Source of the DNA: Lamprocystis purpurea DSM 4197
GTDB lineage: Bacteria > Pseudomonadota > Gammaproteobacteria > Chromatiales > Chromatiaceae
DNA length: 51,349 nt
Direction: 5' to 3'
Assembly: GCF_000379525.1 (NCBI RefSeq)
Contig: NZ_KB902523.1
Location: 1-51,349, forward strand
A model generated the notes under the pieces. That model saw nothing but the letters and a program-made list of their open reading frames with translations, made no database searches and was not told the origin of the DNA. Below, one piece after another: positions 1 through 51,349 of the stretch. Made by a program: the position numbers and the translations under genes. The first letter of the stretch is position 1; every line of letters begins with the position of its first letter.

Positions 1-999
1 ATGCACGGTCGTGAGCAGGTGGGCGTCGGGAACACTCGCCACCGTGGTCTCGACGTTCACGATCACATGCGCAGTCCCCGGGTCGCAGGTCTCCGTGAAG
101 TGAACTTTGTAGCCAACCCAGTCCACGCTGCGCTTGGTGCTGTAGCGCGCCTGCGGGTCGTAAGGCGACTCGACCCGCTCGGCTAGAGCGGATAATTCGT
201 GCCCCGGGCGCCACGCGAGCGCGCCGTCGCGCAGGCAGTATTGCTGCTCCCACACCTGCCGCAGTGTCTGTATCGCCGGGAGGTTGTTGAGCCAGGCCTG
301 CGCGGGCGCCGCGTCGATGGCGTCCAACAGCACGTGCCCATCGCTCCCGATCTCGGCCGCCAGACCGTCGCGCGCCTCCTTGCCCGGGGGCAAGCGGTAG
401 TTTTCGATGCGGTGGCCATAACGCTCGTACCAGGCGGACGGGGCGATCGTGCACAGCCAGTCGGGTACTACGCTTGCTACGGCATTCAACGCGGCACGCA
501 GCGTTTCGCCGACCCGTTCCAGTCGGTTGAGGGTGCGTACCGCGGCCAGGATATGGGTCGAATCGGTGCGTTGACGACCGCGCGCCTTGAGCAACCCCAT
601 CTCCTGCAACTGCACCAGCAAGGTGTCGAGCAGACGCTGTTCGGCCTGTCCGGTCGTCAGGCGCGCACGAAATTCGCTCAACACGGTATGGTCAAATCCC
701 GGATCGGTCAGCTCGAGCCCGAGCAGGTATTTCCAATCCAGCCGTCCCCGCACCGCGTCTGCTGCTGCGCGATCGGACAGGTTCTCAACGAACTGGAGCA
801 CGGTTACCCAGGCCAGGCGTCCCGGCGCCTCGGCCGGTTGCCCGCGTCGCGGGAACAGATCGGCAAACCGATCGTCGGTGTAAAGTGGACCCACGGCATC
901 GGCGATCGTCAAGCAGAACACGCCACGCGGAAAAGCCGCGCAGGCAACCCTGCGGGTTTCTTCGGGAATCTCGAACGCTGGGGCGGATTGGAGTGACAT
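1..999 (-). CDS. IS1182-like transposase, truncated by the window edge
   Basis: An open frame runs from an ATG at 999 down to base 1 with no stop, giving at least 333 residues; the C-terminal part lies outside the window. AGGAGG sits just upstream of the ATG, which supports the start. The protein has the N-terminal layout I recognise from IS1182/IS4-type DDE transposases: a stretch containing PRRGQPAEAPGRLAWVTVLQ, then DAVRGRLDWKYLLGLELTD, LSEFRARL, and GRQRTDSTHILAA with the first catalytic Asp region. It would catalyse cut-and-paste transposition of its own element. No terminal inverted repeat could be assigned by eye. The family name is from memory of sequence style, not a database search. 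Confidence 0.85.
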   Translation of the reverse strand, partial: MSLQSAPAFEIPEETRRVACAAFPRGVFCLTIADAVGPLYTDDRFADLFPRRGQPAEAPGRLAWVTVLQFVENLSDRAAADAVRGRLDWKYLLGLELTDPGFDHTVLSEFRARLTTGQAEQRLLDTLLVQLQEMGLLKARGRQRTDSTHILAAVRTLNRLERVGETLRAALNAVASVVPDWLCTIAPSAWYERYGHRIENYRLPPGKEARDGLAAEIGSDGHVLLDAIDAAPAQAWLNNLPAIQTLRQVWEQQYCLRDGALAWRPGHELSALAERVESPYDPQARYSTKRSVDWVGYKVHFTETCDPGTAHVIVNVETTVASVPDAHLLTTVH

Positions 1000-1269
1000 C
1001 GGAGCCTCCTGGGGCAACGGGCAGTCAATCCTTTTGACACCGCGGAGCGTTAACAGGTTGCCGCCGAGTATGCGACTCGCAGGAGCCAGGAGAATTCGCC
1101 ACCAGTGTCCGTTCCTCACCGCATCCTGCTCTTGGGCCGCTACGAGTTTGACTTATCCTTGGCCCATCACTAGCCTCAGGAGCTATCGACTCGGAAATCG
1201 ACACCAAGATCCTAGGGGTCACCCGCCTTTCGCACTTCCCGTCGGGTACTCACACACTACGGAGCAGCC
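1000..1269. other. Intergenic region between transposase and argE, with a repeat fragment
   Basis: No convincing gene is seen here. Bases 1100-1118 match, in inverse orientation, the 19 bases at 34536-34554 exactly, so a fragment of a dispersed repeat lies between the insertion sequence and argE. The right end of the IS should lie in this interval, but its terminal repeat cannot be fixed without the other end. A promoter for argE is expected here; no strong -35/-10 pair stood out. Confidence 0.5.
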
Positions 1270-2424
1270 ATGTCCAGCCAGGCCCCCGCCCTACTCCCGA
1301 TGCTGCAAGGCTTGATCGGCACCCTGTCGGTCAGCAGTCTCGCGCCGGCCTTCGACCACAGTAACCGACCGCTGATCGATCTGTTGGCCGGCTGGCTCGA
1401 TGCGGCCGGGTTCCGGGTCGAGATCCTGCCGATCCCCGGCCATCCGGGCAAGACCAATCTGCTCGCGACCCTGGGCGCCGGACCCGGCGGGCTGGTCCTG
1501 GCCGGACACACGGATACGGTTCCCTATGACGAGCCCTATTGGTCGTACGACCCACTGGCGCTGACCGAGGCGGACGGCCGCTACTATGGCCTCGGCACCG
1601 CGGACATGAAATCCTTTCTGGCACTGGCGATCGAGGCGGCGCGCGGGCTGACGGCGCGGGATCTGACCCGACCCCTGATGATCCTCGCCACCGCGGATGA
1701 AGAGTCGTCGATGACCGGCGCGCGCGCCCTGGTCGATACGGGCCGCCCGCTGGGACGCTATGCGGTGATCGGTGAGCCCACGGGTTTACGGCCGGTGCGC
1801 ACACACAAAGGGGTGATGGGCGAGGCGGTGCGGCTGATCGGGCGCAGCGGCCACGCCAGTGACCCGCGCCTGGGCAACAATGCGATGGAGGGGATGCATG
1901 AGGCCCTGACCGCCATCCTCGCCTGGCGCGATGAGCTGCAGCGCACCCATCATCACCCGGCGTTCGCGGTCCCCTATCCGACCATCAATCCGGGTTATAT
2001 CCACGGCGGCGACAACCCCAATCGCATCTGCGGCGAGTGCGAACTGCACCTGGACCTGCGGGTCCTACCGGGGCTCGACCCCACGGATCTGCGCGACGAA
2101 CTCACCCGCCGGGTGTCGGCCGTGGCCGAACGGCGCGGGCTTGCCTGGGTGGTGGAGCCGCTGTTCCCGCCCATCCCGCCGGTCGAGACACCGGCGGGCG
2201 CGGCCATCGTGCGGGCCGGCGAGGCGCTGACCGGGTACGCCGCCGAGGCGGTCGGGTTCGGCACCGAGGCACCGTTTTTCGACCAGTTGGGGATGCAGAC
2301 CCTGATCCTGGGTCCCGGCGATATCGCCCAGGCCCATCAACCGGACGAGTACCTGGAGATCGCGCGTATCCCGCCGACCATCGAACTGCTGCGCGGGTTC
2401 ATTCGACGGTTTTGTATGGAATGA
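1270..2424 (+). CDS. argE: Acetylornithine deacetylase (ArgE/M20 family)
   Basis: 384 residues, a normal length for ArgE. M20-family enzymes are cytoplasmic dinuclear-metal amidohydrolases; ArgE hydrolyses N2-acetyl-L-ornithine to ornithine and acetate in arginine synthesis. Metal-site motifs are visible in order: GHTDTVP (His80, Asp82), GTADMKSF (Asp112), ATADEESS (Glu144 catalytic, Glu145 metal), IGEPTG, and near the C-terminus GFGTEAPFF and AHQPDEY with the last metal His. The dimerisation lid lies roughly at residues 180-290. The gene stands alone: upstream is IS-derived DNA and downstream a convergent phosphatase gene. Close M20 relatives such as DapE or succinyl-diaminopimelate-like enzymes are the main alternative, but the EPTGLRPVRTHKG stretch and overall length fit ArgE best. 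Confidence 0.9.
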   Translation: MSSQAPALLPMLQGLIGTLSVSSLAPAFDHSNRPLIDLLAGWLDAAGFRVEILPIPGHPGKTNLLATLGAGPGGLVLAGHTDTVPYDEPYWSYDPLALTEADGRYYGLGTADMKSFLALAIEAARGLTARDLTRPLMILATADEESSMTGARALVDTGRPLGRYAVIGEPTGLRPVRTHKGVMGEAVRLIGRSGHASDPRLGNNAMEGMHEALTAILAWRDELQRTHHHPAFAVPYPTINPGYIHGGDNPNRICGECELHLDLRVLPGLDPTDLRDELTRRVSAVAERRGLAWVVEPLFPPIPPVETPAGAAIVRAGEALTGYAAEAVGFGTEAPFFDQLGMQTLILGPGDIAQAHQPDEYLEIARIPPTIELLRGFIRRFCME

Positions 2425-2464
2425 GGCCATCCTGGCCTGACACTGTCAGGGCTGGAAGCCCTGA

Positions 2465-3217
2465 CTACGCACGCCGCTCAAACTGAACGACGACGGCCGT
2501 GACGTTGTCGCGTCCACCGGCCTCGCAGGCACGCTGCACCAAGGTCTGGGCGATAGGCCCGAGGTCGGCACCGCTATGAGTCAAGCCAAGCAGCACGGCA
2601 ATTTCCGGATCACTCAGTTCCTTGTCCAGCCCGTCGCTGCACAGCAGGTAGCGGTCGCCGTCACGCAGGGGTTCGATGCGGGTGTCGATCTCAACCTGAA
2701 CGTCCGCGCCGATGGCGCGGGCCAGGACATTGGAATAGGGATGGCCTTCGGCCTGTTCCGGGGTCAGCAGCCCCTGGTCGACCAGGGCCTGGACCTGGGT
2801 GTGGTCACGGGTGAGCCGGGCGATGACGCCGTCACGCAACCGGTAGACGCGGCTGTCCCCCACCCACAGGATGCCGCAGTGATCGCCGACCGCGATCAGG
2901 GTGACGATGGTGCTGCCGATGACGTCGCTGCCGGCGGCGGCGGACTCATCGAACAGCGCCCGGTTGACGGCCGTCAGGGCCGCGCGCACAGCGTCTCCTG
3001 CCGCCCCGAGCAGGCGTGGGTGCGGCAGGGCCGCGAGCGCCTCGACCAGCAGCCGACTCGCCCGATCGCCGTCGCGGTGCCCGCCCATCCCGTCGGCGAC
3101 CGCCCAGAGCCCCAGGTCGGGGCGGTCCAGGAAGGCGTCCTGATTGACGGAGCGGCGCATCCCCTGATCGGTCGCACCACCCGAGATCCAGCGGAAGCCG
3201 GGGCAGGGATCGTCCAC
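2465..3217 (-). CDS. pppA: PP2C-type Ser/Thr phosphatase of the T6SS (PppA/Stp1)
   Basis: PPM/PP2C phosphatase of about 250 residues. In HSI-1-type systems PppA removes the phosphate that PpkA puts on the FHA scaffold and so turns secretion off. PPM motifs are visible: VNQDAF, VADGMGGH, WVGDSRVYRL, LCSDGLDKELSD and GGRDNVTAV, containing the Asp metal ligands. An ATG at 3310 would give a longer frame whose first 31 residues overlap tagF and are Arg/Gly-rich. I prefer the GTG at 3217, one base after the tagF stop, with GGAGG shortly upstream. It is the last gene of the minus-strand T6SS operon, directly after tagF, as in Pseudomonas aeruginosa HSI-1. Confidence 0.9.
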   Translation of the reverse strand: MDDPCPGFRWISGGATDQGMRRSVNQDAFLDRPDLGLWAVADGMGGHRDGDRASRLLVEALAALPHPRLLGAAGDAVRAALTAVNRALFDESAAAGSDVIGSTIVTLIAVGDHCGILWVGDSRVYRLRDGVIARLTRDHTQVQALVDQGLLTPEQAEGHPYSNVLARAIGADVQVEIDTRIEPLRDGDRYLLCSDGLDKELSDPEIAVLLGLTHSGADLGPIAQTLVQRACEAGGRDNVTAVVVQFERRA

Positions 3218-3218
3218 G

Positions 3219-3965
3219 TCACGCCTCCGGGCCCGCGGTGCGCGGCGCCTCCCCGAGCAGCCGCCAATCGCCCCCGGACCAATCGCCATTGAGAAGCGCG
3301 GCAAAGCCATCGGGCGGCGGCAACCCCTGACAGGCCAGCAGCGAGGGTGCGACCAGGTCGGACCCCTGGCTCCACCACAGGCTGTAGGCGAGGAACACCT
3401 GATTCATGGCCTGGTCCAGCAGGGTCAGGCAGGCCCCGTCGACCGGTCCGTCGGCCGTGCTCAGGTGCCAGGCATTGGGTCGTCCACGACCTGGCTCGGG
3501 AGGGCCGATCCTGCCATCCGCGCCGATGGGGTCACCCAGCGCCAGGACCTTGGCGTCGAAGTCATCCAACGAGAAGGGGTCATCGAGGACGGACAGGGCC
3601 AGCGCCTCCGCCCGCTCGAACCAGCCGGTGACCTGCAACAGCCGGCAGGGGTTGGTCCCGGTCGGCAGCGAACCAGCGAGGGTGAGTGGGAAGTAACGCC
3701 CCACCCGATCCACGCTCGGCATCAGGACCCCGGCCCAGGCCCCCTGCCCCGCCACGCCGGGACTAAGGACAAAGCGCCACAGTGGACTGGTGAGATAGTG
3801 CTCCAGCCACGCCTCGCCGAGACGGGTACGGCTGGCCGCCAGCGAGGCTTGCAGCCATTGGTCCCAGGGCTCGATCAGCGCGGTGGACAAGCGCCGGCCG
3901 ACGAAGTCACCCAGGTGCGGGAGCTTGCCGTAGAACCCGGTCCCGACCGGGTTTCCCGTGCTCAT
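3219..3965 (-). CDS. tagF: Type VI secretion-associated protein TagF (DUF2094)
   Basis: 248 residues. The start (TGFYGKLPHLGDFVGRRL) is the hallmark of TagF, together with the central WRFVLSPG and GVLMPSVDRVGRYFPLT stretches. TagF is a cytoplasmic post-translational repressor of T6SS firing known from P. aeruginosa and Agrobacterium; in some species it is fused to PppA, and here the two are adjacent and separate. Its ATG at 3965 overlaps the tssM stop by four bases, so translation is probably coupled. No odd features were noticed. Confidence 0.93.
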   Translation of the reverse strand: MSTGNPVGTGFYGKLPHLGDFVGRRLSTALIEPWDQWLQASLAASRTRLGEAWLEHYLTSPLWRFVLSPGVAGQGAWAGVLMPSVDRVGRYFPLTLAGSLPTGTNPCRLLQVTGWFERAEALALSVLDDPFSLDDFDAKVLALGDPIGADGRIGPPEPGRGRPNAWHLSTADGPVDGACLTLLDQAMNQVFLAYSLWWSQGSDLVAPSLLACQGLPPPDGFAALLNGDWSGGDWRLLGEAPRTAGPEA

Positions 3966-6900
3966 AGCCGCTCCGGGCAGACGAAGCCGCGCAATTCGTC
4001 GAGTTGGAAGGGATTGCGCACACTCATCGCACGTAACTCGAAGGCTGCCGACAGCCCGCCCAGGGCAAAGGTCAGGCGGAACAGTTCCGGCTGTCCGGTG
4101 GGCTGCAGCCGGGCCCGGTCGAGCACCCGAAACCAGGCCCAGGGACCCTCTTCGGTCTGACCCGGCGTCTTTCCGTCGACCCCGGTGAACACCAACCGCA
4201 CCTGGCCGAGCCCTTCAGGAGCAGGCCACTTGAGCACCTGCGCCTTGATTGGCCCATGGCGGTAATCAAGGAGTTGACCGCCCAGATCGAGCGTGACCTG
4301 GGTCGCCCGCGGGTCGAGACTGGTCGGGGTCAGTGCAAACTCCACCCCAGGGACCTTGGCCCCCGCCGCGAAGAAAGCGTCGCGGATGGTCGCGGCCCGC
4401 TGGAACGCGGTCAGGACCGACGCGGGGATACCCAAGTCGGCGTTCACCCAGCGCCACTGGCGGCGCGAGGTGTCCGCCAGAGGGGCCAGGTTGGTCTTGA
4501 AGAAGGTCTCCAGCAGTCTGCCGGGGCCGAACAGTTGCCCGAAGTCGGCCAGAGTGGTGTCCCTGGCGCTGCCCTTATCGAACGGATAGCGGCCTTGGAT
4601 CGCCTCGCGACAGAATGGCAGGATCTCGGATGTCCAAAGATTGTTCAGGTGTGACCGCGCGCCCCCGGCCACCAGACCGGCGCTATCCTCCGCCAGCGCA
4701 CCGAGCAATGCGGCGAGGACCGGCGGTTGGGCGGCGGCCGCCTGTTTGGCCGCCTGGATCTCGGACCCGGTGCCGACCGCCAGGGTGCCGCGCCCGGTGG
4801 TGGCGGCAGCAGCCACCGAACGCAGGTGCGCCCCGAGTTGACCGACACTCTCCAGGGACTTATCCAGCGGTGCGGGCCGATCGCCCTTACCCTGGACCAG
4901 ATCGTGCAGCCAGGCGAAACGGCGCGTCACATAGGCTTCCGGCGCCTCGCCCGGCTGCTCTTCAGTGGTGGGGGTATCGAAATAGCGGCCGACCTGGTTG
5001 CGCAGGTTAGTGACCATGCTCGTGGCGCCGGCGGCCCTGGCCGCGATCTTGGCCGCCTTGTCGCCGGCCGCCTCCGATTCCGTCGGACGATCGAGTTCAG
5101 TCTCGCGGGCGGCCGCGACCAGCAGCCGACGCAACGGCGAGTCGTCCGGGGAGGCGAGCGCATCGGCCACCTCGGCCGCGTGCGGCAAATCCCGCGCCGG
5201 GACCACTGCGAGGTCTTCGAGCAGGCTGTTCCACTGCGCCACATAGTCGCGTAAGTAGGCCGTGCGGACGGCTTCGATCAGCGCCTTGGCCTCGGGGCTG
5301 CCGGGGGTGAGCCGCGCGGTCGGGCCCAGGACCCAGCTCTCCTCGGCCTCATCCGCGATCAGGCGGGCGGTCACCGCGTCGAACCCCTGATGGTAGCCCG
5401 CGTAGGTGTAGAGCGCGGGAATGCCCTGGTTGATCGGCTTGCCGCTGCGCCGCTGGAACACCAGCTTGGCCAGATCGCCGCCGGCGGTGGCGATGGTGAA
5501 GTCGGGCAGCCCCGCGCCCGGACCCGCTTGCTTCAACTGCGCATAGACCCGGGTGGCCGGCGGGGCACTGCTCAGGATCTCGCGCGCCTGCCCGATCAGA
5601 TCCGCATCCAGCGCCAAGGGTAACGGACTCGGCCGGGTCTCCAGCAAGGCGGCCAGATGGCCGGCCAGGGCCTCGCGCTGCTCGGTCGTGGTCTCCCGCG
5701 GCAGACTGCGCGCCCAGTCACGCTCGATCCGGATTTGCAACTGGTCGGGGTCGTAGTGCTCCGCATCGCCCAGCATCAAATAGGAACGCAAGGCCTCGTA
5801 GAGAGTCGCCGGGTCGGCCGCGCCCTGGCGGATTTGCTCCTCCAGCCGCAGGATCACCGCGGGCAGCAAGACGCGCATCAGAACCCGTCGATAGGTCCGC
5901 TGCGCCTGGGAACCCAGCTTGCCCCCCTGATAGAGGCCGAATCCCATGGTCAGCGGTGTGCCGGCGTCGCGCTCGGCATAACCGCCGGAAATGCGGCGGG
6001 CGGCGTCGAGCAGCGGCAGGACGGCGAGCACATCGCGCCCGCCGGGCTCCAGCGCATCGATCTGCGTCTGGATCGCGGCGACTTGGGTGGCGACCTCGGC
6101 GATATAGGCGCGGTTGCGCGCGTAGCTCAGACTCCAGAGCGCGCCGGCCGTCACGGCGAGCAGCACGGCCCCCGCATAAGCGCCCCAGCGCAGCCAGCGC
6201 CGCCGCTGTTCCTGGCGCGGGTCGAGCCCGGCGAGCGGGGCCTCCGGAAACACCACATCGGTGAGCAGACGGTTGACGAAAAACGTCTTGGCAGTGCCGC
6301 TGAAGGGCGCCGGCCCCTGCCGCCCGAGGCCGAAGTTGGCGGCAATGGCCGCGAGCACCCGGTCGATCGGGGTGCCGGTCTGGGTGCCGCTGGTGAAATA
6401 GACCCCGCGGACCAGGGGCCGCACCTCATAGCGGGTGGACTCCAGCGCGTCGGTGAGAAACTGTTCGATCGTCTCGCCCAGCGCGGCGAACTGGCGCGGG
6501 AAGTTGAACACCAGACCGCGCCGCCGGGGGTCGCGCTCCTCCTGCATCCGCCCGAGCAGATGCTGATCGAGCCGCTGTGACAGCACCTGGTGCTCGGCGT
6601 GGAAACCGCTCAGTGTGCCCGGGGCCGTGGGGGCGGGGTCGAAGGGGAAGGTCATGCCCCACACTTGTTCGCGCCCCTCTTTGCCGAGATCCGCGAAATA
6701 CTCCATAAAGCCGGCCACCAAATCGGCCTTCATGAACAGGACATAGAGCGGGACGCGAATGCGGAAGGCGGTGTAAATCTCCTGCACGCGCTGGCGGATC
6801 GCCTGGGCATGGGCGGCCCGCTCGGTCGGGGAGAGTTGCAGCAGATCGGATAAGCTGACCGCCACCAGCACCCCGTTGATGGGGCGCCGCGGGCGATGGC

Positions 6901-7540
6901 GCTTGAGCAGCGCCAGAAAGCCGGTCCAGGCGGCGTTGTCGACCTGGGCATAACTGTCCTGCGTGGTGTAGCGCCCCGCCGTGTCCAACAGCACGGCCTG
7001 ATCCGAGAACCACCAATCGCAGTTGCGGGTGCCGCCCACACCGCGGACCGGGTCCTGCCCCAGCCGCTCGGCGAGCGGGAAGCGCAGCCCCGAATTGATC
7101 AGGGCGGTGGTCTTGCCGCAGCCGGGCGGGCCGATGATCAGATACCAGGGCAGTTGATAGACCCAGTGCCCGCCAAGCCCTTTGCGGCCCGCGGAGCCCT
7201 TGAGCAGCGACAGCGCCTCATCGAAGCGCTGCTTCAGCGTCGCCAGCTCCTCCGCGGAGGCCGCCTGCGTCGGGTCGGGCGCGGCGGCGGGACCGGCCGC
7301 GAGTTGCTCCATCAGGCGGCGGTTGCGCATCCTGGCCGCGACCGCCGCGCCGATCTGCCACAGCGCCCACAGGGCGAACAGACTGCCGATGACCCACCAG
7401 CGTGCCGCCTCCGGTTCGAGCGGTACGCGCCCGGCGAAGCCGAACAGGGGGCCGATGAACCACACCAGGGCCGCCAGCGCGGCGGTGCCCAACAGGGCCA
7501 GGAACCACCGTGCCGTGAGAAATCCAAACACTGCCTTCAT
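3962..7540 (-). CDS. tssM: T6SS membrane-complex protein TssM (IcmF)
   Basis: 1192 residues, full length for TssM. It spans the inner membrane and, with TssL and TssJ, forms the trans-envelope complex that anchors the contractile tail. Two hydrophobic segments lie near residues 10-35 and 47-68, then a cytoplasmic NTPase-like domain with a complete Walker A, GPPGCGKT, at 137-144. A third membrane segment lies near residues 450-475, followed by the long periplasmic part with the IcmF-related and C-terminal TssJ-binding regions. Not all TssM proteins keep an intact Walker A, so its presence is worth recording. The start overlaps the tssL stop by four bases (ATGA-type coupling). No frameshift was seen along the frame. 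Confidence 0.95.
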   Translation of the reverse strand: MKAVFGFLTARWFLALLGTAALAALVWFIGPLFGFAGRVPLEPEAARWWVIGSLFALWALWQIGAAVAARMRNRRLMEQLAAGPAAAPDPTQAASAEELATLKQRFDEALSLLKGSAGRKGLGGHWVYQLPWYLIIGPPGCGKTTALINSGLRFPLAERLGQDPVRGVGGTRNCDWWFSDQAVLLDTAGRYTTQDSYAQVDNAAWTGFLALLKRHRPRRPINGVLVAVSLSDLLQLSPTERAAHAQAIRQRVQEIYTAFRIRVPLYVLFMKADLVAGFMEYFADLGKEGREQVWGMTFPFDPAPTAPGTLSGFHAEHQVLSQRLDQHLLGRMQEERDPRRRGLVFNFPRQFAALGETIEQFLTDALESTRYEVRPLVRGVYFTSGTQTGTPIDRVLAAIAANFGLGRQGPAPFSGTAKTFFVNRLLTDVVFPEAPLAGLDPRQEQRRRWLRWGAYAGAVLLAVTAGALWSLSYARNRAYIAEVATQVAAIQTQIDALEPGGRDVLAVLPLLDAARRISGGYAERDAGTPLTMGFGLYQGGKLGSQAQRTYRRVLMRVLLPAVILRLEEQIRQGAADPATLYEALRSYLMLGDAEHYDPDQLQIRIERDWARSLPRETTTEQREALAGHLAALLETRPSPLPLALDADLIGQAREILSSAPPATRVYAQLKQAGPGAGLPDFTIATAGGDLAKLVFQRRSGKPINQGIPALYTYAGYHQGFDAVTARLIADEAEESWVLGPTARLTPGSPEAKALIEAVRTAYLRDYVAQWNSLLEDLAVVPARDLPHAAEVADALASPDDSPLRRLLVAAARETELDRPTESEAAGDKAAKIAARAAGATSMVTNLRNQVGRYFDTPTTEEQPGEAPEAYVTRRFAWLHDLVQGKGDRPAPLDKSLESVGQLGAHLRSVAAAATTGRGTLAVGTGSEIQAAKQAAAAQPPVLAALLGALAEDSAGLVAGGARSHLNNLWTSEILPFCREAIQGRYPFDKGSARDTTLADFGQLFGPGRLLETFFKTNLAPLADTSRRQWRWVNADLGIPASVLTAFQRAATIRDAFFAAGAKVPGVEFALTPTSLDPRATQVTLDLGGQLLDYRHGPIKAQVLKWPAPEGLGQVRLVFTGVDGKTPGQTEEGPWAWFRVLDRARLQPTGQPELFRLTFALGGLSAAFELRAMSVRNPFQLDELRGFVCPERL

Positions 7541-8958
7541 GGTGCGAGTCCCTCGGCGCGGGGTCCGGACGGCGCCCCCGCGGCGGGCGATCTGGCCGCG
7601 CTCGGCCGCTGCAGCGTGATCTCGACGCGGCGGTTGCGCGCATCGCGGGGGTTTTCCGGTACCACCGGCTCGGCGTCGGCGCGGCCCTCGCCGGTGAAGC
7701 GTCCCGGGTCTTTGGTGAGCTGCCCGAGCCGTTTGGTCACCTCGTCCGCGCGCGCTTGCGACAGATGCCAGTTGGACGGATAGCGCAGCGACTTGATGGG
7801 GGCGCTGTCGCTGTGGCCGGTCACCAGCACCGGACCGGGCAGTTGCGCCAGGGCCGCGGCGATGCGCTCGATCAACGGTACGACCGTCGGGGTGAGGGTG
7901 GCCTGCGCCGAGGCAAAGAGCCCGTCACCGCGGATCGTCAGGGTCTGGCCTTGCGGTCCCTCGACGACGGCGATTCGCTCTGCGCCGATATCGTCGGCGA
8001 GCAGGGTACGCAGGGTGGTCCGGGGGACCTCGGGCGTTGGCGCGACCGGCGGCGGCAGGGCGCGGCGCGGCCGGTCCGCCGGATCGGGAATCCCCCGATC
8101 GAGGGTCGCCAACGACAAATAGACCGGGTCCGAGTCGCGACTGAGCGCGAACGTGAAGGCGGTGAAGAGTCCGAGCAGCAAGAGGCCGGCGACGGCGGAG
8201 AGCACCCACAGCGGAACCTGCTGGATCAGCGGGTCGCGCTGGGGCGTCACCCCCCGCCAGTGCGGAGAGAGTTCCCGCTCCGGTTCGCCGCGCTGGGCGC
8301 GGATGGTCTGGTACAGGTTGGTGCGGACCCGTTCGAGTTGATCGCGGCCCCCGTCACGCACCCGGTAGCGGCCTTCGAAGCCCTGGGCCAGACACAGATA
8401 CATCAGTTCCAGAAGATGCAGGTTACCTGCCGGGTAGGTCAGCAGGCGGTCGAGCGCATCGAAGAACTTCTCGCCGCCCCAGGTCTCATTGTGGAAGCTG
8501 ACCAGGAGCCCCTGCTTGCTCCAGATGCTCTGACTGCCCCACGGCGTGTCCAGCACCGCTTCGTCCAGCAGGGCGCACACGACATAACGGGCCGGCAGCA
8601 CCGCTGTGTCCGCCAGGCCGCGGGCCCGGGCGCAGTTCTCGAAGTCCCGCACCTGACCCACCAGACGCTCGCGCAGCCCCGCCGGGTCACGGTGCGTTGC
8701 GCTGCCCCGCAGCTCGCTGGCGACGCTGAGCAGGTCACCGGCACAGGCGACCAGCGGATTGTCGGTGGCGATCGGCAGCGGCCGCGAACCCGCCCCAGGA
8801 TCAGCCGCACCCGCCGGGCGCGGCGGCGCCGGACTGAACGCCGGGGGCGCCATGGGCGGCAGCGGTGCGCCGGCGGCCGACCGCCGGCCGCCCGGGGTCG
8901 GCCGGATGACGGTCGGACCCGCGTCATTGGGATCGAAGAAAGGATCGTCGACGGTCAC
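7537..8958 (-). CDS. tssL: T6SS protein TssL (DotU) fused to an OmpA-like peptidoglycan-binding domain
   Basis: 473 residues. The Pro/Ala-rich first 70 residues are followed by the DotU cytoplasmic domain (about 70-240; PARYVVCALLDEAVLDTPWG and WGGEKFF are diagnostic). One transmembrane helix follows (VPLWVLSAVAGLLLLGLF, roughly 250-270), then a periplasmic OmpA/MotB-type domain with TGHSDSAPIKS, LSQARADEV and RNRRVEI, which should bind peptidoglycan. This is an 'extended' TssL that carries its own wall anchor; other systems use a separate TagL. It lies three bases after tssK and overlaps tssM, so it is a core member of the operon. Confidence 0.94.
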   Translation of the reverse strand: MTVDDPFFDPNDAGPTVIRPTPGGRRSAAGAPLPPMAPPAFSPAPPRPAGAADPGAGSRPLPIATDNPLVACAGDLLSVASELRGSATHRDPAGLRERLVGQVRDFENCARARGLADTAVLPARYVVCALLDEAVLDTPWGSQSIWSKQGLLVSFHNETWGGEKFFDALDRLLTYPAGNLHLLELMYLCLAQGFEGRYRVRDGGRDQLERVRTNLYQTIRAQRGEPERELSPHWRGVTPQRDPLIQQVPLWVLSAVAGLLLLGLFTAFTFALSRDSDPVYLSLATLDRGIPDPADRPRRALPPPVAPTPEVPRTTLRTLLADDIGAERIAVVEGPQGQTLTIRGDGLFASAQATLTPTVVPLIERIAAALAQLPGPVLVTGHSDSAPIKSLRYPSNWHLSQARADEVTKRLGQLTKDPGRFTGEGRADAEPVVPENPRDARNRRVEITLQRPSAARSPAAGAPSGPRAEGLAP

Positions 8959-8961
8959 AGG

Positions 8962-10296
8962 CTACTCCCGAATCGCCCATAAGGTGAGCTGCAAGCCCGG
9001 AAACTCGCCGCCGATGTGCAGTCCGAGCCCCCCGCCGACGGCCAGCGGTTTCCAGAACTCGCTGTTACGGTCGAGTTCGAAGTAGTCGCAGCCGGCGTGA
9101 TAGGGAATCTCCAGGGGAGCCGTGGGCAGGGGCCGCAAAGCAATCCCCGGCAGGGCCAGTTTGACGAACTCCTGAATGCGCTCGATGGGTCCGACCTTGG
9201 CCTGCGCCGGGAAGCGGTTGCGCAGCACTTGCGAGTCCAGATCGGCCTGCGCGGCCAGCACGAAACGCGCCCCCGTGAGCAGGGACCGATCGGCCACCAG
9301 CGCCACCCGGAAACCGAACTTGCGTTCCTCGATCGGAATCGCCACGGCCCGCTCGACCAATTCGCGGCTGAGGTAGTCCCGCAGGCGCTCCATCAGCGGG
9401 GTAAAGGTCGCATCCAGATCGTCGTGCCGGTACGGCGCGAAATCCGGCGGGCGCTTGGATTCCGCGGCATAGGTGGCGAGTTCACCGGCGAGCCCGAGCA
9501 GAAAGCGGTAGCAGGACTCCGGATGCAATCCCTGGATGCGTGAGAGGTGGACCGTCACCGGTTCGCTGCGGTTGATCAACTGGAGCATCAGGAAGTCGGC
9601 CCAGTCCGCGACCCCGCCGCGCCCGCCGCCGCGCACCCGCCCCGCGCGCGCCTCGGCCTGGCGGTGCAGGAGCCCGGTCACCTCCTCCAGGAAACCGGCC
9701 AGGCGACTGGACGCCCGCACGTCCAGGCTGGGCGGGATGTACGCCTCATCGAGGACCACCAACCGGTCGGCGCGGCATTCCAGCACCCGCGCGACACCGC
9801 AGCAGGCAAAACCGTCGCGGGCGTCGCGCTCGCGCAGCAGACGCAGATCGAGGCGCCCGACCTCCAGCAGCGCCTCGGTGGCCGCGCCCAGACTGTTGTC
9901 ACGCACCGTCAACTCACCGGCGCGGTAGCGCAGCATGGTCTCCTGGACCGCCGGGCCGCCGCTCTCCGGTGCGCCGGGGCGGCGCAGCGGCAGCGCCAGG
10001 TAGATGATCTGGCCGGCCGCGGCATCGTCGAGGAGCAGCGGCGCCGGCAGCGGATCGCACTGCGGAGCATCGACGGGGGTGCCGTCCGGCAGCCGGCCGA
10101 CACACGCGGTGACGGCCAGCCGGCCCTGCGCGAGCAGATCCCGGTCGATGGTCAGCCGTGACAGGCCCCAGGGATAGGGGCAGCCGAGTCCGGATTGGGA
10201 CTCCACCAGATGTTCCAGATAGCGGTCGTGTTGCTGGAAGTGGTGGGGCTGCAGAAACAGCCCCTCGGACCACAACACACGGTTGTCCCAGGCCAT
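8962..10296 (-). CDS. tssK: T6SS baseplate protein TssK
   Basis: 444 residues, the usual length. The N-terminus (VLWSEGLFLQPHHFQQHDRY) is the family signature. TssK is a cytoplasmic trimer that links the baseplate to the TssJLM membrane complex. The start at 10296 is followed at once by the signature, so no alternative is needed. It lies ten bases downstream of tssJ and three bases upstream of tssL. It is the only baseplate component in the window; TssE, TssF and TssG are absent. Confidence 0.95.
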   Translation of the reverse strand: MAWDNRVLWSEGLFLQPHHFQQHDRYLEHLVESQSGLGCPYPWGLSRLTIDRDLLAQGRLAVTACVGRLPDGTPVDAPQCDPLPAPLLLDDAAAGQIIYLALPLRRPGAPESGGPAVQETMLRYRAGELTVRDNSLGAATEALLEVGRLDLRLLRERDARDGFACCGVARVLECRADRLVVLDEAYIPPSLDVRASSRLAGFLEEVTGLLHRQAEARAGRVRGGGRGGVADWADFLMLQLINRSEPVTVHLSRIQGLHPESCYRFLLGLAGELATYAAESKRPPDFAPYRHDDLDATFTPLMERLRDYLSRELVERAVAIPIEERKFGFRVALVADRSLLTGARFVLAAQADLDSQVLRNRFPAQAKVGPIERIQEFVKLALPGIALRPLPTAPLEIPYHAGCDYFELDRNSEFWKPLAVGGGLGLHIGGEFPGLQLTLWAIRE

Positions 10297-10306
10297 GGTC
10301 TCTCCC

Positions 10307-10828
10307 TCAGCGCAGTTGGGCGGAAACGGCCGCTGCCCGCACCTCGACCTGGACCGTATTGGTCTGGTCGGGCGTCAGCGCGACGAGCGCGCGCCATCCG
10401 GCGCGGTCGATATCACGAAAGGCCGCGACCACCCCAAGATAGCGGGCAGCAGGGTTCAACGGGTGCACGACCAGCCGCCGCTGACCCGGCACCAGTGTGA
10501 CCTCTTCGCGCGCGATCAGGTCGCCGCCCAGCGTCGCGGGCTCGCGGTCGTAGAGGCTGAAGAAGTCCGCGCCTGCAAAGGCGCCCTCGCCCTTCAATTC
10601 GTAGAGCCGCACCACGATCGGCAGCGCCCGCCCGCTCGGGTCACGATTGGCATCGGGGGCGGCAATGACCTCGACCCGCAGTTCCGGCACCGGCTTCTCC
10701 GGCTCCTTCTTCGGGTCCTCGGGCTTGGGTTTGCTCCCGCAGGCCGTCAGTAAACTGATCGCTACTATCACTGCCGACAGACCCAGGAACTGTCGGCGCC
10801 GTGCCGGTCCGAATGGGGTTGCACTCAT
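10307..10828 (-). CDS. tssJ: T6SS outer-membrane lipoprotein TssJ
   Basis: 173 residues with a lipoprotein signal peptide: a basic start (PARRRQFLG), a hydrophobic core, and the lipobox LLTAC with Cys30 followed by Gly, which favours outer-membrane sorting. A charged Lys/Pro/Glu linker follows, then the beta-sandwich with RLYELKGEGAF..ADFFSLYDR, typical of TssJ. TssJ is anchored in the outer membrane and holds the periplasmic tip of TssM. It sits between tagH (53-base gap) and tssK (10-base gap). Confidence 0.93.
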   Translation of the reverse strand: MSATPFGPARRRQFLGLSAVIVAISLLTACGSKPKPEDPKKEPEKPVPELRVEVIAAPDANRDPSGRALPIVVRLYELKGEGAFAGADFFSLYDREPATLGGDLIAREEVTLVPGQRRLVVHPLNPAARYLGVVAAFRDIDRAGWRALVALTPDQTNTVQVEVRAAAVSAQLR

Positions 10829-10881
10829 CGTTGCTCTCCTGAAGCCGGATTAAGTGGTTTGCTGTTCGGCGCACGCTGAAG

Positions 10882-12603
10882 TCAAAACGACGGGCCGGAC
10901 CGGCCGGACCGGCCGGGCCCACGGCCCGCCGCCGGTCCGGCGGCCTTGGCGCGCGCCTGCGCCAGCCGCTGGATCTGATCCTCGTAGGCATGGGTAAAGG
11001 CGTCCCCGAACAACTGCATGAAGTCGTCCGCCGCGTCGGTCGCCACCTGCGCGAAGGTCTCGGTGAAGAGATCCCAGAAGCGCGCCTTGCGCGCCATGGG
11101 CAGGAGCTTGTCGAGTCCGGAGGCGGCACCCAGTCGCTGTTCCAGCTCGCCAGGCTCGAAACGCGCGAGCAGTGCGCGTAAGGCGGCCCGCAAGCCGGCG
11201 ATCATCGCCATCTCGTGGGCCTGAATGTCTTCGAAGGCGGCGCGTGCGGCCTCGCCGGCCGGGAGATAGCCGGGGCCGGACCGGAAGAAGAGCCGCTCCA
11301 GCGCTTCGTCCACCCCGACGGAGAACTTATAGGGGTTGTTCTCGACGGCCCGGATGGTGGTTACCGCGCACCGCAGCTCGCTCTTGAACTGGGCGCGCAC
11401 CTGCATGGTCGCGGTCAGGCCCGCGGTGAGGTCACGCATCAATTGCCCGGCCTCGCGCAGAAACAGGTCGGGATCACGGACCTGGGTCGGATCGCCGGTG
11501 CCCAGGCCGGCCAGAAAGGCCGCGAGCCCGCTGCCGTCAGCGCTCGGTAACGCGGCGGGCGCGGCGGCCGGTCCGGGGGCGGTCAGCGGGGTTGACTCGC
11601 CGACCGCGGCCGGCGGGGCCGCGGGGGCGACGCCGAGGCTGGCGGACCCTGCGTCCGGCGCATCGAACGCTGAACTCAGCGGGTCGTCTGATGGGGGCGT
11701 CGCAACGACGGGCGCCGCCAACGGGGGCGCCTCGAACACGGGTTCAGGGGCTGCCGCTGCCGGGGCGAACGGCTCCGTCCAGACCGGCTCAGCAAACGCG
11801 GCAGGCGCGGCAGCCGGCACCGCGGCGACAGAAGGACTGGCGGCTGCCGGACCCAAAGCATCCGCCATCAGGTCATATTCATCCGGGAATAAGGGTTCCG
11901 CGGGCCGCTGCGCCTGGCTTGAACTGGGTTGGCTTGACGCGGGTTGGGTCTCGGGCGCACGCAGGTAAACATGCTCGAAGGGGGTCGGTGCCGGCGTGAG
12001 CAGCGCCGCGTCCGCCCGCTCGGCGGGTCCGCCGAGGAAGGGGTCGAACGCCACGGCATCGGCGAATGGATCCTCGGCCTGAGCCCGCCCTGCCGCGGCG
12101 GCCGAGAGGGCGGGCGGACGCGGAGTTCCCGGCATCGGTACCCCGTTCCGACCGCCGGGGCCAAGGATATCCATGATGTCCGCGCTCGCGCTCAGTTCAG
12201 CGCCCGGCATCGGCACCTCGGCGCCGCCGAATCCGCACGGGTCGATCGCGTGGGATGCCGATTGCTCCGCGGGCGCGCCGCAGGCACCGGTCTCGACGCA
12301 CAGCTCATAGCCGCCCACATGCAGGATATCGCCGACCTGGATCTGCACCTGCTGACCGACCGGCAGCCGCTCGGCGGCCTGATTGAGAAAGGTTCCGTTC
12401 GTACTCAGATCGGTGACCCACAGGGTGCCGTCGCGCAGTTCGACGCGCGCGTGATGCCCGGAGATGACACGCTCCGGATCGCTCAGCGGTAGATCGTTGT
12501 CCGGGCTGCGCCCGATCGTGCAACCCGGTGCGGACACGCACCAACTGACGGGCCGCTCGGGCGCCACGCCGCCGTAGCGCGCGACGGTTATCGTATACTC
12601 CAT
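10882..12603 (-). CDS. tagH: FHA-domain T6SS scaffold TagH (Fha)
   Basis: 573 residues. An FHA domain covers about residues 20-105, with TIGRSPDNDLPL, SGHHARVE and TDLSTNGTFLN, the Gly-Arg, Ser-His and Asn contacts for phosphothreonine. A long Ala/Pro-rich low-complexity linker follows (about 120-370). The C-terminal 190 residues are helical and match the C-terminal domain of T6SS FHA proteins; the tail is Gly/Arg rich. In P. aeruginosa the homologue Fha1 is phosphorylated by PpkA and dephosphorylated by PppA; both partners are encoded beside it here. It is the first gene of the minus-strand operon and has a good promoter at 12638-12666. Confidence 0.92.
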   Translation of the reverse strand: MEYTITVARYGGVAPERPVSWCVSAPGCTIGRSPDNDLPLSDPERVISGHHARVELRDGTLWVTDLSTNGTFLNQAAERLPVGQQVQIQVGDILHVGGYELCVETGACGAPAEQSASHAIDPCGFGGAEVPMPGAELSASADIMDILGPGGRNGVPMPGTPRPPALSAAAAGRAQAEDPFADAVAFDPFLGGPAERADAALLTPAPTPFEHVYLRAPETQPASSQPSSSQAQRPAEPLFPDEYDLMADALGPAAASPSVAAVPAAAPAAFAEPVWTEPFAPAAAAPEPVFEAPPLAAPVVATPPSDDPLSSAFDAPDAGSASLGVAPAAPPAAVGESTPLTAPGPAAAPAALPSADGSGLAAFLAGLGTGDPTQVRDPDLFLREAGQLMRDLTAGLTATMQVRAQFKSELRCAVTTIRAVENNPYKFSVGVDEALERLFFRSGPGYLPAGEAARAAFEDIQAHEMAMIAGLRAALRALLARFEPGELEQRLGAASGLDKLLPMARKARFWDLFTETFAQVATDAADDFMQLFGDAFTHAYEDQIQRLAQARAKAAGPAAGRGPGRSGRSGPSF

Positions 12604-12637
12604 GCCGCACTGACTCGTTGCCGTTGGGTGGAGTTTC

Positions 12638-12666
12638 AGTATAGCTGACTTCTGCTCATGGTCTAA
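12638..12666 (-). promoter_or_regulatory. Sigma70-like promoter of the T6SS operon
   Basis: On the minus strand TTAGAC (12661-12666) and TATACT (12638-12643) are separated by exactly 17 bases, close to the sigma70 consensus. The tagH ATG at 12603 lies about 28 bases below the predicted start of transcription. The kinase gene diverges at 12738, so the 134-base gap carries control signals for both transcripts. Confidence 0.6.
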
Positions 12667-12737
12667 GCGTCGCCGGCCGCGTCCGGCAATCCAGAATCCG
12701 CGCGAAAAAAGTACCTCAAGGTCCGCGAAGGGGACAA

Positions 12738-14390
12738 ATGAACGACGAAGCGACCAAGGTGATCGGGGCAGACAGCGCCTACGGCATCCCCCCCGGCACC
12801 CTGCTGGCCAATACCTATCGGGTCGAGCGCTTGCTCGGCGGCGGCGGGATGGGCGAGGTCTATCTGACGCGCGACGAGCGGGTCGGCGTCCAGCACGCGG
12901 TGAAGGTGATCCGCCCCTCGATGGCGGCCAACCGCCAGGTCATGGATCTGTTCTATCGCGAAGCCAAGGTTCTGCGCGGCGTCCGTCATGACGCCGTGGT
13001 GAGCTACGACGGCTTCGTGCGCGATGCGCAAGGACGGGACTACCTGGTCATGGAGTATGTGGACGGACCCTCGCTGGGGGACCGGCTGCGCGGCGGACCC
13101 CTGCCGGTGGACGAGGTGCTGACGCTGCGCGACCGGCTCGCCGCCGGGCTCGCCGAGGCGCACCGCCGGGGTGCCGTGCACCGGGATCTCTCGCCCGACA
13201 ACGTGATTCTGCCGGGCAATCAGGTAGCCGCCGCCAAGCTGATCGATTTCGGACTCAGCAAGCTCACCGACCCGACCCAGGAGACCATCATCGGGTCATC
13301 CTTCGCCGGCAAGTACCGCTTCGCCTCGCCCGAACAATTCGGGCTCTGCGGCGGAGCGGTCGACGGGCGCTCCGACATCTACAGCCTGGGTCTGATCCTC
13401 GCCGCCGCCGCGCTCGGCCGCCCGCTGGCGATGGGTGAGTCCTTCGCGGACGCCCTGGCGACCCGTCAACGTGTCCCGGACCTCACCGGGATACCGGAGA
13501 CCCTGCAGCCCTGGTTGGCGGCCATGCTCGACCCCGATCCGGCACGCCGTCCGGCGGACCTGGATGCCTTGTTGACTCAATGGCCCGCGGCGACCCGGGT
13601 CGGCCCGCTGACCCGCTCCGCCACCGCGGGTGACAAGACAGCGGAACCCGTTCGAACCCGCGTGCACGACCCGGCGCCCGCTTCAGCGCCGGCCGCGCGC
13701 CGCTCCCCGCGGGTGTGGCTCATCAGCGGCGGCGCGCTCGCGCTGGTCGCGGCGGCCGCCGGCCTCTATGTGGCGCTGCAACCACTGGAACCCGGCTTGC
13801 ACTCGGGAACGGCGACAGGTCCGAATCACACGACCGCAACCAGGCCGACACCGCCCCTCCCGGCCGTTGCCGATCCCGACGCGCCCGCGACACCGGCCGG
13901 CAGCCTGGAGCAGCTCATCGCGGCCCACCGCGACGACGCGGCGCTCAGCACCGCCCGGAGCCTGATCGCGGCCCGTTCGGCGGCCCCCGCGGCCAGTGCC
14001 CAGCCGCTTCCGACCGGCGCCTTCCTGGCGCTGGCCGATCAGTTGCGGACCGCCGGTCGGCCGCACGACGCGTTCATCCTGGCGGAGGCCCTGATCGGCA
14101 CCGGTGAAACGCTGCCGATCGACACCCTCTGGCCGCTGGCCCAGGATCTGCGCGCCGCCGGCCGCCTCGACCCCTGGTTCTTCCTGGTGCGCAACCTGGC
14201 GAATCGCAGCTATGGCCCGGCCAGCTTCGCCATGGGTGAAATGTACGATCCCCGGCACTGGTCGGCCGGCACCTCGCCACTTGCGAAACCTCGCGCGGAC
14301 AAGGCCCGGGAATGGTACGAACAGGCGCTGCGTCAGGGGGTCCGCGAGGCCGGCGAGCGGCTGGACGCACTCAAAACGAACGGTTCGTAG
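12738..14390 (+). CDS. Transmembrane Ser/Thr protein kinase, PpkA-like (T6SS regulation)
   Basis: 550 residues. The Hanks-type kinase domain spans about 27-285: glycine loop LLGGGGMGEVYL, ATP-binding Lys56 (HAVKVI), catalytic HRDLSPDN (Asp150), IDFGLSK (Asp170) and SPEQF. A basic/Pro-rich linker leads to one membrane helix near 329-348 (WLISGGALALVAAAAGLYVA), then a periplasmic part ending in a tail with a Sel1/TPR-like look (FAMGEMYDPR, KAREWYEQAL). AAGGGG lies just before the ATG. It diverges from tagH, and with pppA and tagF completes the threonine-phosphorylation circuit of HSI-1-type T6SS. The sensory C-terminus differs from the von Willebrand-type PpkA of Pseudomonas as I remember it, so I leave the symbol empty. 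Confidence 0.88.
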   Translation: MNDEATKVIGADSAYGIPPGTLLANTYRVERLLGGGGMGEVYLTRDERVGVQHAVKVIRPSMAANRQVMDLFYREAKVLRGVRHDAVVSYDGFVRDAQGRDYLVMEYVDGPSLGDRLRGGPLPVDEVLTLRDRLAAGLAEAHRRGAVHRDLSPDNVILPGNQVAAAKLIDFGLSKLTDPTQETIIGSSFAGKYRFASPEQFGLCGGAVDGRSDIYSLGLILAAAALGRPLAMGESFADALATRQRVPDLTGIPETLQPWLAAMLDPDPARRPADLDALLTQWPAATRVGPLTRSATAGDKTAEPVRTRVHDPAPASAPAARRSPRVWLISGGALALVAAAAGLYVALQPLEPGLHSGTATGPNHTTATRPTPPLPAVADPDAPATPAGSLEQLIAAHRDDAALSTARSLIAARSAAPAASAQPLPTGAFLALADQLRTAGRPHDAFILAEALIGTGETLPIDTLWPLAQDLRAAGRLDPWFFLVRNLANRSYGPASFAMGEMYDPRHWSAGTSPLAKPRADKAREWYEQALRQGVREAGERLDALKTNGS

Positions 14391-14414
14391 GGGCGGGTTT
14401 CAAACCCACCCCTA
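14388..14414. terminator. Hairpin at the 3' end of the kinase gene
   Basis: GGGGCGGGTTT and AAACCCACCCC flank a two-base loop, giving an almost perfect stem that begins inside the kinase stop codon. There is no T-run after it, so it is either a repeat-type hairpin that can stabilise or end the transcript, or simply a palindromic repeat. Confidence 0.4.
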
Positions 14415-14662
14415 GCAGCCTGTCGGACTTAGCCCCTACGATAAGGGCATGAGCCAACAAAAATGCTTTTTGTTGCTCCACAATCTAACGTAAAGTGATT
14501 TCCGCGAAAAATCCTACCCGTAGGAGCCCGCTTGCGGGCGACGGGTGGGGGCACAATGACGCGATTCCGGCAGGTCACGTCGCCCGCAAGCGGGCTCCTA
14601 CGGAGCTTGATTCTTGATAGCGTCTTATTCGGAAATCGCCTAAAGTCCGACAGGCTGCTAGG
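14411..14662. repeat. Nested inverted-repeat element (MITE-like), no coding capacity
   Basis: A 252-base element. The outer ends, 14411-14430 and 14643-14662, are perfect 20-base inverted repeats. Inside, 14518-14543 and 14578-14603 form a second, perfect 26-base inverted repeat with a 34-base loop. The inner pair (core GTAGGAGCCCGC) resembles the dispersed hairpin at 34877-34970 in style. The outer pair looks like the ends of an insertion sequence, but no transposase frame lies between. It fills the gap between the kinase gene and the convergent TerB-like gene. Confidence 0.75.
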
Positions 14663-14717
14663 CCAAGGCCATGTCCGGGCATCACATGCGAAGGCGATAC
14701 CTCGCGACGCGCGCCGA

Positions 14718-15140
14718 TCAGGACCCGGCCCCCAACTGATCCAGGTCCAGACCCCAGCGGTCCAGCATCTGGCGGTAGACCGTCAGTTCGGCGTCCGCGA
14801 AATAGCCGTCCGAGCGGGCGACCAACAGCAGCGCGCTGGCCAGAAAGCGTCGTTGGTCCGGATCGGTGACGCCGGCCAGCACGCCGTCCACCCAGTCCCG
14901 GTCCGCCAGACCCACGTAGCGGGACGTTCCGGCGTGGGCGATGAGGTCGTCGCAGTAGGCGTCGAACACCTGGGCGAACAGATCCCGATCCGCGCCCAGT
15001 GTCTCCAGTATCCCCAGGCGCTCCAGGATGTCGATCTCGCCCTCGGCGACATCGCCGTCGCAGACGATGAACAGTGCGATGAGCCGCAGGCTGGCCTGCG
15101 GGCTGTTTTCCGGATAAGGGGTCAGTTCGGGCTGGGTCAT
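14718..15140 (-). CDS. TerB-like tellurite-resistance-fold protein
   Basis: About 140 residues from the ATG at 15140 (MTQPELTPYP), which has GGAG upstream; a longer frame from 15188 adds 16 residues with no support. The sequence is all-helical and acidic, with two similar halves: LIALFIVCDGDVAEGEIDIL and LLLVARSDGYFADAELTVYR. Each has the Asp-Gly...Glu pattern of the TerB/DnaJ-associated fold, which binds metal in some members. The role here is unknown; family members occur with tellurite/stress genes or as DjlA-type co-chaperone parts. It is convergent with the kinase gene and divergent from the membrane protein at 15290. Confidence 0.6.
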   Translation of the reverse strand: MTQPELTPYPENSPQASLRLIALFIVCDGDVAEGEIDILERLGILETLGADRDLFAQVFDAYCDDLIAHAGTSRYVGLADRDWVDGVLAGVTDPDQRRFLASALLLVARSDGYFADAELTVYRQMLDRWGLDLDQLGAGS

Positions 15141-15289
15141 GAGGACTCCGTCGACGATCAAACAACGCAAGGCGCGGCATGATCGCACAGGCGGCCCCCG
15201 CGGACGATCAGAACCATTGCCAGGGTCCGCCCCGAACGCGGAGAATCAGCGGTTACGGCGCACGCGCCGCCATCACGGACCCCGCCGCC

Positions 15290-15865
15290 ATGTTCTTCCC
15301 GATCCCCGAACCCGTCCGCCGTCAGGCCAAGACGCCGCATGAGCTGGCCATGGTCAATCTGGTGCTGTTCAATCTGCTGATGCTGATCGCCTTGCTGGGC
15401 GGGAGTTTCGTGGAGTCGGATTCGTCCCTGGCGCCGTACAAGGTTCTGGGGGTGGCGGTGCCGCTGGGTATCTCGCTCGCCATCGCGGGCTACACCTGGG
15501 TGCGCGCCCGGCGTGCCGCGCGGGACGGCCCCTGGTTTCTGGCCGCTCACTGGCGGTTGGCCGGCGCGCGCTACCAAGTGCTGATGATCGCCTATCTGGT
15601 CGGTACCGGCCTGATCGGACTGGGCTGGCTGTTGGCTCAGGCCCAAAAATCACCCGGCATGCAGGACCTGATGTTCATCGCGCTGCAACGGGTGGCGATT
15701 GCACCCATGTTGATAACGCTGATGGTGCTCGTCATGTTGGAGTCCGGCGCCATCTATCAGGCCCAGCGCGGCGAAGTGCCGAACCGTCTCGCCGAGCGCT
15801 GCCCGCCGCCCGCGGACCTCGCGGGAGCGGACACGGAGTTTGCATCGGCGCCGCCTGCGGCCTGA
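15290..15865 (+). CDS. Hypothetical multi-pass inner-membrane protein
   Basis: 191 residues from the ATG at 15290 (MFFPIPEPVRRQ). The frame is open back to 15179, but the upstream 37 residues are polar and overlap the TerB-like leader. Four hydrophobic stretches are seen: MVNLVLFNLLMLIALLGG, VLGVAVPLGISLAIAGYT, VLMIAYLVGTGLIGLGWLL, and IAPMLITLMVLVMLES. Between segments two and three lies a basic loop (RARRAARDG). The C-terminus is Pro/Ala rich and cytoplasmic if the count is right. I do not recognise a family. It is followed after 89 bases by the cyclophilin gene on the same strand. Confidence 0.65.
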   Translation: MFFPIPEPVRRQAKTPHELAMVNLVLFNLLMLIALLGGSFVESDSSLAPYKVLGVAVPLGISLAIAGYTWVRARRAARDGPWFLAAHWRLAGARYQVLMIAYLVGTGLIGLGWLLAQAQKSPGMQDLMFIALQRVAIAPMLITLMVLVMLESGAIYQAQRGEVPNRLAERCPPPADLAGADTEFASAPPAA

Positions 15866-15954
15866 TCATGCGCCGCCCGGCCGCAACCGGGCGAACCCGT
15901 TAGGCGAATCGCCTTAGAATCCGATTCACAATCACCACTCATCGCGGAACCCTC

Positions 15955-16533
15955 ATGAATCTGACACCCAATCTGCTTGTCGCCGCTGTCCTGTCCGTCG
16001 GCGCCCCGACCGCCATGGCCGCCAACCCGAAAGTCGCCCTGGATGTGACCATCGGCGGCGAGCCCGCCGGCACCATCACCATCGAGCTGTTCGCGGACGT
16101 GGTGCCGAAAACCGCGGAGAACTTCCGCGCCCTGTGCACCGGCGAGAAGGGCATGGGCAAGAGCGGCAAACCGCTGACCTATGCGGGCAGCACCTTCCAC
16201 CGCATCATTCCGGGCTTCATGATCCAGGGCGGCGACTTCACCCGCGGCAACGGCACCGGCGGCGAGTCCATCTACGGTGAGAAGTTCGAAGACGAAAACT
16301 TCAAGCTCAAGCACTTCGGCCCCGGCACCCTGTCCATGGCCAACGCCGGCCCGAACACCAACGGGTCGCAGTTCTTCATCACCGTGGCCGACACCTCCTG
16401 GCTGGACGGCAAGCATGTCGTCTTCGGCAAGGTGGTCGACGGCATGGATGTGCTGAAGAAGATGGAAGCCCAGGGCAGCCGTGCCGGAACCACGCAGTCC
16501 GAGGTCAAGCTGGCCGCCTGCAAGCAGGTCTAA
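15955..16533 (+). CDS. Secreted cyclophilin-type peptidyl-prolyl isomerase, eukaryote-like with divergent loop
   Basis: 192 residues. A signal peptide ends near Ala22-Ala23, so the enzyme should act in the periplasm on Xaa-Pro bonds. The mature part is closer in style to eukaryotic CypA than to bacterial PpiA/Ppi[21 protein letters not shown] (catalytic Arg83), [14 protein letters not shown] and [12 protein letters not shown] (Trp149, the residue linked to cyclosporin binding). It carries the seven-residue insertion GKSGKPL at about 68-74. Cys61, Glu104 and Cys189 fall exactly where plant divergent-loop cyclophilins have Cys40, Glu83 and Cys168 (Cys to Cys spacing 128 in both). It appears monocistronic, and a hairpin follows at 16554-16579. 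Confidence 0.93.
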
Positions 16534-16553
16534 GGAAGGGTTCACTAACAAGT

Positions 16554-16579
16554 GAAGCAGTTCCATTAGGGACTGCTTC
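16554..16579 (+). terminator. Hairpin downstream of the cyclophilin gene
   Basis: GAAGCAGTTCC and GGACTGCTTC form a ten-pair stem with one bulged base and a short loop, about 20 bases after the stop. No T-tract follows, so factor-independent termination is uncertain. Confidence 0.4.
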
Positions 16580-16583
16580 TCGC

Positions 16584-16839
16584 GTTGTCGTTGTCGTAAT
16601 CGTTGTCGTAATCGGAGAAGCGATTCAATGTGGGCATGAGCGGCCCGCTGTCGATCGGGCGCTACTTCGCCGCCGTCTCCACGGCCGCCAAGCGTCTGAA
16701 AGGCTGCGCTTCGATCGCCACGCCCGAGACCAACGCATCGTTGTGCTGCTTGCGACGCTCGGACAGCGCAACGACGCGGTGCGCGAGAACCCTCGCCGGT
16801 ATCACAAATCCGATCACGACAACGACAACGACAACGACG
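16584..16839. repeat. Cassette bounded by inverted TCGTTG-type microrepeats, with a 47-codon frame inside
   Basis: Bases 16584-16614 are runs of GTTGTC/GTAATC units, and 16811-16839 hold the complementary CGACAA units, so the interval is bracketed by inverted simple-sequence arrays. On the minus strand a frame from GTG at 16805 to TAG at 16662 (47 residues) has GC-rich third positions and reads like a protein tail (…RLAAVETAAK). It may be the 3' remnant of a lost gene. Nothing else is visible between the cyclophilin and aceE. Confidence 0.35.
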
Positions 16840-16877
16840 GAAAGGCACCCCTACATTGAGCCGGTGCATTCTAACCA

Positions 16878-16904
16878 TTGCACCTCACTGCCCGCTGATA
16901 TACT
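16878..16904 (+). promoter_or_regulatory. Candidate promoter of aceEF with extended -10
   Basis: TTGCAC (16878-16883) is followed after 15 bases by TATACT (16899-16904), preceded by TG to give an extended -10 (TGATATACT). The aceE ATG lies 48 bases further on. The short spacer is offset by the extended -10. No PdhR-like operator was recognised. Confidence 0.5.
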
Positions 16905-16952
16905 CCCAGTGTCCCGCGCCCCTTTCGTTGCGACCACTTTCCGGGAATCCCT

Positions 16953-19607
16953 ATGAACAACCCCTCCGATATTGACCCCCAAGAAACCCAGGAGTGGCTC
17001 GATGCACTCGAGGCCGTGCTTGACCAGGAAGGCGCCGAGCGTGCCCACTTCCTGCTGGAGCGGCTCATCGACAAGGCCCGGCGCTCCGGAGCCGACCTGC
17101 CCTATAGCGCCAACACCGCGTATCTCAACACGATTCCGGTAGCCCAGCAGCAGCCGTTCCCCGGCGATCGGGCGATGGAGCGGCGCATCCGCTCCTTCGT
17201 GCGCTGGAACGCCATGGCGATGGTGGTTCAGGCCAACCGGCTGTCCACCGAACTGGGAGGCCACATCGCCTCCTTCGCGTCCGGCGCCACGCTCTTCGAT
17301 GTCGGCTACAACCACTTTTTCCATGCCCGCACCCCCGAGCACGGCGGCGATCTGGTCTTCGTTCAAGGTCATTCGGCTCCCGGCATCTATGCCCGGGCCT
17401 ATCTGGAGGGCCGGATCAGCGAGGACCAACTCCACAACTTCCGCCAGGAAGTGGACGGCGGCGGACTGTCCTCCTACCCCCACCCCTGGCTGATGCCAGA
17501 TTTCTGGCAGTTCCCCACGGTATCGATGGGGCTCGGTCCCATCATGGCGATCTACCAGGCGCGCTTCATGCGCTATCTGCATGACCGCGGGATCGTGGAC
17601 ACCAGCAAGCGCAAGGTCTGGGCCTTCCTCGGCGACGGCGAGATGGACGAGCCCGAGTCGCTGGGGGCGATCGCGCTGGCCGCCCGCGAGGGGCTGGACA
17701 ACCTGGTGTTCGTGGTCAACTGCAACCTGCAGCGCCTGGATGGTCCGGTGCGCGGCAACGGCAAGATCATCCAGGAACTGGAGCGCGACTTCCGCGGCAC
17801 CGGCTGGAACGTCATCAAGGTCATCTGGGGCAGCTACTGGGACAAACTGATCGCCCGCGACAAGGACGGCCTGCTCCTGAAACGCATGGAGGAGTGTGTC
17901 GACGGCGACTACCAGACCTACAAGGCCAGGGACGGCAAGTATGTGCGCGAGCACTTTTTCGGCGCCTATCCGGAACTGCGTGAGATGGTGGCCAACATGA
18001 CCGACGAGGACATCTGGCGCCTGAACCGCGGCGGCCACGATCCGGCGAAGGTCTACGCCGCCTATGCCGCCGCCATGCAGAGCAACGGCAAGCCCACGGT
18101 GATCCTGGCCAAGACGGTCAAGGGTTATGGCATGGGCGTGGCCGGCGAGGGGATGAACATCACCCACTCGCAGAAGAAGATGGGTGAGGATTCGCTGAAA
18201 GCCTTCCGCGACCGCTTCAATATCCCGATCTCCGAGGATCAGATCGCTGCCGCCCCCTTCTACAAGCCGGCACCGGACAGTGCCGAGCAAAGCTACCTGC
18301 TCGAAGTGCGCGAGCGTCTCGGCGGCTTCCTGCCCGCCCGTTACGACGATGCGGCAGCACTCGAGGTCCCGCGGCTGGAGGTCTTCAAAGCGCTGCTGGA
18401 AGGCACCGGCGAGAAGGAAATGTCCACCACCATGGCCCTGGTGCGCATCCTGAATCTGCTGGTGCGCGACCCGCAGATCGGGCGCTTCGTGGTCCCGATC
18501 GTGCCGGATGAGGCGCGTACCTTCGGGATGGAGGGCATGTTCCGCCAGCTCGGCATCTACTCCTCACTGGGGCAACTCTATGAGCCGGTGGACGCGGATC
18601 AGGTGATGTCCTATCGCGAGGACAAGAAGGGCCAGATCCTCGAAGAGGGCATCAACGAGGCCGGTGCCATGTCGTCCTGGATCGCGGCGGCCACGGCCTA
18701 CGCCAATCATGGCCAGGCGATGATTCCCTTCTATATTTATTACTCGATGTTCGGCTTCCAGCGCATCGGGGATCTGGCCTGGGCGGCCGGCGACATGCAG
18801 GCGCGCGGCTTCCTGATCGGCGCCACCGCCGGGCGGACCACGCTGGCCGGTGAAGGGCTCCAGCACCAGGACGGTCACAGCCACCTGATGGCGGCGACTA
18901 TTCCCAACTGCGTGTCCTACGACCCGACTTACGCTTACGAGTTGGCGGTGATCGTTCAGGACGGCCTGCGCCGGATGTTCCAGAACCAGGAGCGGTGCTT
19001 CTACTACATCACCGCGATGAACGAGAATTATCCCCAGCCGGCCATGCCGGAGGGCGCCGCGGCGGGAATACTCAAGGGAATGTACCGCATCCACGCGGGT
19101 GAGGCGCGTGCCCATCGAGTGCAGTTGCTGGGCGCCGGCACCATCCTGCGCGAGGTGGAGGCCGCCGCCGAGTTGCTGGCTCAGGATTTCGACGTGGGTG
19201 CCGATGTCTGGAGCGTCACCAGTTTCAACGAACTGCGGCGCGAAGGCATCGACGCGGAACGCTGGAACATGCTCCACCCGGATCAGGAGCGGCGGGTCAC
19301 CTTTGTGGAATCGCAACTGGCCGCGACCAGCGGCCCGATCATCGCCGCCACGGATTACATGCGCGCCTACGCCGACCAGATCCGCCCCTACTGCCCGCGC
19401 CGCTATGCCGTGCTCGGGACCGACGGTTACGGACGCAGCGACCTGCGCAGTCAGTTGCGCAAGTTCTTCGAGGTGAATCGCTATTACGTGGCCGTGGCCG
19501 CACTCAAGGCCCTGGCGGACGAGGGCGAGATCCCCGCGGCCACGGTCGCGCAGGCAATCGCGAAATACCGTATCGACCCGGACAAGCCCAACCCGGCGAC
19601 GGTCTGA
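16953..19607 (+). CDS. aceE: Pyruvate dehydrogenase E1 component (homodimeric)
   Basis: 884 residues, the usual size of the homodimeric E. coli-type E1. It decarboxylates pyruvate with thiamine diphosphate and passes the acetyl group to the lipoyl arms of AceF. The ThDP-binding motif is clear: GDGEMDEPESLGA through VVNCNLQRLDGP. The region VLGTDGYGRSD near the C-terminus and HSHLMAATIPNCVSYDPTYA are also typical. The start gives the conserved N-terminus DIDPQETQEWLDALEAVL. aceF follows 34 bases downstream in the same direction. No E3 gene (lpd) follows aceF, so E3 must come from elsewhere. A candidate promoter lies at 16878-16904. Confidence 0.97.
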   Translation: MNNPSDIDPQETQEWLDALEAVLDQEGAERAHFLLERLIDKARRSGADLPYSANTAYLNTIPVAQQQPFPGDRAMERRIRSFVRWNAMAMVVQANRLSTELGGHIASFASGATLFDVGYNHFFHARTPEHGGDLVFVQGHSAPGIYARAYLEGRISEDQLHNFRQEVDGGGLSSYPHPWLMPDFWQFPTVSMGLGPIMAIYQARFMRYLHDRGIVDTSKRKVWAFLGDGEMDEPESLGAIALAAREGLDNLVFVVNCNLQRLDGPVRGNGKIIQELERDFRGTGWNVIKVIWGSYWDKLIARDKDGLLLKRMEECVDGDYQTYKARDGKYVREHFFGAYPELREMVANMTDEDIWRLNRGGHDPAKVYAAYAAAMQSNGKPTVILAKTVKGYGMGVAGEGMNITHSQKKMGEDSLKAFRDRFNIPISEDQIAAAPFYKPAPDSAEQSYLLEVRERLGGFLPARYDDAAALEVPRLEVFKALLEGTGEKEMSTTMALVRILNLLVRDPQIGRFVVPIVPDEARTFGMEGMFRQLGIYSSLGQLYEPVDADQVMSYREDKKGQILEEGINEAGAMSSWIAAATAYANHGQAMIPFYIYYSMFGFQRIGDLAWAAGDMQARGFLIGATAGRTTLAGEGLQHQDGHSHLMAATIPNCVSYDPTYAYELAVIVQDGLRRMFQNQERCFYYITAMNENYPQPAMPEGAAAGILKGMYRIHAGEARAHRVQLLGAGTILREVEAAAELLAQDFDVGADVWSVTSFNELRREGIDAERWNMLHPDQERRVTFVESQLAATSGPIIAATDYMRAYADQIRPYCPRRYAVLGTDGYGRSDLRSQLRKFFEVNRYYVAVAALKALADEGEIPAATVAQAIAKYRIDPDKPNPATV

Positions 19608-19641
19608 AGCGCCCGGCAACACAGGTCTTGGAGAACATTGC

Positions 19642-21294
19642 GTGGCAACTGTCGAAACTATCCTGCTGCCCGACGTCGGGGACTTCGCGGACGTCGAGAT
19701 CATCGAGATCCTGGTCGCACCCGGCGACCGGATCATCGCCGAACAACCCATGCTCTCACTGGAGAGCGACAAGGCGACCATGGAGGTTCCCGCGCCGCGC
19801 GCCGGCGTGGTCAAAGAATTGCTGGTCAAGCTCGGGGACAAAGTCAGCTCTGGCCGCCCGCTGTTGACGCTGGAGACGGAGGGCGAGTCGACGGCTCCGG
19901 CCGCCCCGGCCGCAAAACCAGCCCCGGCCGCAGCGGCTCCGGTCACCGCGGCAGCGGCAGCACCCGCCACCGCCCCGGCGCGTGCCGGTGCTGCTGAAAC
20001 GCTCTCGGTCGTGCTGCCGGACATCGGCGACTATACCGATGTCCCGGTGATCGAAGTCCTGGTGAAACCCGGTGATCAGATCGCGGTGGATCAATCCCTA
20101 GTGACCCTGGAAACCGACAAGGCGACCATGGAGGTGCCCTCCCCCTACGCGGGTCTGGTGGAGAGTGTCGCGGTCAAGGTCGGGGACAAGCTGACGCAGG
20201 GCGATCTGATTCTGACCTTGCGCGGCGAGGCCGCCGCAACGCCAAACGTGGAGACACCGGCATCGCAACCGACCCCGGCGGCGCCCGCCGCCCGTGCCCC
20301 CGGAGAGCCCGAACCCCGCCCGGCGCCGGTGCCCGCGCGCCCGGAAGACCTGGCCCTGACCGGGGCAAAGCCCCATGCCAGCCCTGGAATACGGCGCTTC
20401 GCCCGCGAGCTTGGCGTCGATCTGCGCCTGGTCACCGGCTCCGGACCCAAGGCCCGGATCTTGCGCGAGGATGTGCAGGGCTATGTCAAGGGTGCCCTGG
20501 CCGTCGGTGCGTCGCCCCTGGCGGCAGCGGCCGCACCCGCCGCCGGCGCCCTGCCCTTCGGCCTGACGGCCGCCGCCGAGGTGGACTTCGCCAAATTCGG
20601 TCCGGTCGAGGTTCAGGAACTCCAGCGCATCAAGAAACTCAGCGGCCGGCACCTGCACCGCTGCTGGCTCTCCATCCCCCATGTCACGCAATTCGAGGAC
20701 GCGGACATCACCGACCTGGAGGACTTCCGCAAGGCGCAGAAGGATGCCGCCGAGCAGGCCGGGGTCCGGCTCAGCATCCTGCCGCTGCTGCTCAAGGTCG
20801 CGGCCGTGGCGCTCAATCAGATGCCCAAGGTCAAGTCATCGCTGAGCACGGACGGCGAATCACTGATCCTCAAGCAATACACCCACATCGGCGTCGCCGT
20901 GGACACCCCCGGCGGACTGGTGGTCCCGGTGGTTCGCGACGTTGACAAGAAAGGGATCTTCGATCTGGCGCGGGAACTCGGCGACCTGGGTAAGAAAGCG
21001 CGTGACGGCAAACTGCTGCCCACCGACATGCAGGGCGGCTGTTTCACCATCTCGAGCCTGGGGGGCATCGGCGGCACCCACTTCACCCCCATCGTCAACG
21101 CCCCGGAGGTCGCTATCCTCGGAGTATCGCGGGCGGACCTGAAGCCGGTGTGGAACGGCAGCGAGTTCAGGCCCCGGCTGATGCTGCCGCTGTCGCTCTC
21201 CTATGACCACCGGGTCATCGACGGGGCCGAAGGCGCGCGTTTCACCACCCTGCTCTGCCACCTTCTGGCGGACATCCGGCGGCTGTTGCTCTGA
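19642..21294 (+). CDS. aceF: Pyruvate dehydrogenase E2, dihydrolipoyl acetyltransferase
   Basis: 550 residues from a GTG start, which gives the conserved beginning MATVETILLPDVGDFADVE; GGAG lies ten bases upstream. Two lipoyl domains are present (about 2-78 and 117-193) with the modified lysines in DKATMEVP at Lys44 and Lys160. They are joined by Ala/Pro-rich swinging linkers. A peripheral-subunit-binding domain lies near 240-280 (SPGIRRFARELGVDL). The catalytic core ends with DHRVIDGAEGARF, in which His523 and Asp527 are active-site residues. It forms the core of the complex and transfers acetyl to CoA. It is co-transcribed with aceE. Confidence 0.97.
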   Translation: MATVETILLPDVGDFADVEIIEILVAPGDRIIAEQPMLSLESDKATMEVPAPRAGVVKELLVKLGDKVSSGRPLLTLETEGESTAPAAPAAKPAPAAAAPVTAAAAAPATAPARAGAAETLSVVLPDIGDYTDVPVIEVLVKPGDQIAVDQSLVTLETDKATMEVPSPYAGLVESVAVKVGDKLTQGDLILTLRGEAAATPNVETPASQPTPAAPAARAPGEPEPRPAPVPARPEDLALTGAKPHASPGIRRFARELGVDLRLVTGSGPKARILREDVQGYVKGALAVGASPLAAAAAPAAGALPFGLTAAAEVDFAKFGPVEVQELQRIKKLSGRHLHRCWLSIPHVTQFEDADITDLEDFRKAQKDAAEQAGVRLSILPLLLKVAAVALNQMPKVKSSLSTDGESLILKQYTHIGVAVDTPGGLVVPVVRDVDKKGIFDLARELGDLGKKARDGKLLPTDMQGGCFTISSLGGIGGTHFTPIVNAPEVAILGVSRADLKPVWNGSEFRPRLMLPLSLSYDHRVIDGAEGARFTTLLCHLLADIRRLLL

Positions 21295-21361
21295 GCGCCT
21301 CAACCGGCGGCGGACCGAGCGTCGCCCGGGTGCGTTCCAAAGTGATGTCGTCACAGACGCG

Positions 21362-21483
21362 CGTCGGATGGGCAGAGCGAGAGCGATGCCCATCCGGCCA
21401 CCGCGATGGTGGATGCGGCGCGCACGACCGATGGGCGGGGTCCCCAACACTGAGCGGCGCGCCTTATCCACCCTACAACTGGA
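21362..21483. repeat. Dispersed repeats: palindromic family B followed by part of family A
   Basis: Bases 21362-21405 match 30609-30652 with about two differences; the core GATGGGCAGAGCG…CGATGCCCATCC is palindromic. From about 21404 to 21483 the sequence is an inverted partial copy of the family A element seen at 30334-30539 (GCGGCGCGC, CTGAGCGGCGCGCC, TTATCCACCCTAC). The compound repeat has replaced the start of the antitoxin remnant next to it. Confidence 0.7.
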
Positions 21484-21656
21484 ACACACCCGAAGATGAC
21501 CAGGCATGGGCGCAACTGCTGAGCGATCCAATCGTCCATAGTAGCATTCCGTTGCTGAAATGGACTGAAGCGGAGGCGCTGGACACCCGCCTGCGACTGC
21601 GCTCCTTTGCGGACGATTGGAGTGATGCTGGTATGGACGCTTACAATGAACGATAG
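21480..21656 (+). pseudogene. Antitoxin remnant of a type II toxin-antitoxin pair
   Basis: The frame that ends at 21656 reads DDQAWAQLLSDP, a middle part, and RSFADDWSDAGMDAYNER. That last stretch resembles the toxin-binding tail of small antitoxins paired with MazF/PemK toxins, which often end in a Trp-Asp..Met.Tyr pattern. The frame upstream of about 21483 is read-through of dispersed repeats, so the original N-terminus is missing. Its stop overlaps the start of the MazF-like fragment by 11 bases, the usual arrangement of such pairs. The family call is inference from pattern only. Confidence 0.45.
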
Positions 21657-21696
21657 GCGTGGTGACGTCATTCTAGTGAAGTTCCCAACTCGGTGA
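21646..21696 (+). pseudogene. MazF/PemK toxin fragment (N-terminal 16 residues)
   Basis: An ATG at 21646 opens MNDRRGDVILVKFPTR and then stops. RGDVILVKFP is the characteristic first strand of MazF/PemK/CcdB-fold endoribonuclease toxins, which are normally about 110 residues. The rest of the toxin is not seen in any frame downstream, although PNSV follows in a shifted frame. The fragment overlaps the antitoxin tail by 11 bases. I read it as the residue of a decayed toxin-antitoxin module. Confidence 0.55.
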
Positions 21697-22104
21697 TGAA
21701 CAGTGCGGACTTTCGCACGCAAGACCATGTTCTGTAACGGGGCGGCAACTCCGGGGCCGAGCGAGGTGGGCGGATTTATGATCAAGGCCCGCCAGTCCTA
21801 TGTTAAATCACCCCTCAAAGGCGTGGCTTTACCCCAGGGTGAGATGACGCCGATCGGCTACGTACTGATGCAGCACGCGGAGCGTCTCGGGCGACCGACC
21901 AAGGCTTACGAAGCGCGGCGGGGCGGCGATCACAGATTCAGACGACAGAGCACAGATTTCCGCCGGATTGCGGTGCATACTGTGCCTATATGACGGTGCA
22001 GTGGTGCCTGCCGGGTAGCCGTGCAACCGGCGAGGCGCCCACACCGTACCCGGACCGACCCAGAAACCGGCTGCGGCTCGCCGGCCGCGCGATCGAGGAC
22101 GTCC
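21697..22104. other. Intergenic region upstream of the first hybrid kinase, with a weak small frame
   Basis: The only frame worth noting is 21778-21993 on the plus strand (71 residues from MIKARQSYVKSPLKG). It has no recognised family, and the frame is also open upstream from a GTG at 21703. A leader frame of the kinase from a GTG at 22021 is Arg/Pro rich and probably not translated. No clear promoter was found. Confidence 0.3.
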
Positions 22105-25100
22105 ATGTCTCTGGCAGTTCACCCGACCGGTGTCCATGATGAATCCGACAGCCTGCTCGATGCGCAGGGCGGACGGCCGACGCTGACCATCGGGATTTCC
22201 GAAGACCGCACGTTGAGCGACGCGGCCGGGGCTTGCGCCGGGCCGCAGTCGACACCGGCGGGCTCGAACCTGTTGCAGACCATTCTGCGGGCCATCCCCG
22301 ACCTGATCTGGCTCAAGGACCTCAATGGTGTCTACCTCGCCTGCAACCCGACCTTCGAACGGTTTTTCGGTGCGGCGGAGGCCCGGATCATCGGCCGCAC
22401 CGACTATGATTTTGTCGATCGGGAACTCGCCGACTTCTTCCGCACGCACGACGTCCAGGCCCTGGCCGCCGGCGGGCCGACCGTCAACACCGAATGGCTG
22501 ACCTTCGCCGCGGATGGTTACCGCGGCCTGTTCGAGACCATCAAGACGCCGCTGCGGGACGCCGCGGGCGAACTGATCGGCGTGCTTGGAATCGCCCGCG
22601 ACATCACCAAACTGCGCGAGGCCCAGGAGGCCTTGCGCGAGCGTGATGAGATTTTTCGCGCCATCGTCACCCAGGCGACCGACGGCATCATTCTGGTTGA
22701 TGCGCAGACGGCCCGCTTCGTCGAGTTCAATGATGCCGCCTGTGCGGCCCTGGGCTATACGCGGGAGGAGTTCGCCCAGTTGGGCATCCCGGACATTCAG
22801 GCGGAGCACGACCGAACGGGGGTGGCCGCCGAGATTCGCAAGATCCTTGAGACGGGCAGCGGGGATTTCGACACCCTGCATCGGCATAAGGACGGCAGTC
22901 TGCGGCATGCGCGGGTGAGCAACCGGGCCATCGAGTTCAAGGGTGGGCACTACCTGTCGGCGATCATCACCGATATCACCGAGTCCAAGTCGGCCGCCAG
23001 GGAGTTGGATCTGCACCGCCATCACCTGCAAACGCTGGTGCAGGCGCGCACCGCCGAACTGGAGGTCGCCAATCAACGACTGCACAAGAGCGACCTGCGC
23101 CTGAAGGCATTGTTCGAACTGAGTCAGTCGGCGCCCGACCTGAATGAGCAGGAACTGCTGCAACGCGGTATCGATCTGGCTGTCAGCTTGACCGACAGTG
23201 CGATCGGATACCTGCATTTCCTGGAACTGGATCAGGAGACGATCCAGCTCTGTGCCTGGTCGAGCCAGGCCAAGGAACAGTGCTCCGCGACCAATACCGG
23301 TCATTACTCCGTCTCCCAAGCCGGCATCTGGGCCGACACGGTGCGCACCGGACAGCCGGTGATTCATAACGACTACCAGCAGTTGACGCAGCGCGCGGGC
23401 TATCCGGACGGTCACACTCACCTGATTCGACACCTGGGCGTTCCGGTCCGCGAGGGGGGGCAGATACGGATACTCATCGGGGTGGGAAACAAATCCAGCG
23501 ACTACGATGCGAGCGATGCGCAGGAACTGCAACTGATCGCCGAGGATCTGTGGCGGATCATCGCCCGGCAGCGCACCGCGGCCGCCCTGGCCCAGGCCAA
23601 GGAAGCGGCGGAGGCGGCGAATCGCGCCAAGAGCACCTTTCTGGCCAATATGAGCCACGAGATTCGCACCCCGATGAACGCCATCATCGGGTTGACCCAT
23701 CTGCTGCGCTCCGAGATCACGGTGCCCAGGTCTCAGGCGCGGCTGGGGCAGATCGGCGAAGCGGCTGCACATCTGCTGGGGATCATCAACGACATTCTCG
23801 ATCTGTCGAAAATCGAGGCCGGGCAGTTGATTCTGGAGGATGGCCAGTTCAATCCGCTCGAATTACTTGAACACGCGATCGGCATACTGGCGGAACGTGC
23901 GACGGCCAAGGGTTTGAACCTGATCGCCGAGGTCGATCCCGCGGTGCCCAGGATCCTGCGCGGCGACCCCCTGCGGCTCGGACAAATTCTGCTCAACTTC
24001 ATCAGCAATGCAATCAAGTTCTCCGAGCAGGGTCTGATCCGGGTGCGCGCCGATTTGGCGGATGACCAGGACCGGCACGTCCTGCTGCGGCTCCGCGTCG
24101 AGGATCAGGGCATCGGTCTGGCCCAAGCGCAACAGGAGCGTATCTTCCAGGCCTTCGCCCAGGCCGATGATTCGACCACCCGCCGCTACGGCGGGACCGG
24201 TCTGGGACTGATCATCTGTCGGCGTCTGGCGGAGCTCATGGGGGGGCGGGTCGGGGTCGATAGCGTTCCGGGCCGCGGCAGTACGTTCTGGCTGATCGTT
24301 CACACCGAGTCGGTTGCCGCCGGCGCCGAACTGACCCGGAGCACAGCACCACTGGCGCTGCAGTCCGGACATCGCTCGGGTGAAACAGCAGAGGAAGCCC
24401 TCGCGCGCCGCTACCGGGGGGCACGCATCCTCCTCGCGGAGGACGATCCGGTCAATCGGGAGGTCACCGGTGAGTTACTCGGCGGCCTGGGTCTCATCGT
24501 CGATGGGGTCGCCACCGGTCAACAGGCGGTGGGGCGCGCCCTGACCGGCGGCTACGACCTGGTGCTGATGGACGTGCAGATGCCCGTCATGGACGGACTG
24601 GAAGCGACCCGGCGCATCCGCGCCGCCACGGCGGCGCGGCTGCCGATTCTGGCCATGACCGCCAACGCGTTCGATGATGACCGCCGCCGCTGTCTGGCCG
24701 CCGGCATGGACGATCACATCGGCAAGCCGGTCGAGCCCGAACGGCTCTATGCTGCGCTGCTGCGCTGGTTGCCGACACCTCCCGAGCCGGGCGAGCCGGC
24801 GTCGCGGCCAACGGCAGTGCCGCCGACAGTGCCGGTCATGAGCGACCTGCGACAGATCCTGTCCGCGACTCCGGGTCTCGACCTGAATGCCGGTTTGCAA
24901 TGCGTGCGCGGCAAACTGGGCAGTTATGTCCGCCTGCTGAAGATGTTCGCGCAGGGCCACGGCGATGACGCACTTCTGTTGCGCGGCTATCTGACCGCCG
25001 GCGACACGGTGCAAATCCGCCATCTCGCGCACACGCTCAAGGGCCTGGCACTCACCCTTGGTGCACGGGAGTTGCACCAGCGCGCCCTGGCCCTGGAACA

Positions 25101-25473
25101 AGCCCTGCGCGACGCGGCGCCGGATCTGGACGTGGCGGCGTGCATCGGCCTGGTTGATCAGGCGTTGGGTCCGCTCCTGGCAGCGATTGCAGGAATCGAC
25201 GGAATCGAAGGAGCCGAATCAAGCCCCGCCGTCTCGCCGCCGCCCAGTTGGGATCGGGCCAAGACCGACGAGATCCTGATTCAGCTCGAAGCCCTGCTGG
25301 CCGATGACGACACCCAGGCCAGAAACCTGTGGCGTTCCGCGGAGACACTGATACAGCCCGTGCTGGGGCCCGCCGCTGCCCGCCTGGGCGAGGAGATCGA
25401 GGCCTTCGAGTTCGAGCAGGCACTCGCCACCCTGCGCCGGGTTGTTGCCTTGCCCGCATTCCGCGAAGAATAG
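22105..25473 (+). CDS. Hybrid sensor histidine kinase: PAS-PAS-GAF-HisKA-HATPase-REC-HPt
   Basis: 1122 residues from the ATG at 22105 ([14 protein letters not shown] upstream); a GTG at 22021 would add 28 residues. Order: PAS near 55-175, PAS near 185-300, a coiled segment, GAF near 320-485, HisKA with [18 protein letters not shown] (phospho-His518), HATPase with NAIKFS and [10 protein letters not shown], a receiver with Asp823 in [11 protein letters not shown], and an HPt domain with His976 in AHTLKG. No membrane segment is seen, so it should be cytoplasmic. It contains a whole His-Asp-His relay; the output regulator is not in the window. The last 65 residues form a helical module also found at the end of the next kinase. 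That gene starts 27 bases after this stop, so they are probably co-transcribed. Confidence 0.92.
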
Positions 25474-25500
25474 GGCGATTACCGGAACATCCAGCGGACC

Positions 25501-28500
25501 ATGCCTGACACCCGGACGCCGCAGCATCGACAGCTCAGGCTCGCCTGGTTGAGCCTCATGGTCGGTCTGCTGCTGACCGCACTGGCGACGCTCTACACCA
25601 AGACCGACGTCGCGGCGCTGAACCGCCGCGAGCTCACACTGATCGGCGAGGAGATCGCGGCCAAGATTCAGGCCAGGCTCCACACCCATGCCCAGATTCT
25701 GCGCAGCGGGGCAGCCTTCTTCGCCGGATCGACGGAGGTCACCCGGGAGGCGTGGCGACAGTTCATCGAACGCAGCAAGATCTATCTGAATCTCCCCGGC
25801 ATTCAGGGTATCGGCTTCGCACTGCTGATCCCGGCCGACCAACTCGCCGGGCATCTGGCGCAACTGCGTGCGCAGGGGTTCCCGGACTATCGGGTCTGGC
25901 CGCAGGGCGAGCGCAGCCTGTATTCATCCATCGTCCTCCTGGAGCCGTTCTCCGACCGGAATCTGCGCGCCTTCGGCTATGACATGCTCACGGAGCCGGT
26001 GCGGCGCGCGGCGATGGAGCAGGCCCGGGACCAGGACGTCGCGGCGCTCTCCGGCAAGGTACTGCTGGTGCAGGAGACCGATCAGGACGTCCAGGCCGGT
26101 ACCCTGATGTATGTTCCGGTCTATCGACCCGAGCAGCCGACGCTGACCGTCGATGAACGCCGTGCCGCACTGCTCGGCTGGGTCTACAGTCCTTATCGCA
26201 TGAACGACTTGATGCACGGTGTGCTTGGCGGTTGGGACCTGCAGGAGACCAAGCGCATTCGCCTGCAGATCCATGACGGCGACCTGATCTCCCCCGCGAC
26301 CCTGCTATACGACAGCCAGCCGACCAAACCGGGGGGCGCGGCGGCCCGCGCGACGGAGTCCGTGCGCGTCCCGATCGACTTCAACGGCCATGTCTGGACG
26401 CTGGACTTCTCGCACGCGCAACCACTCATGCCCGCACTCGCCGACGCACGGGTCTTGCTGATCGCAACCAGCGGTACGGCCATCAGCCTGCTGCTGACCG
26501 CGCTGGTCCTGGCGCTCACCAGCAGCCGTTCGCAGGCCGTGCGGCTGGCGTCGGAACTGCTGGCGCGGGAGCGGCTGGAGCAGGCCCTGCGGACGAGCGA
26601 GGCGCAGTACCGCCTGCTGGCGGACAACACGACTGACGTGCTGTGGCTGTTGAATCTCGAAACGGGGAACTGGACCTACATGAGCCCGTCAGTCGAGCGG
26701 CTGCGGGGTTATACCGTCGCGGAGGTCATGGCCCAGTCGGTCGAGCAGGTGATGACGGCCGAGTCCTACGCCTACGCACAGGCGCAGATCAGCGAACGGA
26801 TCGCGCGGTTTCGCGGCGGCGCCCCCGGAACCCATGCTTACCGCGACGAGATCGAGCAGACGCATCGCGACGGATCAACCGTCTGGACCGAGGTCAACAC
26901 CCGTTATCTCTGGAACGATCAGGGCGAACTGACCCTGCTCGGCGTGACCCGCGATATCACCGCACGGAAACGCATTGAGCGCGCACGCGATATCGCACTG
27001 ACGAAGTACGAGACCCTGTTTGAGCACTTTCCCTTGGGCATCAGCGTCGCGGACGCGACGGGCGTGATTCTGGATGCCAATCCGATCGCCGAGACCCTGC
27101 TGGGCGTCACCACGCAGGAGCATCTGCAACACCCGCTCGACCACCGCGCCTGGCGCATCTGCCGCCTGGATGGAACACCCATGCCGCCCGCGGAGTTTCC
27201 CGCCGTGCGCGCGCTCCACGGCGGACAGGAGCTTTATTTTGCGAAAATGGGAATCATCAAAGCCGACGAGACCGTCACCTGGCTCAGCGTCACCGCCGCC
27301 CATTTGCCGCTGCGGGGTTACGGCGCCGTCGTCACCTACGGTGATATCAGCGAGCAGGTGCGCAGCGAGACCGCGCGCGAGGCGGTCAGCGCCGTGGCCC
27401 GGCTGGCAGTCTCGTCCGACTCGGCGGAGAGCTTCCGCAGCGCCCTTCCTCCCCTGTTGGCGACCAGGCTCGGATTCCCGATCGTCGCCATCGAGACCTT
27501 TGACGCGGTACGCGCGGAGATGGTCTTTGCCGGCTCGGTCGGGATACCCGCCGCGGTCGATGGTCCCTTGCGCATCCCCGTGGGCGCGACCCTGTCCGGC
27601 CAGGTCGCCATGACCGGCACGTCCTTGGTGGAACTCGCCGCGGATACCAGATCGGAATACTCGGACCAGGCGCTGAAAGCGATCGGCGTGGTGACCTTCC
27701 TGTGCGTTCCGGTGATGCTTGGCTCACGGGTGCTGGGGACCCTGTCGTTGGCCGATACGCGCCGCCGTCCGGACGCGTGGCGGTTGCCGGCGACGCTCCA
27801 GACCATCGCCGATACCCTGGCCGACGCCACCGCGCGTTTGGAGACCCAGTCCGCGCTGCGTGAGAGCGAGCGCAACTACCGCGGCCTGGTTGAAAATCTG
27901 CACGCCGGCGTGGTCGTTCACAGACCGGATACAAGCATCCTCTTCTCCAATCCGATGGCCTCGCACCTGCTGGGACTGACGTCGGAGCAACTGCGCGGCC
28001 TTGCGGCCATCGACCCGCGCTGGTGTTTCCTGCGGGAAGACGGCACGCGCATGCCGGTGAACGAGTTTCCGGTCGCGCGTGTCGCGGCTTCCGGAACCGC
28101 CTTGCAGAATCTTAACCTGGGGATCATCAGGCCCGATCGCGACACGCCGACCTGGGTGCAATGCGAGGCCCATCCAATCCGCGATGAGCAGGGCCGACTT
28201 CGGCAGATCTTTGTGACCTTCTTCGATATCACCGAACGCCAGCGGGCGCTGGCAGCGCTGCGTAAGAGCGAGGCCTTGCTGAACGAGGTGGGCCGGATGG
28301 CCGGGATCGGCGGCTGGGAAGTCAATGTGGAGCGAGGCGAACTGACCTGGACGCAGGCCGTTTATCGAATCCACGAAGTGGACGATCGCTATATCCCGAC
28401 CGTCGACCAGGCTATCGCTTTCTATACGCCGGAATTCCGCCCGGTGATTGCGGCGGCGGTACAGCGGGCCGTCGATCAGGGTCAGCCGTTCGACCTGGAA

Positions 28501-29685
28501 CTGGAAATCACCACCGCGGAAGGACATCGGCGCTGGGTCCATGCGATTGGCCTGGCCACGACCGAGCACGGAAAAACCATAATCATCTCCGGTGTCACCC
28601 AGGACATCACCGAGCGCAAGCAGGCCGCGCTCGAGCTGGAGCACCATCGGCATCATCTGGAATCGCTGGTGGCGTCGCGGACCCTGGACCTGATGGAAGC
28701 ACGTGACGCCGCGCAGACGGCCAACCGTGCCAAGAGTGCCTTCCTGGCCAACATGAGCCACGAGTTGCGCACGCCGATGAACGCCATCATCGGTTTGACC
28801 CACCTGCTGACGCGGGAGATCACCGCCCCGCGGGCCCGCGAACGGCTGGTCAAAATCAGCGAGGCCGCGCAGCACCTGCTCGGCATTCTCAACGACATCC
28901 TGGACCTTGCCAAGATCGAGGCTGACCGCTTGTCGCTCGACACGTCCGATTTCGCCTTGACCCCCGTCCTGGAGCGCGCGGCCGACCTGGTGCGCGTGCA
29001 GGCCGCGGCGAAGGGGCTGCGGCTGACGATTGCGGTCGACCCCGCATGCCCGGACAGCTTGCACGGCGACCCACTGCGCCTGGGTCAGATGGTCGCGAAC
29101 TACGTGAGCAACGCGGTGAAGTTCTCACTGCATGGTGAGGTCCGGGTGCGGGCCTGCCTGGCGGAGCAGGGTCCCCGCGACTGCGTGCTGCGGATCGAGG
29201 TCGAGGATCAGGGTATCGGCCTGACCCCGGAACAGCAGGGACGGTTGTTCCAGCCGTTCGTGCAGGCCGACAGCTCAACGACCCGCGAGTACGGCGGCAC
29301 CGGCCTGGGACTCGTCATCGTGCAGCGCCTGGCGGCCCTGATGGGCGGCCAAGTGGGCGTCACGAGCACCCCCAGTGTCGGCAGCACCTTCTGGCTGACC
29401 GCGCGCCTCGGTCGCGTGATGCCCATCGATCGGCCGACACCGGTCGCGGCGGCGCCGCCCGGCGAGGCGGATCGGGCCTTGGTTCGCCTGGTGCTGGACC
29501 AGTTGGAACGTCAATTGCCGACCGGTGATGTCACTGAGACTTGGTCGGAGTTCGCGCCACTGATCGAGGCCACACTGGGACCAACAGCGGTTGAATTAGG
29601 GCAGGCGATCTCCTGCCGCGACCTTGACCAAGCCCGGTGCGCCCTGCGTCAGGCACAGGAGGCCTTGAGCTCCCGGTCGGATTGA
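25501..29685 (+). CDS. Membrane sensor histidine kinase: CHASE-PAS-PAS-GAF-PAS-PAS-HisKA-HATPase
   Basis: 1394 residues. A first membrane helix lies near 14-33, a periplasmic CHASE domain follows (about 45-300; [27 protein letters not shown]), and a second helix lies near 318-343. Then come PAS domains near 365-490 and 500-620, a GAF domain near 630-780, further PAS domains near 790-920 and 925-1045, HisKA with [18 protein letters not shown] (phospho-His1087), and HATPase with NAVKFS and [10 protein letters not shown]. Unlike its upstream partner it has no receiver or HPt, yet it keeps the same C-terminal helical module ([17 protein letters not shown]). It may phosphorylate a separate receiver, possibly that of the upstream kinase; this is inference. 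Confidence 0.92.
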
Positions 29686-29700
29686 GCGGCGGCGGCCGGG

Positions 29701-30150
29701 TCAGGCGACTGCCGCCGGCCGGGTCTGTTCCAGTTTGCGCACCAGGGGATACAGGTGCTCCGTTTCGCGCTGGATACGGTCCATGATCAACCCGAAGACC
29801 TCGTTGGTGTCCCCGACGAAGGCCTCATGATCGGCAATCTTCAATTCGCGCCGACGCTCATCGCCCCAGTCCTTGACGTAGGCAGCGAAGATCCGCTTGA
29901 TCTCCTGCGAACCGGACAAAAACCGATTCGCGGTATTGGTCATGGTGCGGTCCTGACTCTGGATCAGGTGGCCGCAGATCTGGGCATCGACTTTTTCCAT
30001 GTGCTCCCGGACGCGGCTGACATACTCAAAAAAAAGATTGCGGGCACACTCGGTGTCACACATCGAGCGGTCGCGAATCAGATACAGAAAAACGTTCGAT
30101 AATTCAGTAATTTTATGATTTTGTTCATGGCATACCGTGAAATCGGTCAT
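29701..30150 (-). CDS. Hemerythrin-like helical protein
   Basis: 149 residues, predicted all alpha. Possible di-iron ligands are spaced through the chain: His12 (HEQNH), His50 and Asp54 (REHMEKVD), His108 (ADHEAF) and His132 (RETEHLYP). This resembles hemerythrin-domain proteins that sense or carry O2 or NO in bacteria, but the classical HxxxE/HxxxD pattern is not complete, so the family call is tentative. Cys7, Cys31, Cys35 and Cys59 are also present. It is convergent with the large kinase gene (15-base gap). The start gives a compact N-terminus with a purine-rich stretch upstream. Confidence 0.55.
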   Translation of the reverse strand: MTDFTVCHEQNHKITELSNVFLYLIRDRSMCDTECARNLFFEYVSRVREHMEKVDAQICGHLIQSQDRTMTNTANRFLSGSQEIKRIFAAYVKDWGDERRRELKIADHEAFVGDTNEVFGLIMDRIQRETEHLYPLVRKLEQTRPAAVA

Positions 30151-30333
30151 CGCTGCTCCACCTTATCACTAGAGACGATCGGGTCTGTCTGGTTCTTTTC
30201 ATGGCGGGTCGATCGCGGGGTCTATCAGTACCCGCGCGCCCATGACCCCTGATGCATCGCGCGGGGGCCAAGTGGACGTGATGTCCTATCTTACAGTTTA
30301 CAAGCGATCGACGTTGCTGGACACCACCGCGCG

Positions 30334-30539
30334 CAGCAGTTCCAAATTTGGGTGGCCGCCGCCAACAGCGTGTCGGCAGCGAGGCCGATGGTGGATGCGC
30401 TGCGCTTATCCACCCTACGAAACCGGCTCCGTTGTAGGGTGGATAAGGCGCGCCGCTCGGTCTCAGGGACTCGGCACGGCGGTCGCGCGCGCCGCATCCA
30501 CCAGAGGTCGCGCGGTGCCGCCCAAATTTGGAATTGCTG
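30334..30539. repeat. Family A MITE-like element, complete copy
   Basis: About 206 bases. The ends 30334-30356 and 30517-30539 are imperfect 23-base inverted repeats (core TTCCAAATTTGGG against CCCAAATTTGGAA). Inside is a second palindrome, CTTATCCACCCTAC against GTAGGGTGGATAAG. Other copies lie at 37019-37219, 37216-37394 (left end missing), 37395-37465 (partial), 40141-40268 (inverted) and 21404-21483 (partial). No coding capacity. Confidence 0.85.
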
Positions 30540-30608
30540 CACCGCGCGGATGCGATCAACGACAACGACCAAGACAGCGTACCCGGAATCTCGATCACCA
30601 CATCAGCG

Positions 30609-30652
30609 CGTAGGATGGGCAGAGCGCGAGCGATGCCCATCCGGCCACCGCG
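30609..30652. repeat. Family B palindromic repeat
   Basis: GTAGGATGGGCAGAGCG and its near-complement CGATGCCCATCC form a hairpin. Copies lie at 21362-21405 and, inverted, at 34814-34853. It is REP-like: short, palindromic and intergenic. Confidence 0.75.
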
Positions 30653-30672
30653 ACGCTTGACGATGGGCATCG

Positions 30673-31443
30673 CTATCGAGTTTGGGCAAGTATTCCTCGT
30701 AGGTTGGGCTGAGGAACGAAGCCCAACGCGTAGCCAAACGTAAGGCGCTGAAATGTTGGGGTTCGTTCCTCACCCCAACCGACGGGTTGCCCGCTGGTCG
30801 ACAGCGGCTTGGGCAGGGTCCGCAGCACGGCGGCCACATCCTTGCTGAAGGCCCCCAGGGTCGCGCTCATCGCGGCAATCAGTGCCGCCTGATCGGCCGG
30901 CGGGCGCAGGGGCTGGCGATAGGTGTTCTCGTGCACGGCCAGCGCCTGTTCAAGCATCGGGTCGAGGACCGCCCAGCGCACCTTGAGCACGGCCTCGCCG
31001 CCGGGTGTGCCCTCAAAGGTCAGGATGTCCGCGGTGATCCTGAAGTCCAGCGGATACCGGACCTCACTTGGAAACAGCAGGATCCGGCTGGTGCCGACCA
31101 GGTACGACAGGTTCTCGCTCCAGACCCGCAGGAAGTCGTCCTGGATGGTCCCGCCCCAGCGGTTGTATTCATCCACTGCCAACCGGTTGCCGGCGTCCCG
31201 CGAAACGATCTGCGGCCGGTCGAGAAAGGCCGGAAAGGTCACGGGACCCAGCCCGATCCCGAGCGCCCCGCCCGTCATGGCGCCCTGCCCGGCCGCCGCC
31301 GGCAGCGGCGAGAGCGAAAAAAAGGTGGACGGCGGTGAGCCGGCGCAGCCGGCGACCGCCAACATCCAGACCAGGGGCCTGGACCAGATTCCGTGGAGCA
31401 CGATCCCCAACCGTCGGCGGCCGGCCGTTCGCGCGCGGTTCAT
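30673..31443 (-). CDS. pqiC: PqiC-type ABC transport auxiliary lipoprotein with repeat-derived C-terminus
   Basis: 256 residues. The lipobox VAGC places the lipidated Cys at 33. The mature part matches the PqiC/YmbA family: FFSLSPLP, LGPVTFPAFLDRPQIV, WGGTIQDDFLRVWSENLSYL. PqiC sits at the outer membrane and docks the PqiB needle for lipid transport between membranes. Native homology seems to end near SKDVAAVLRTLPKPL. The final residues (from GWGEERTPTFQRL to the stop) are read through a dispersed repeat at about 30697-30787, so the original stop has been lost and replaced. The gene overlaps pqiB by four bases, and the order pqiA-pqiB-pqiC is standard. Confidence 0.88.
   Translation of the reverse strand: MNRARTAGRRRLGIVLHGIWSRPLVWMLAVAGCAGSPPSTFFSLSPLPAAAGQGAMTGGALGIGLGPVTFPAFLDRPQIVSRDAGNRLAVDEYNRWGGTIQDDFLRVWSENLSYLVGTSRILLFPSEVRYPLDFRITADILTFEGTPGGEAVLKVRWAVLDPMLEQALAVHENTYRQPLRPPADQAALIAAMSATLGAFSKDVAAVLRTLPKPLSTSGQPVGWGEERTPTFQRLTFGYALGFVPQPNLRGILAQTR
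30697..30787. repeat. Family C repeat overlapping the 3' end of pqiC
   Basis: GTAGGTTGGGCTGAGGAACG near 30700 and its inverse GTTCGTTCCTCACCCCAACC near 30763-30782 form long arms around a spacer (AGCCAAACGTAAGGCGCTGA). Related pieces are at 34528-34568 and 34648-34680, and a 19-base exact fragment recurs at 1100-1118. The element is translated as the tail of PqiC. Confidence 0.65.
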
Positions 31444-33155
31444 CGCCCGCCCCCCTTGCCCTTGAGCAGCGCTTCCGGATGACGTTCCAGATAATCGGTC
31501 AGGAGCCGTACGGAACGTGCGGCAGCCGATAACTCCTGGAACATACGCTGCATCTCGATATACATGGGGGCATTCTCCGACACGATCGCGTTGGCGGATT
31601 TGAGGGTCGCGGAGGTGTCCCGCAGGGCCGTACTCAGTTCGGGTGCGATCTGGGAATTCAGTCGCTCCGCGGTCTGTCGAAACGCCGCCAATGCAGCATC
31701 GGCCTCGACGATCGCCCCCCGCAACTCTTTGGAACTGAGCAGCGCGTTGGCACTGGCCAGCGCCCCCGCCGCGTCCTGGCCGAGTTGTTGGATCGGCAGG
31801 GCGTCCAGTTTATCGAGAATGCTGTTGGCCTTGGTGGTCAAGGCATCGAGCGGAGCCGGCACGGTCGGCAGCACCGCGTACTCGCCGTGCTTCCCGAGCG
31901 GCTGAGCCGGGGCGTTCGGATGGAAGTCCAGATCCACATAGAGTTGGCCGGTCAACAGACTGCTGGACTTGAGCTGGCCGCGCAGACCGTTGGCGACCAG
32001 GCGCTCGACCACCCCCTGTTGATTGATCCGGTCGCGGTCGCCGCGCACCCCGATGCGCTCCGGTTCGACCTCGATCAACACCGGGATTTGAAACTCGAAG
32101 TCCTCCGGATCGAAGGTCAACTGCACATCCAGCACCGCACCGATACTGATCCCGCGCAGCAGCACCGGGGCACCCACGTTCAAGCCGTTCACCGACCCCT
32201 GAAAGAACAGCAGATAGCGTTCCTTGTGCGCGTAAGTCTTCGCATGCGCCTCCTCGCGGCCTCGATAGAGGTGGAAAACCTCATTGACCGCCGCGGGTTC
32301 ACGCGCCCCATCGATGGTATCCGGGGTATCGAAGGACACGCCGCCGATCAGCACCGACAGGAGCGACTGGGTATCGACCTGGATTCCGTTCGTCGAGATG
32401 GAAAAGTCCACCCCGCTCGCGTTCCAGAAGCGCGTATCCCTGGTAACCAGTCGATCATGGGGGGCAGAGACAAAGACCTCGATGCTGACGGCCCGCCCGT
32501 CCGCGTCCAGCGCATTGCCGGCCACCTGCCCCACCTGGATCTGACGGTAATAGACCGGCGAGCCGATGTTGAGCGAGCCGAGCGTCGGCGAGCGCAACTG
32601 GAACCGCTTGCCCGGCTCTGAGGTAGTGAACAGCGGCGGCTCCTCGAGACCCACGAAGTGGCGCTCCGCGTCGCCCTCGGTCACCGGGTCGATGGCGATA
32701 AAGGGTCCGGACAATAAGGTATCCAGACCGGAGACCCGGCTGGCGGTCACCCGCGGACGCTCGACCCAAAAGCGCGTACCGCGGGTCAGGTAATCGGCCG
32801 CGCCGTGCTTGAGATGCGCGGTGACCACCACGCTCTTGAGGTCGTCACTCACGTCGATGCTGGTGACCTCGCCGACATCCACATCCTTGAATTTGACCTT
32901 GGTCTTGCCGGCCTGCAGCCCGGCCGCGGTGGCGAACTGAATATAGATCGTCGGACCCTGCTCGGAGAAGGTCTTGAAGGCCAGCCAGCCACCGATGATC
33001 AACGCCACCAGTGGAATCAGCCAGACGACCGACACCCGGTCGCGGCGGATCGTGATCGCCTGCGGCAGCGCGGCTTCGGTGTCGTTGTCAGGCTGGTCTG
33101 GTGCGGCCACGGGCGGCACCGGCCGTGGGACGGCCCCGTTCTCGGTCTCCGACAT
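31440..33155 (-). CDS. pqiB: PqiB, MCE-domain lipid transport protein
   Basis: 571 residues. A single membrane anchor lies near 43-61 (VVWLIPLVALIIGGWLAF), followed by three MCE/MlaD domains (about 65-160, 180-250 and 295-400; GLQAGKTKVKFKDVDVGEV, GSPVYYRQIQVGQV, GAPVLLRGISIGAV). A helical C-terminal part (about 425-560) forms the needle in PqiB hexamers. It bridges the periplasm for lipid traffic. The ATG at 33155 has GGGAGGGGG upstream, so its 68-base overlap with pqiA is probably real. The stop overlaps the pqiC start by four bases. Confidence 0.95.
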   Translation of the reverse strand: MSETENGAVPRPVPPVAAPDQPDNDTEAALPQAITIRRDRVSVVWLIPLVALIIGGWLAFKTFSEQGPTIYIQFATAAGLQAGKTKVKFKDVDVGEVTSIDVSDDLKSVVVTAHLKHGAADYLTRGTRFWVERPRVTASRVSGLDTLLSGPFIAIDPVTEGDAERHFVGLEEPPLFTTSEPGKRFQLRSPTLGSLNIGSPVYYRQIQVGQVAGNALDADGRAVSIEVFVSAPHDRLVTRDTRFWNASGVDFSISTNGIQVDTQSLLSVLIGGVSFDTPDTIDGAREPAAVNEVFHLYRGREEAHAKTYAHKERYLLFFQGSVNGLNVGAPVLLRGISIGAVLDVQLTFDPEDFEFQIPVLIEVEPERIGVRGDRDRINQQGVVERLVANGLRGQLKSSSLLTGQLYVDLDFHPNAPAQPLGKHGEYAVLPTVPAPLDALTTKANSILDKLDALPIQQLGQDAAGALASANALLSSKELRGAIVEADAALAAFRQTAERLNSQIAPELSTALRDTSATLKSANAIVSENAPMYIEMQRMFQELSAAARSVRLLTDYLERHPEALLKGKGGGR

Positions 33156-34413
33156 GATCCGACCCCCTCCCCTGCACCCCGGTGCGTTCCAGGTTATCCC
33201 AGATCAGACGGGGATCAAATGACATGGCGGCAATCATGGTAATGACCACGACCGCGCAGAAAAAGATGGCGCCCGATTCCGCTTCGATACTCGCCAGATT
33301 ACCCAAACGCACCAGTGCGACCAGGATGGTCACCACAAAGATGTCCACCATGGACCACCGGCCGATCGTCTCGATGATCCGGTACAGCAGGGTGCGCTCG
33401 CGCGGCCGCCACGACGAGCGCAACTGCACCGAGACCAGCAGGAAAATCAGAATCAAGAGTTTGAGCAACGGCACGAAGATGCTGGCCAGGAACACGACCG
33501 CGGCCAGCGGCCACATCCCGTGCGTCAGCAGAAACACGACACCGCTCAGTATCGTATCCGATTGGGTGCGTCCGAGCGATGTCACCGTCATGATCGGCAG
33601 CAGGTTGGCCGGAATGTAGAGGATCACGGCGGCCAGCACCAACGCCCAGGTGCGCTGCATGCTCCGTGGTTTGCGATGATGCAGCACATCGGTACAGCGC
33701 GGGCAGCGCTCCCGGCGCCCGTCGAACAGCGCGGCCCGTTGCGGGACTACCAGTTCACAGACATCGCAGCCGATGTACGCTTCACCCGGCTCCAGCGGAC
33801 GGGCGACGGCGCCGCGCACCGGCACCCGCGACCACACCAGATCCGGGTCCAGCGCCGCCTGGGCCGCCGCGAGGACGAAGATCAAGGCGGCAAAGGCAAA
33901 GAGCGAGACGCCGGGGACGATCGTCGCCATGTCCGAGAGCTTCACCACGGCCACCAGGATACCGAGCATGAACACATCCATCATGCCCCAGGGGGTCAGG
34001 GTACGAACATGGCGGAACAGGGTCGGCAGCCAGCCCGGCAACCGGTCACCCGTCAGCGGAACCAGGACGATCAGCAGCAAGGACAATTGCAGGCCGGGCG
34101 CCAGCACACTGGTAAAGGCCACCACCGCGGCGATCTCCCACTTGCCCTGGTCATACAGATCCAGTATCCCGGTGAACAGCGTGGTCTGTGTCATCTGACC
34201 CTGCATCGAGAACGACAGGAAGGGGAAACTGTTCGCGATAATGAACAGCAGCAGCCCGGCGATCGTCAGTGCCAGCGTCCGGTTGAGACTATCCGGCCGG
34301 TCACGGTGCAGAGCGCAGCCGCACCGAGCACACACGCTGGAACCGCCGGGCGGCAGCGGCGGATTGCGCTGGAGCAGACCGCATTCTTTACATTCGGTTA
34401 GGGTGTCGTGCAT
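33088..34413 (-). CDS. pqiA: PqiA, inner-membrane partner of PqiB
   Basis: 441 residues from the ATG at 34413 (MHDTLTECKECGLLQ); an upstream ATG at 34485 would add 24 residues lying in repeat-like DNA. Two PqiA repeats are each headed by a zinc-ribbon-like cysteine set: Cys8/Cys11/Cys28/Cys31, then CDVCELV…CPRC in the middle. Each repeat carries four hydrophobic segments, for example LALTIAGLLLFIIANSFPFL and ALVLAAVILYIPANLLPIMT. PqiA probably loads lipid onto PqiB. The last 27 residues are Arg/Gly rich and lie over the start of pqiB. Confidence 0.94.
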   Translation of the reverse strand: MHDTLTECKECGLLQRNPPLPPGGSSVCARCGCALHRDRPDSLNRTLALTIAGLLLFIIANSFPFLSFSMQGQMTQTTLFTGILDLYDQGKWEIAAVVAFTSVLAPGLQLSLLLIVLVPLTGDRLPGWLPTLFRHVRTLTPWGMMDVFMLGILVAVVKLSDMATIVPGVSLFAFAALIFVLAAAQAALDPDLVWSRVPVRGAVARPLEPGEAYIGCDVCELVVPQRAALFDGRRERCPRCTDVLHHRKPRSMQRTWALVLAAVILYIPANLLPIMTVTSLGRTQSDTILSGVVFLLTHGMWPLAAVVFLASIFVPLLKLLILIFLLVSVQLRSSWRPRERTLLYRIIETIGRWSMVDIFVVTILVALVRLGNLASIEAESGAIFFCAVVVITMIAAMSFDPRLIWDNLERTGVQGRGSDHVGDRERGRPTAGAARGRTRPA

Positions 34414-34813
34414 GGGGAATCGGTTGTAGGGTCCGCTGCGCGGACCAACGGCATCGCAGGTCCAGCGCCGGCTGTGTAAGGCCAAGCATGGTCTTGATCA
34501 TCCCGCACCAAGACACAAAGATCACGTCGTTGGGCTGAGGAACGGACACTGGTGTCCAATTCGCTAACCCATTGACGCAAAGCGTATCCTTAACATGTTT
34601 TCAATGGGTTACGGGGCTCTCTGGGCATTTAGCCACCAAGGGGGAGCGTTGGGATTCGCTCTCGCTCACCCCAACGGTCATGGCAACCCGCGGACTATGG
34701 GCGACGGGCGCGCACCGAATAAAGAAGATGCTCTCACAAAGACACGAAGACACGAAGAAGAAAAGATCTTCAACGCGACGGGGTGTGATCAACAGTGCTG
34801 GGGTCAGGCCTTT

Positions 34814-34853
34814 CGGTAGGATGGGCATCGCTCTCGCTCTGCCCATCCTACGC
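34814..34853. repeat. Family B palindromic repeat, inverted copy
   Basis: GTAGGATGGGCATCGCTC followed by TCGCTCTGCCCATCCTAC forms a near-perfect hairpin. It is the inverse of the copies at 21362-21405 and 30609-30652. Confidence 0.75.
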
Positions 34854-34876
34854 GCTGAACGTCGCGCAGCGACCTT

Positions 34877-34970
34877 GTGGGAGCGGCGTCCCGCCGCGAT
34901 GGGGCCGGGCGCGTCACCGCAGCGTTCGAGGTCACCGCGGCACCGCATCGCGGCGGGACGCCGCTCCCAC
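34877..34970. repeat. Perfect 24-base inverted repeat (family D hairpin)
   Basis: 34877-34900 and 34947-34970 are perfect complements (core GGGAGCGGCGTCCCGCCGCG) with a 46-base loop. The design matches the inner hairpin at 14518-14603, whose stem has the same GGAGC beginning but a different arm. Confidence 0.75.
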
Positions 34971-35122
34971 GGGAGACATTCACTTTCCGGGACGGCTGAT
35001 GTTCCTTCCATGGCCGTTAGCCGGCCGACTGGACTCCAAATGCGCATCGCTGGCCGGAACGATGATCAAGGCCATTCCGACCTCAGTGGTAACCGCGAGG
35101 GCCTTGGTCCGCACAGCGGACC

Positions 35123-36964
35123 CTACTCCCGCCGCACCAATTCCAACAAGGCGTCCGGGTCCAGATCCGCCAACGGTCGGGCGCCATCGGCCGTGATGGT
35201 CAAGACCTCCACCCGGCGCTCGATGCGAATGCGTGCGGCGGTCTCGATCAGCGTCGTCGCGCGGCGGCGTTTCGCGATGCGATCGGCGACATCGAGCACC
35301 GCCGGCAGGGCGCTCGGAATCGACAGCACCAACGCCGCCACGGCGACCGGATCGACCGTCTTGTGCTGTCCCGCGGCGGCGGCCTCCAGTCGCCGCGAGT
35401 GGCGAGGGGGCGGGGTGGCCGGCACTCTCGAGGAGTTGCACGACGTCCCGGTCGAGTTGCGTGGCGGCTGGGTAGCTGTCGGCTTCCAGCGCGCGGATGG
35501 CGCCGGCGCCGCAGGTCGCGGGCCGTCGGATCGGATCGCAGGGCCTCATCGAGCCGCGCCAGCTCCTCCTGGACGCCGAAGCGGCCGTGCAGCACCACCA
35601 GGGTCAGGTCGTCGCGGCGCCGGTTGGCCAGGCGTGCCGCCAGGCTCGATTTGCCGAGCCGGCCCATGCCGGTCAGCAGCACCCCGGCGTCGGTGTTGCC
35701 GTCGAGGACCCGCAACGCCTGTTGCAGCTCCCGGCGACGCCCCACGAACAGGCCATGGGCGGCCACCGGCACCGTCTTGCCAAGCAGGTCTTTCTGCAGG
35801 TGGTCGGCCGGCAGCAACGAGCGTTTGCGCCCGCCGCCGACCAGCGGGCGCGCCCCGTCGCCGCGGCTGCAGAGCCACAGGCGGGCGTGGTGCCAATGGC
35901 GGCTGAGCTGCGCATCGGCCGCGTCGAGCAGGGCGCGGCGGGCCTCGGCGAGCGCCAGGGCCAGGGGATCGCGCGCGGCGAGCCGGTTGGGCTGCGAAGG
36001 CGGTGGCCGCCCGGTCGGCGACCGCGCCGTCCCAACCGATGACGGCCGGCAGGCCGGCCTGGATCAGCGCGCTGGTGAGCGAGTGAGTCAGAGCCTCCGC
36101 CGCGGCCGGGGCAGGCGCGCCAAGCTGCTTGCCGTCAGCCGCCGGCGGCAGTCCGGTCCCCAGACGGTCGGACGCCGCGGCGCTGAGACAGGCGGACAGA
36201 AACAGGAGCCGCGGCGGCGCCGGGCGCAAGGCGCGCAGCAGTCCGGCCGCGTCAGTGGGATCGGGGCCGCCGCGCCCGTCTTCGAGCAGCAGGATGGGGC
36301 GCAGGGTCTCCCCGGCGTTGGCCTGCCAGGCATGATGGCCGTGACAGGACAGGTGCAGCACCGGCAGGCCCCCGGCGGCGGCGAGGTGTTGGCCCAGGGT
36401 GTCGGCCTCGCCGCTCTCCTCCACCAGCAGGTCGAGGTGGGTGGTGCCCACGGCATCGAGGATGGCGGTCTCCTCGGCCTCGTAGTCGAGCTCGGCGGCG
36501 CCCGCCGGGGCGGCGGCCATGAAGGCGAGGCCCAGCCGGCAGTCATCCAGGGCGGGGAATGGCGCGATGGGTCCAAGGCGGCGCTGGGGGCTGAACTGGA
36601 GCAGGGCATCGGCGGCGAGATAACCGTTGTCGTTGGCCAACAGTTCCCAGGGCGCCTGGAGCAGGGCCCATTCCACCGGGCTTGGGGTGCGGTTGGGGCA
36701 GTGGATGCTGAACAGCAGCGGGGGCGTGGCGCCCTCCAGCAGCCGGTCGAGGAGGCGCTGATCGCCATCGACCCAGCGGTAGAGGTCGCCGCCGATGGCA
36801 AAGGCCGCGGCCGGGTCCGGGCGCTGCTCCAGGAAGGCGTAGCGCACGGCCAGTTCCTGGAGGAAGCGCAGCGCGTCACCGTCGAGCGGGCGCCCGGAGC
36901 CGATCGGCGTGTCGTCGACCAGCAGGCTGAAGCGGTCGTCTTGAACCAGGATGCCGGCAGTCAT
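35123..36964 (-). pseudogene. CHAT-protease / P-loop NTPase conflict gene, broken
   Basis: The first frame starts at ATG 36964 (MTAGILVQDDRFSLL) and encodes a CHAT caspase-like domain with the expected catalytic dyad: His in VLHLSCHGHH and Cys in LLFLSACLSAA. Near 35990 the frame is lost (ATAFAAQ) and continues in another frame as NRLAARDPLALALAEARRAL, FVGRRRELQQAL and a Walker A, LTGMGRLGKSS. About 60 residues later it breaks again near 35515, and the rest (AIRALEADSYPAATQLDRD, then after a third shift near 35410 VDPVAVAALVLSIPSALPAV … LLELVRRE) looks like a small effector-associated protein joined after most of the NTPase was deleted. Such CHAT plus P-loop proteins belong to predicted prokaryotic conflict systems. 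Some shifts lie in G/C runs, so sequencing error cannot be excluded for all of them. Confidence 0.7.
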
Positions 36965-37478
36965 GCGGCGGTGCCCCCGAATTCGGAATTCCTTGGACTG
37001 GACGGTGATTGTAGGCGATTTCCAAGTTCGGGTGGCCGCCGCCAGCAACGTGTCGGCGGCGAGGCTGATGGTGGATGCGCTGCGCTTATCCACCCTACAA
37101 AACCGGCTCCGCTGTAGGGTGGATAAGGCGCGCCGCTCGGTGTCAGGGACCCGACACGTCGGTCGCGCGCGCCGCATCCACCAGGGATCGCGCGATGCCG
37201 CCCAAATTTGGAATTGCTGGCAACGTGTCGGCGGCAAGGCTGATGGTGGATGCGCTGCGCTTATCCACCCTACAAAACCGGCTCCGCTGTAGGGTGGATA
37301 AGGCGCGCCGCTCGGTGTCAGGGGCCCGGCACGGCGGTCGCGCGCGCCGCATCCACCAGGGATCGCGCGATGCCGCCCAAATTTGGAATTGCTGTCGGCA
37401 GCGTATCGGCAACGCGGCTGATGGTGGATGCGCTACGCTTATCCACCCGACAACAGGCTTCGCTATCGACTTCGCTCC
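36965..37478. repeat. Two and a half tandem copies of the family A element
   Basis: Copy 1 is about 37019-37219, copy 2 37216-37394 (joined directly, without its left end) and copy 3 a fragment 37395-37465. Copies 1 and 2 differ at only a few bases, so the duplication is recent. The array separates the broken CHAT gene from holC. The frames here translate the repeat (HPTKPAPL, RAASTRDRA) and are not genes. Confidence 0.85.
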
Positions 37479-37934
37479 ATGCCCAGCATCGACTTCTACA
37501 CCCTGGAACCCACGAGCCCCGGCGACCGGTACCTGCTGACCTGCCACCTGGTGGAGGGTCTGTATCAGGACGGCACACGGGTCCTGATCCATTGCCCGGA
37601 GACCGAGCGCGCCCGGCACCTGGATCGGCTGCTTTGGACCTACCGCCAGGACAGCTTTATCCCACACGGGCTGGTGGGCCAGGTCGACCCCGCGCTGACG
37701 CCGATTCTGATCGGTGCCGACCTGGGCCGCGAGACCGCGGCCGCGGTCTTGATCAACCTTGCCGCCGAGGTTCCCGCCGAGTTCGCGCGGTTTGAGCGCG
37801 TGTGCGAGCCGGTCGATCAGGATCCGGCGGTGCGCGCGGCCGCGCGGTTGCGCTTTCGCTATTACCGCGATCGGGGATTCCCCCCGCAACATTACCCGAT
37901 GCGGCTGCCGCGCGACGCGGCGGATCCCTGGTAG
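37479..37934 (+). CDS. holC: DNA polymerase III chi subunit
   Basis: 151 residues from the ATG at 37479 (MPSIDFYTLEP); the frame upstream is repeat DNA. Family features: CHLVEGLYQDGTRVLIHCP, LDRLLWTYRQDSFIPHG, and the C-terminal RLRFRYYRDRGF. Chi joins the clamp loader to SSB at the replication fork. It is usually next to pepA, but here it stands alone behind a repeat array. How it is transcribed is unclear, because the family A copies occupy the DNA just before it. Confidence 0.92.
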   Translation: MPSIDFYTLEPTSPGDRYLLTCHLVEGLYQDGTRVLIHCPETERARHLDRLLWTYRQDSFIPHGLVGQVDPALTPILIGADLGRETAAAVLINLAAEVPAEFARFERVCEPVDQDPAVRAAARLRFRYYRDRGFPPQHYPMRLPRDAADPW

Positions 37935-37980
37935 AAGGCGCGGTCAGCCGTCCGCTCCCGCGCTTGCGATCGACCGGGTC

Positions 37981-38010
37981 TTGACCTGGCGATTTTCTCG
38001 ACTATAGTCG
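37981..38010 (+). promoter_or_regulatory. Strong promoter of the DsrC-like gene with a palindrome over the -10
   Basis: TTGACC (37981-37986) and TATAGT (38003-38008) are 16 bases apart. The 12-base perfect palindrome CGACTATAGTCG (37999-38010) covers the -10 box and could be an operator. The coding start at 38088 leaves a leader of about 75 bases that is AT-rich for this window. Confidence 0.6.
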
Positions 38011-38087
38011 TACTCGTGACCTGAATCACTGGGCACATCGAAAAAACTAATTAGAATACACGAATATACCTTAGGAGTGGAGAGACC

Positions 38088-38432
38088 ATGAGACAAACGA
38101 ATCTGCATGAGCCGGCGTCCGGCGGGGCGCGTCCGTTGCCGACCGATGGTGACGGATTCCTGGTCGATGCGGAGCTCTGGAACCCCGGCATGGCCCGCGT
38201 CATCGCCAGAATGGATGACGTGGGGCCGCTGACCCCGGACCATTGGTCGGTGATCTACTACCTGCGCGAGCATCGCCTGACCTACGGCGCCATTCCCCCG
38301 GCCTCCCAGATCTGCCGCGTCCACGGCATGGAACGTGATGCCGTGCGCCGGCTGTTCGGCTCCTGCCGCCAGGCCTGGCGCATCGCCGGGCTGCCCCATC
38401 CGGGAGAGGAGGCGCTCAGCTACATGAGCTGA
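38088..38432 (+). CDS. DsrC/TusE-family protein lacking the C-terminal redox cysteines
   Basis: 114 residues, with GGAG upstream of the ATG. The fold signature of DsrC/TusE is clear: GDGFLVDAELWN, LTPDHWSVIYYLREHR, IPPASQICRVHG, and CRQAWRIAGLPHPG. In sulfur-carrier DsrC two cysteines in the flexible C-terminal arm carry sulfur (…QACKIAGLP…GCV). Here the first is Trp97, and the arm ends EEALSYMS without the last one; only Cys76 and Cys93 remain, both elsewhere. It is therefore unlikely to work as a normal sulfur carrier and may be a regulatory paralogue. It is convergent with cheB (24-base gap) and has its own promoter. Confidence 0.85.
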   Translation: MRQTNLHEPASGGARPLPTDGDGFLVDAELWNPGMARVIARMDDVGPLTPDHWSVIYYLREHRLTYGAIPPASQICRVHGMERDAVRRLFGSCRQAWRIAGLPHPGEEALSYMS

Positions 38433-38456
38433 GGCGATTGCCTCGAATAAACATCC

Positions 38457-39506
38457 CTAATCCCCCAACAGCCGCCGCGCGATCTGATCGAGCGGCAGCA
38501 CCCACTGCGCCGCCTCGAGCTTGACGGCCGCGCCGGGCATACCCCACACCAGACTGGTCGCCTCGTCCTGGGCGATGGTGCGGGCGCCGGCGCGGCGCAA
38601 GGAGAGCAGACCCTGGGCACCGTCGCGACCCATGCCGGTCAGCAAGGCGGCGCTCACCACTTGGTCCGGCAGGCGTGCCGCCGATTCGAACAGCACATCC
38701 ACCGAGGGCTTGTGACGGTTGACCGCGGGTCCGTCATCGAGCCGACAGCGCAGTTGTCCGCCGCCGGCCCGCAGATGCAGGTGGCGGTCGCCCGGGGCGA
38801 TGTAGACACAACCCGACTCCAGCAGGTCGCCGTCGGCCGCCTCACGGACCACCAGCGGCCCGAGTGCATTCAGACGCTGCGCGAAGAGCCGGGTGAACAG
38901 CGCCGGAAGATGTTGGCAGATCACCACGGGCGGGGCACCGACCGGCAGGGCTCCGAGCACCGCACGGATCGCCTCGGTGCCGCCGGCGGACGCCCCCAGG
39001 GCGATCAGATGGCCCCCTGCATGATCCGGCAGGCTCCAGTCCGCGGCGGCGGCCGTCGCCTGCTGCGGTCCGGTCGCGACCAGTCGGCGGACCTGGCTGT
39101 GCGCGGCAGCCCGCACCTTGGAGCGGATCTCAGCCGCGAATTCAGCCAGCCGGTTGACCAGGTCATGGTCGGGCTTGGCGACGAAGTCGACGGCGCCCAA
39201 GGCCAGGGCATCGAGTGTGGTCTCGGCTCCGGCGCGTGTATGGGCTGAGATCATGACGACCGGCATGGGCCGCAGCCGCATCAGGTTGCGCAAGAAGCTG
39301 ATGCCGTCCATGCGCGGCATTTCCACATCCAAGGTCAATACATCGGGGTTCAGCTCCTTGATCCGCTGCCGGGCGAGATAGGGATCGGCCGCGGTCCCGA
39401 CCACCCGGATGTCACCGTCGGCCGCGAGCAAGTCGGTCAACAACTCGCGCACCAGGGCGGAGTCGTCCACGATCAGGACCCGAATGGGTTCGCGGGAAGC
39501 GTCCAT
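38457..39506 (-). CDS. cheB: Chemotaxis response regulator / protein-glutamate methylesterase CheB
   Basis: 349 residues. The receiver domain (1-125) has the acidic pair Asp14/Asp15 and phospho-acceptor Asp60 (LTLDVEMPRMDG). The methylesterase domain (about 163-349) has the catalytic triad Ser173 (GASAGG), His199 (CQHLP) and Asp295 (GMGRDGAQG). It removes methyl groups from, and deamidates, receptor glutamates and glutamines. It is the last gene of the minus-strand chemotaxis operon, 17 bases after cheD. Confidence 0.96.
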   Translation of the reverse strand: MDASREPIRVLIVDDSALVRELLTDLLAADGDIRVVGTAADPYLARQRIKELNPDVLTLDVEMPRMDGISFLRNLMRLRPMPVVMISAHTRAGAETTLDALALGAVDFVAKPDHDLVNRLAEFAAEIRSKVRAAAHSQVRRLVATGPQQATAAAADWSLPDHAGGHLIALGASAGGTEAIRAVLGALPVGAPPVVICQHLPALFTRLFAQRLNALGPLVVREAADGDLLESGCVYIAPGDRHLHLRAGGGQLRCRLDDGPAVNRHKPSVDVLFESAARLPDQVVSAALLTGMGRDGAQGLLSLRRAGARTIAQDEATSLVWGMPGAAVKLEAAQWVLPLDQIARRLLGD

Positions 39507-39523
39507 GACGACCTCTGTCAGGG

Positions 39524-40126
39524 TTAAAAGAACTCGATCTCACCGCCGATCGGCCGGCTTGCCAATTCACGAACATAGTGTCGTTCGCGCGCAATCACGT
39601 CACCCTCCCCGCCGCGCCGCAGCTTGCGCACCCGTACCCGCCCCTGCGCAGGGAAGAAGATGACCTTGCGCGGATGGTCCCCGCCCAGATCGTCGGCCAC
39701 CAGCGGCACGCCCTCCAGCGCGAGATAAGCGCGTACGAAGGCGCTATTGCGCGCCCCGACTTCGCTCGGGATGGTCAAGACCCGGGCGCCGCCGAAGACT
39801 TTGGCCTCCAGATTGGCGCGCCGGCCGCCGAGCCGCAGAATCTCGTTGATCAGCAGTTCCATGGCGTGATTCCCATAGCGGGCGGCAGCACCCGCGTAGT
39901 CATCGTGCGGACCCGGCCGCACCGGCAGCATGAAATGGTTCATGCCGCCAATCCCGGTCTCCCGGTCGCGGATGCAGGCCGCCACGCAGGAGCCCAGCAC
40001 CGTCACCACCGCCTCGGTGCCGGTCACGTAGAACTGTCCTGGCAAGACCTTGGCCGCGATACCGCCGCAATCCGGGTCAAGATACCGCCGCACCGCACCG
40101 CAGTACACTGGCCCAGGGTTGGTCAT
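39524..40126 (-). CDS. cheD: Chemoreceptor glutamine deamidase CheD
   Basis: 200 residues from the ATG at 40126 (MTNPGPVYCGAVRRYLD). The open frame runs up to 40213, but those residues are family A repeat DNA. Catalytic residues are visible: Cys47 in LGSCVAACI and His64 in NHFMLP. It deamidates receptor glutamines and works with CheB. A family A element lies between it and cheR and may separate it from the upstream part of the operon. Confidence 0.93.
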   Translation of the reverse strand: MTNPGPVYCGAVRRYLDPDCGGIAAKVLPGQFYVTGTEAVVTVLGSCVAACIRDRETGIGGMNHFMLPVRPGPHDDYAGAAARYGNHAMELLINEILRLGGRRANLEAKVFGGARVLTIPSEVGARNSAFVRAYLALEGVPLVADDLGGDHPRKVIFFPAQGRVRVRKLRRGGEGDVIARERHYVRELASRPIGGEIEFF

Positions 40127-40140
40127 CGGGATCACGCGCG

Positions 40141-40268
40141 GCAATTCCAAATGTGGGCGGCGTCGCGCGGCCCCTGGTGGAGGCGGCGCGAACGACCGCC
40201 GTGCCGGCTCCATGACACCGAGCGGCGCGCCTTATCCGCCCTACAAGGGAGCCGGTTTTGTAGGGTGG
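40141..40268. repeat. Family A element between cheR and cheD, inverted copy
   Basis: The end 40141-40161 (GCAATTCCAAATGTGGGCGG) matches the family A end, and 40214-40268 carries the inner palindrome arms CTTATCCGCCCTAC and GTAGGGTGGACAAG. It overlaps the last codons of cheR and supplies the stop codon. Confidence 0.8.
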
Positions 40269-41092
40269 ACAAGTGCATAGACGGTACGCGCAACCGGTCG
40301 GAAACGCGGCGCCAGCCCGATCAGCGATTCCGCGTGGCCCAGGAACAAGTGCCCATCCTCCGCGAGTCGATCGGCGAGCCGCTCAACCAGCACCCGCTTG
40401 GTCGGCGCATCGAAATAGATCATGACGTTGCGGCAAAAGATCGCATCGTATTCGCGGCGCAGCGGCCAATCGCCGATCAGATTGAGCCGTCTGAAATCGA
40501 CCAGCGCCCGCACCTCCGGGCGCATGCGGATGTGCCCTTCCTGAGCGCCCCGCCCCCGCAACACCCACCGGCGCCAGGGCAACCGGGTCAGACAACCCAT
40601 CTGCTCGGTGGTGTAGACGGCCGCTTGCGCCTGCTCCAGGGCCTGGGTATCCAGGTCGGTGGCGAGGATGCGCAAATCCCGTCGCTGCACGTCGGGCAGC
40701 CGTTCCAGCAGCACCATGGCGATGGAATAGGGCTCTTCACCGGTGGCGCAGCCGGCGGACCAGATGCGGATCGGGACCCCCGGCCGGGCGGCCCAGCGCG
40801 GCACCAGATGGTCCGCCAGGTAGTCGAAATGGTGCGCTTCGCGGAAGAACCCGGTGAGATTGGTGGTGATGGCATTGATGAGTTCGATCAGTTCGCTGCC
40901 GTCATCCTCACGCAGCCGTGCCACATACGCTTTGAAGTCCGTGAGGCCCAGCAGGCGCAGGCGCCGGGCCAGACGCGCGTAGAACATTTCGAACTTGCCA
41001 TCGGTGACGACGATCCCGGTGTGGTCGACCACCAACCGGCGCAGCGCCATGAAGTCGGCGCGCGTGAAAGCGTACTCACGCTTAGCCGGCAT
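40241..41092 (-). CDS. cheR: Chemoreceptor methyltransferase CheR with repeat-derived C-terminal tail
   Basis: 283 residues. N-terminal helical domain (1-75), then the methyltransferase domain: NAITTNLTGFFRE, SAM-binding IWSAGCATGEEPYS (110-123), FRRLNLIG and AIFCRNVMIYFD. It methylates receptor glutamates using S-adenosylmethionine. Homology should end near FRPVARTVYAL; the last eight residues (HPTKPAPL) and the stop are encoded by an inserted family A element. The start overlaps the end of the STAS gene by about 11 bases. Confidence 0.95.
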   Translation of the reverse strand: MPAKREYAFTRADFMALRRLVVDHTGIVVTDGKFEMFYARLARRLRLLGLTDFKAYVARLREDDGSELIELINAITTNLTGFFREAHHFDYLADHLVPRWAARPGVPIRIWSAGCATGEEPYSIAMVLLERLPDVQRRDLRILATDLDTQALEQAQAAVYTTEQMGCLTRLPWRRWVLRGRGAQEGHIRMRPEVRALVDFRRLNLIGDWPLRREYDAIFCRNVMIYFDAPTKRVLVERLADRLAEDGHLFLGHAESLIGLAPRFRPVARTVYALVHPTKPAPL

Positions 41093-41378
41093 CGGGCCGG
41101 ACGTCCGCGGTGAGACCCAGCGGGGCCGTCAGGCCGAGCAGGGCCGCGCCGCTCAACAGCGCCGGACTGGCACCGGTCCACTGGACCGCTATCCCGCGGG
41201 CGGCGGCATCCCGACACAACACCGCGAGCAGTTGCAGACCGGCGGTGTCGATCGCCGCGACCGCGCGGCCGTCCAGCCGCAGGCCGCGATGGCTGCCGAG
41301 CAGCCCCAGGAGTTGCTGCCGCAGGGGTTCGAGATCACCGATCGTGAGCGCTGCCGGCAGCACCAGTGCGGCGTCCAT
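41082..41378 (-). CDS. STAS-domain protein in the chemotaxis operon
   Basis: 98 residues from the ATG at 41378, whose bases overlap the mcp stop (TGATG), so translation is coupled; an ATG at 41393 is less likely. It has the STAS/anti-sigma-factor-antagonist pattern: an alternating strand-helix layout and IDTAGLQLL, where Thr45 is at the site phosphorylated in SpoIIAA-like proteins. Such proteins occur in some che operons, where their role is not settled. No matching anti-sigma kinase gene is in the window. Confidence 0.8.
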   Translation of the reverse strand: MDAALVLPAALTIGDLEPLRQQLLGLLGSHRGLRLDGRAVAAIDTAGLQLLAVLCRDAAARGIAVQWTGASPALLSGAALLGLTAPLGLTADVRPDAG

Positions 41379-43459
41379 CAGAACTCGGTCCACTCGTCGT
41401 CACGGTGATCGAAGACCCGACCCGAACGGGACGCCTCAGGCCGCGACCGGGCGCGGGCCGACCGATCCCCGGCACGTCCGCCGCCATGACCCAGGGCGTA
41501 GGTCGGCGACCTGGGGGACGGTAATGCATCCTGCGCGGACTGGGGTGCAGCTCCGGGCTCCCCATCCCCCGTCCGGAAGAAGGCGACGGCCCGCTGCAGT
41601 TCGCGCGCCTGATCGTCCAGCGCGGCGGCGGCGGCAGCCGCTTCCTCCACCAGTGCCGCATTTTGCTGGGTGACCTCGTCCATCTGCAAGACCGCCTTGT
41701 TCACCTGCTCGATGCCGATCGATTGCTCACGACTGGCCGCGCTGATCTCCGCCACCACGTCGCTGACCTCCTGCACCGCGGTGACGATCTCGCGCAGGGA
41801 CGCACCGGATTCCTTCACCAGACGGCTGCCCTCCTCGATCCGGCTGACGCTGGCGGAGATCAGATTCTTGATCTCCTTGGCCGCGTCGGCACTGCGGTGC
41901 GCCAGTTGACGCACCTCACCCGAGACCACGGCGAACCCACGCCCGTGTTCTCCGGCACGCGCCGCCTCCACCGCCGCGTTCAGGGCCAGGATGTTGGTCT
42001 GGAACGCAATCCCGTCGATAACGCCGATGATGTCCGCGATCTGCCGGCTGCTCGCGTTGATCTGCGTCATCGCCTCGACCGTCTGCGCCACCACTTCGCC
42101 CCCGTGCTGCGCACGCGCCTTTGCAACCAGCGCCAATTGATTGGCCCGCTCGGCATGGTCGGCGTTCTGGCGCACGGTTCCGGTCAGTTCCTCCATGCTG
42201 GAGGCGGTTTCCTCCAGAGACGCTGCCTGCTCCTCGGTGCGGCTGCTCAAATCCATGTTTCCCTTGGCGATCTCACCGGCGGCACCGGCCACTTGATCGG
42301 TGGCCGCGCGCACGTCGCCGACCACGCCGCGCAAGCGCTCCACCATCTGATCCATCGCCTGCATCAATTGGCCGAGCTCGTCTCCGGAGCGGCGGCGCAG
42401 ATGCTGATCCAGGTTGCCCTGGGCGATTCCCTCGGAGAGCGTCAATGCCTCGTCGACGGGACGCGTGATGCCCCGCGCGGTCAAACTGGCGGCCAGCGCG
42501 ATGCCCAGCATGGACAAGACCGCGACCGCGAGATAGACCAGGGTGAGCCGATCGACGGCCGCGAACGACTCGCTCTTATCCTTGTCGACGATCAACCCCC
42601 AGGTCAGACCGGGGACGATCTCCACTGGTCCAAAGGCGGCGAGCACGGGTTCGCCGCGATAGTCCAGGGTCAGCAGGGTCGCGGTCTGACCGGCCAGCGC
42701 CGCACGACTGGCCTGGGTATCCACACCGTTGCGTTCCACGGTGCCGGTCAACGACGCCGCGACCGAGCGCTCCTCGTGGTCCAGCCGGACACCGGAGCGC
42801 AGCCGTTTGTCCGGGCCGACCAGGTACGCCTCACCAGTGGCACCCATCCCCGCGCGTTCCTGCATGATCGCGTCGATCGCATCGGACGCCAACTGCAGGA
42901 CCAGCACGCCCGCAAACCCATTGCCGCCCGCGAAGGTCTCGCCCAGGAAGGCGGCCGGGGCATTGTTGGCGGGGGTAAAGGGCGCGAAGTCGACGAAGAT
43001 CACACCGGTCTGGGTGTTGCCGGTGCGCCCGTCACGCTCGCGCACCTGCCGGAATACCCGGCCGAGACCCGTCTGCGCATAGGCCGCCGCGGTCACATCG
43101 GCCCCGCGCAATGCCGCGGCCCCGACGCTTTGCAGCACCCGCCCGTCGCGATCGATCAGGTAGAGGGCGGCGAAGCCGCGCCGGGCGGCAAAGCGCTGCA
43201 AAAAGTCTTCAGGGGGCGGCGCGGACAGTTGGGAGAGCACGTCAGCCAGAATCTGCGTACTGGCGACACGGCCCTGCATGAACTGCACCACGGCCGTCTG
43301 TTTATTGACGCGCGCGCTCTTGAGGGCGTCGAACACCCCGTTGGTCATCGCCTCGCTGGCGATCCGGAAGGTCAAGACACCACCGATGGCCAGCGGCACG
43401 AGCCCGATGAGCCAGAACGCGATCAACAGCCGGTTGCGAAGCTTCAGATTCTTGAACAT
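41378..43459 (-). CDS. Methyl-accepting chemotaxis protein with Cache sensor and C-terminal tether peptide
   Basis: 693 residues. Membrane helices lie near 13-32 and 307-328, with a Cache-type periplasmic sensor between ([29 protein letters not shown]). A HAMP domain follows (about 330-385, [19 protein letters not shown]), then the signalling bundle with the conserved hairpin [21 protein letters not shown] flexible linker of roughly 80 residues ends in EWTEF at the extreme C-terminus, matching the xWxxF pentapeptide that tethers CheR and CheB in E. coli receptors. It lies 77 bases after cheW. The ligand is unknown. Confidence 0.95.
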
Positions 43460-43536
43460 GTCTGCCCCTCGGTGGGCGTGGCGGTGTGAAAAGAGCGGTT
43501 GGCGATCCGCCGTCGGCCGTCAACGGTGTGATCAGG

Positions 43537-44043
43537 TCACGCGGTTGCGGCCATGCCTTCTCCCAGCGCCAGTTCCAGCAAGCGATCGCTGTCCAGCAGC
43601 ACGATCATCCGGCCGGGGACCTCCGCCAGCCCGACCACGAAGGAGCGCTCGATCGGGCCGCCCAAATCCGGCGGCGGCCGGATCAGCGCCTCATTCAGGC
43701 TGTGCTCATCACAGACCGCATCGACCACCATCCCCACCACCTTCGCCTGATCGCCCTGGCCCAGGTTCACCACGATGACGACGGTGCGCGGACCATAGGG
43801 TTGGGCCGGCAGCCCGAGCCGCTCACGCAGGTCGATGATGGGCACGACACTGCCGCGCAGATTGATGACTCCCTTGACGAAGGCCGGCGTGTTGGGCAGC
43901 GGAGTCGCCGGCTCCCACACGCGGATCTCCCGTACCTTAAGGATGTCGAGCCCATACTCGGCATCGGCGAGTTGGAAGGTCAGAAATTGGCGGATCGCCC
44001 CTCCGGTGATGGCGGGGGCCGGCGCCTGGTCGGGACGCTGCAT
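43537..44043 (-). CDS. cheW: Chemotaxis coupling protein CheW
   Basis: 168 residues. Typical CheW features: FLTFQLADAEYGLDILKVRE, FVKGVINLRGSVVPIIDLRERLGL, and VVGMVVDAVCDE. It links receptors to CheA. It is the first gene of the operon cheW-mcp-STAS-cheR-cheD-cheB. No CheA or CheY gene is in the window, so this cluster must feed into a kinase encoded elsewhere. Confidence 0.95.
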   Translation of the reverse strand: MQRPDQAPAPAITGGAIRQFLTFQLADAEYGLDILKVREIRVWEPATPLPNTPAFVKGVINLRGSVVPIIDLRERLGLPAQPYGPRTVVIVVNLGQGDQAKVVGMVVDAVCDEHSLNEALIRPPPDLGGPIERSFVVGLAEVPGRMIVLLDSDRLLELALGEGMAATA

Positions 44044-44076
44044 GGGTTTACCAATCGATGAAGAGCGTTAGGAGTG

Positions 44077-47000
44077 TCAGGGACCCGCCCCCGTAACCAC
44101 CGTGCTCCCGGCCCCGGTCCAGGCCCGCCGCGCCGGGTCGTACATGTCCTCAACCGCCGCGGGCGGATGCGCGTAGGACCCCGGGGTGACGGCCCGCACC
44201 AGATAGCCCAGTTGGAACTCGGTCGGGTCGTCGGCGTCGCGGTCCACGGCGGCGATGAAGCGGTCCGAGCGGAATTCCTGGTGGGCCGGGGTGTCGAGCA
44301 GGTTCAGCCCGGGCACGGCGCCGATGTCCCCGGACTTGAGCAGGTTGGGATTGTCGATCTCCAGACCGGCGGGCAATGGATCATCGACGATCAAGCGCGC
44401 CGCCTGTTGGCGGTTCGCGCGCACCGTGACGACGGCCAACAGCCGGCGGCCCTGGGGCAGGCTGGTCAACTCGGTGCGTCGACCGTCCAGATCATAGTAG
44501 GCGCGCTCGATGACATAGCCGTCGCCGCCGGCGGGCGGCGCGATTCGGGGGACGCCCAGGGTGCCGACCATGGCATCCACCGGCTGAGTTCCCAGGTTCG
44601 CGATGACCACGGGGGCGGCGCCGAGCCGGGCGTCGTCGAAGTGGCCGAACCAGGCTCCCTTGACCGGCGTGCCGTCGACCGCGAGCGCGAGCCCCGCCCC
44701 GCTCGTGTTCAGGGCTTGGGCCGCGAGCAGCAGCCAGGTGTTGTCCTGGGTGCTGCGCCAGGTTTGGCGGGCGGCCAGGTCCTGGACCTGGCCGGCCAGG
44801 GCGCGCAGGTCCAGGGCGGTACTGCCGGACTCGGCGGCCAGGGCCAGCACGGCGGCGGCATCACGCAGGGGTGAGCCGTAATCGGCACGCCAACCGGTGA
44901 CCGCCGGCGATCCGTTCAGGGCCGCGGCGGCTGCATTCAGGGCCTGGTCGGCGCGCGTCCGGTCACCATAGAGCGCCAGCGCGGCGCCGATCTGGGCTTG
45001 TGCCATCGGTGACCCCAGATCGCCGAGCCGCTCGTCGGCGAGATAGCGCAGGTCGCCGATGGAGGCACGGCCGTTGCGGGCCAGCACATAGACGGCATAG
45101 GCGTCCGCCGGCCCCGGATTGGTATAGGCGCCGCGATTCTTGAGGTTATCCAGGACCGCGTCCAGGGCCGCCTGGGGAACCGCGAAGCCGCGTTCGCGGG
45201 CACGGGTCAGGAAGTCGGTGGCGAACGCGGACAACCAGAGGTCTTCGCCGCCCGGACTCCAGGCCCCGAAACTGCCGTCAGCCGAGGTATTCGCCAGGAT
45301 GCGGGTGATGGCGTCGCCGATCCGCGGGCCGACCGCGGCATCGCCGCGCAAGCCCGCGGCCAGCGCGACCTCGTCCAGATAGAGCAGCGGCAGCGCGCGG
45401 CTGGTCAGTTGCTCGGTGCAGCCGTGGGGATAGCGGTCGAGGGCGCGCAGGATGCCGGCAATGTCGAGCCGACCGGCGCGGCTGACCGAGACCAGGACCT
45501 CCCCGGTACCCGGCACCAGACCCTTGAGCAGATCCGCGCTCAGGCGCAGGTCGCCGCCGCCGGGAGCCAGTTCATGCCGGGTCGTGTTGAACTGGGCCGG
45601 GGCATTGTCACGGACCCCGAGGGTCAGACGCTTGGACAGGGCCACACCGGTCGGTGTGGTGACGCGCACCACCAGCGTCTCGTCACCGACGGCGAGCGCC
45701 TCCAGCGGGAAGCTGAGATCCTGACGAACGCCGGGGTCCAGATCGATGCGGTGACTGACCTGCGAGGCGGTCTTGAGCAAACCGCGTTCGGCGGTGATCT
45801 CGACCTCGGCGCTGGTGGCGGCCGTGGGCGCCGCGCCGGGCTGGGGAGCGGTGTCCGCCTCCACCAGGGTGAGCCCGAGCAGCAGCCGCGAGCGATCTCC
45901 GGGCGCGAGGAAGCGCGGCAGGCTGGCGCTCACCACCACCGGGTCGCGCACCAGGGCATCCGCCACCCCGTGGCCCACACCCGCGGCGGTCCAAGCCATG
46001 GCCATCAACCGCACGGTACCGTTGAAATCCGGAATCGGGACCTGGACCAGGGCCTGACCCTGCGCATCCAGCCGCACGACACCCGAGAAATAGGCCATCA
46101 ATTCCTCGCTGGGCGGCGGTGCCAGCATGCGCATCCCGCCGCCGTCACCGCCGGAACGCACCACGCCGGGGGCGCCCTGCATCCGATCGATCAACTGACC
46201 GTAGAGGTCGCGAAATTCCAGGCCCAGGCGACGCTGGCCGAAGTACCAGGTGTCCGGTTCCGGCGGCTGATAGCCGGTGACATTGAGGATGCCCTGATCT
46301 ACCGCGGCCAGGGTGACATAGGCCTCGGTACCGGGTTCGAGATTGGGGATCGCGACGCGCACCGGCAGGCTGCCGCGGGGACGGATGCCGGGGTCGACAC
46401 CCAGGTCGATCCTGAGGCGGCGCTCCTGCGGATCGACGCCGGCCCAGGCCAGCCCGATGGCCCGACCCGGCATCCGCCGGGCGGCCAGATCCATCGGCCG
46501 ATAGACGGCCGCGGTGACATAGGCGCCGGGGCCCCAGTCGGCGGTGACCGGCAGTTCCAGGGTCGCACCCGCGGCCGGCACGGCAACCGCCTGCATGGTG
46601 ATCAGGCGGTCATCCACCACCATCACCAGCGCCAGGCTGGGTTCGGCGGTCTTGCCGCGCGGCTCGAGATGCACCCGCGCCCGCTCGCCCACCCGATAGC
46701 TTGGTTTGTCCAGGGACAGCTTGATCTGATCCGGCGTATCGGCCGCGCGCGGCGCCACATACCAACCGGCCTCGAAGCCCAGGCTGGCGGGCAGCAGGTC
46801 AGCGGCGTCGATACGCAGCCGGTAGGCGCCCCAGGCCACCGGGGCCTCGATCCGCCCGGGGCTGTCCGCGTCCAGCGTCAGAGTGCCGCTGGCCACCCGC
46901 TTGGTCCGCTCGACCGGCTCATAGTCAAAGCTGCCGTCCGCACCGCGATACCACTGGAAGTCCGATTCGATCCGCTCCAGGGTCCAGGCCAGTCCGCCGG

Positions 47001-49647
47001 CGGCCCGGCGCGTCCCGTCACTCGCCAGGGCGATGACCTCGAATCCGGCGGTACCGCCCTCCTCCACTTCCCCCTCGAACAGCGGCCGGACGCCGATGCG
47101 CGCCTGGCCGTCGAGCACCGGCAGGCTCAGGCTGCGCTCCACCGGCCGACCACCCGCGTCCAGCACCCGCACCAGCAGGTCGGCGGTCAGCAGCCGGCTG
47201 GTCGGGGTCAGTTCGGGCAGCAGAATTTGGATCTCAGCCGCGCCGGCCGCGTCCGTGGTCACGGGGTCGAGCGGTTGCTGCGCCGTCTCCGGTGCATCAT
47301 CTACGAGACCGAAGCGGTAGCCGGGATAGGCGGCGAGGCTTTCAGCCACCTTGACCAGGGTCTCGCCCTCGACCTTGAGTCCGGCGGCGGGCGCGCCGTA
47401 CAGGAAGCGCGCCGTGATCGGCAGGCTCGCCAGGGCGCGCGGGTCGAGCCCGGCACCTGGGGCCTGGAGCGCGAAATCCAGCCGCTCGGGCTGGAAGTCT
47501 TCCACCAGGAAGGTCGTCTGTGCCAGCGGCTCGCCCTTGGGATCGGCATAGGCCAGCGCACGCCAGGTACCGCGCTGCGCGGACCCGGTGAGCACCAGAT
47601 CCGCCTGATGACCGCCGAGGCCGGTGTCCTCTACCTGCATCCGCTCGCGCTCCACCCCGTCGGGGCGGCGAATCACCAACGTCAACGGCACGCCGGCGAC
47701 CGCCCGCGCCTGCGGGTCGCGCACCAGGGCGGTCAGATGCACCGTCTCGCCGGGCCGATAGACGCCGCGTTCGGCCGTCAGGAACAGATCCAGCGGCTTG
47801 GGCGCGGGGCGGCCCTCGACGCCACGGTCGGAAAGGTCGAATGGATTGCGGGTCAGATCCAGGAAGCCGTAGTCACCATCGGCCGCCTCGGCGGTCACCA
47901 GCACCGGCGCATTGCCGCCGCTGCCGCGCAGCAGACCGGGTTCGAAGCGGGCGTAACCGGCGCTGTCGGTGGCGGCCGTTCCCAGCACCTCGTTGTTGCG
48001 GGCGACCAGCCGCAGCTTCACCCCGGCAACCGGGGCCGCGCTGGAGAGTGACCGCACCAGGGTGTGCAGTCCGTCGTTGCCGGTCAGCGTGGTCAGACCC
48101 AGATCGGACACCACGAACCACTGGGTGGCGACCGCTGACGAACACCCGTCCTCACACGACTGACTTTGCCCGGGGGTCAGGAGGCGGGCGGGTTTGGCGG
48201 TCAGTGCGTAGACACCGGGTTTGAGATCCGGCACCAGGGCACCGACCGGAATGGCCGTGGTGACCTCCTGGTTCAACTGACCCTGAACCTCGACGGTCCC
48301 GGTCCAGATTTCCGCACCGCTCTGATCCGCGATCTGCTCGGATTGATAGGGTTCGAGCTGTTTGAGAAAGGGCCCATCCCCCAACGCCGACGCGATGGAG
48401 CGGTCGCCGATACGGTAGACCTTGGCTTCCAACCGGTCGGCATTCACCGAGACCACCGGGATCGCGGCCTCGCCGCCCTTGGGCAGCACATAGGCGCGGC
48501 CCGCGAAGCGCGCCGCGGGGGAACGGTCGCCGACCTTGATGTCCAGGTCGACCGTCTGCTGGAGCGTCTCACCCGTAGTCGCGGGCAGACCTTGCCGCAC
48601 CTGGACGGCATAGCGCCCCCCGTGGCTCACGCCATCGACACAGATCTGACGCTCCTCGACTTCCACCGCGAGGCCCTGGCCGTCCGGGACCTTCACGAAA
48701 TCCGCCAGATCGGGCTTGCGCCGCTCCAGCGCCTCGGAGAATTCGATGCAGACGCGCGGCGTGGCGCTCTCCGCATCCACTCGATGATTCGTGATACGGA
48801 ACCCGTGATCGGCCCGGAGCTTGTCCAGATCCTTGCGCGCCGCCGGGTCCTCCTGCACGGCCAGGGCGGCGGTCAAGGCGCCCATGGCCGGACGCCACTG
48901 CTCGCGAACCTGGAGGGCGCGCCCCAGGGCCAGCAGCGACTGAACCCGCTGGGCCTCGTTCGTGGCCGTGAGATAGGCATTGACCGCAGCGGCACTGGCC
49001 TGCGCCTTGCGCTGTTGCCGCAGGTTCCAGTCGTCGGGCTGTGCGGCAGCCAGTGTCTCGGACAGGCCGACCCACAGTGTCGAGTCGTCCGGGGCCAGGC
49101 GCACCGCCGCCGCGGCGAGACTCACCGCCGGCTCGCCGTTGCCCGTCCCACGGGCGGCGCGCAGGGCCGCCGCCAATTCAGGCAAGCCCTGATCTTTCAG
49201 CGTCTTCAAGGCATCCGGCGCCATCAGACCGGTGAGACCCTGAGCCAGTTTGCCGGCCGCGGCCAGGGTATCCGCCGGGAGGAACCCCAGATCGGCGGCG
49301 CGACGCTCGGCCAGGCTGGCGCCTGCCCCGTCCACCACCCGTCCGGAGATAGCCCCCACGAAAGTCCGCAGATCGCGAAACTGATCCTTGAGGAAACACC
49401 AGCGCGCCTTGGTGTTATAGGTGAACGCGCGGCAATTGGCCGTCGTGAGACAGGCCGTCTCGCAGGCCGCCAGATCCACGTCTTTCAGCACCTGGATATC
49501 GCGGCCGTAATAGTCCGCGTCCTCGATCACCAGCAACTGACGGCTGGGCGCCGGGGCCGCCAGTGTCCAGGCGGGCACCAGTGCGGCCAACAGCAGCCAG
49601 AGCGGGAATGACAGCGGGACACGCCGCGAAAACCTGAGGCCGGACAT
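44077..49647 (-). CDS. Bacterial alpha-2-macroglobulin-like protein with N-terminal PAN/Apple domain
   Basis: 1856 residues from the ATG at 49647 (MSGLRFSRRVPLS, AGGAG upstream); an ATG at 49677 would spoil the signal peptide. The signal peptide ends near Ala30 and is not a lipobox. Residues about 35-105 form a PAN/Apple-like domain with four cysteines (ETACLTTANCRAFTYN…WCFLK). MG-type beta domains follow, including GVYRPGETVHLTALVRDP and YRVGERARVHLEP. The thioester site is CTEQ at 1410-1413 in PHGCTEQLTSRALP, so the thioester should be functional. These periplasmic proteins trap proteases and usually pair with PbpC, which is not adjacent here. The C-terminus ends with the receptor-binding-like domain. 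It is followed after 33 bases by cheW. Confidence 0.94.
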   Translation of the reverse strand: MSGLRFSRRVPLSFPLWLLLAALVPAWTLAAPAPSRQLLVIEDADYYGRDIQVLKDVDLAACETACLTTANCRAFTYNTKARWCFLKDQFRDLRTFVGAISGRVVDGAGASLAERRAADLGFLPADTLAAAGKLAQGLTGLMAPDALKTLKDQGLPELAAALRAARGTGNGEPAVSLAAAAVRLAPDDSTLWVGLSETLAAAQPDDWNLRQQRKAQASAAAVNAYLTATNEAQRVQSLLALGRALQVREQWRPAMGALTAALAVQEDPAARKDLDKLRADHGFRITNHRVDAESATPRVCIEFSEALERRKPDLADFVKVPDGQGLAVEVEERQICVDGVSHGGRYAVQVRQGLPATTGETLQQTVDLDIKVGDRSPAARFAGRAYVLPKGGEAAIPVVSVNADRLEAKVYRIGDRSIASALGDGPFLKQLEPYQSEQIADQSGAEIWTGTVEVQGQLNQEVTTAIPVGALVPDLKPGVYALTAKPARLLTPGQSQSCEDGCSSAVATQWFVVSDLGLTTLTGNDGLHTLVRSLSSAAPVAGVKLRLVARNNEVLGTAATDSAGYARFEPGLLRGSGGNAPVLVTAEAADGDYGFLDLTRNPFDLSDRGVEGRPAPKPLDLFLTAERGVYRPGETVHLTALVRDPQARAVAGVPLTLVIRRPDGVERERMQVEDTGLGGHQADLVLTGSAQRGTWRALAYADPKGEPLAQTTFLVEDFQPERLDFALQAPGAGLDPRALASLPITARFLYGAPAAGLKVEGETLVKVAESLAAYPGYRFGLVDDAPETAQQPLDPVTTDAAGAAEIQILLPELTPTSRLLTADLLVRVLDAGGRPVERSLSLPVLDGQARIGVRPLFEGEVEEGGTAGFEVIALASDGTRRAAGGLAWTLERIESDFQWYRGADGSFDYEPVERTKRVASGTLTLDADSPGRIEAPVAWGAYRLRIDAADLLPASLGFEAGWYVAPRAADTPDQIKLSLDKPSYRVGERARVHLEPRGKTAEPSLALVMVVDDRLITMQAVAVPAAGATLELPVTADWGPGAYVTAAVYRPMDLAARRMPGRAIGLAWAGVDPQERRLRIDLGVDPGIRPRGSLPVRVAIPNLEPGTEAYVTLAAVDQGILNVTGYQPPEPDTWYFGQRRLGLEFRDLYGQLIDRMQGAPGVVRSGGDGGGMRMLAPPPSEELMAYFSGVVRLDAQGQALVQVPIPDFNGTVRLMAMAWTAAGVGHGVADALVRDPVVVSASLPRFLAPGDRSRLLLGLTLVEADTAPQPGAAPTAATSAEVEITAERGLLKTASQVSHRIDLDPGVRQDLSFPLEALAVGDETLVVRVTTPTGVALSKRLTLGVRDNAPAQFNTTRHELAPGGGDLRLSADLLKGLVPGTGEVLVSVSRAGRLDIAGILRALDRYPHGCTEQLTSRALPLLYLDEVALAAGLRGDAAVGPRIGDAITRILANTSADGSFGAWSPGGEDLWLSAFATDFLTRARERGFAVPQAALDAVLDNLKNRGAYTNPGPADAYAVYVLARNGRASIGDLRYLADERLGDLGSPMAQAQIGAALALYGDRTRADQALNAAAAALNGSPAVTGWRADYGSPLRDAAAVLALAAESGSTALDLRALAGQVQDLAARQTWRSTQDNTWLLLAAQALNTSGAGLALAVDGTPVKGAWFGHFDDARLGAAPVVIANLGTQPVDAMVGTLGVPRIAPPAGGDGYVIERAYYDLDGRRTELTSLPQGRRLLAVVTVRANRQQAARLIVDDPLPAGLEIDNPNLLKSGDIGAVPGLNLLDTPAHQEFRSDRFIAAVDRDADDPTEFQLGYLVRAVTPGSYAHPPAAVEDMYDPARRAWTGAGSTVVTGAGP

Positions 49648-50144
49648 GGAACAACTCCTGTCGAGTAGTGGGCGCACCTGATCAGTATAGAGCCTGTCGC
49701 CCGCGCGGGCACGCAGGGCTTAAGGGATCTAGGTCAAATGGCCAAAGTCGAGAGGTAGTCCTGTGATCTGTCGGAGAGGCTCCGCAACATTGACAGGAAA
49801 AAATTGAGAACTCGATTGGTTACCGCTTACTGCACGCTGCGCGGACTCGTAGATTGCAGCACTATCCCTTGCTTACCGCGTCAAACCCCCCGACTTCCGG
49901 CCGAATCCCTCCGTACGAACGTCACCAGGGCACGAATATTGCTTAGGTTGCGTTTAAGCCTGGATCCATTATTATCCGCGCGGCGCGCTCGGCCATACCC
50001 GGAGAGCGGCTGTGTCGTCGTGTGACGCGGGCCGTGAGCCGTTCCCCAAGCACCGGCCGCGGTGGACACGATCTGCTCTTCCAACAGGGTGCAGACGAAT
50101 AACAAGAATTATGCACAACCAAAAAATGAGAGAGGGAAGGAGTG
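49648..50144. other. Divergent intergenic region with candidate promoters
   Basis: On the minus strand TATACT (49684-49689) is a possible -10 for the macroglobulin gene, with no good -35. On the plus strand TTGCGT and TATTAT at 49948-49975 form a better promoter for the secreted protein. Between about 49740 and 49940 the sequence is less GC-rich than its neighbours and shows no gene. No RNA gene was recognised. Confidence 0.5.
49948..49975 (+). promoter_or_regulatory. Candidate sigma70 promoter of the secreted protein gene
   Basis: TTGCGT (49948-49953) and TATTAT (49970-49975) are separated by 16 bases. The coding start at 50145 leaves a leader of about 163 bases, long enough to hold further control; no riboswitch was recognised. 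Confidence 0.45.
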
Positions 50145-51239
50145 ATGAGATCCAACTCGAAGTCAACGCACAGATCAAGATGGCGGCCAGGTTTGATCCT
50201 GAGCGCCCTGGCACTCGCCGGCATCGTCCGCATCGCCGCAGCAGCGGCACCGCCCGTCCAGTTTTTCTATGCACCCTTCCCGGAAGACCAGCTCTTGGCT
50301 GGACTCCAAGCGATCGAGTCGGGCGGTCCGGACGTCGACCCGGTTGCGCCGATGCAGACCTACATATCGTTGGCGGCGATCGCCGACGGGACCATCATCT
50401 ATTACGACCATTGGGAGGACGGCTACGAAGCCGACATCGACGCGCCGACGCAGTCGACCACCAAGATCTGGGGTGACGGCAACAGCGCCAACGGCTTTCC
50501 GCCCGGCGTCCCCTCGGACCTGATCAATGCGGGTACGGTTGTTGTCATGAACAACCCCGTGCCGCTGCCGCGGAGCCCAACCGAGATCCTGTTCGACGGT
50601 CGCGACAAGATCGCCGCGTCCAAGACCATCTCGATGACCAAGACCGGCTGGGCCTCAGGCTCCAACACCCTGCTCGCCGGCAGCGTGGAGATGTTCGACA
50701 CGGACAACTGGGGGATCGATTACATCGTCCCGGTCGGCGAGGATATTCCCGCGTCGACCGGCTATGAGATGTTCGAGTATACGGGCCTGGTGATCCTGGC
50801 CCGCGACGACGCTACGACCATCAACATCGACGCCGACGCAAATGGCGTCTTCGAAACCAGCCTGGTGCTGGCCGAGGGCCAGAGCCACCAGGTCAACGGC
50901 GGTGTGTCGGTCGGTGCCCGCGTGACCTCCGACAAGCCGGTGCAAGTGGACCTGCTGACCGGGGACATCGCATCCAGCTACGAGAGCCGCGACACCGCCC
51001 TGCTGCCGACCAATCTCTGGACCGGAAGCTATTACACTCCGGTCTCGACGACCAGCGATGGCGGAGGTATAGGAATCCCATCGACGGCGGTCTGGCTTTA
51101 CAACCCTGCAGCCTCCGCGATCACCGTCGCCTACCAATATCGGTCCGGCGGGATCGTTCAAAGTTCCAGTACGTCCGTCCCGGCAGGCAGCTACACCAAG
51201 GTTATCCTGAACAACGGGACCGGATACGAATGGCACTAA
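50145..51239 (+). CDS. Secreted IgGFc-binding-like protein, probably truncated at its 3' end
   Basis: 364 residues from the ATG at 50145; a GTG at 50142 is in the same frame. A signal peptide with basic start and core LILSALALAGIVRIAAAAA ends near residue 33. The mature part is beta-rich and acidic, with DGTIIYYDHWEDGYEADID, LILARDD-type strands (LVILARDDATTINIDADANG) and SDKPVQVDLLTGD, a style I associate with IgGFc-binding-like domains of large secreted or surface proteins. Those are usually much longer and go on past the point where this frame ends (ILNNGTGYEWH). The stop lies just before DNA of a different composition, so the gene seems cut by an insertion. The family call is moderate. 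Confidence 0.6.
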   Translation: MRSNSKSTHRSRWRPGLILSALALAGIVRIAAAAAPPVQFFYAPFPEDQLLAGLQAIESGGPDVDPVAPMQTYISLAAIADGTIIYYDHWEDGYEADIDAPTQSTTKIWGDGNSANGFPPGVPSDLINAGTVVVMNNPVPLPRSPTEILFDGRDKIAASKTISMTKTGWASGSNTLLAGSVEMFDTDNWGIDYIVPVGEDIPASTGYEMFEYTGLVILARDDATTINIDADANGVFETSLVLAEGQSHQVNGGVSVGARVTSDKPVQVDLLTGDIASSYESRDTALLPTNLWTGSYYTPVSTTSDGGGIGIPSTAVWLYNPAASAITVAYQYRSGGIVQSSSTSVPAGSYTKVILNNGTGYEWH

Positions 51240-51349
51240 TTTAGTCTAACAGACTGAAAATAATAGGGGCCAACCCGCAAGAGTGGTAGGCTGAAGGTTG
51301 CGACACCCAACCCATCACCCTGCGAGCCAGCCCCCATGCATCCTAACCA
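51240..51349 (+). other. Possible left end of an insertion sequence at the window edge
   Basis: The composition changes abruptly after the stop at 51237-51239. An ATG at 51336 (Met-His-Pro-Asn) may begin a transposase that runs out of the window. No terminal repeat can be checked, so this is inference from the truncated gene on its left. Confidence 0.3.

Follow-up and report, generated by a model that had tools for sequence, protein, structure and literature searches.

In the window, i.e., the whole stretch of 51,349 nucleotides of Lamprocystis purpurea DSM 4197 that was analysed, an open reading frame with an ATG start and 192 codons plus a stop is present on the forward strand at exactly 15955-16533, where the first-pass annotation had claimed a cyclophilin gene, and the encoded protein of 192 aa matches PF00160 with 173 bits (E 7.4e-51, cut-off 21.7). 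The same protein scores 71.7 bits against the PpiA model NF008151 (NCBIfam), which is below the cut-off of 308, and 60.9 against PpiB (NCBIfam), the cut-off of which is 297; its best solved-structure relatives are eukaryotic divergent-loop cyclophilins. The features of the gene are as follows, with the basis of each in brackets.

15955..16533, +, CypA-like (divergent-loop) cyclophilin precursor, 192 aa (ORF, PF00160, 4jjm alignment)
15955..16020, +, likely Sec signal peptide, residues 1-22 (sequence, heuristic)
16021..16530, +, mature cyclophilin domain, residues 23-192 (active-site comparison, AlphaFold2 model, Foldseek)
16135..16137, +, Cys61 codon, equivalent to Cys40 of CsCyp (alignment; Cys in 69/69 order homologues)
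16159..16179, +, divergent loop KSGKPLT, residues 69-75 (sequence against the consensus XXGKXLH)
16264..16266, +, Glu104 codon, equivalent to Glu83 of CsCyp (alignment)
16519..16521, +, Cys189 codon, equivalent to Cys168 of CsCyp (alignment; Cys in 69/69 order homologues)

The CypA active-site residues are present in the mature domain as R83, F88, M89, Q91, A129, N130, F141, W149, L150 and H154. Nine of these positions (R, F, M, Q, A, N, F, L and H) are invariant in all 69 copies from the order, and the tenth is Trp in 62 of them. Since the active site is of the CypA type, catalytic activity is to be expected, and the CypA-like residues predict that the enzyme would bind cyclosporin A.

As to the surroundings of the gene, a scan for promoters and terminators around it found none. 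Just downstream, at 16583-16838, lies a MITE-like element with 30-nt terminal inverted repeats that are 90% complementary, the arms being separated by 192 nt; this stretch has 103 matches, whole or in part, in the same genome, one of which is located about 0.8 kb beyond ppiB on contig C133. The upstream neighbour, a protein of about 200-230 aa, is similar in the window (15179-15865) and in Thiocystis (3298-3909 of the corresponding locus), where it is itself preceded by a rhodanese-like exported protein, as read from the sequence.

Probable export signal, redox triad and predicted fold

Residues 1-22 contain a hydrophobic stretch and an Ala-X-Ala motif. In all 8 members of the genus, however, the n-region (MNLTPNLL in this protein) is free of Lys and Arg, which counts against a signal peptide. 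The call of a signal peptide is a heuristic one, made by tests of hydrophobicity and of a loose Ala-X-Ala motif rather than by a trained predictor, and among the homologues of the order 68/69 pass the former and 68/69 the latter. Lys and Arg are absent from the first nine residues in 24 of the 69 order copies, the 8 genus copies included, a count that uses script-chosen starts, so that some of the 24 uncharged copies are poor start choices. The protein is likely to be exported to the periplasm via Sec. It is noted that the genome has DsbA-family and DsbB genes, with one DsbA-family/DsbB pair only 0.2 kb apart.

Residues 23-191 align without a gap with the chain of CsCyp in 4jjm (chain residues 5-173), so that Cys61, Glu104 and Cys189 correspond, with a single offset of 21, to Cys40, Glu83 and Cys168. 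The spacing match that had been claimed for the three residues is therefore borne out, and so, with the heuristic signal call, is the description of the protein as a eukaryote-like divergent-loop cyclophilin having the triad and a likely signal peptide. The loop reads KSGKPLT and not KSGKPLH, i.e., the final His of the divergent-loop consensus XXGKXLH, as it is given in the relevant passages of PMC7641896 and PMC4552658, is Thr75 here, and the sequence departs from that consensus; a His at the loop end occurs in 1 of the 28 long-loop copies of the order. From position 59 to 82 there are 24 residues, versus 17 in loop-less CypA-like sequences.

An AlphaFold2 model of residues 23-192, built with 62 aligned sequences, has a mean pLDDT of 91.8 and a pTM of 0.89. 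In Foldseek the model lies at 0.8 A rmsd from 4jjm with 72% identity, and the top matches, at 0.7-0.8 A, include Brugia malayi 4jcp, wheat 4e1q and CsCyp 4jjm. In the wheat protein TaCypA-1, the two cysteines are 5.5 A apart according to a figure legend of PMC4552658.

Distribution and the cyclophilin complement of the family

The genome (6.9 Mb, 211 contigs) contains two PF00160 genes, namely, this one and one of the cytosolic PpiB type. All eight genomes of the genus, its own included, have the gene with 90-100% identity, and chance is thus excluded. At E 1e-35 or better, 69 of the 195 order genomes searched give a match, all within its own family. With the gene being in 8/8 genus genomes and 69/195 order genomes, contamination is ruled out and the gene is not a recent arrival. 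In a draw of 369 genomes from the class, a match at 1e-40 was obtained for two, its own and one more; the protein of the latter (L270) has neither signal peptide nor loop, and a suspicion that its gene is broken (one TGA, one TAG) was dismissed, since the two stop codons precede the ATG and the protein reads intact. Among the best 80 loci of a scan with one genome per species, from which the number of relatives is a lower bound, the closest named relatives are Candidatus Thiodictyon intracellulare (89%), which keeps the gene in a genome of 3.0 Mb, and then Thiocystis violacea (72%), and further relatives are scattered over Planctomycetota, Verrucomicrobiota, Streptomyces, Bacteroidota and Myxococcota. 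In a draw from the phylum of one such planctomycete (that with protein L012), 5 of 149 genomes match. A cyclophilin of this type is hence not unique to this genome. In the library that was searched, none of the titles listed concerned an exported divergent-loop cyclophilin in these bacteria, which is no proof of absence, and no paper joined cyclophilin and Chromatiaceae. As a separate observation, a Neptunomonas MAG encodes an exported-looking cyclophilin that is placed, with weak support, near human CypB rather than CypA and is perhaps a second, separate eukaryote-like exported cyclophilin in Gammaproteobacteria.

To see which cyclophilins accompany the gene, PF00160 matches were counted in 77 genomes of the family, of which 72 have at least one match, with 148 matches in total, and the 79 stretches without the CypA-like gene were classed by their best score against this protein, a PpiA of the family and a PpiB of the family. 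All 24 genomes with the CypA-like protein have the cytosolic PpiB type and none has the PpiA type, whereas 47 of the 48 genomes without it have the PpiA type, and in 44 of these 48 two cyclophilins are in tandem. Two of the 47 PpiA-type assignments are doubtful, that of G085 due to an internal stop and that of G086 because the N-terminus has no signal-like features and a second piece lies at a contig edge. One genome, G087, has PpiB only, with neither PpiA nor the CypA-like protein, and one carrier of the CypA-like protein, G055, has a further weak PF00160 match (L206, E 1.1e-9) that stayed without a class. Note that the counts of PpiA and the CypA-like protein are not independent, because the replacement may be one event.

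Two side observations concern the same genomes. Five genomes of the family have no PF00160 match, two of which (G009 and G071) have an estimated completeness of 98-99%. Moreover, three genomes (G089, G075 and G067) have, besides the PpiA and PpiB types, a third cyclophilin (L265, L269 and L268, respectively) with a signal-like N-terminus and weak scores against all three query types.

The gene order around ppiB differs in the corresponding way. It is cysS-ppiB-lpxH in the genome studied here and cysS-ppiA-ppiB-lpxH in two PpiA-bearing genomes, where cysS, lpxH and also aceE were named from reading the protein sequences and not by a family search. When flanks of about 0.4 kb around ppiB were inspected in the 24 carriers of the CypA-like protein, the gene was seen to stand beside cysS in 12, beside lpxH in 15 and beside at least one of them in 21. 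From the mutual exclusion with PpiA together with the absence of ppiA from the cysS-ppiB-lpxH locus, it seems that the periplasmic cyclophilin was swapped in this lineage. Perhaps the swap happened once: in a PpiB tree of the 72 genomes, the bootstrap of which had not settled, the 24 are all contained in a single starred set, which comprises 30 rows, the tree needs 5 changes, and a single clade of the 24 is not rejected (p 0.14; 0.21 with G087). What would make this of general interest is that a conserved envelope folding factor was apparently exchanged for a CypA-like one, the old gene being gone from a conserved locus.

The cysteine pair and its possible roles

A long loop is found in 28 of the 69 order copies, together with Glu at position 104 in 26 and Asp in 2. 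The other 41 have a short loop, with position 104 being Lys in 27, Arg in 9, Gln in 2 and Met, Ala and Glu in one each, i.e., 40 of the 41 have no acidic residue there. Both Cys61 and Cys189 are present in 69/69, and no copy has any other cysteine in the mature protein; Cys52, Cys62 and Cys115 of human CypA correspond to Thr80, Ile90 and Thr143 here. The nearest planctomycete sequences have 4 and 5 cysteines, and human CypA has 4. The comparison gives no support to a triad working as one unit, as the first-pass annotation implied, since the loop and the acidic residue go together in this clade but the cysteine pair is present in every copy, including the majority that have neither of these. 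In the tree described below the loop state needs 4 changes within the Chromatiaceae clade (35 rows), and the short-loop rows as one clade are not rejected (p 0.23). Shortening of the loop appears the likelier direction, because in the tree as drawn the forms with a long loop branch off close to the base, although these branches have weak support.

The two-cysteine rule is to be read against other cyclophilins. Of the family's classical PpiA domains, 39/45 are free of cysteine and 6/45 contain one (G085 and G086 excluded), and two cysteines are present in 44/70 of the cytosolic PpiB domains. Of the eight loop-bearing, exported-looking planctomycete rows, three (L006, L012 and L014) have Ser in place of Cys189 while keeping the loop and Glu, two (L005 and L273) have just the cysteine pair, two (L011 and L031) have a third cysteine and one (L016) has seven; L008 and L270, both without a signal peptide, likewise contain these two cysteines and no others. 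As PpiB and these two proteins can have two cysteines, the number alone proves neither a disulfide nor export, and the argument for a disulfide rests on the fixed positions, the probable export and the absence of all other cysteines. Based on the last of these, in 69/69 order copies, the disulfide is likely to be structural and permanent; the fixation of the pair while the loop and the acidic residue are both absent in 40/69 suggests that it is independent of the loop lever; and a structural disulfide is also indicated by the fact that a protein which is probably exported contains these two cysteines and no more, in a genome that has DsbA/DsbB-family genes.

We consider it fairly probable (roughly 0.68) that the protein is the periplasmic cyclophilin-type prolyl isomerase of this purple sulfur bacterium, that it has replaced PpiA and that it has a structural Cys61-Cys189 disulfide. 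Based on this model, a gene for a divergent-loop cyclophilin of the CypA kind would have entered the ancestor of a part of the Chromatiaceae, gaining a signal peptide or already having one, and would have taken over from the native PpiA, which was lost from its place between cysS and ppiB. The precursor would be exported by Sec with the loss of residues 1-22, the disulfide would be introduced by the DsbA/DsbB system and would stay permanently as a structural element, and the mature enzyme, with its intact CypA active site, would isomerise prolyl bonds of envelope proteins. The plant-type lever would then represent inherited anatomy that in this clade is not kept as a unit. Of all this, the sequences themselves show the homology, the register of the triad, the pattern of presence and absence, the different gene order at the ppiB locus and the two-cysteine rule, whereas export, disulfide, activity, role and the direction of the transfer are inferred.

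A difficulty of this model is that oxidation inhibits the activity of CsCyp, as described in the passages on it in PMC7641896, and likewise, according to those of PMC10575979, that of PoxCYP18, a loop-less cyclophilin of the fungus Penicillium oxalicum with the same cysteine pair; a permanently oxidised enzyme would therefore be poorly active unless adapted. For a secreted Aspergillus cyclophilin, the relevant part of a review (PMC13162259) gives both options, i.e., that the disulfide may serve as a switch or may stabilise the protein under oxidative conditions, and the stabilising role is the one that we favour here.

The switch, which is rather unlikely in our estimation, would work as an exported one: the Cys61-Cys189 disulfide would move the loop off Glu104 and turn the enzyme off, and Dsb reductases or sulfide would turn it on again. 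The triad is indeed present together with Lys69 and Ser70, the equivalents of the loop residues that in TaCypA-1 contact Glu83 according to the passages on it in PMC4552658, and the long loop is kept, always with an acidic residue, in the 28 order copies noted above; moreover, when independent pairs were drawn at random on starred branches, the loop and the acidic residue agreed in 5/5 in most of the draws, but five pairs cannot reach p 0.05. The short loop of the other 41, of which 40 have no acidic residue and none lacks a cysteine, argues against such a lever, and with DsbA/DsbB genes present the off state would be the default. The main reason to keep the idea is that the loop is not required, PoxCYP18 being regulated via the same pair as far as the passages on it in PMC10575979 describe. 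A more specific version, that in sulfide-rich anoxic habitats the periplasm of purple sulfur bacteria is reducing enough for sulfide to open and for the Dsb proteins or oxygen to close the Cys61-Cys189 bond, we regard as improbable; if true, the replacement of a cysteine-poor PpiA by a two-cysteine CypA would give the envelope a foldase that responds to both sulfide and oxygen, and the complete allosteric lever would be retained in those lineages that have the loop. Metal binding by the two cysteines, in place of a disulfide, is very improbable: for C. elegans CYP-3 a Cys40-His54-Cys168 site has been proposed, and models of it exist for TaCypA-1 and AtCyp19-3, as stated in part of PMC4552658, but the required His is Thr75 here and is found in 1/28 long-loop copies, and the site was on that account not favoured.

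Whichever role the cysteine pair has, the clade can be used as a natural experiment on the redox triad of plants, because the loop and the glutamate covary within it while the cysteine pair is fixed and all other cysteines are absent. This can separate a structural disulfide from a switch, and long-loop and short-loop homologues of one clade allow a direct biochemical comparison.

Descent and comparison with known cyclophilins

In an 80-row tree, calculated with the loop and triad columns excluded and with five eukaryotic rows entered by hand, the 35 chosen Chromatiaceae rows form one clade (100/98). The rows nearest to it, with support of 82/86, which is not strong, are L271 and L272 from the planctomycete draw, which have the loop, Glu and both cysteines and in which no signal peptide is seen in the sequence. 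A phylogeny upheld the earlier claim that the protein is not an ordinary PpiA: grouping with the 8 chosen PpiA rows is rejected with an AU p of 6.8e-125, a value to which the long-branch warning applies. Grouping of the Chromatiaceae clade with the plant divergent-loop proteins is not rejected (p 0.42), nor is that with the nematode ones (p 0.43), while a single clade of all eukaryotic rows is rejected (p 0.001); the bacterial and eukaryotic CypA-like proteins are interleaved in this tree. Since a single clade of the 33 loop-bearing rows is also rejected (p 0.008), the divergent-loop class is a structural class and not a clade, and the loop does not mark one subtype, as had been supposed.

The donor may have been planctomycete-like or a eukaryote. 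That the gene was acquired straight from a eukaryote (or is a contaminant), rather than transferred from bacterium to bacterium, we regard as unlikely. The best solved-structure matches are eukaryotic, plant and nematode proteins are allowed as its relatives by the tree, and a sample of Pseudoblepharisma tenue is the source of one of the relatives, a ciliate endosymbiont. Against direct acquisition stand the presence throughout the genus and in the order genomes counted above, Thiocystis violacea included, the GC3 of 0.896 versus 0.854 in the next gene and the planctomycete origin of the nearest rows, though their support is only 82/86.

ScCypA of Streptomyces, reportedly described by Pahl in 1992, resembles eukaryotic cyclophilins and is an earlier case of a CypA-like protein in bacteria. 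Unlike the present protein, most Streptomyces rows here have no signal peptide, loop or cysteine pair; L007 has the loop, Glu and the cysteine pair with no evident signal peptide. ScCypA is also listed in a table of PMC7641896.

With the E. coli-type periplasmic PpiA (NF008151) the protein would share the likely signal peptide and the role of a periplasmic cyclophilin. It differs from it in the score of 71.7 against the cut-off of 308, in the rejected tree grouping and in its cysteines, the PpiA of the family having 0-1 in 45/45 scored. With PoxCYP18 it has in common an equivalent cysteine pair, which acts there without a divergent loop; however, PoxCYP18 is fungal and is inhibited by oxidation, and the passages on it in PMC10575979 make no mention of export. 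Closest are CsCyp (Citrus sinensis, 4JJM), TaCypA-1 (wheat, 4E1Q) and C. elegans CYP-3 (1DYW), with which it shares the fold (0.7-0.8 A, 69-72% identity), the 7-residue insertion relative to CypA, the equivalents of Cys40, Cys168 and Glu83 and the CypA active site. By contrast with these three, the present protein has a likely signal peptide, a Thr instead of His at the loop end and only two cysteines versus 4-6, and many of its sister copies have the cysteine pair without the loop and Glu.
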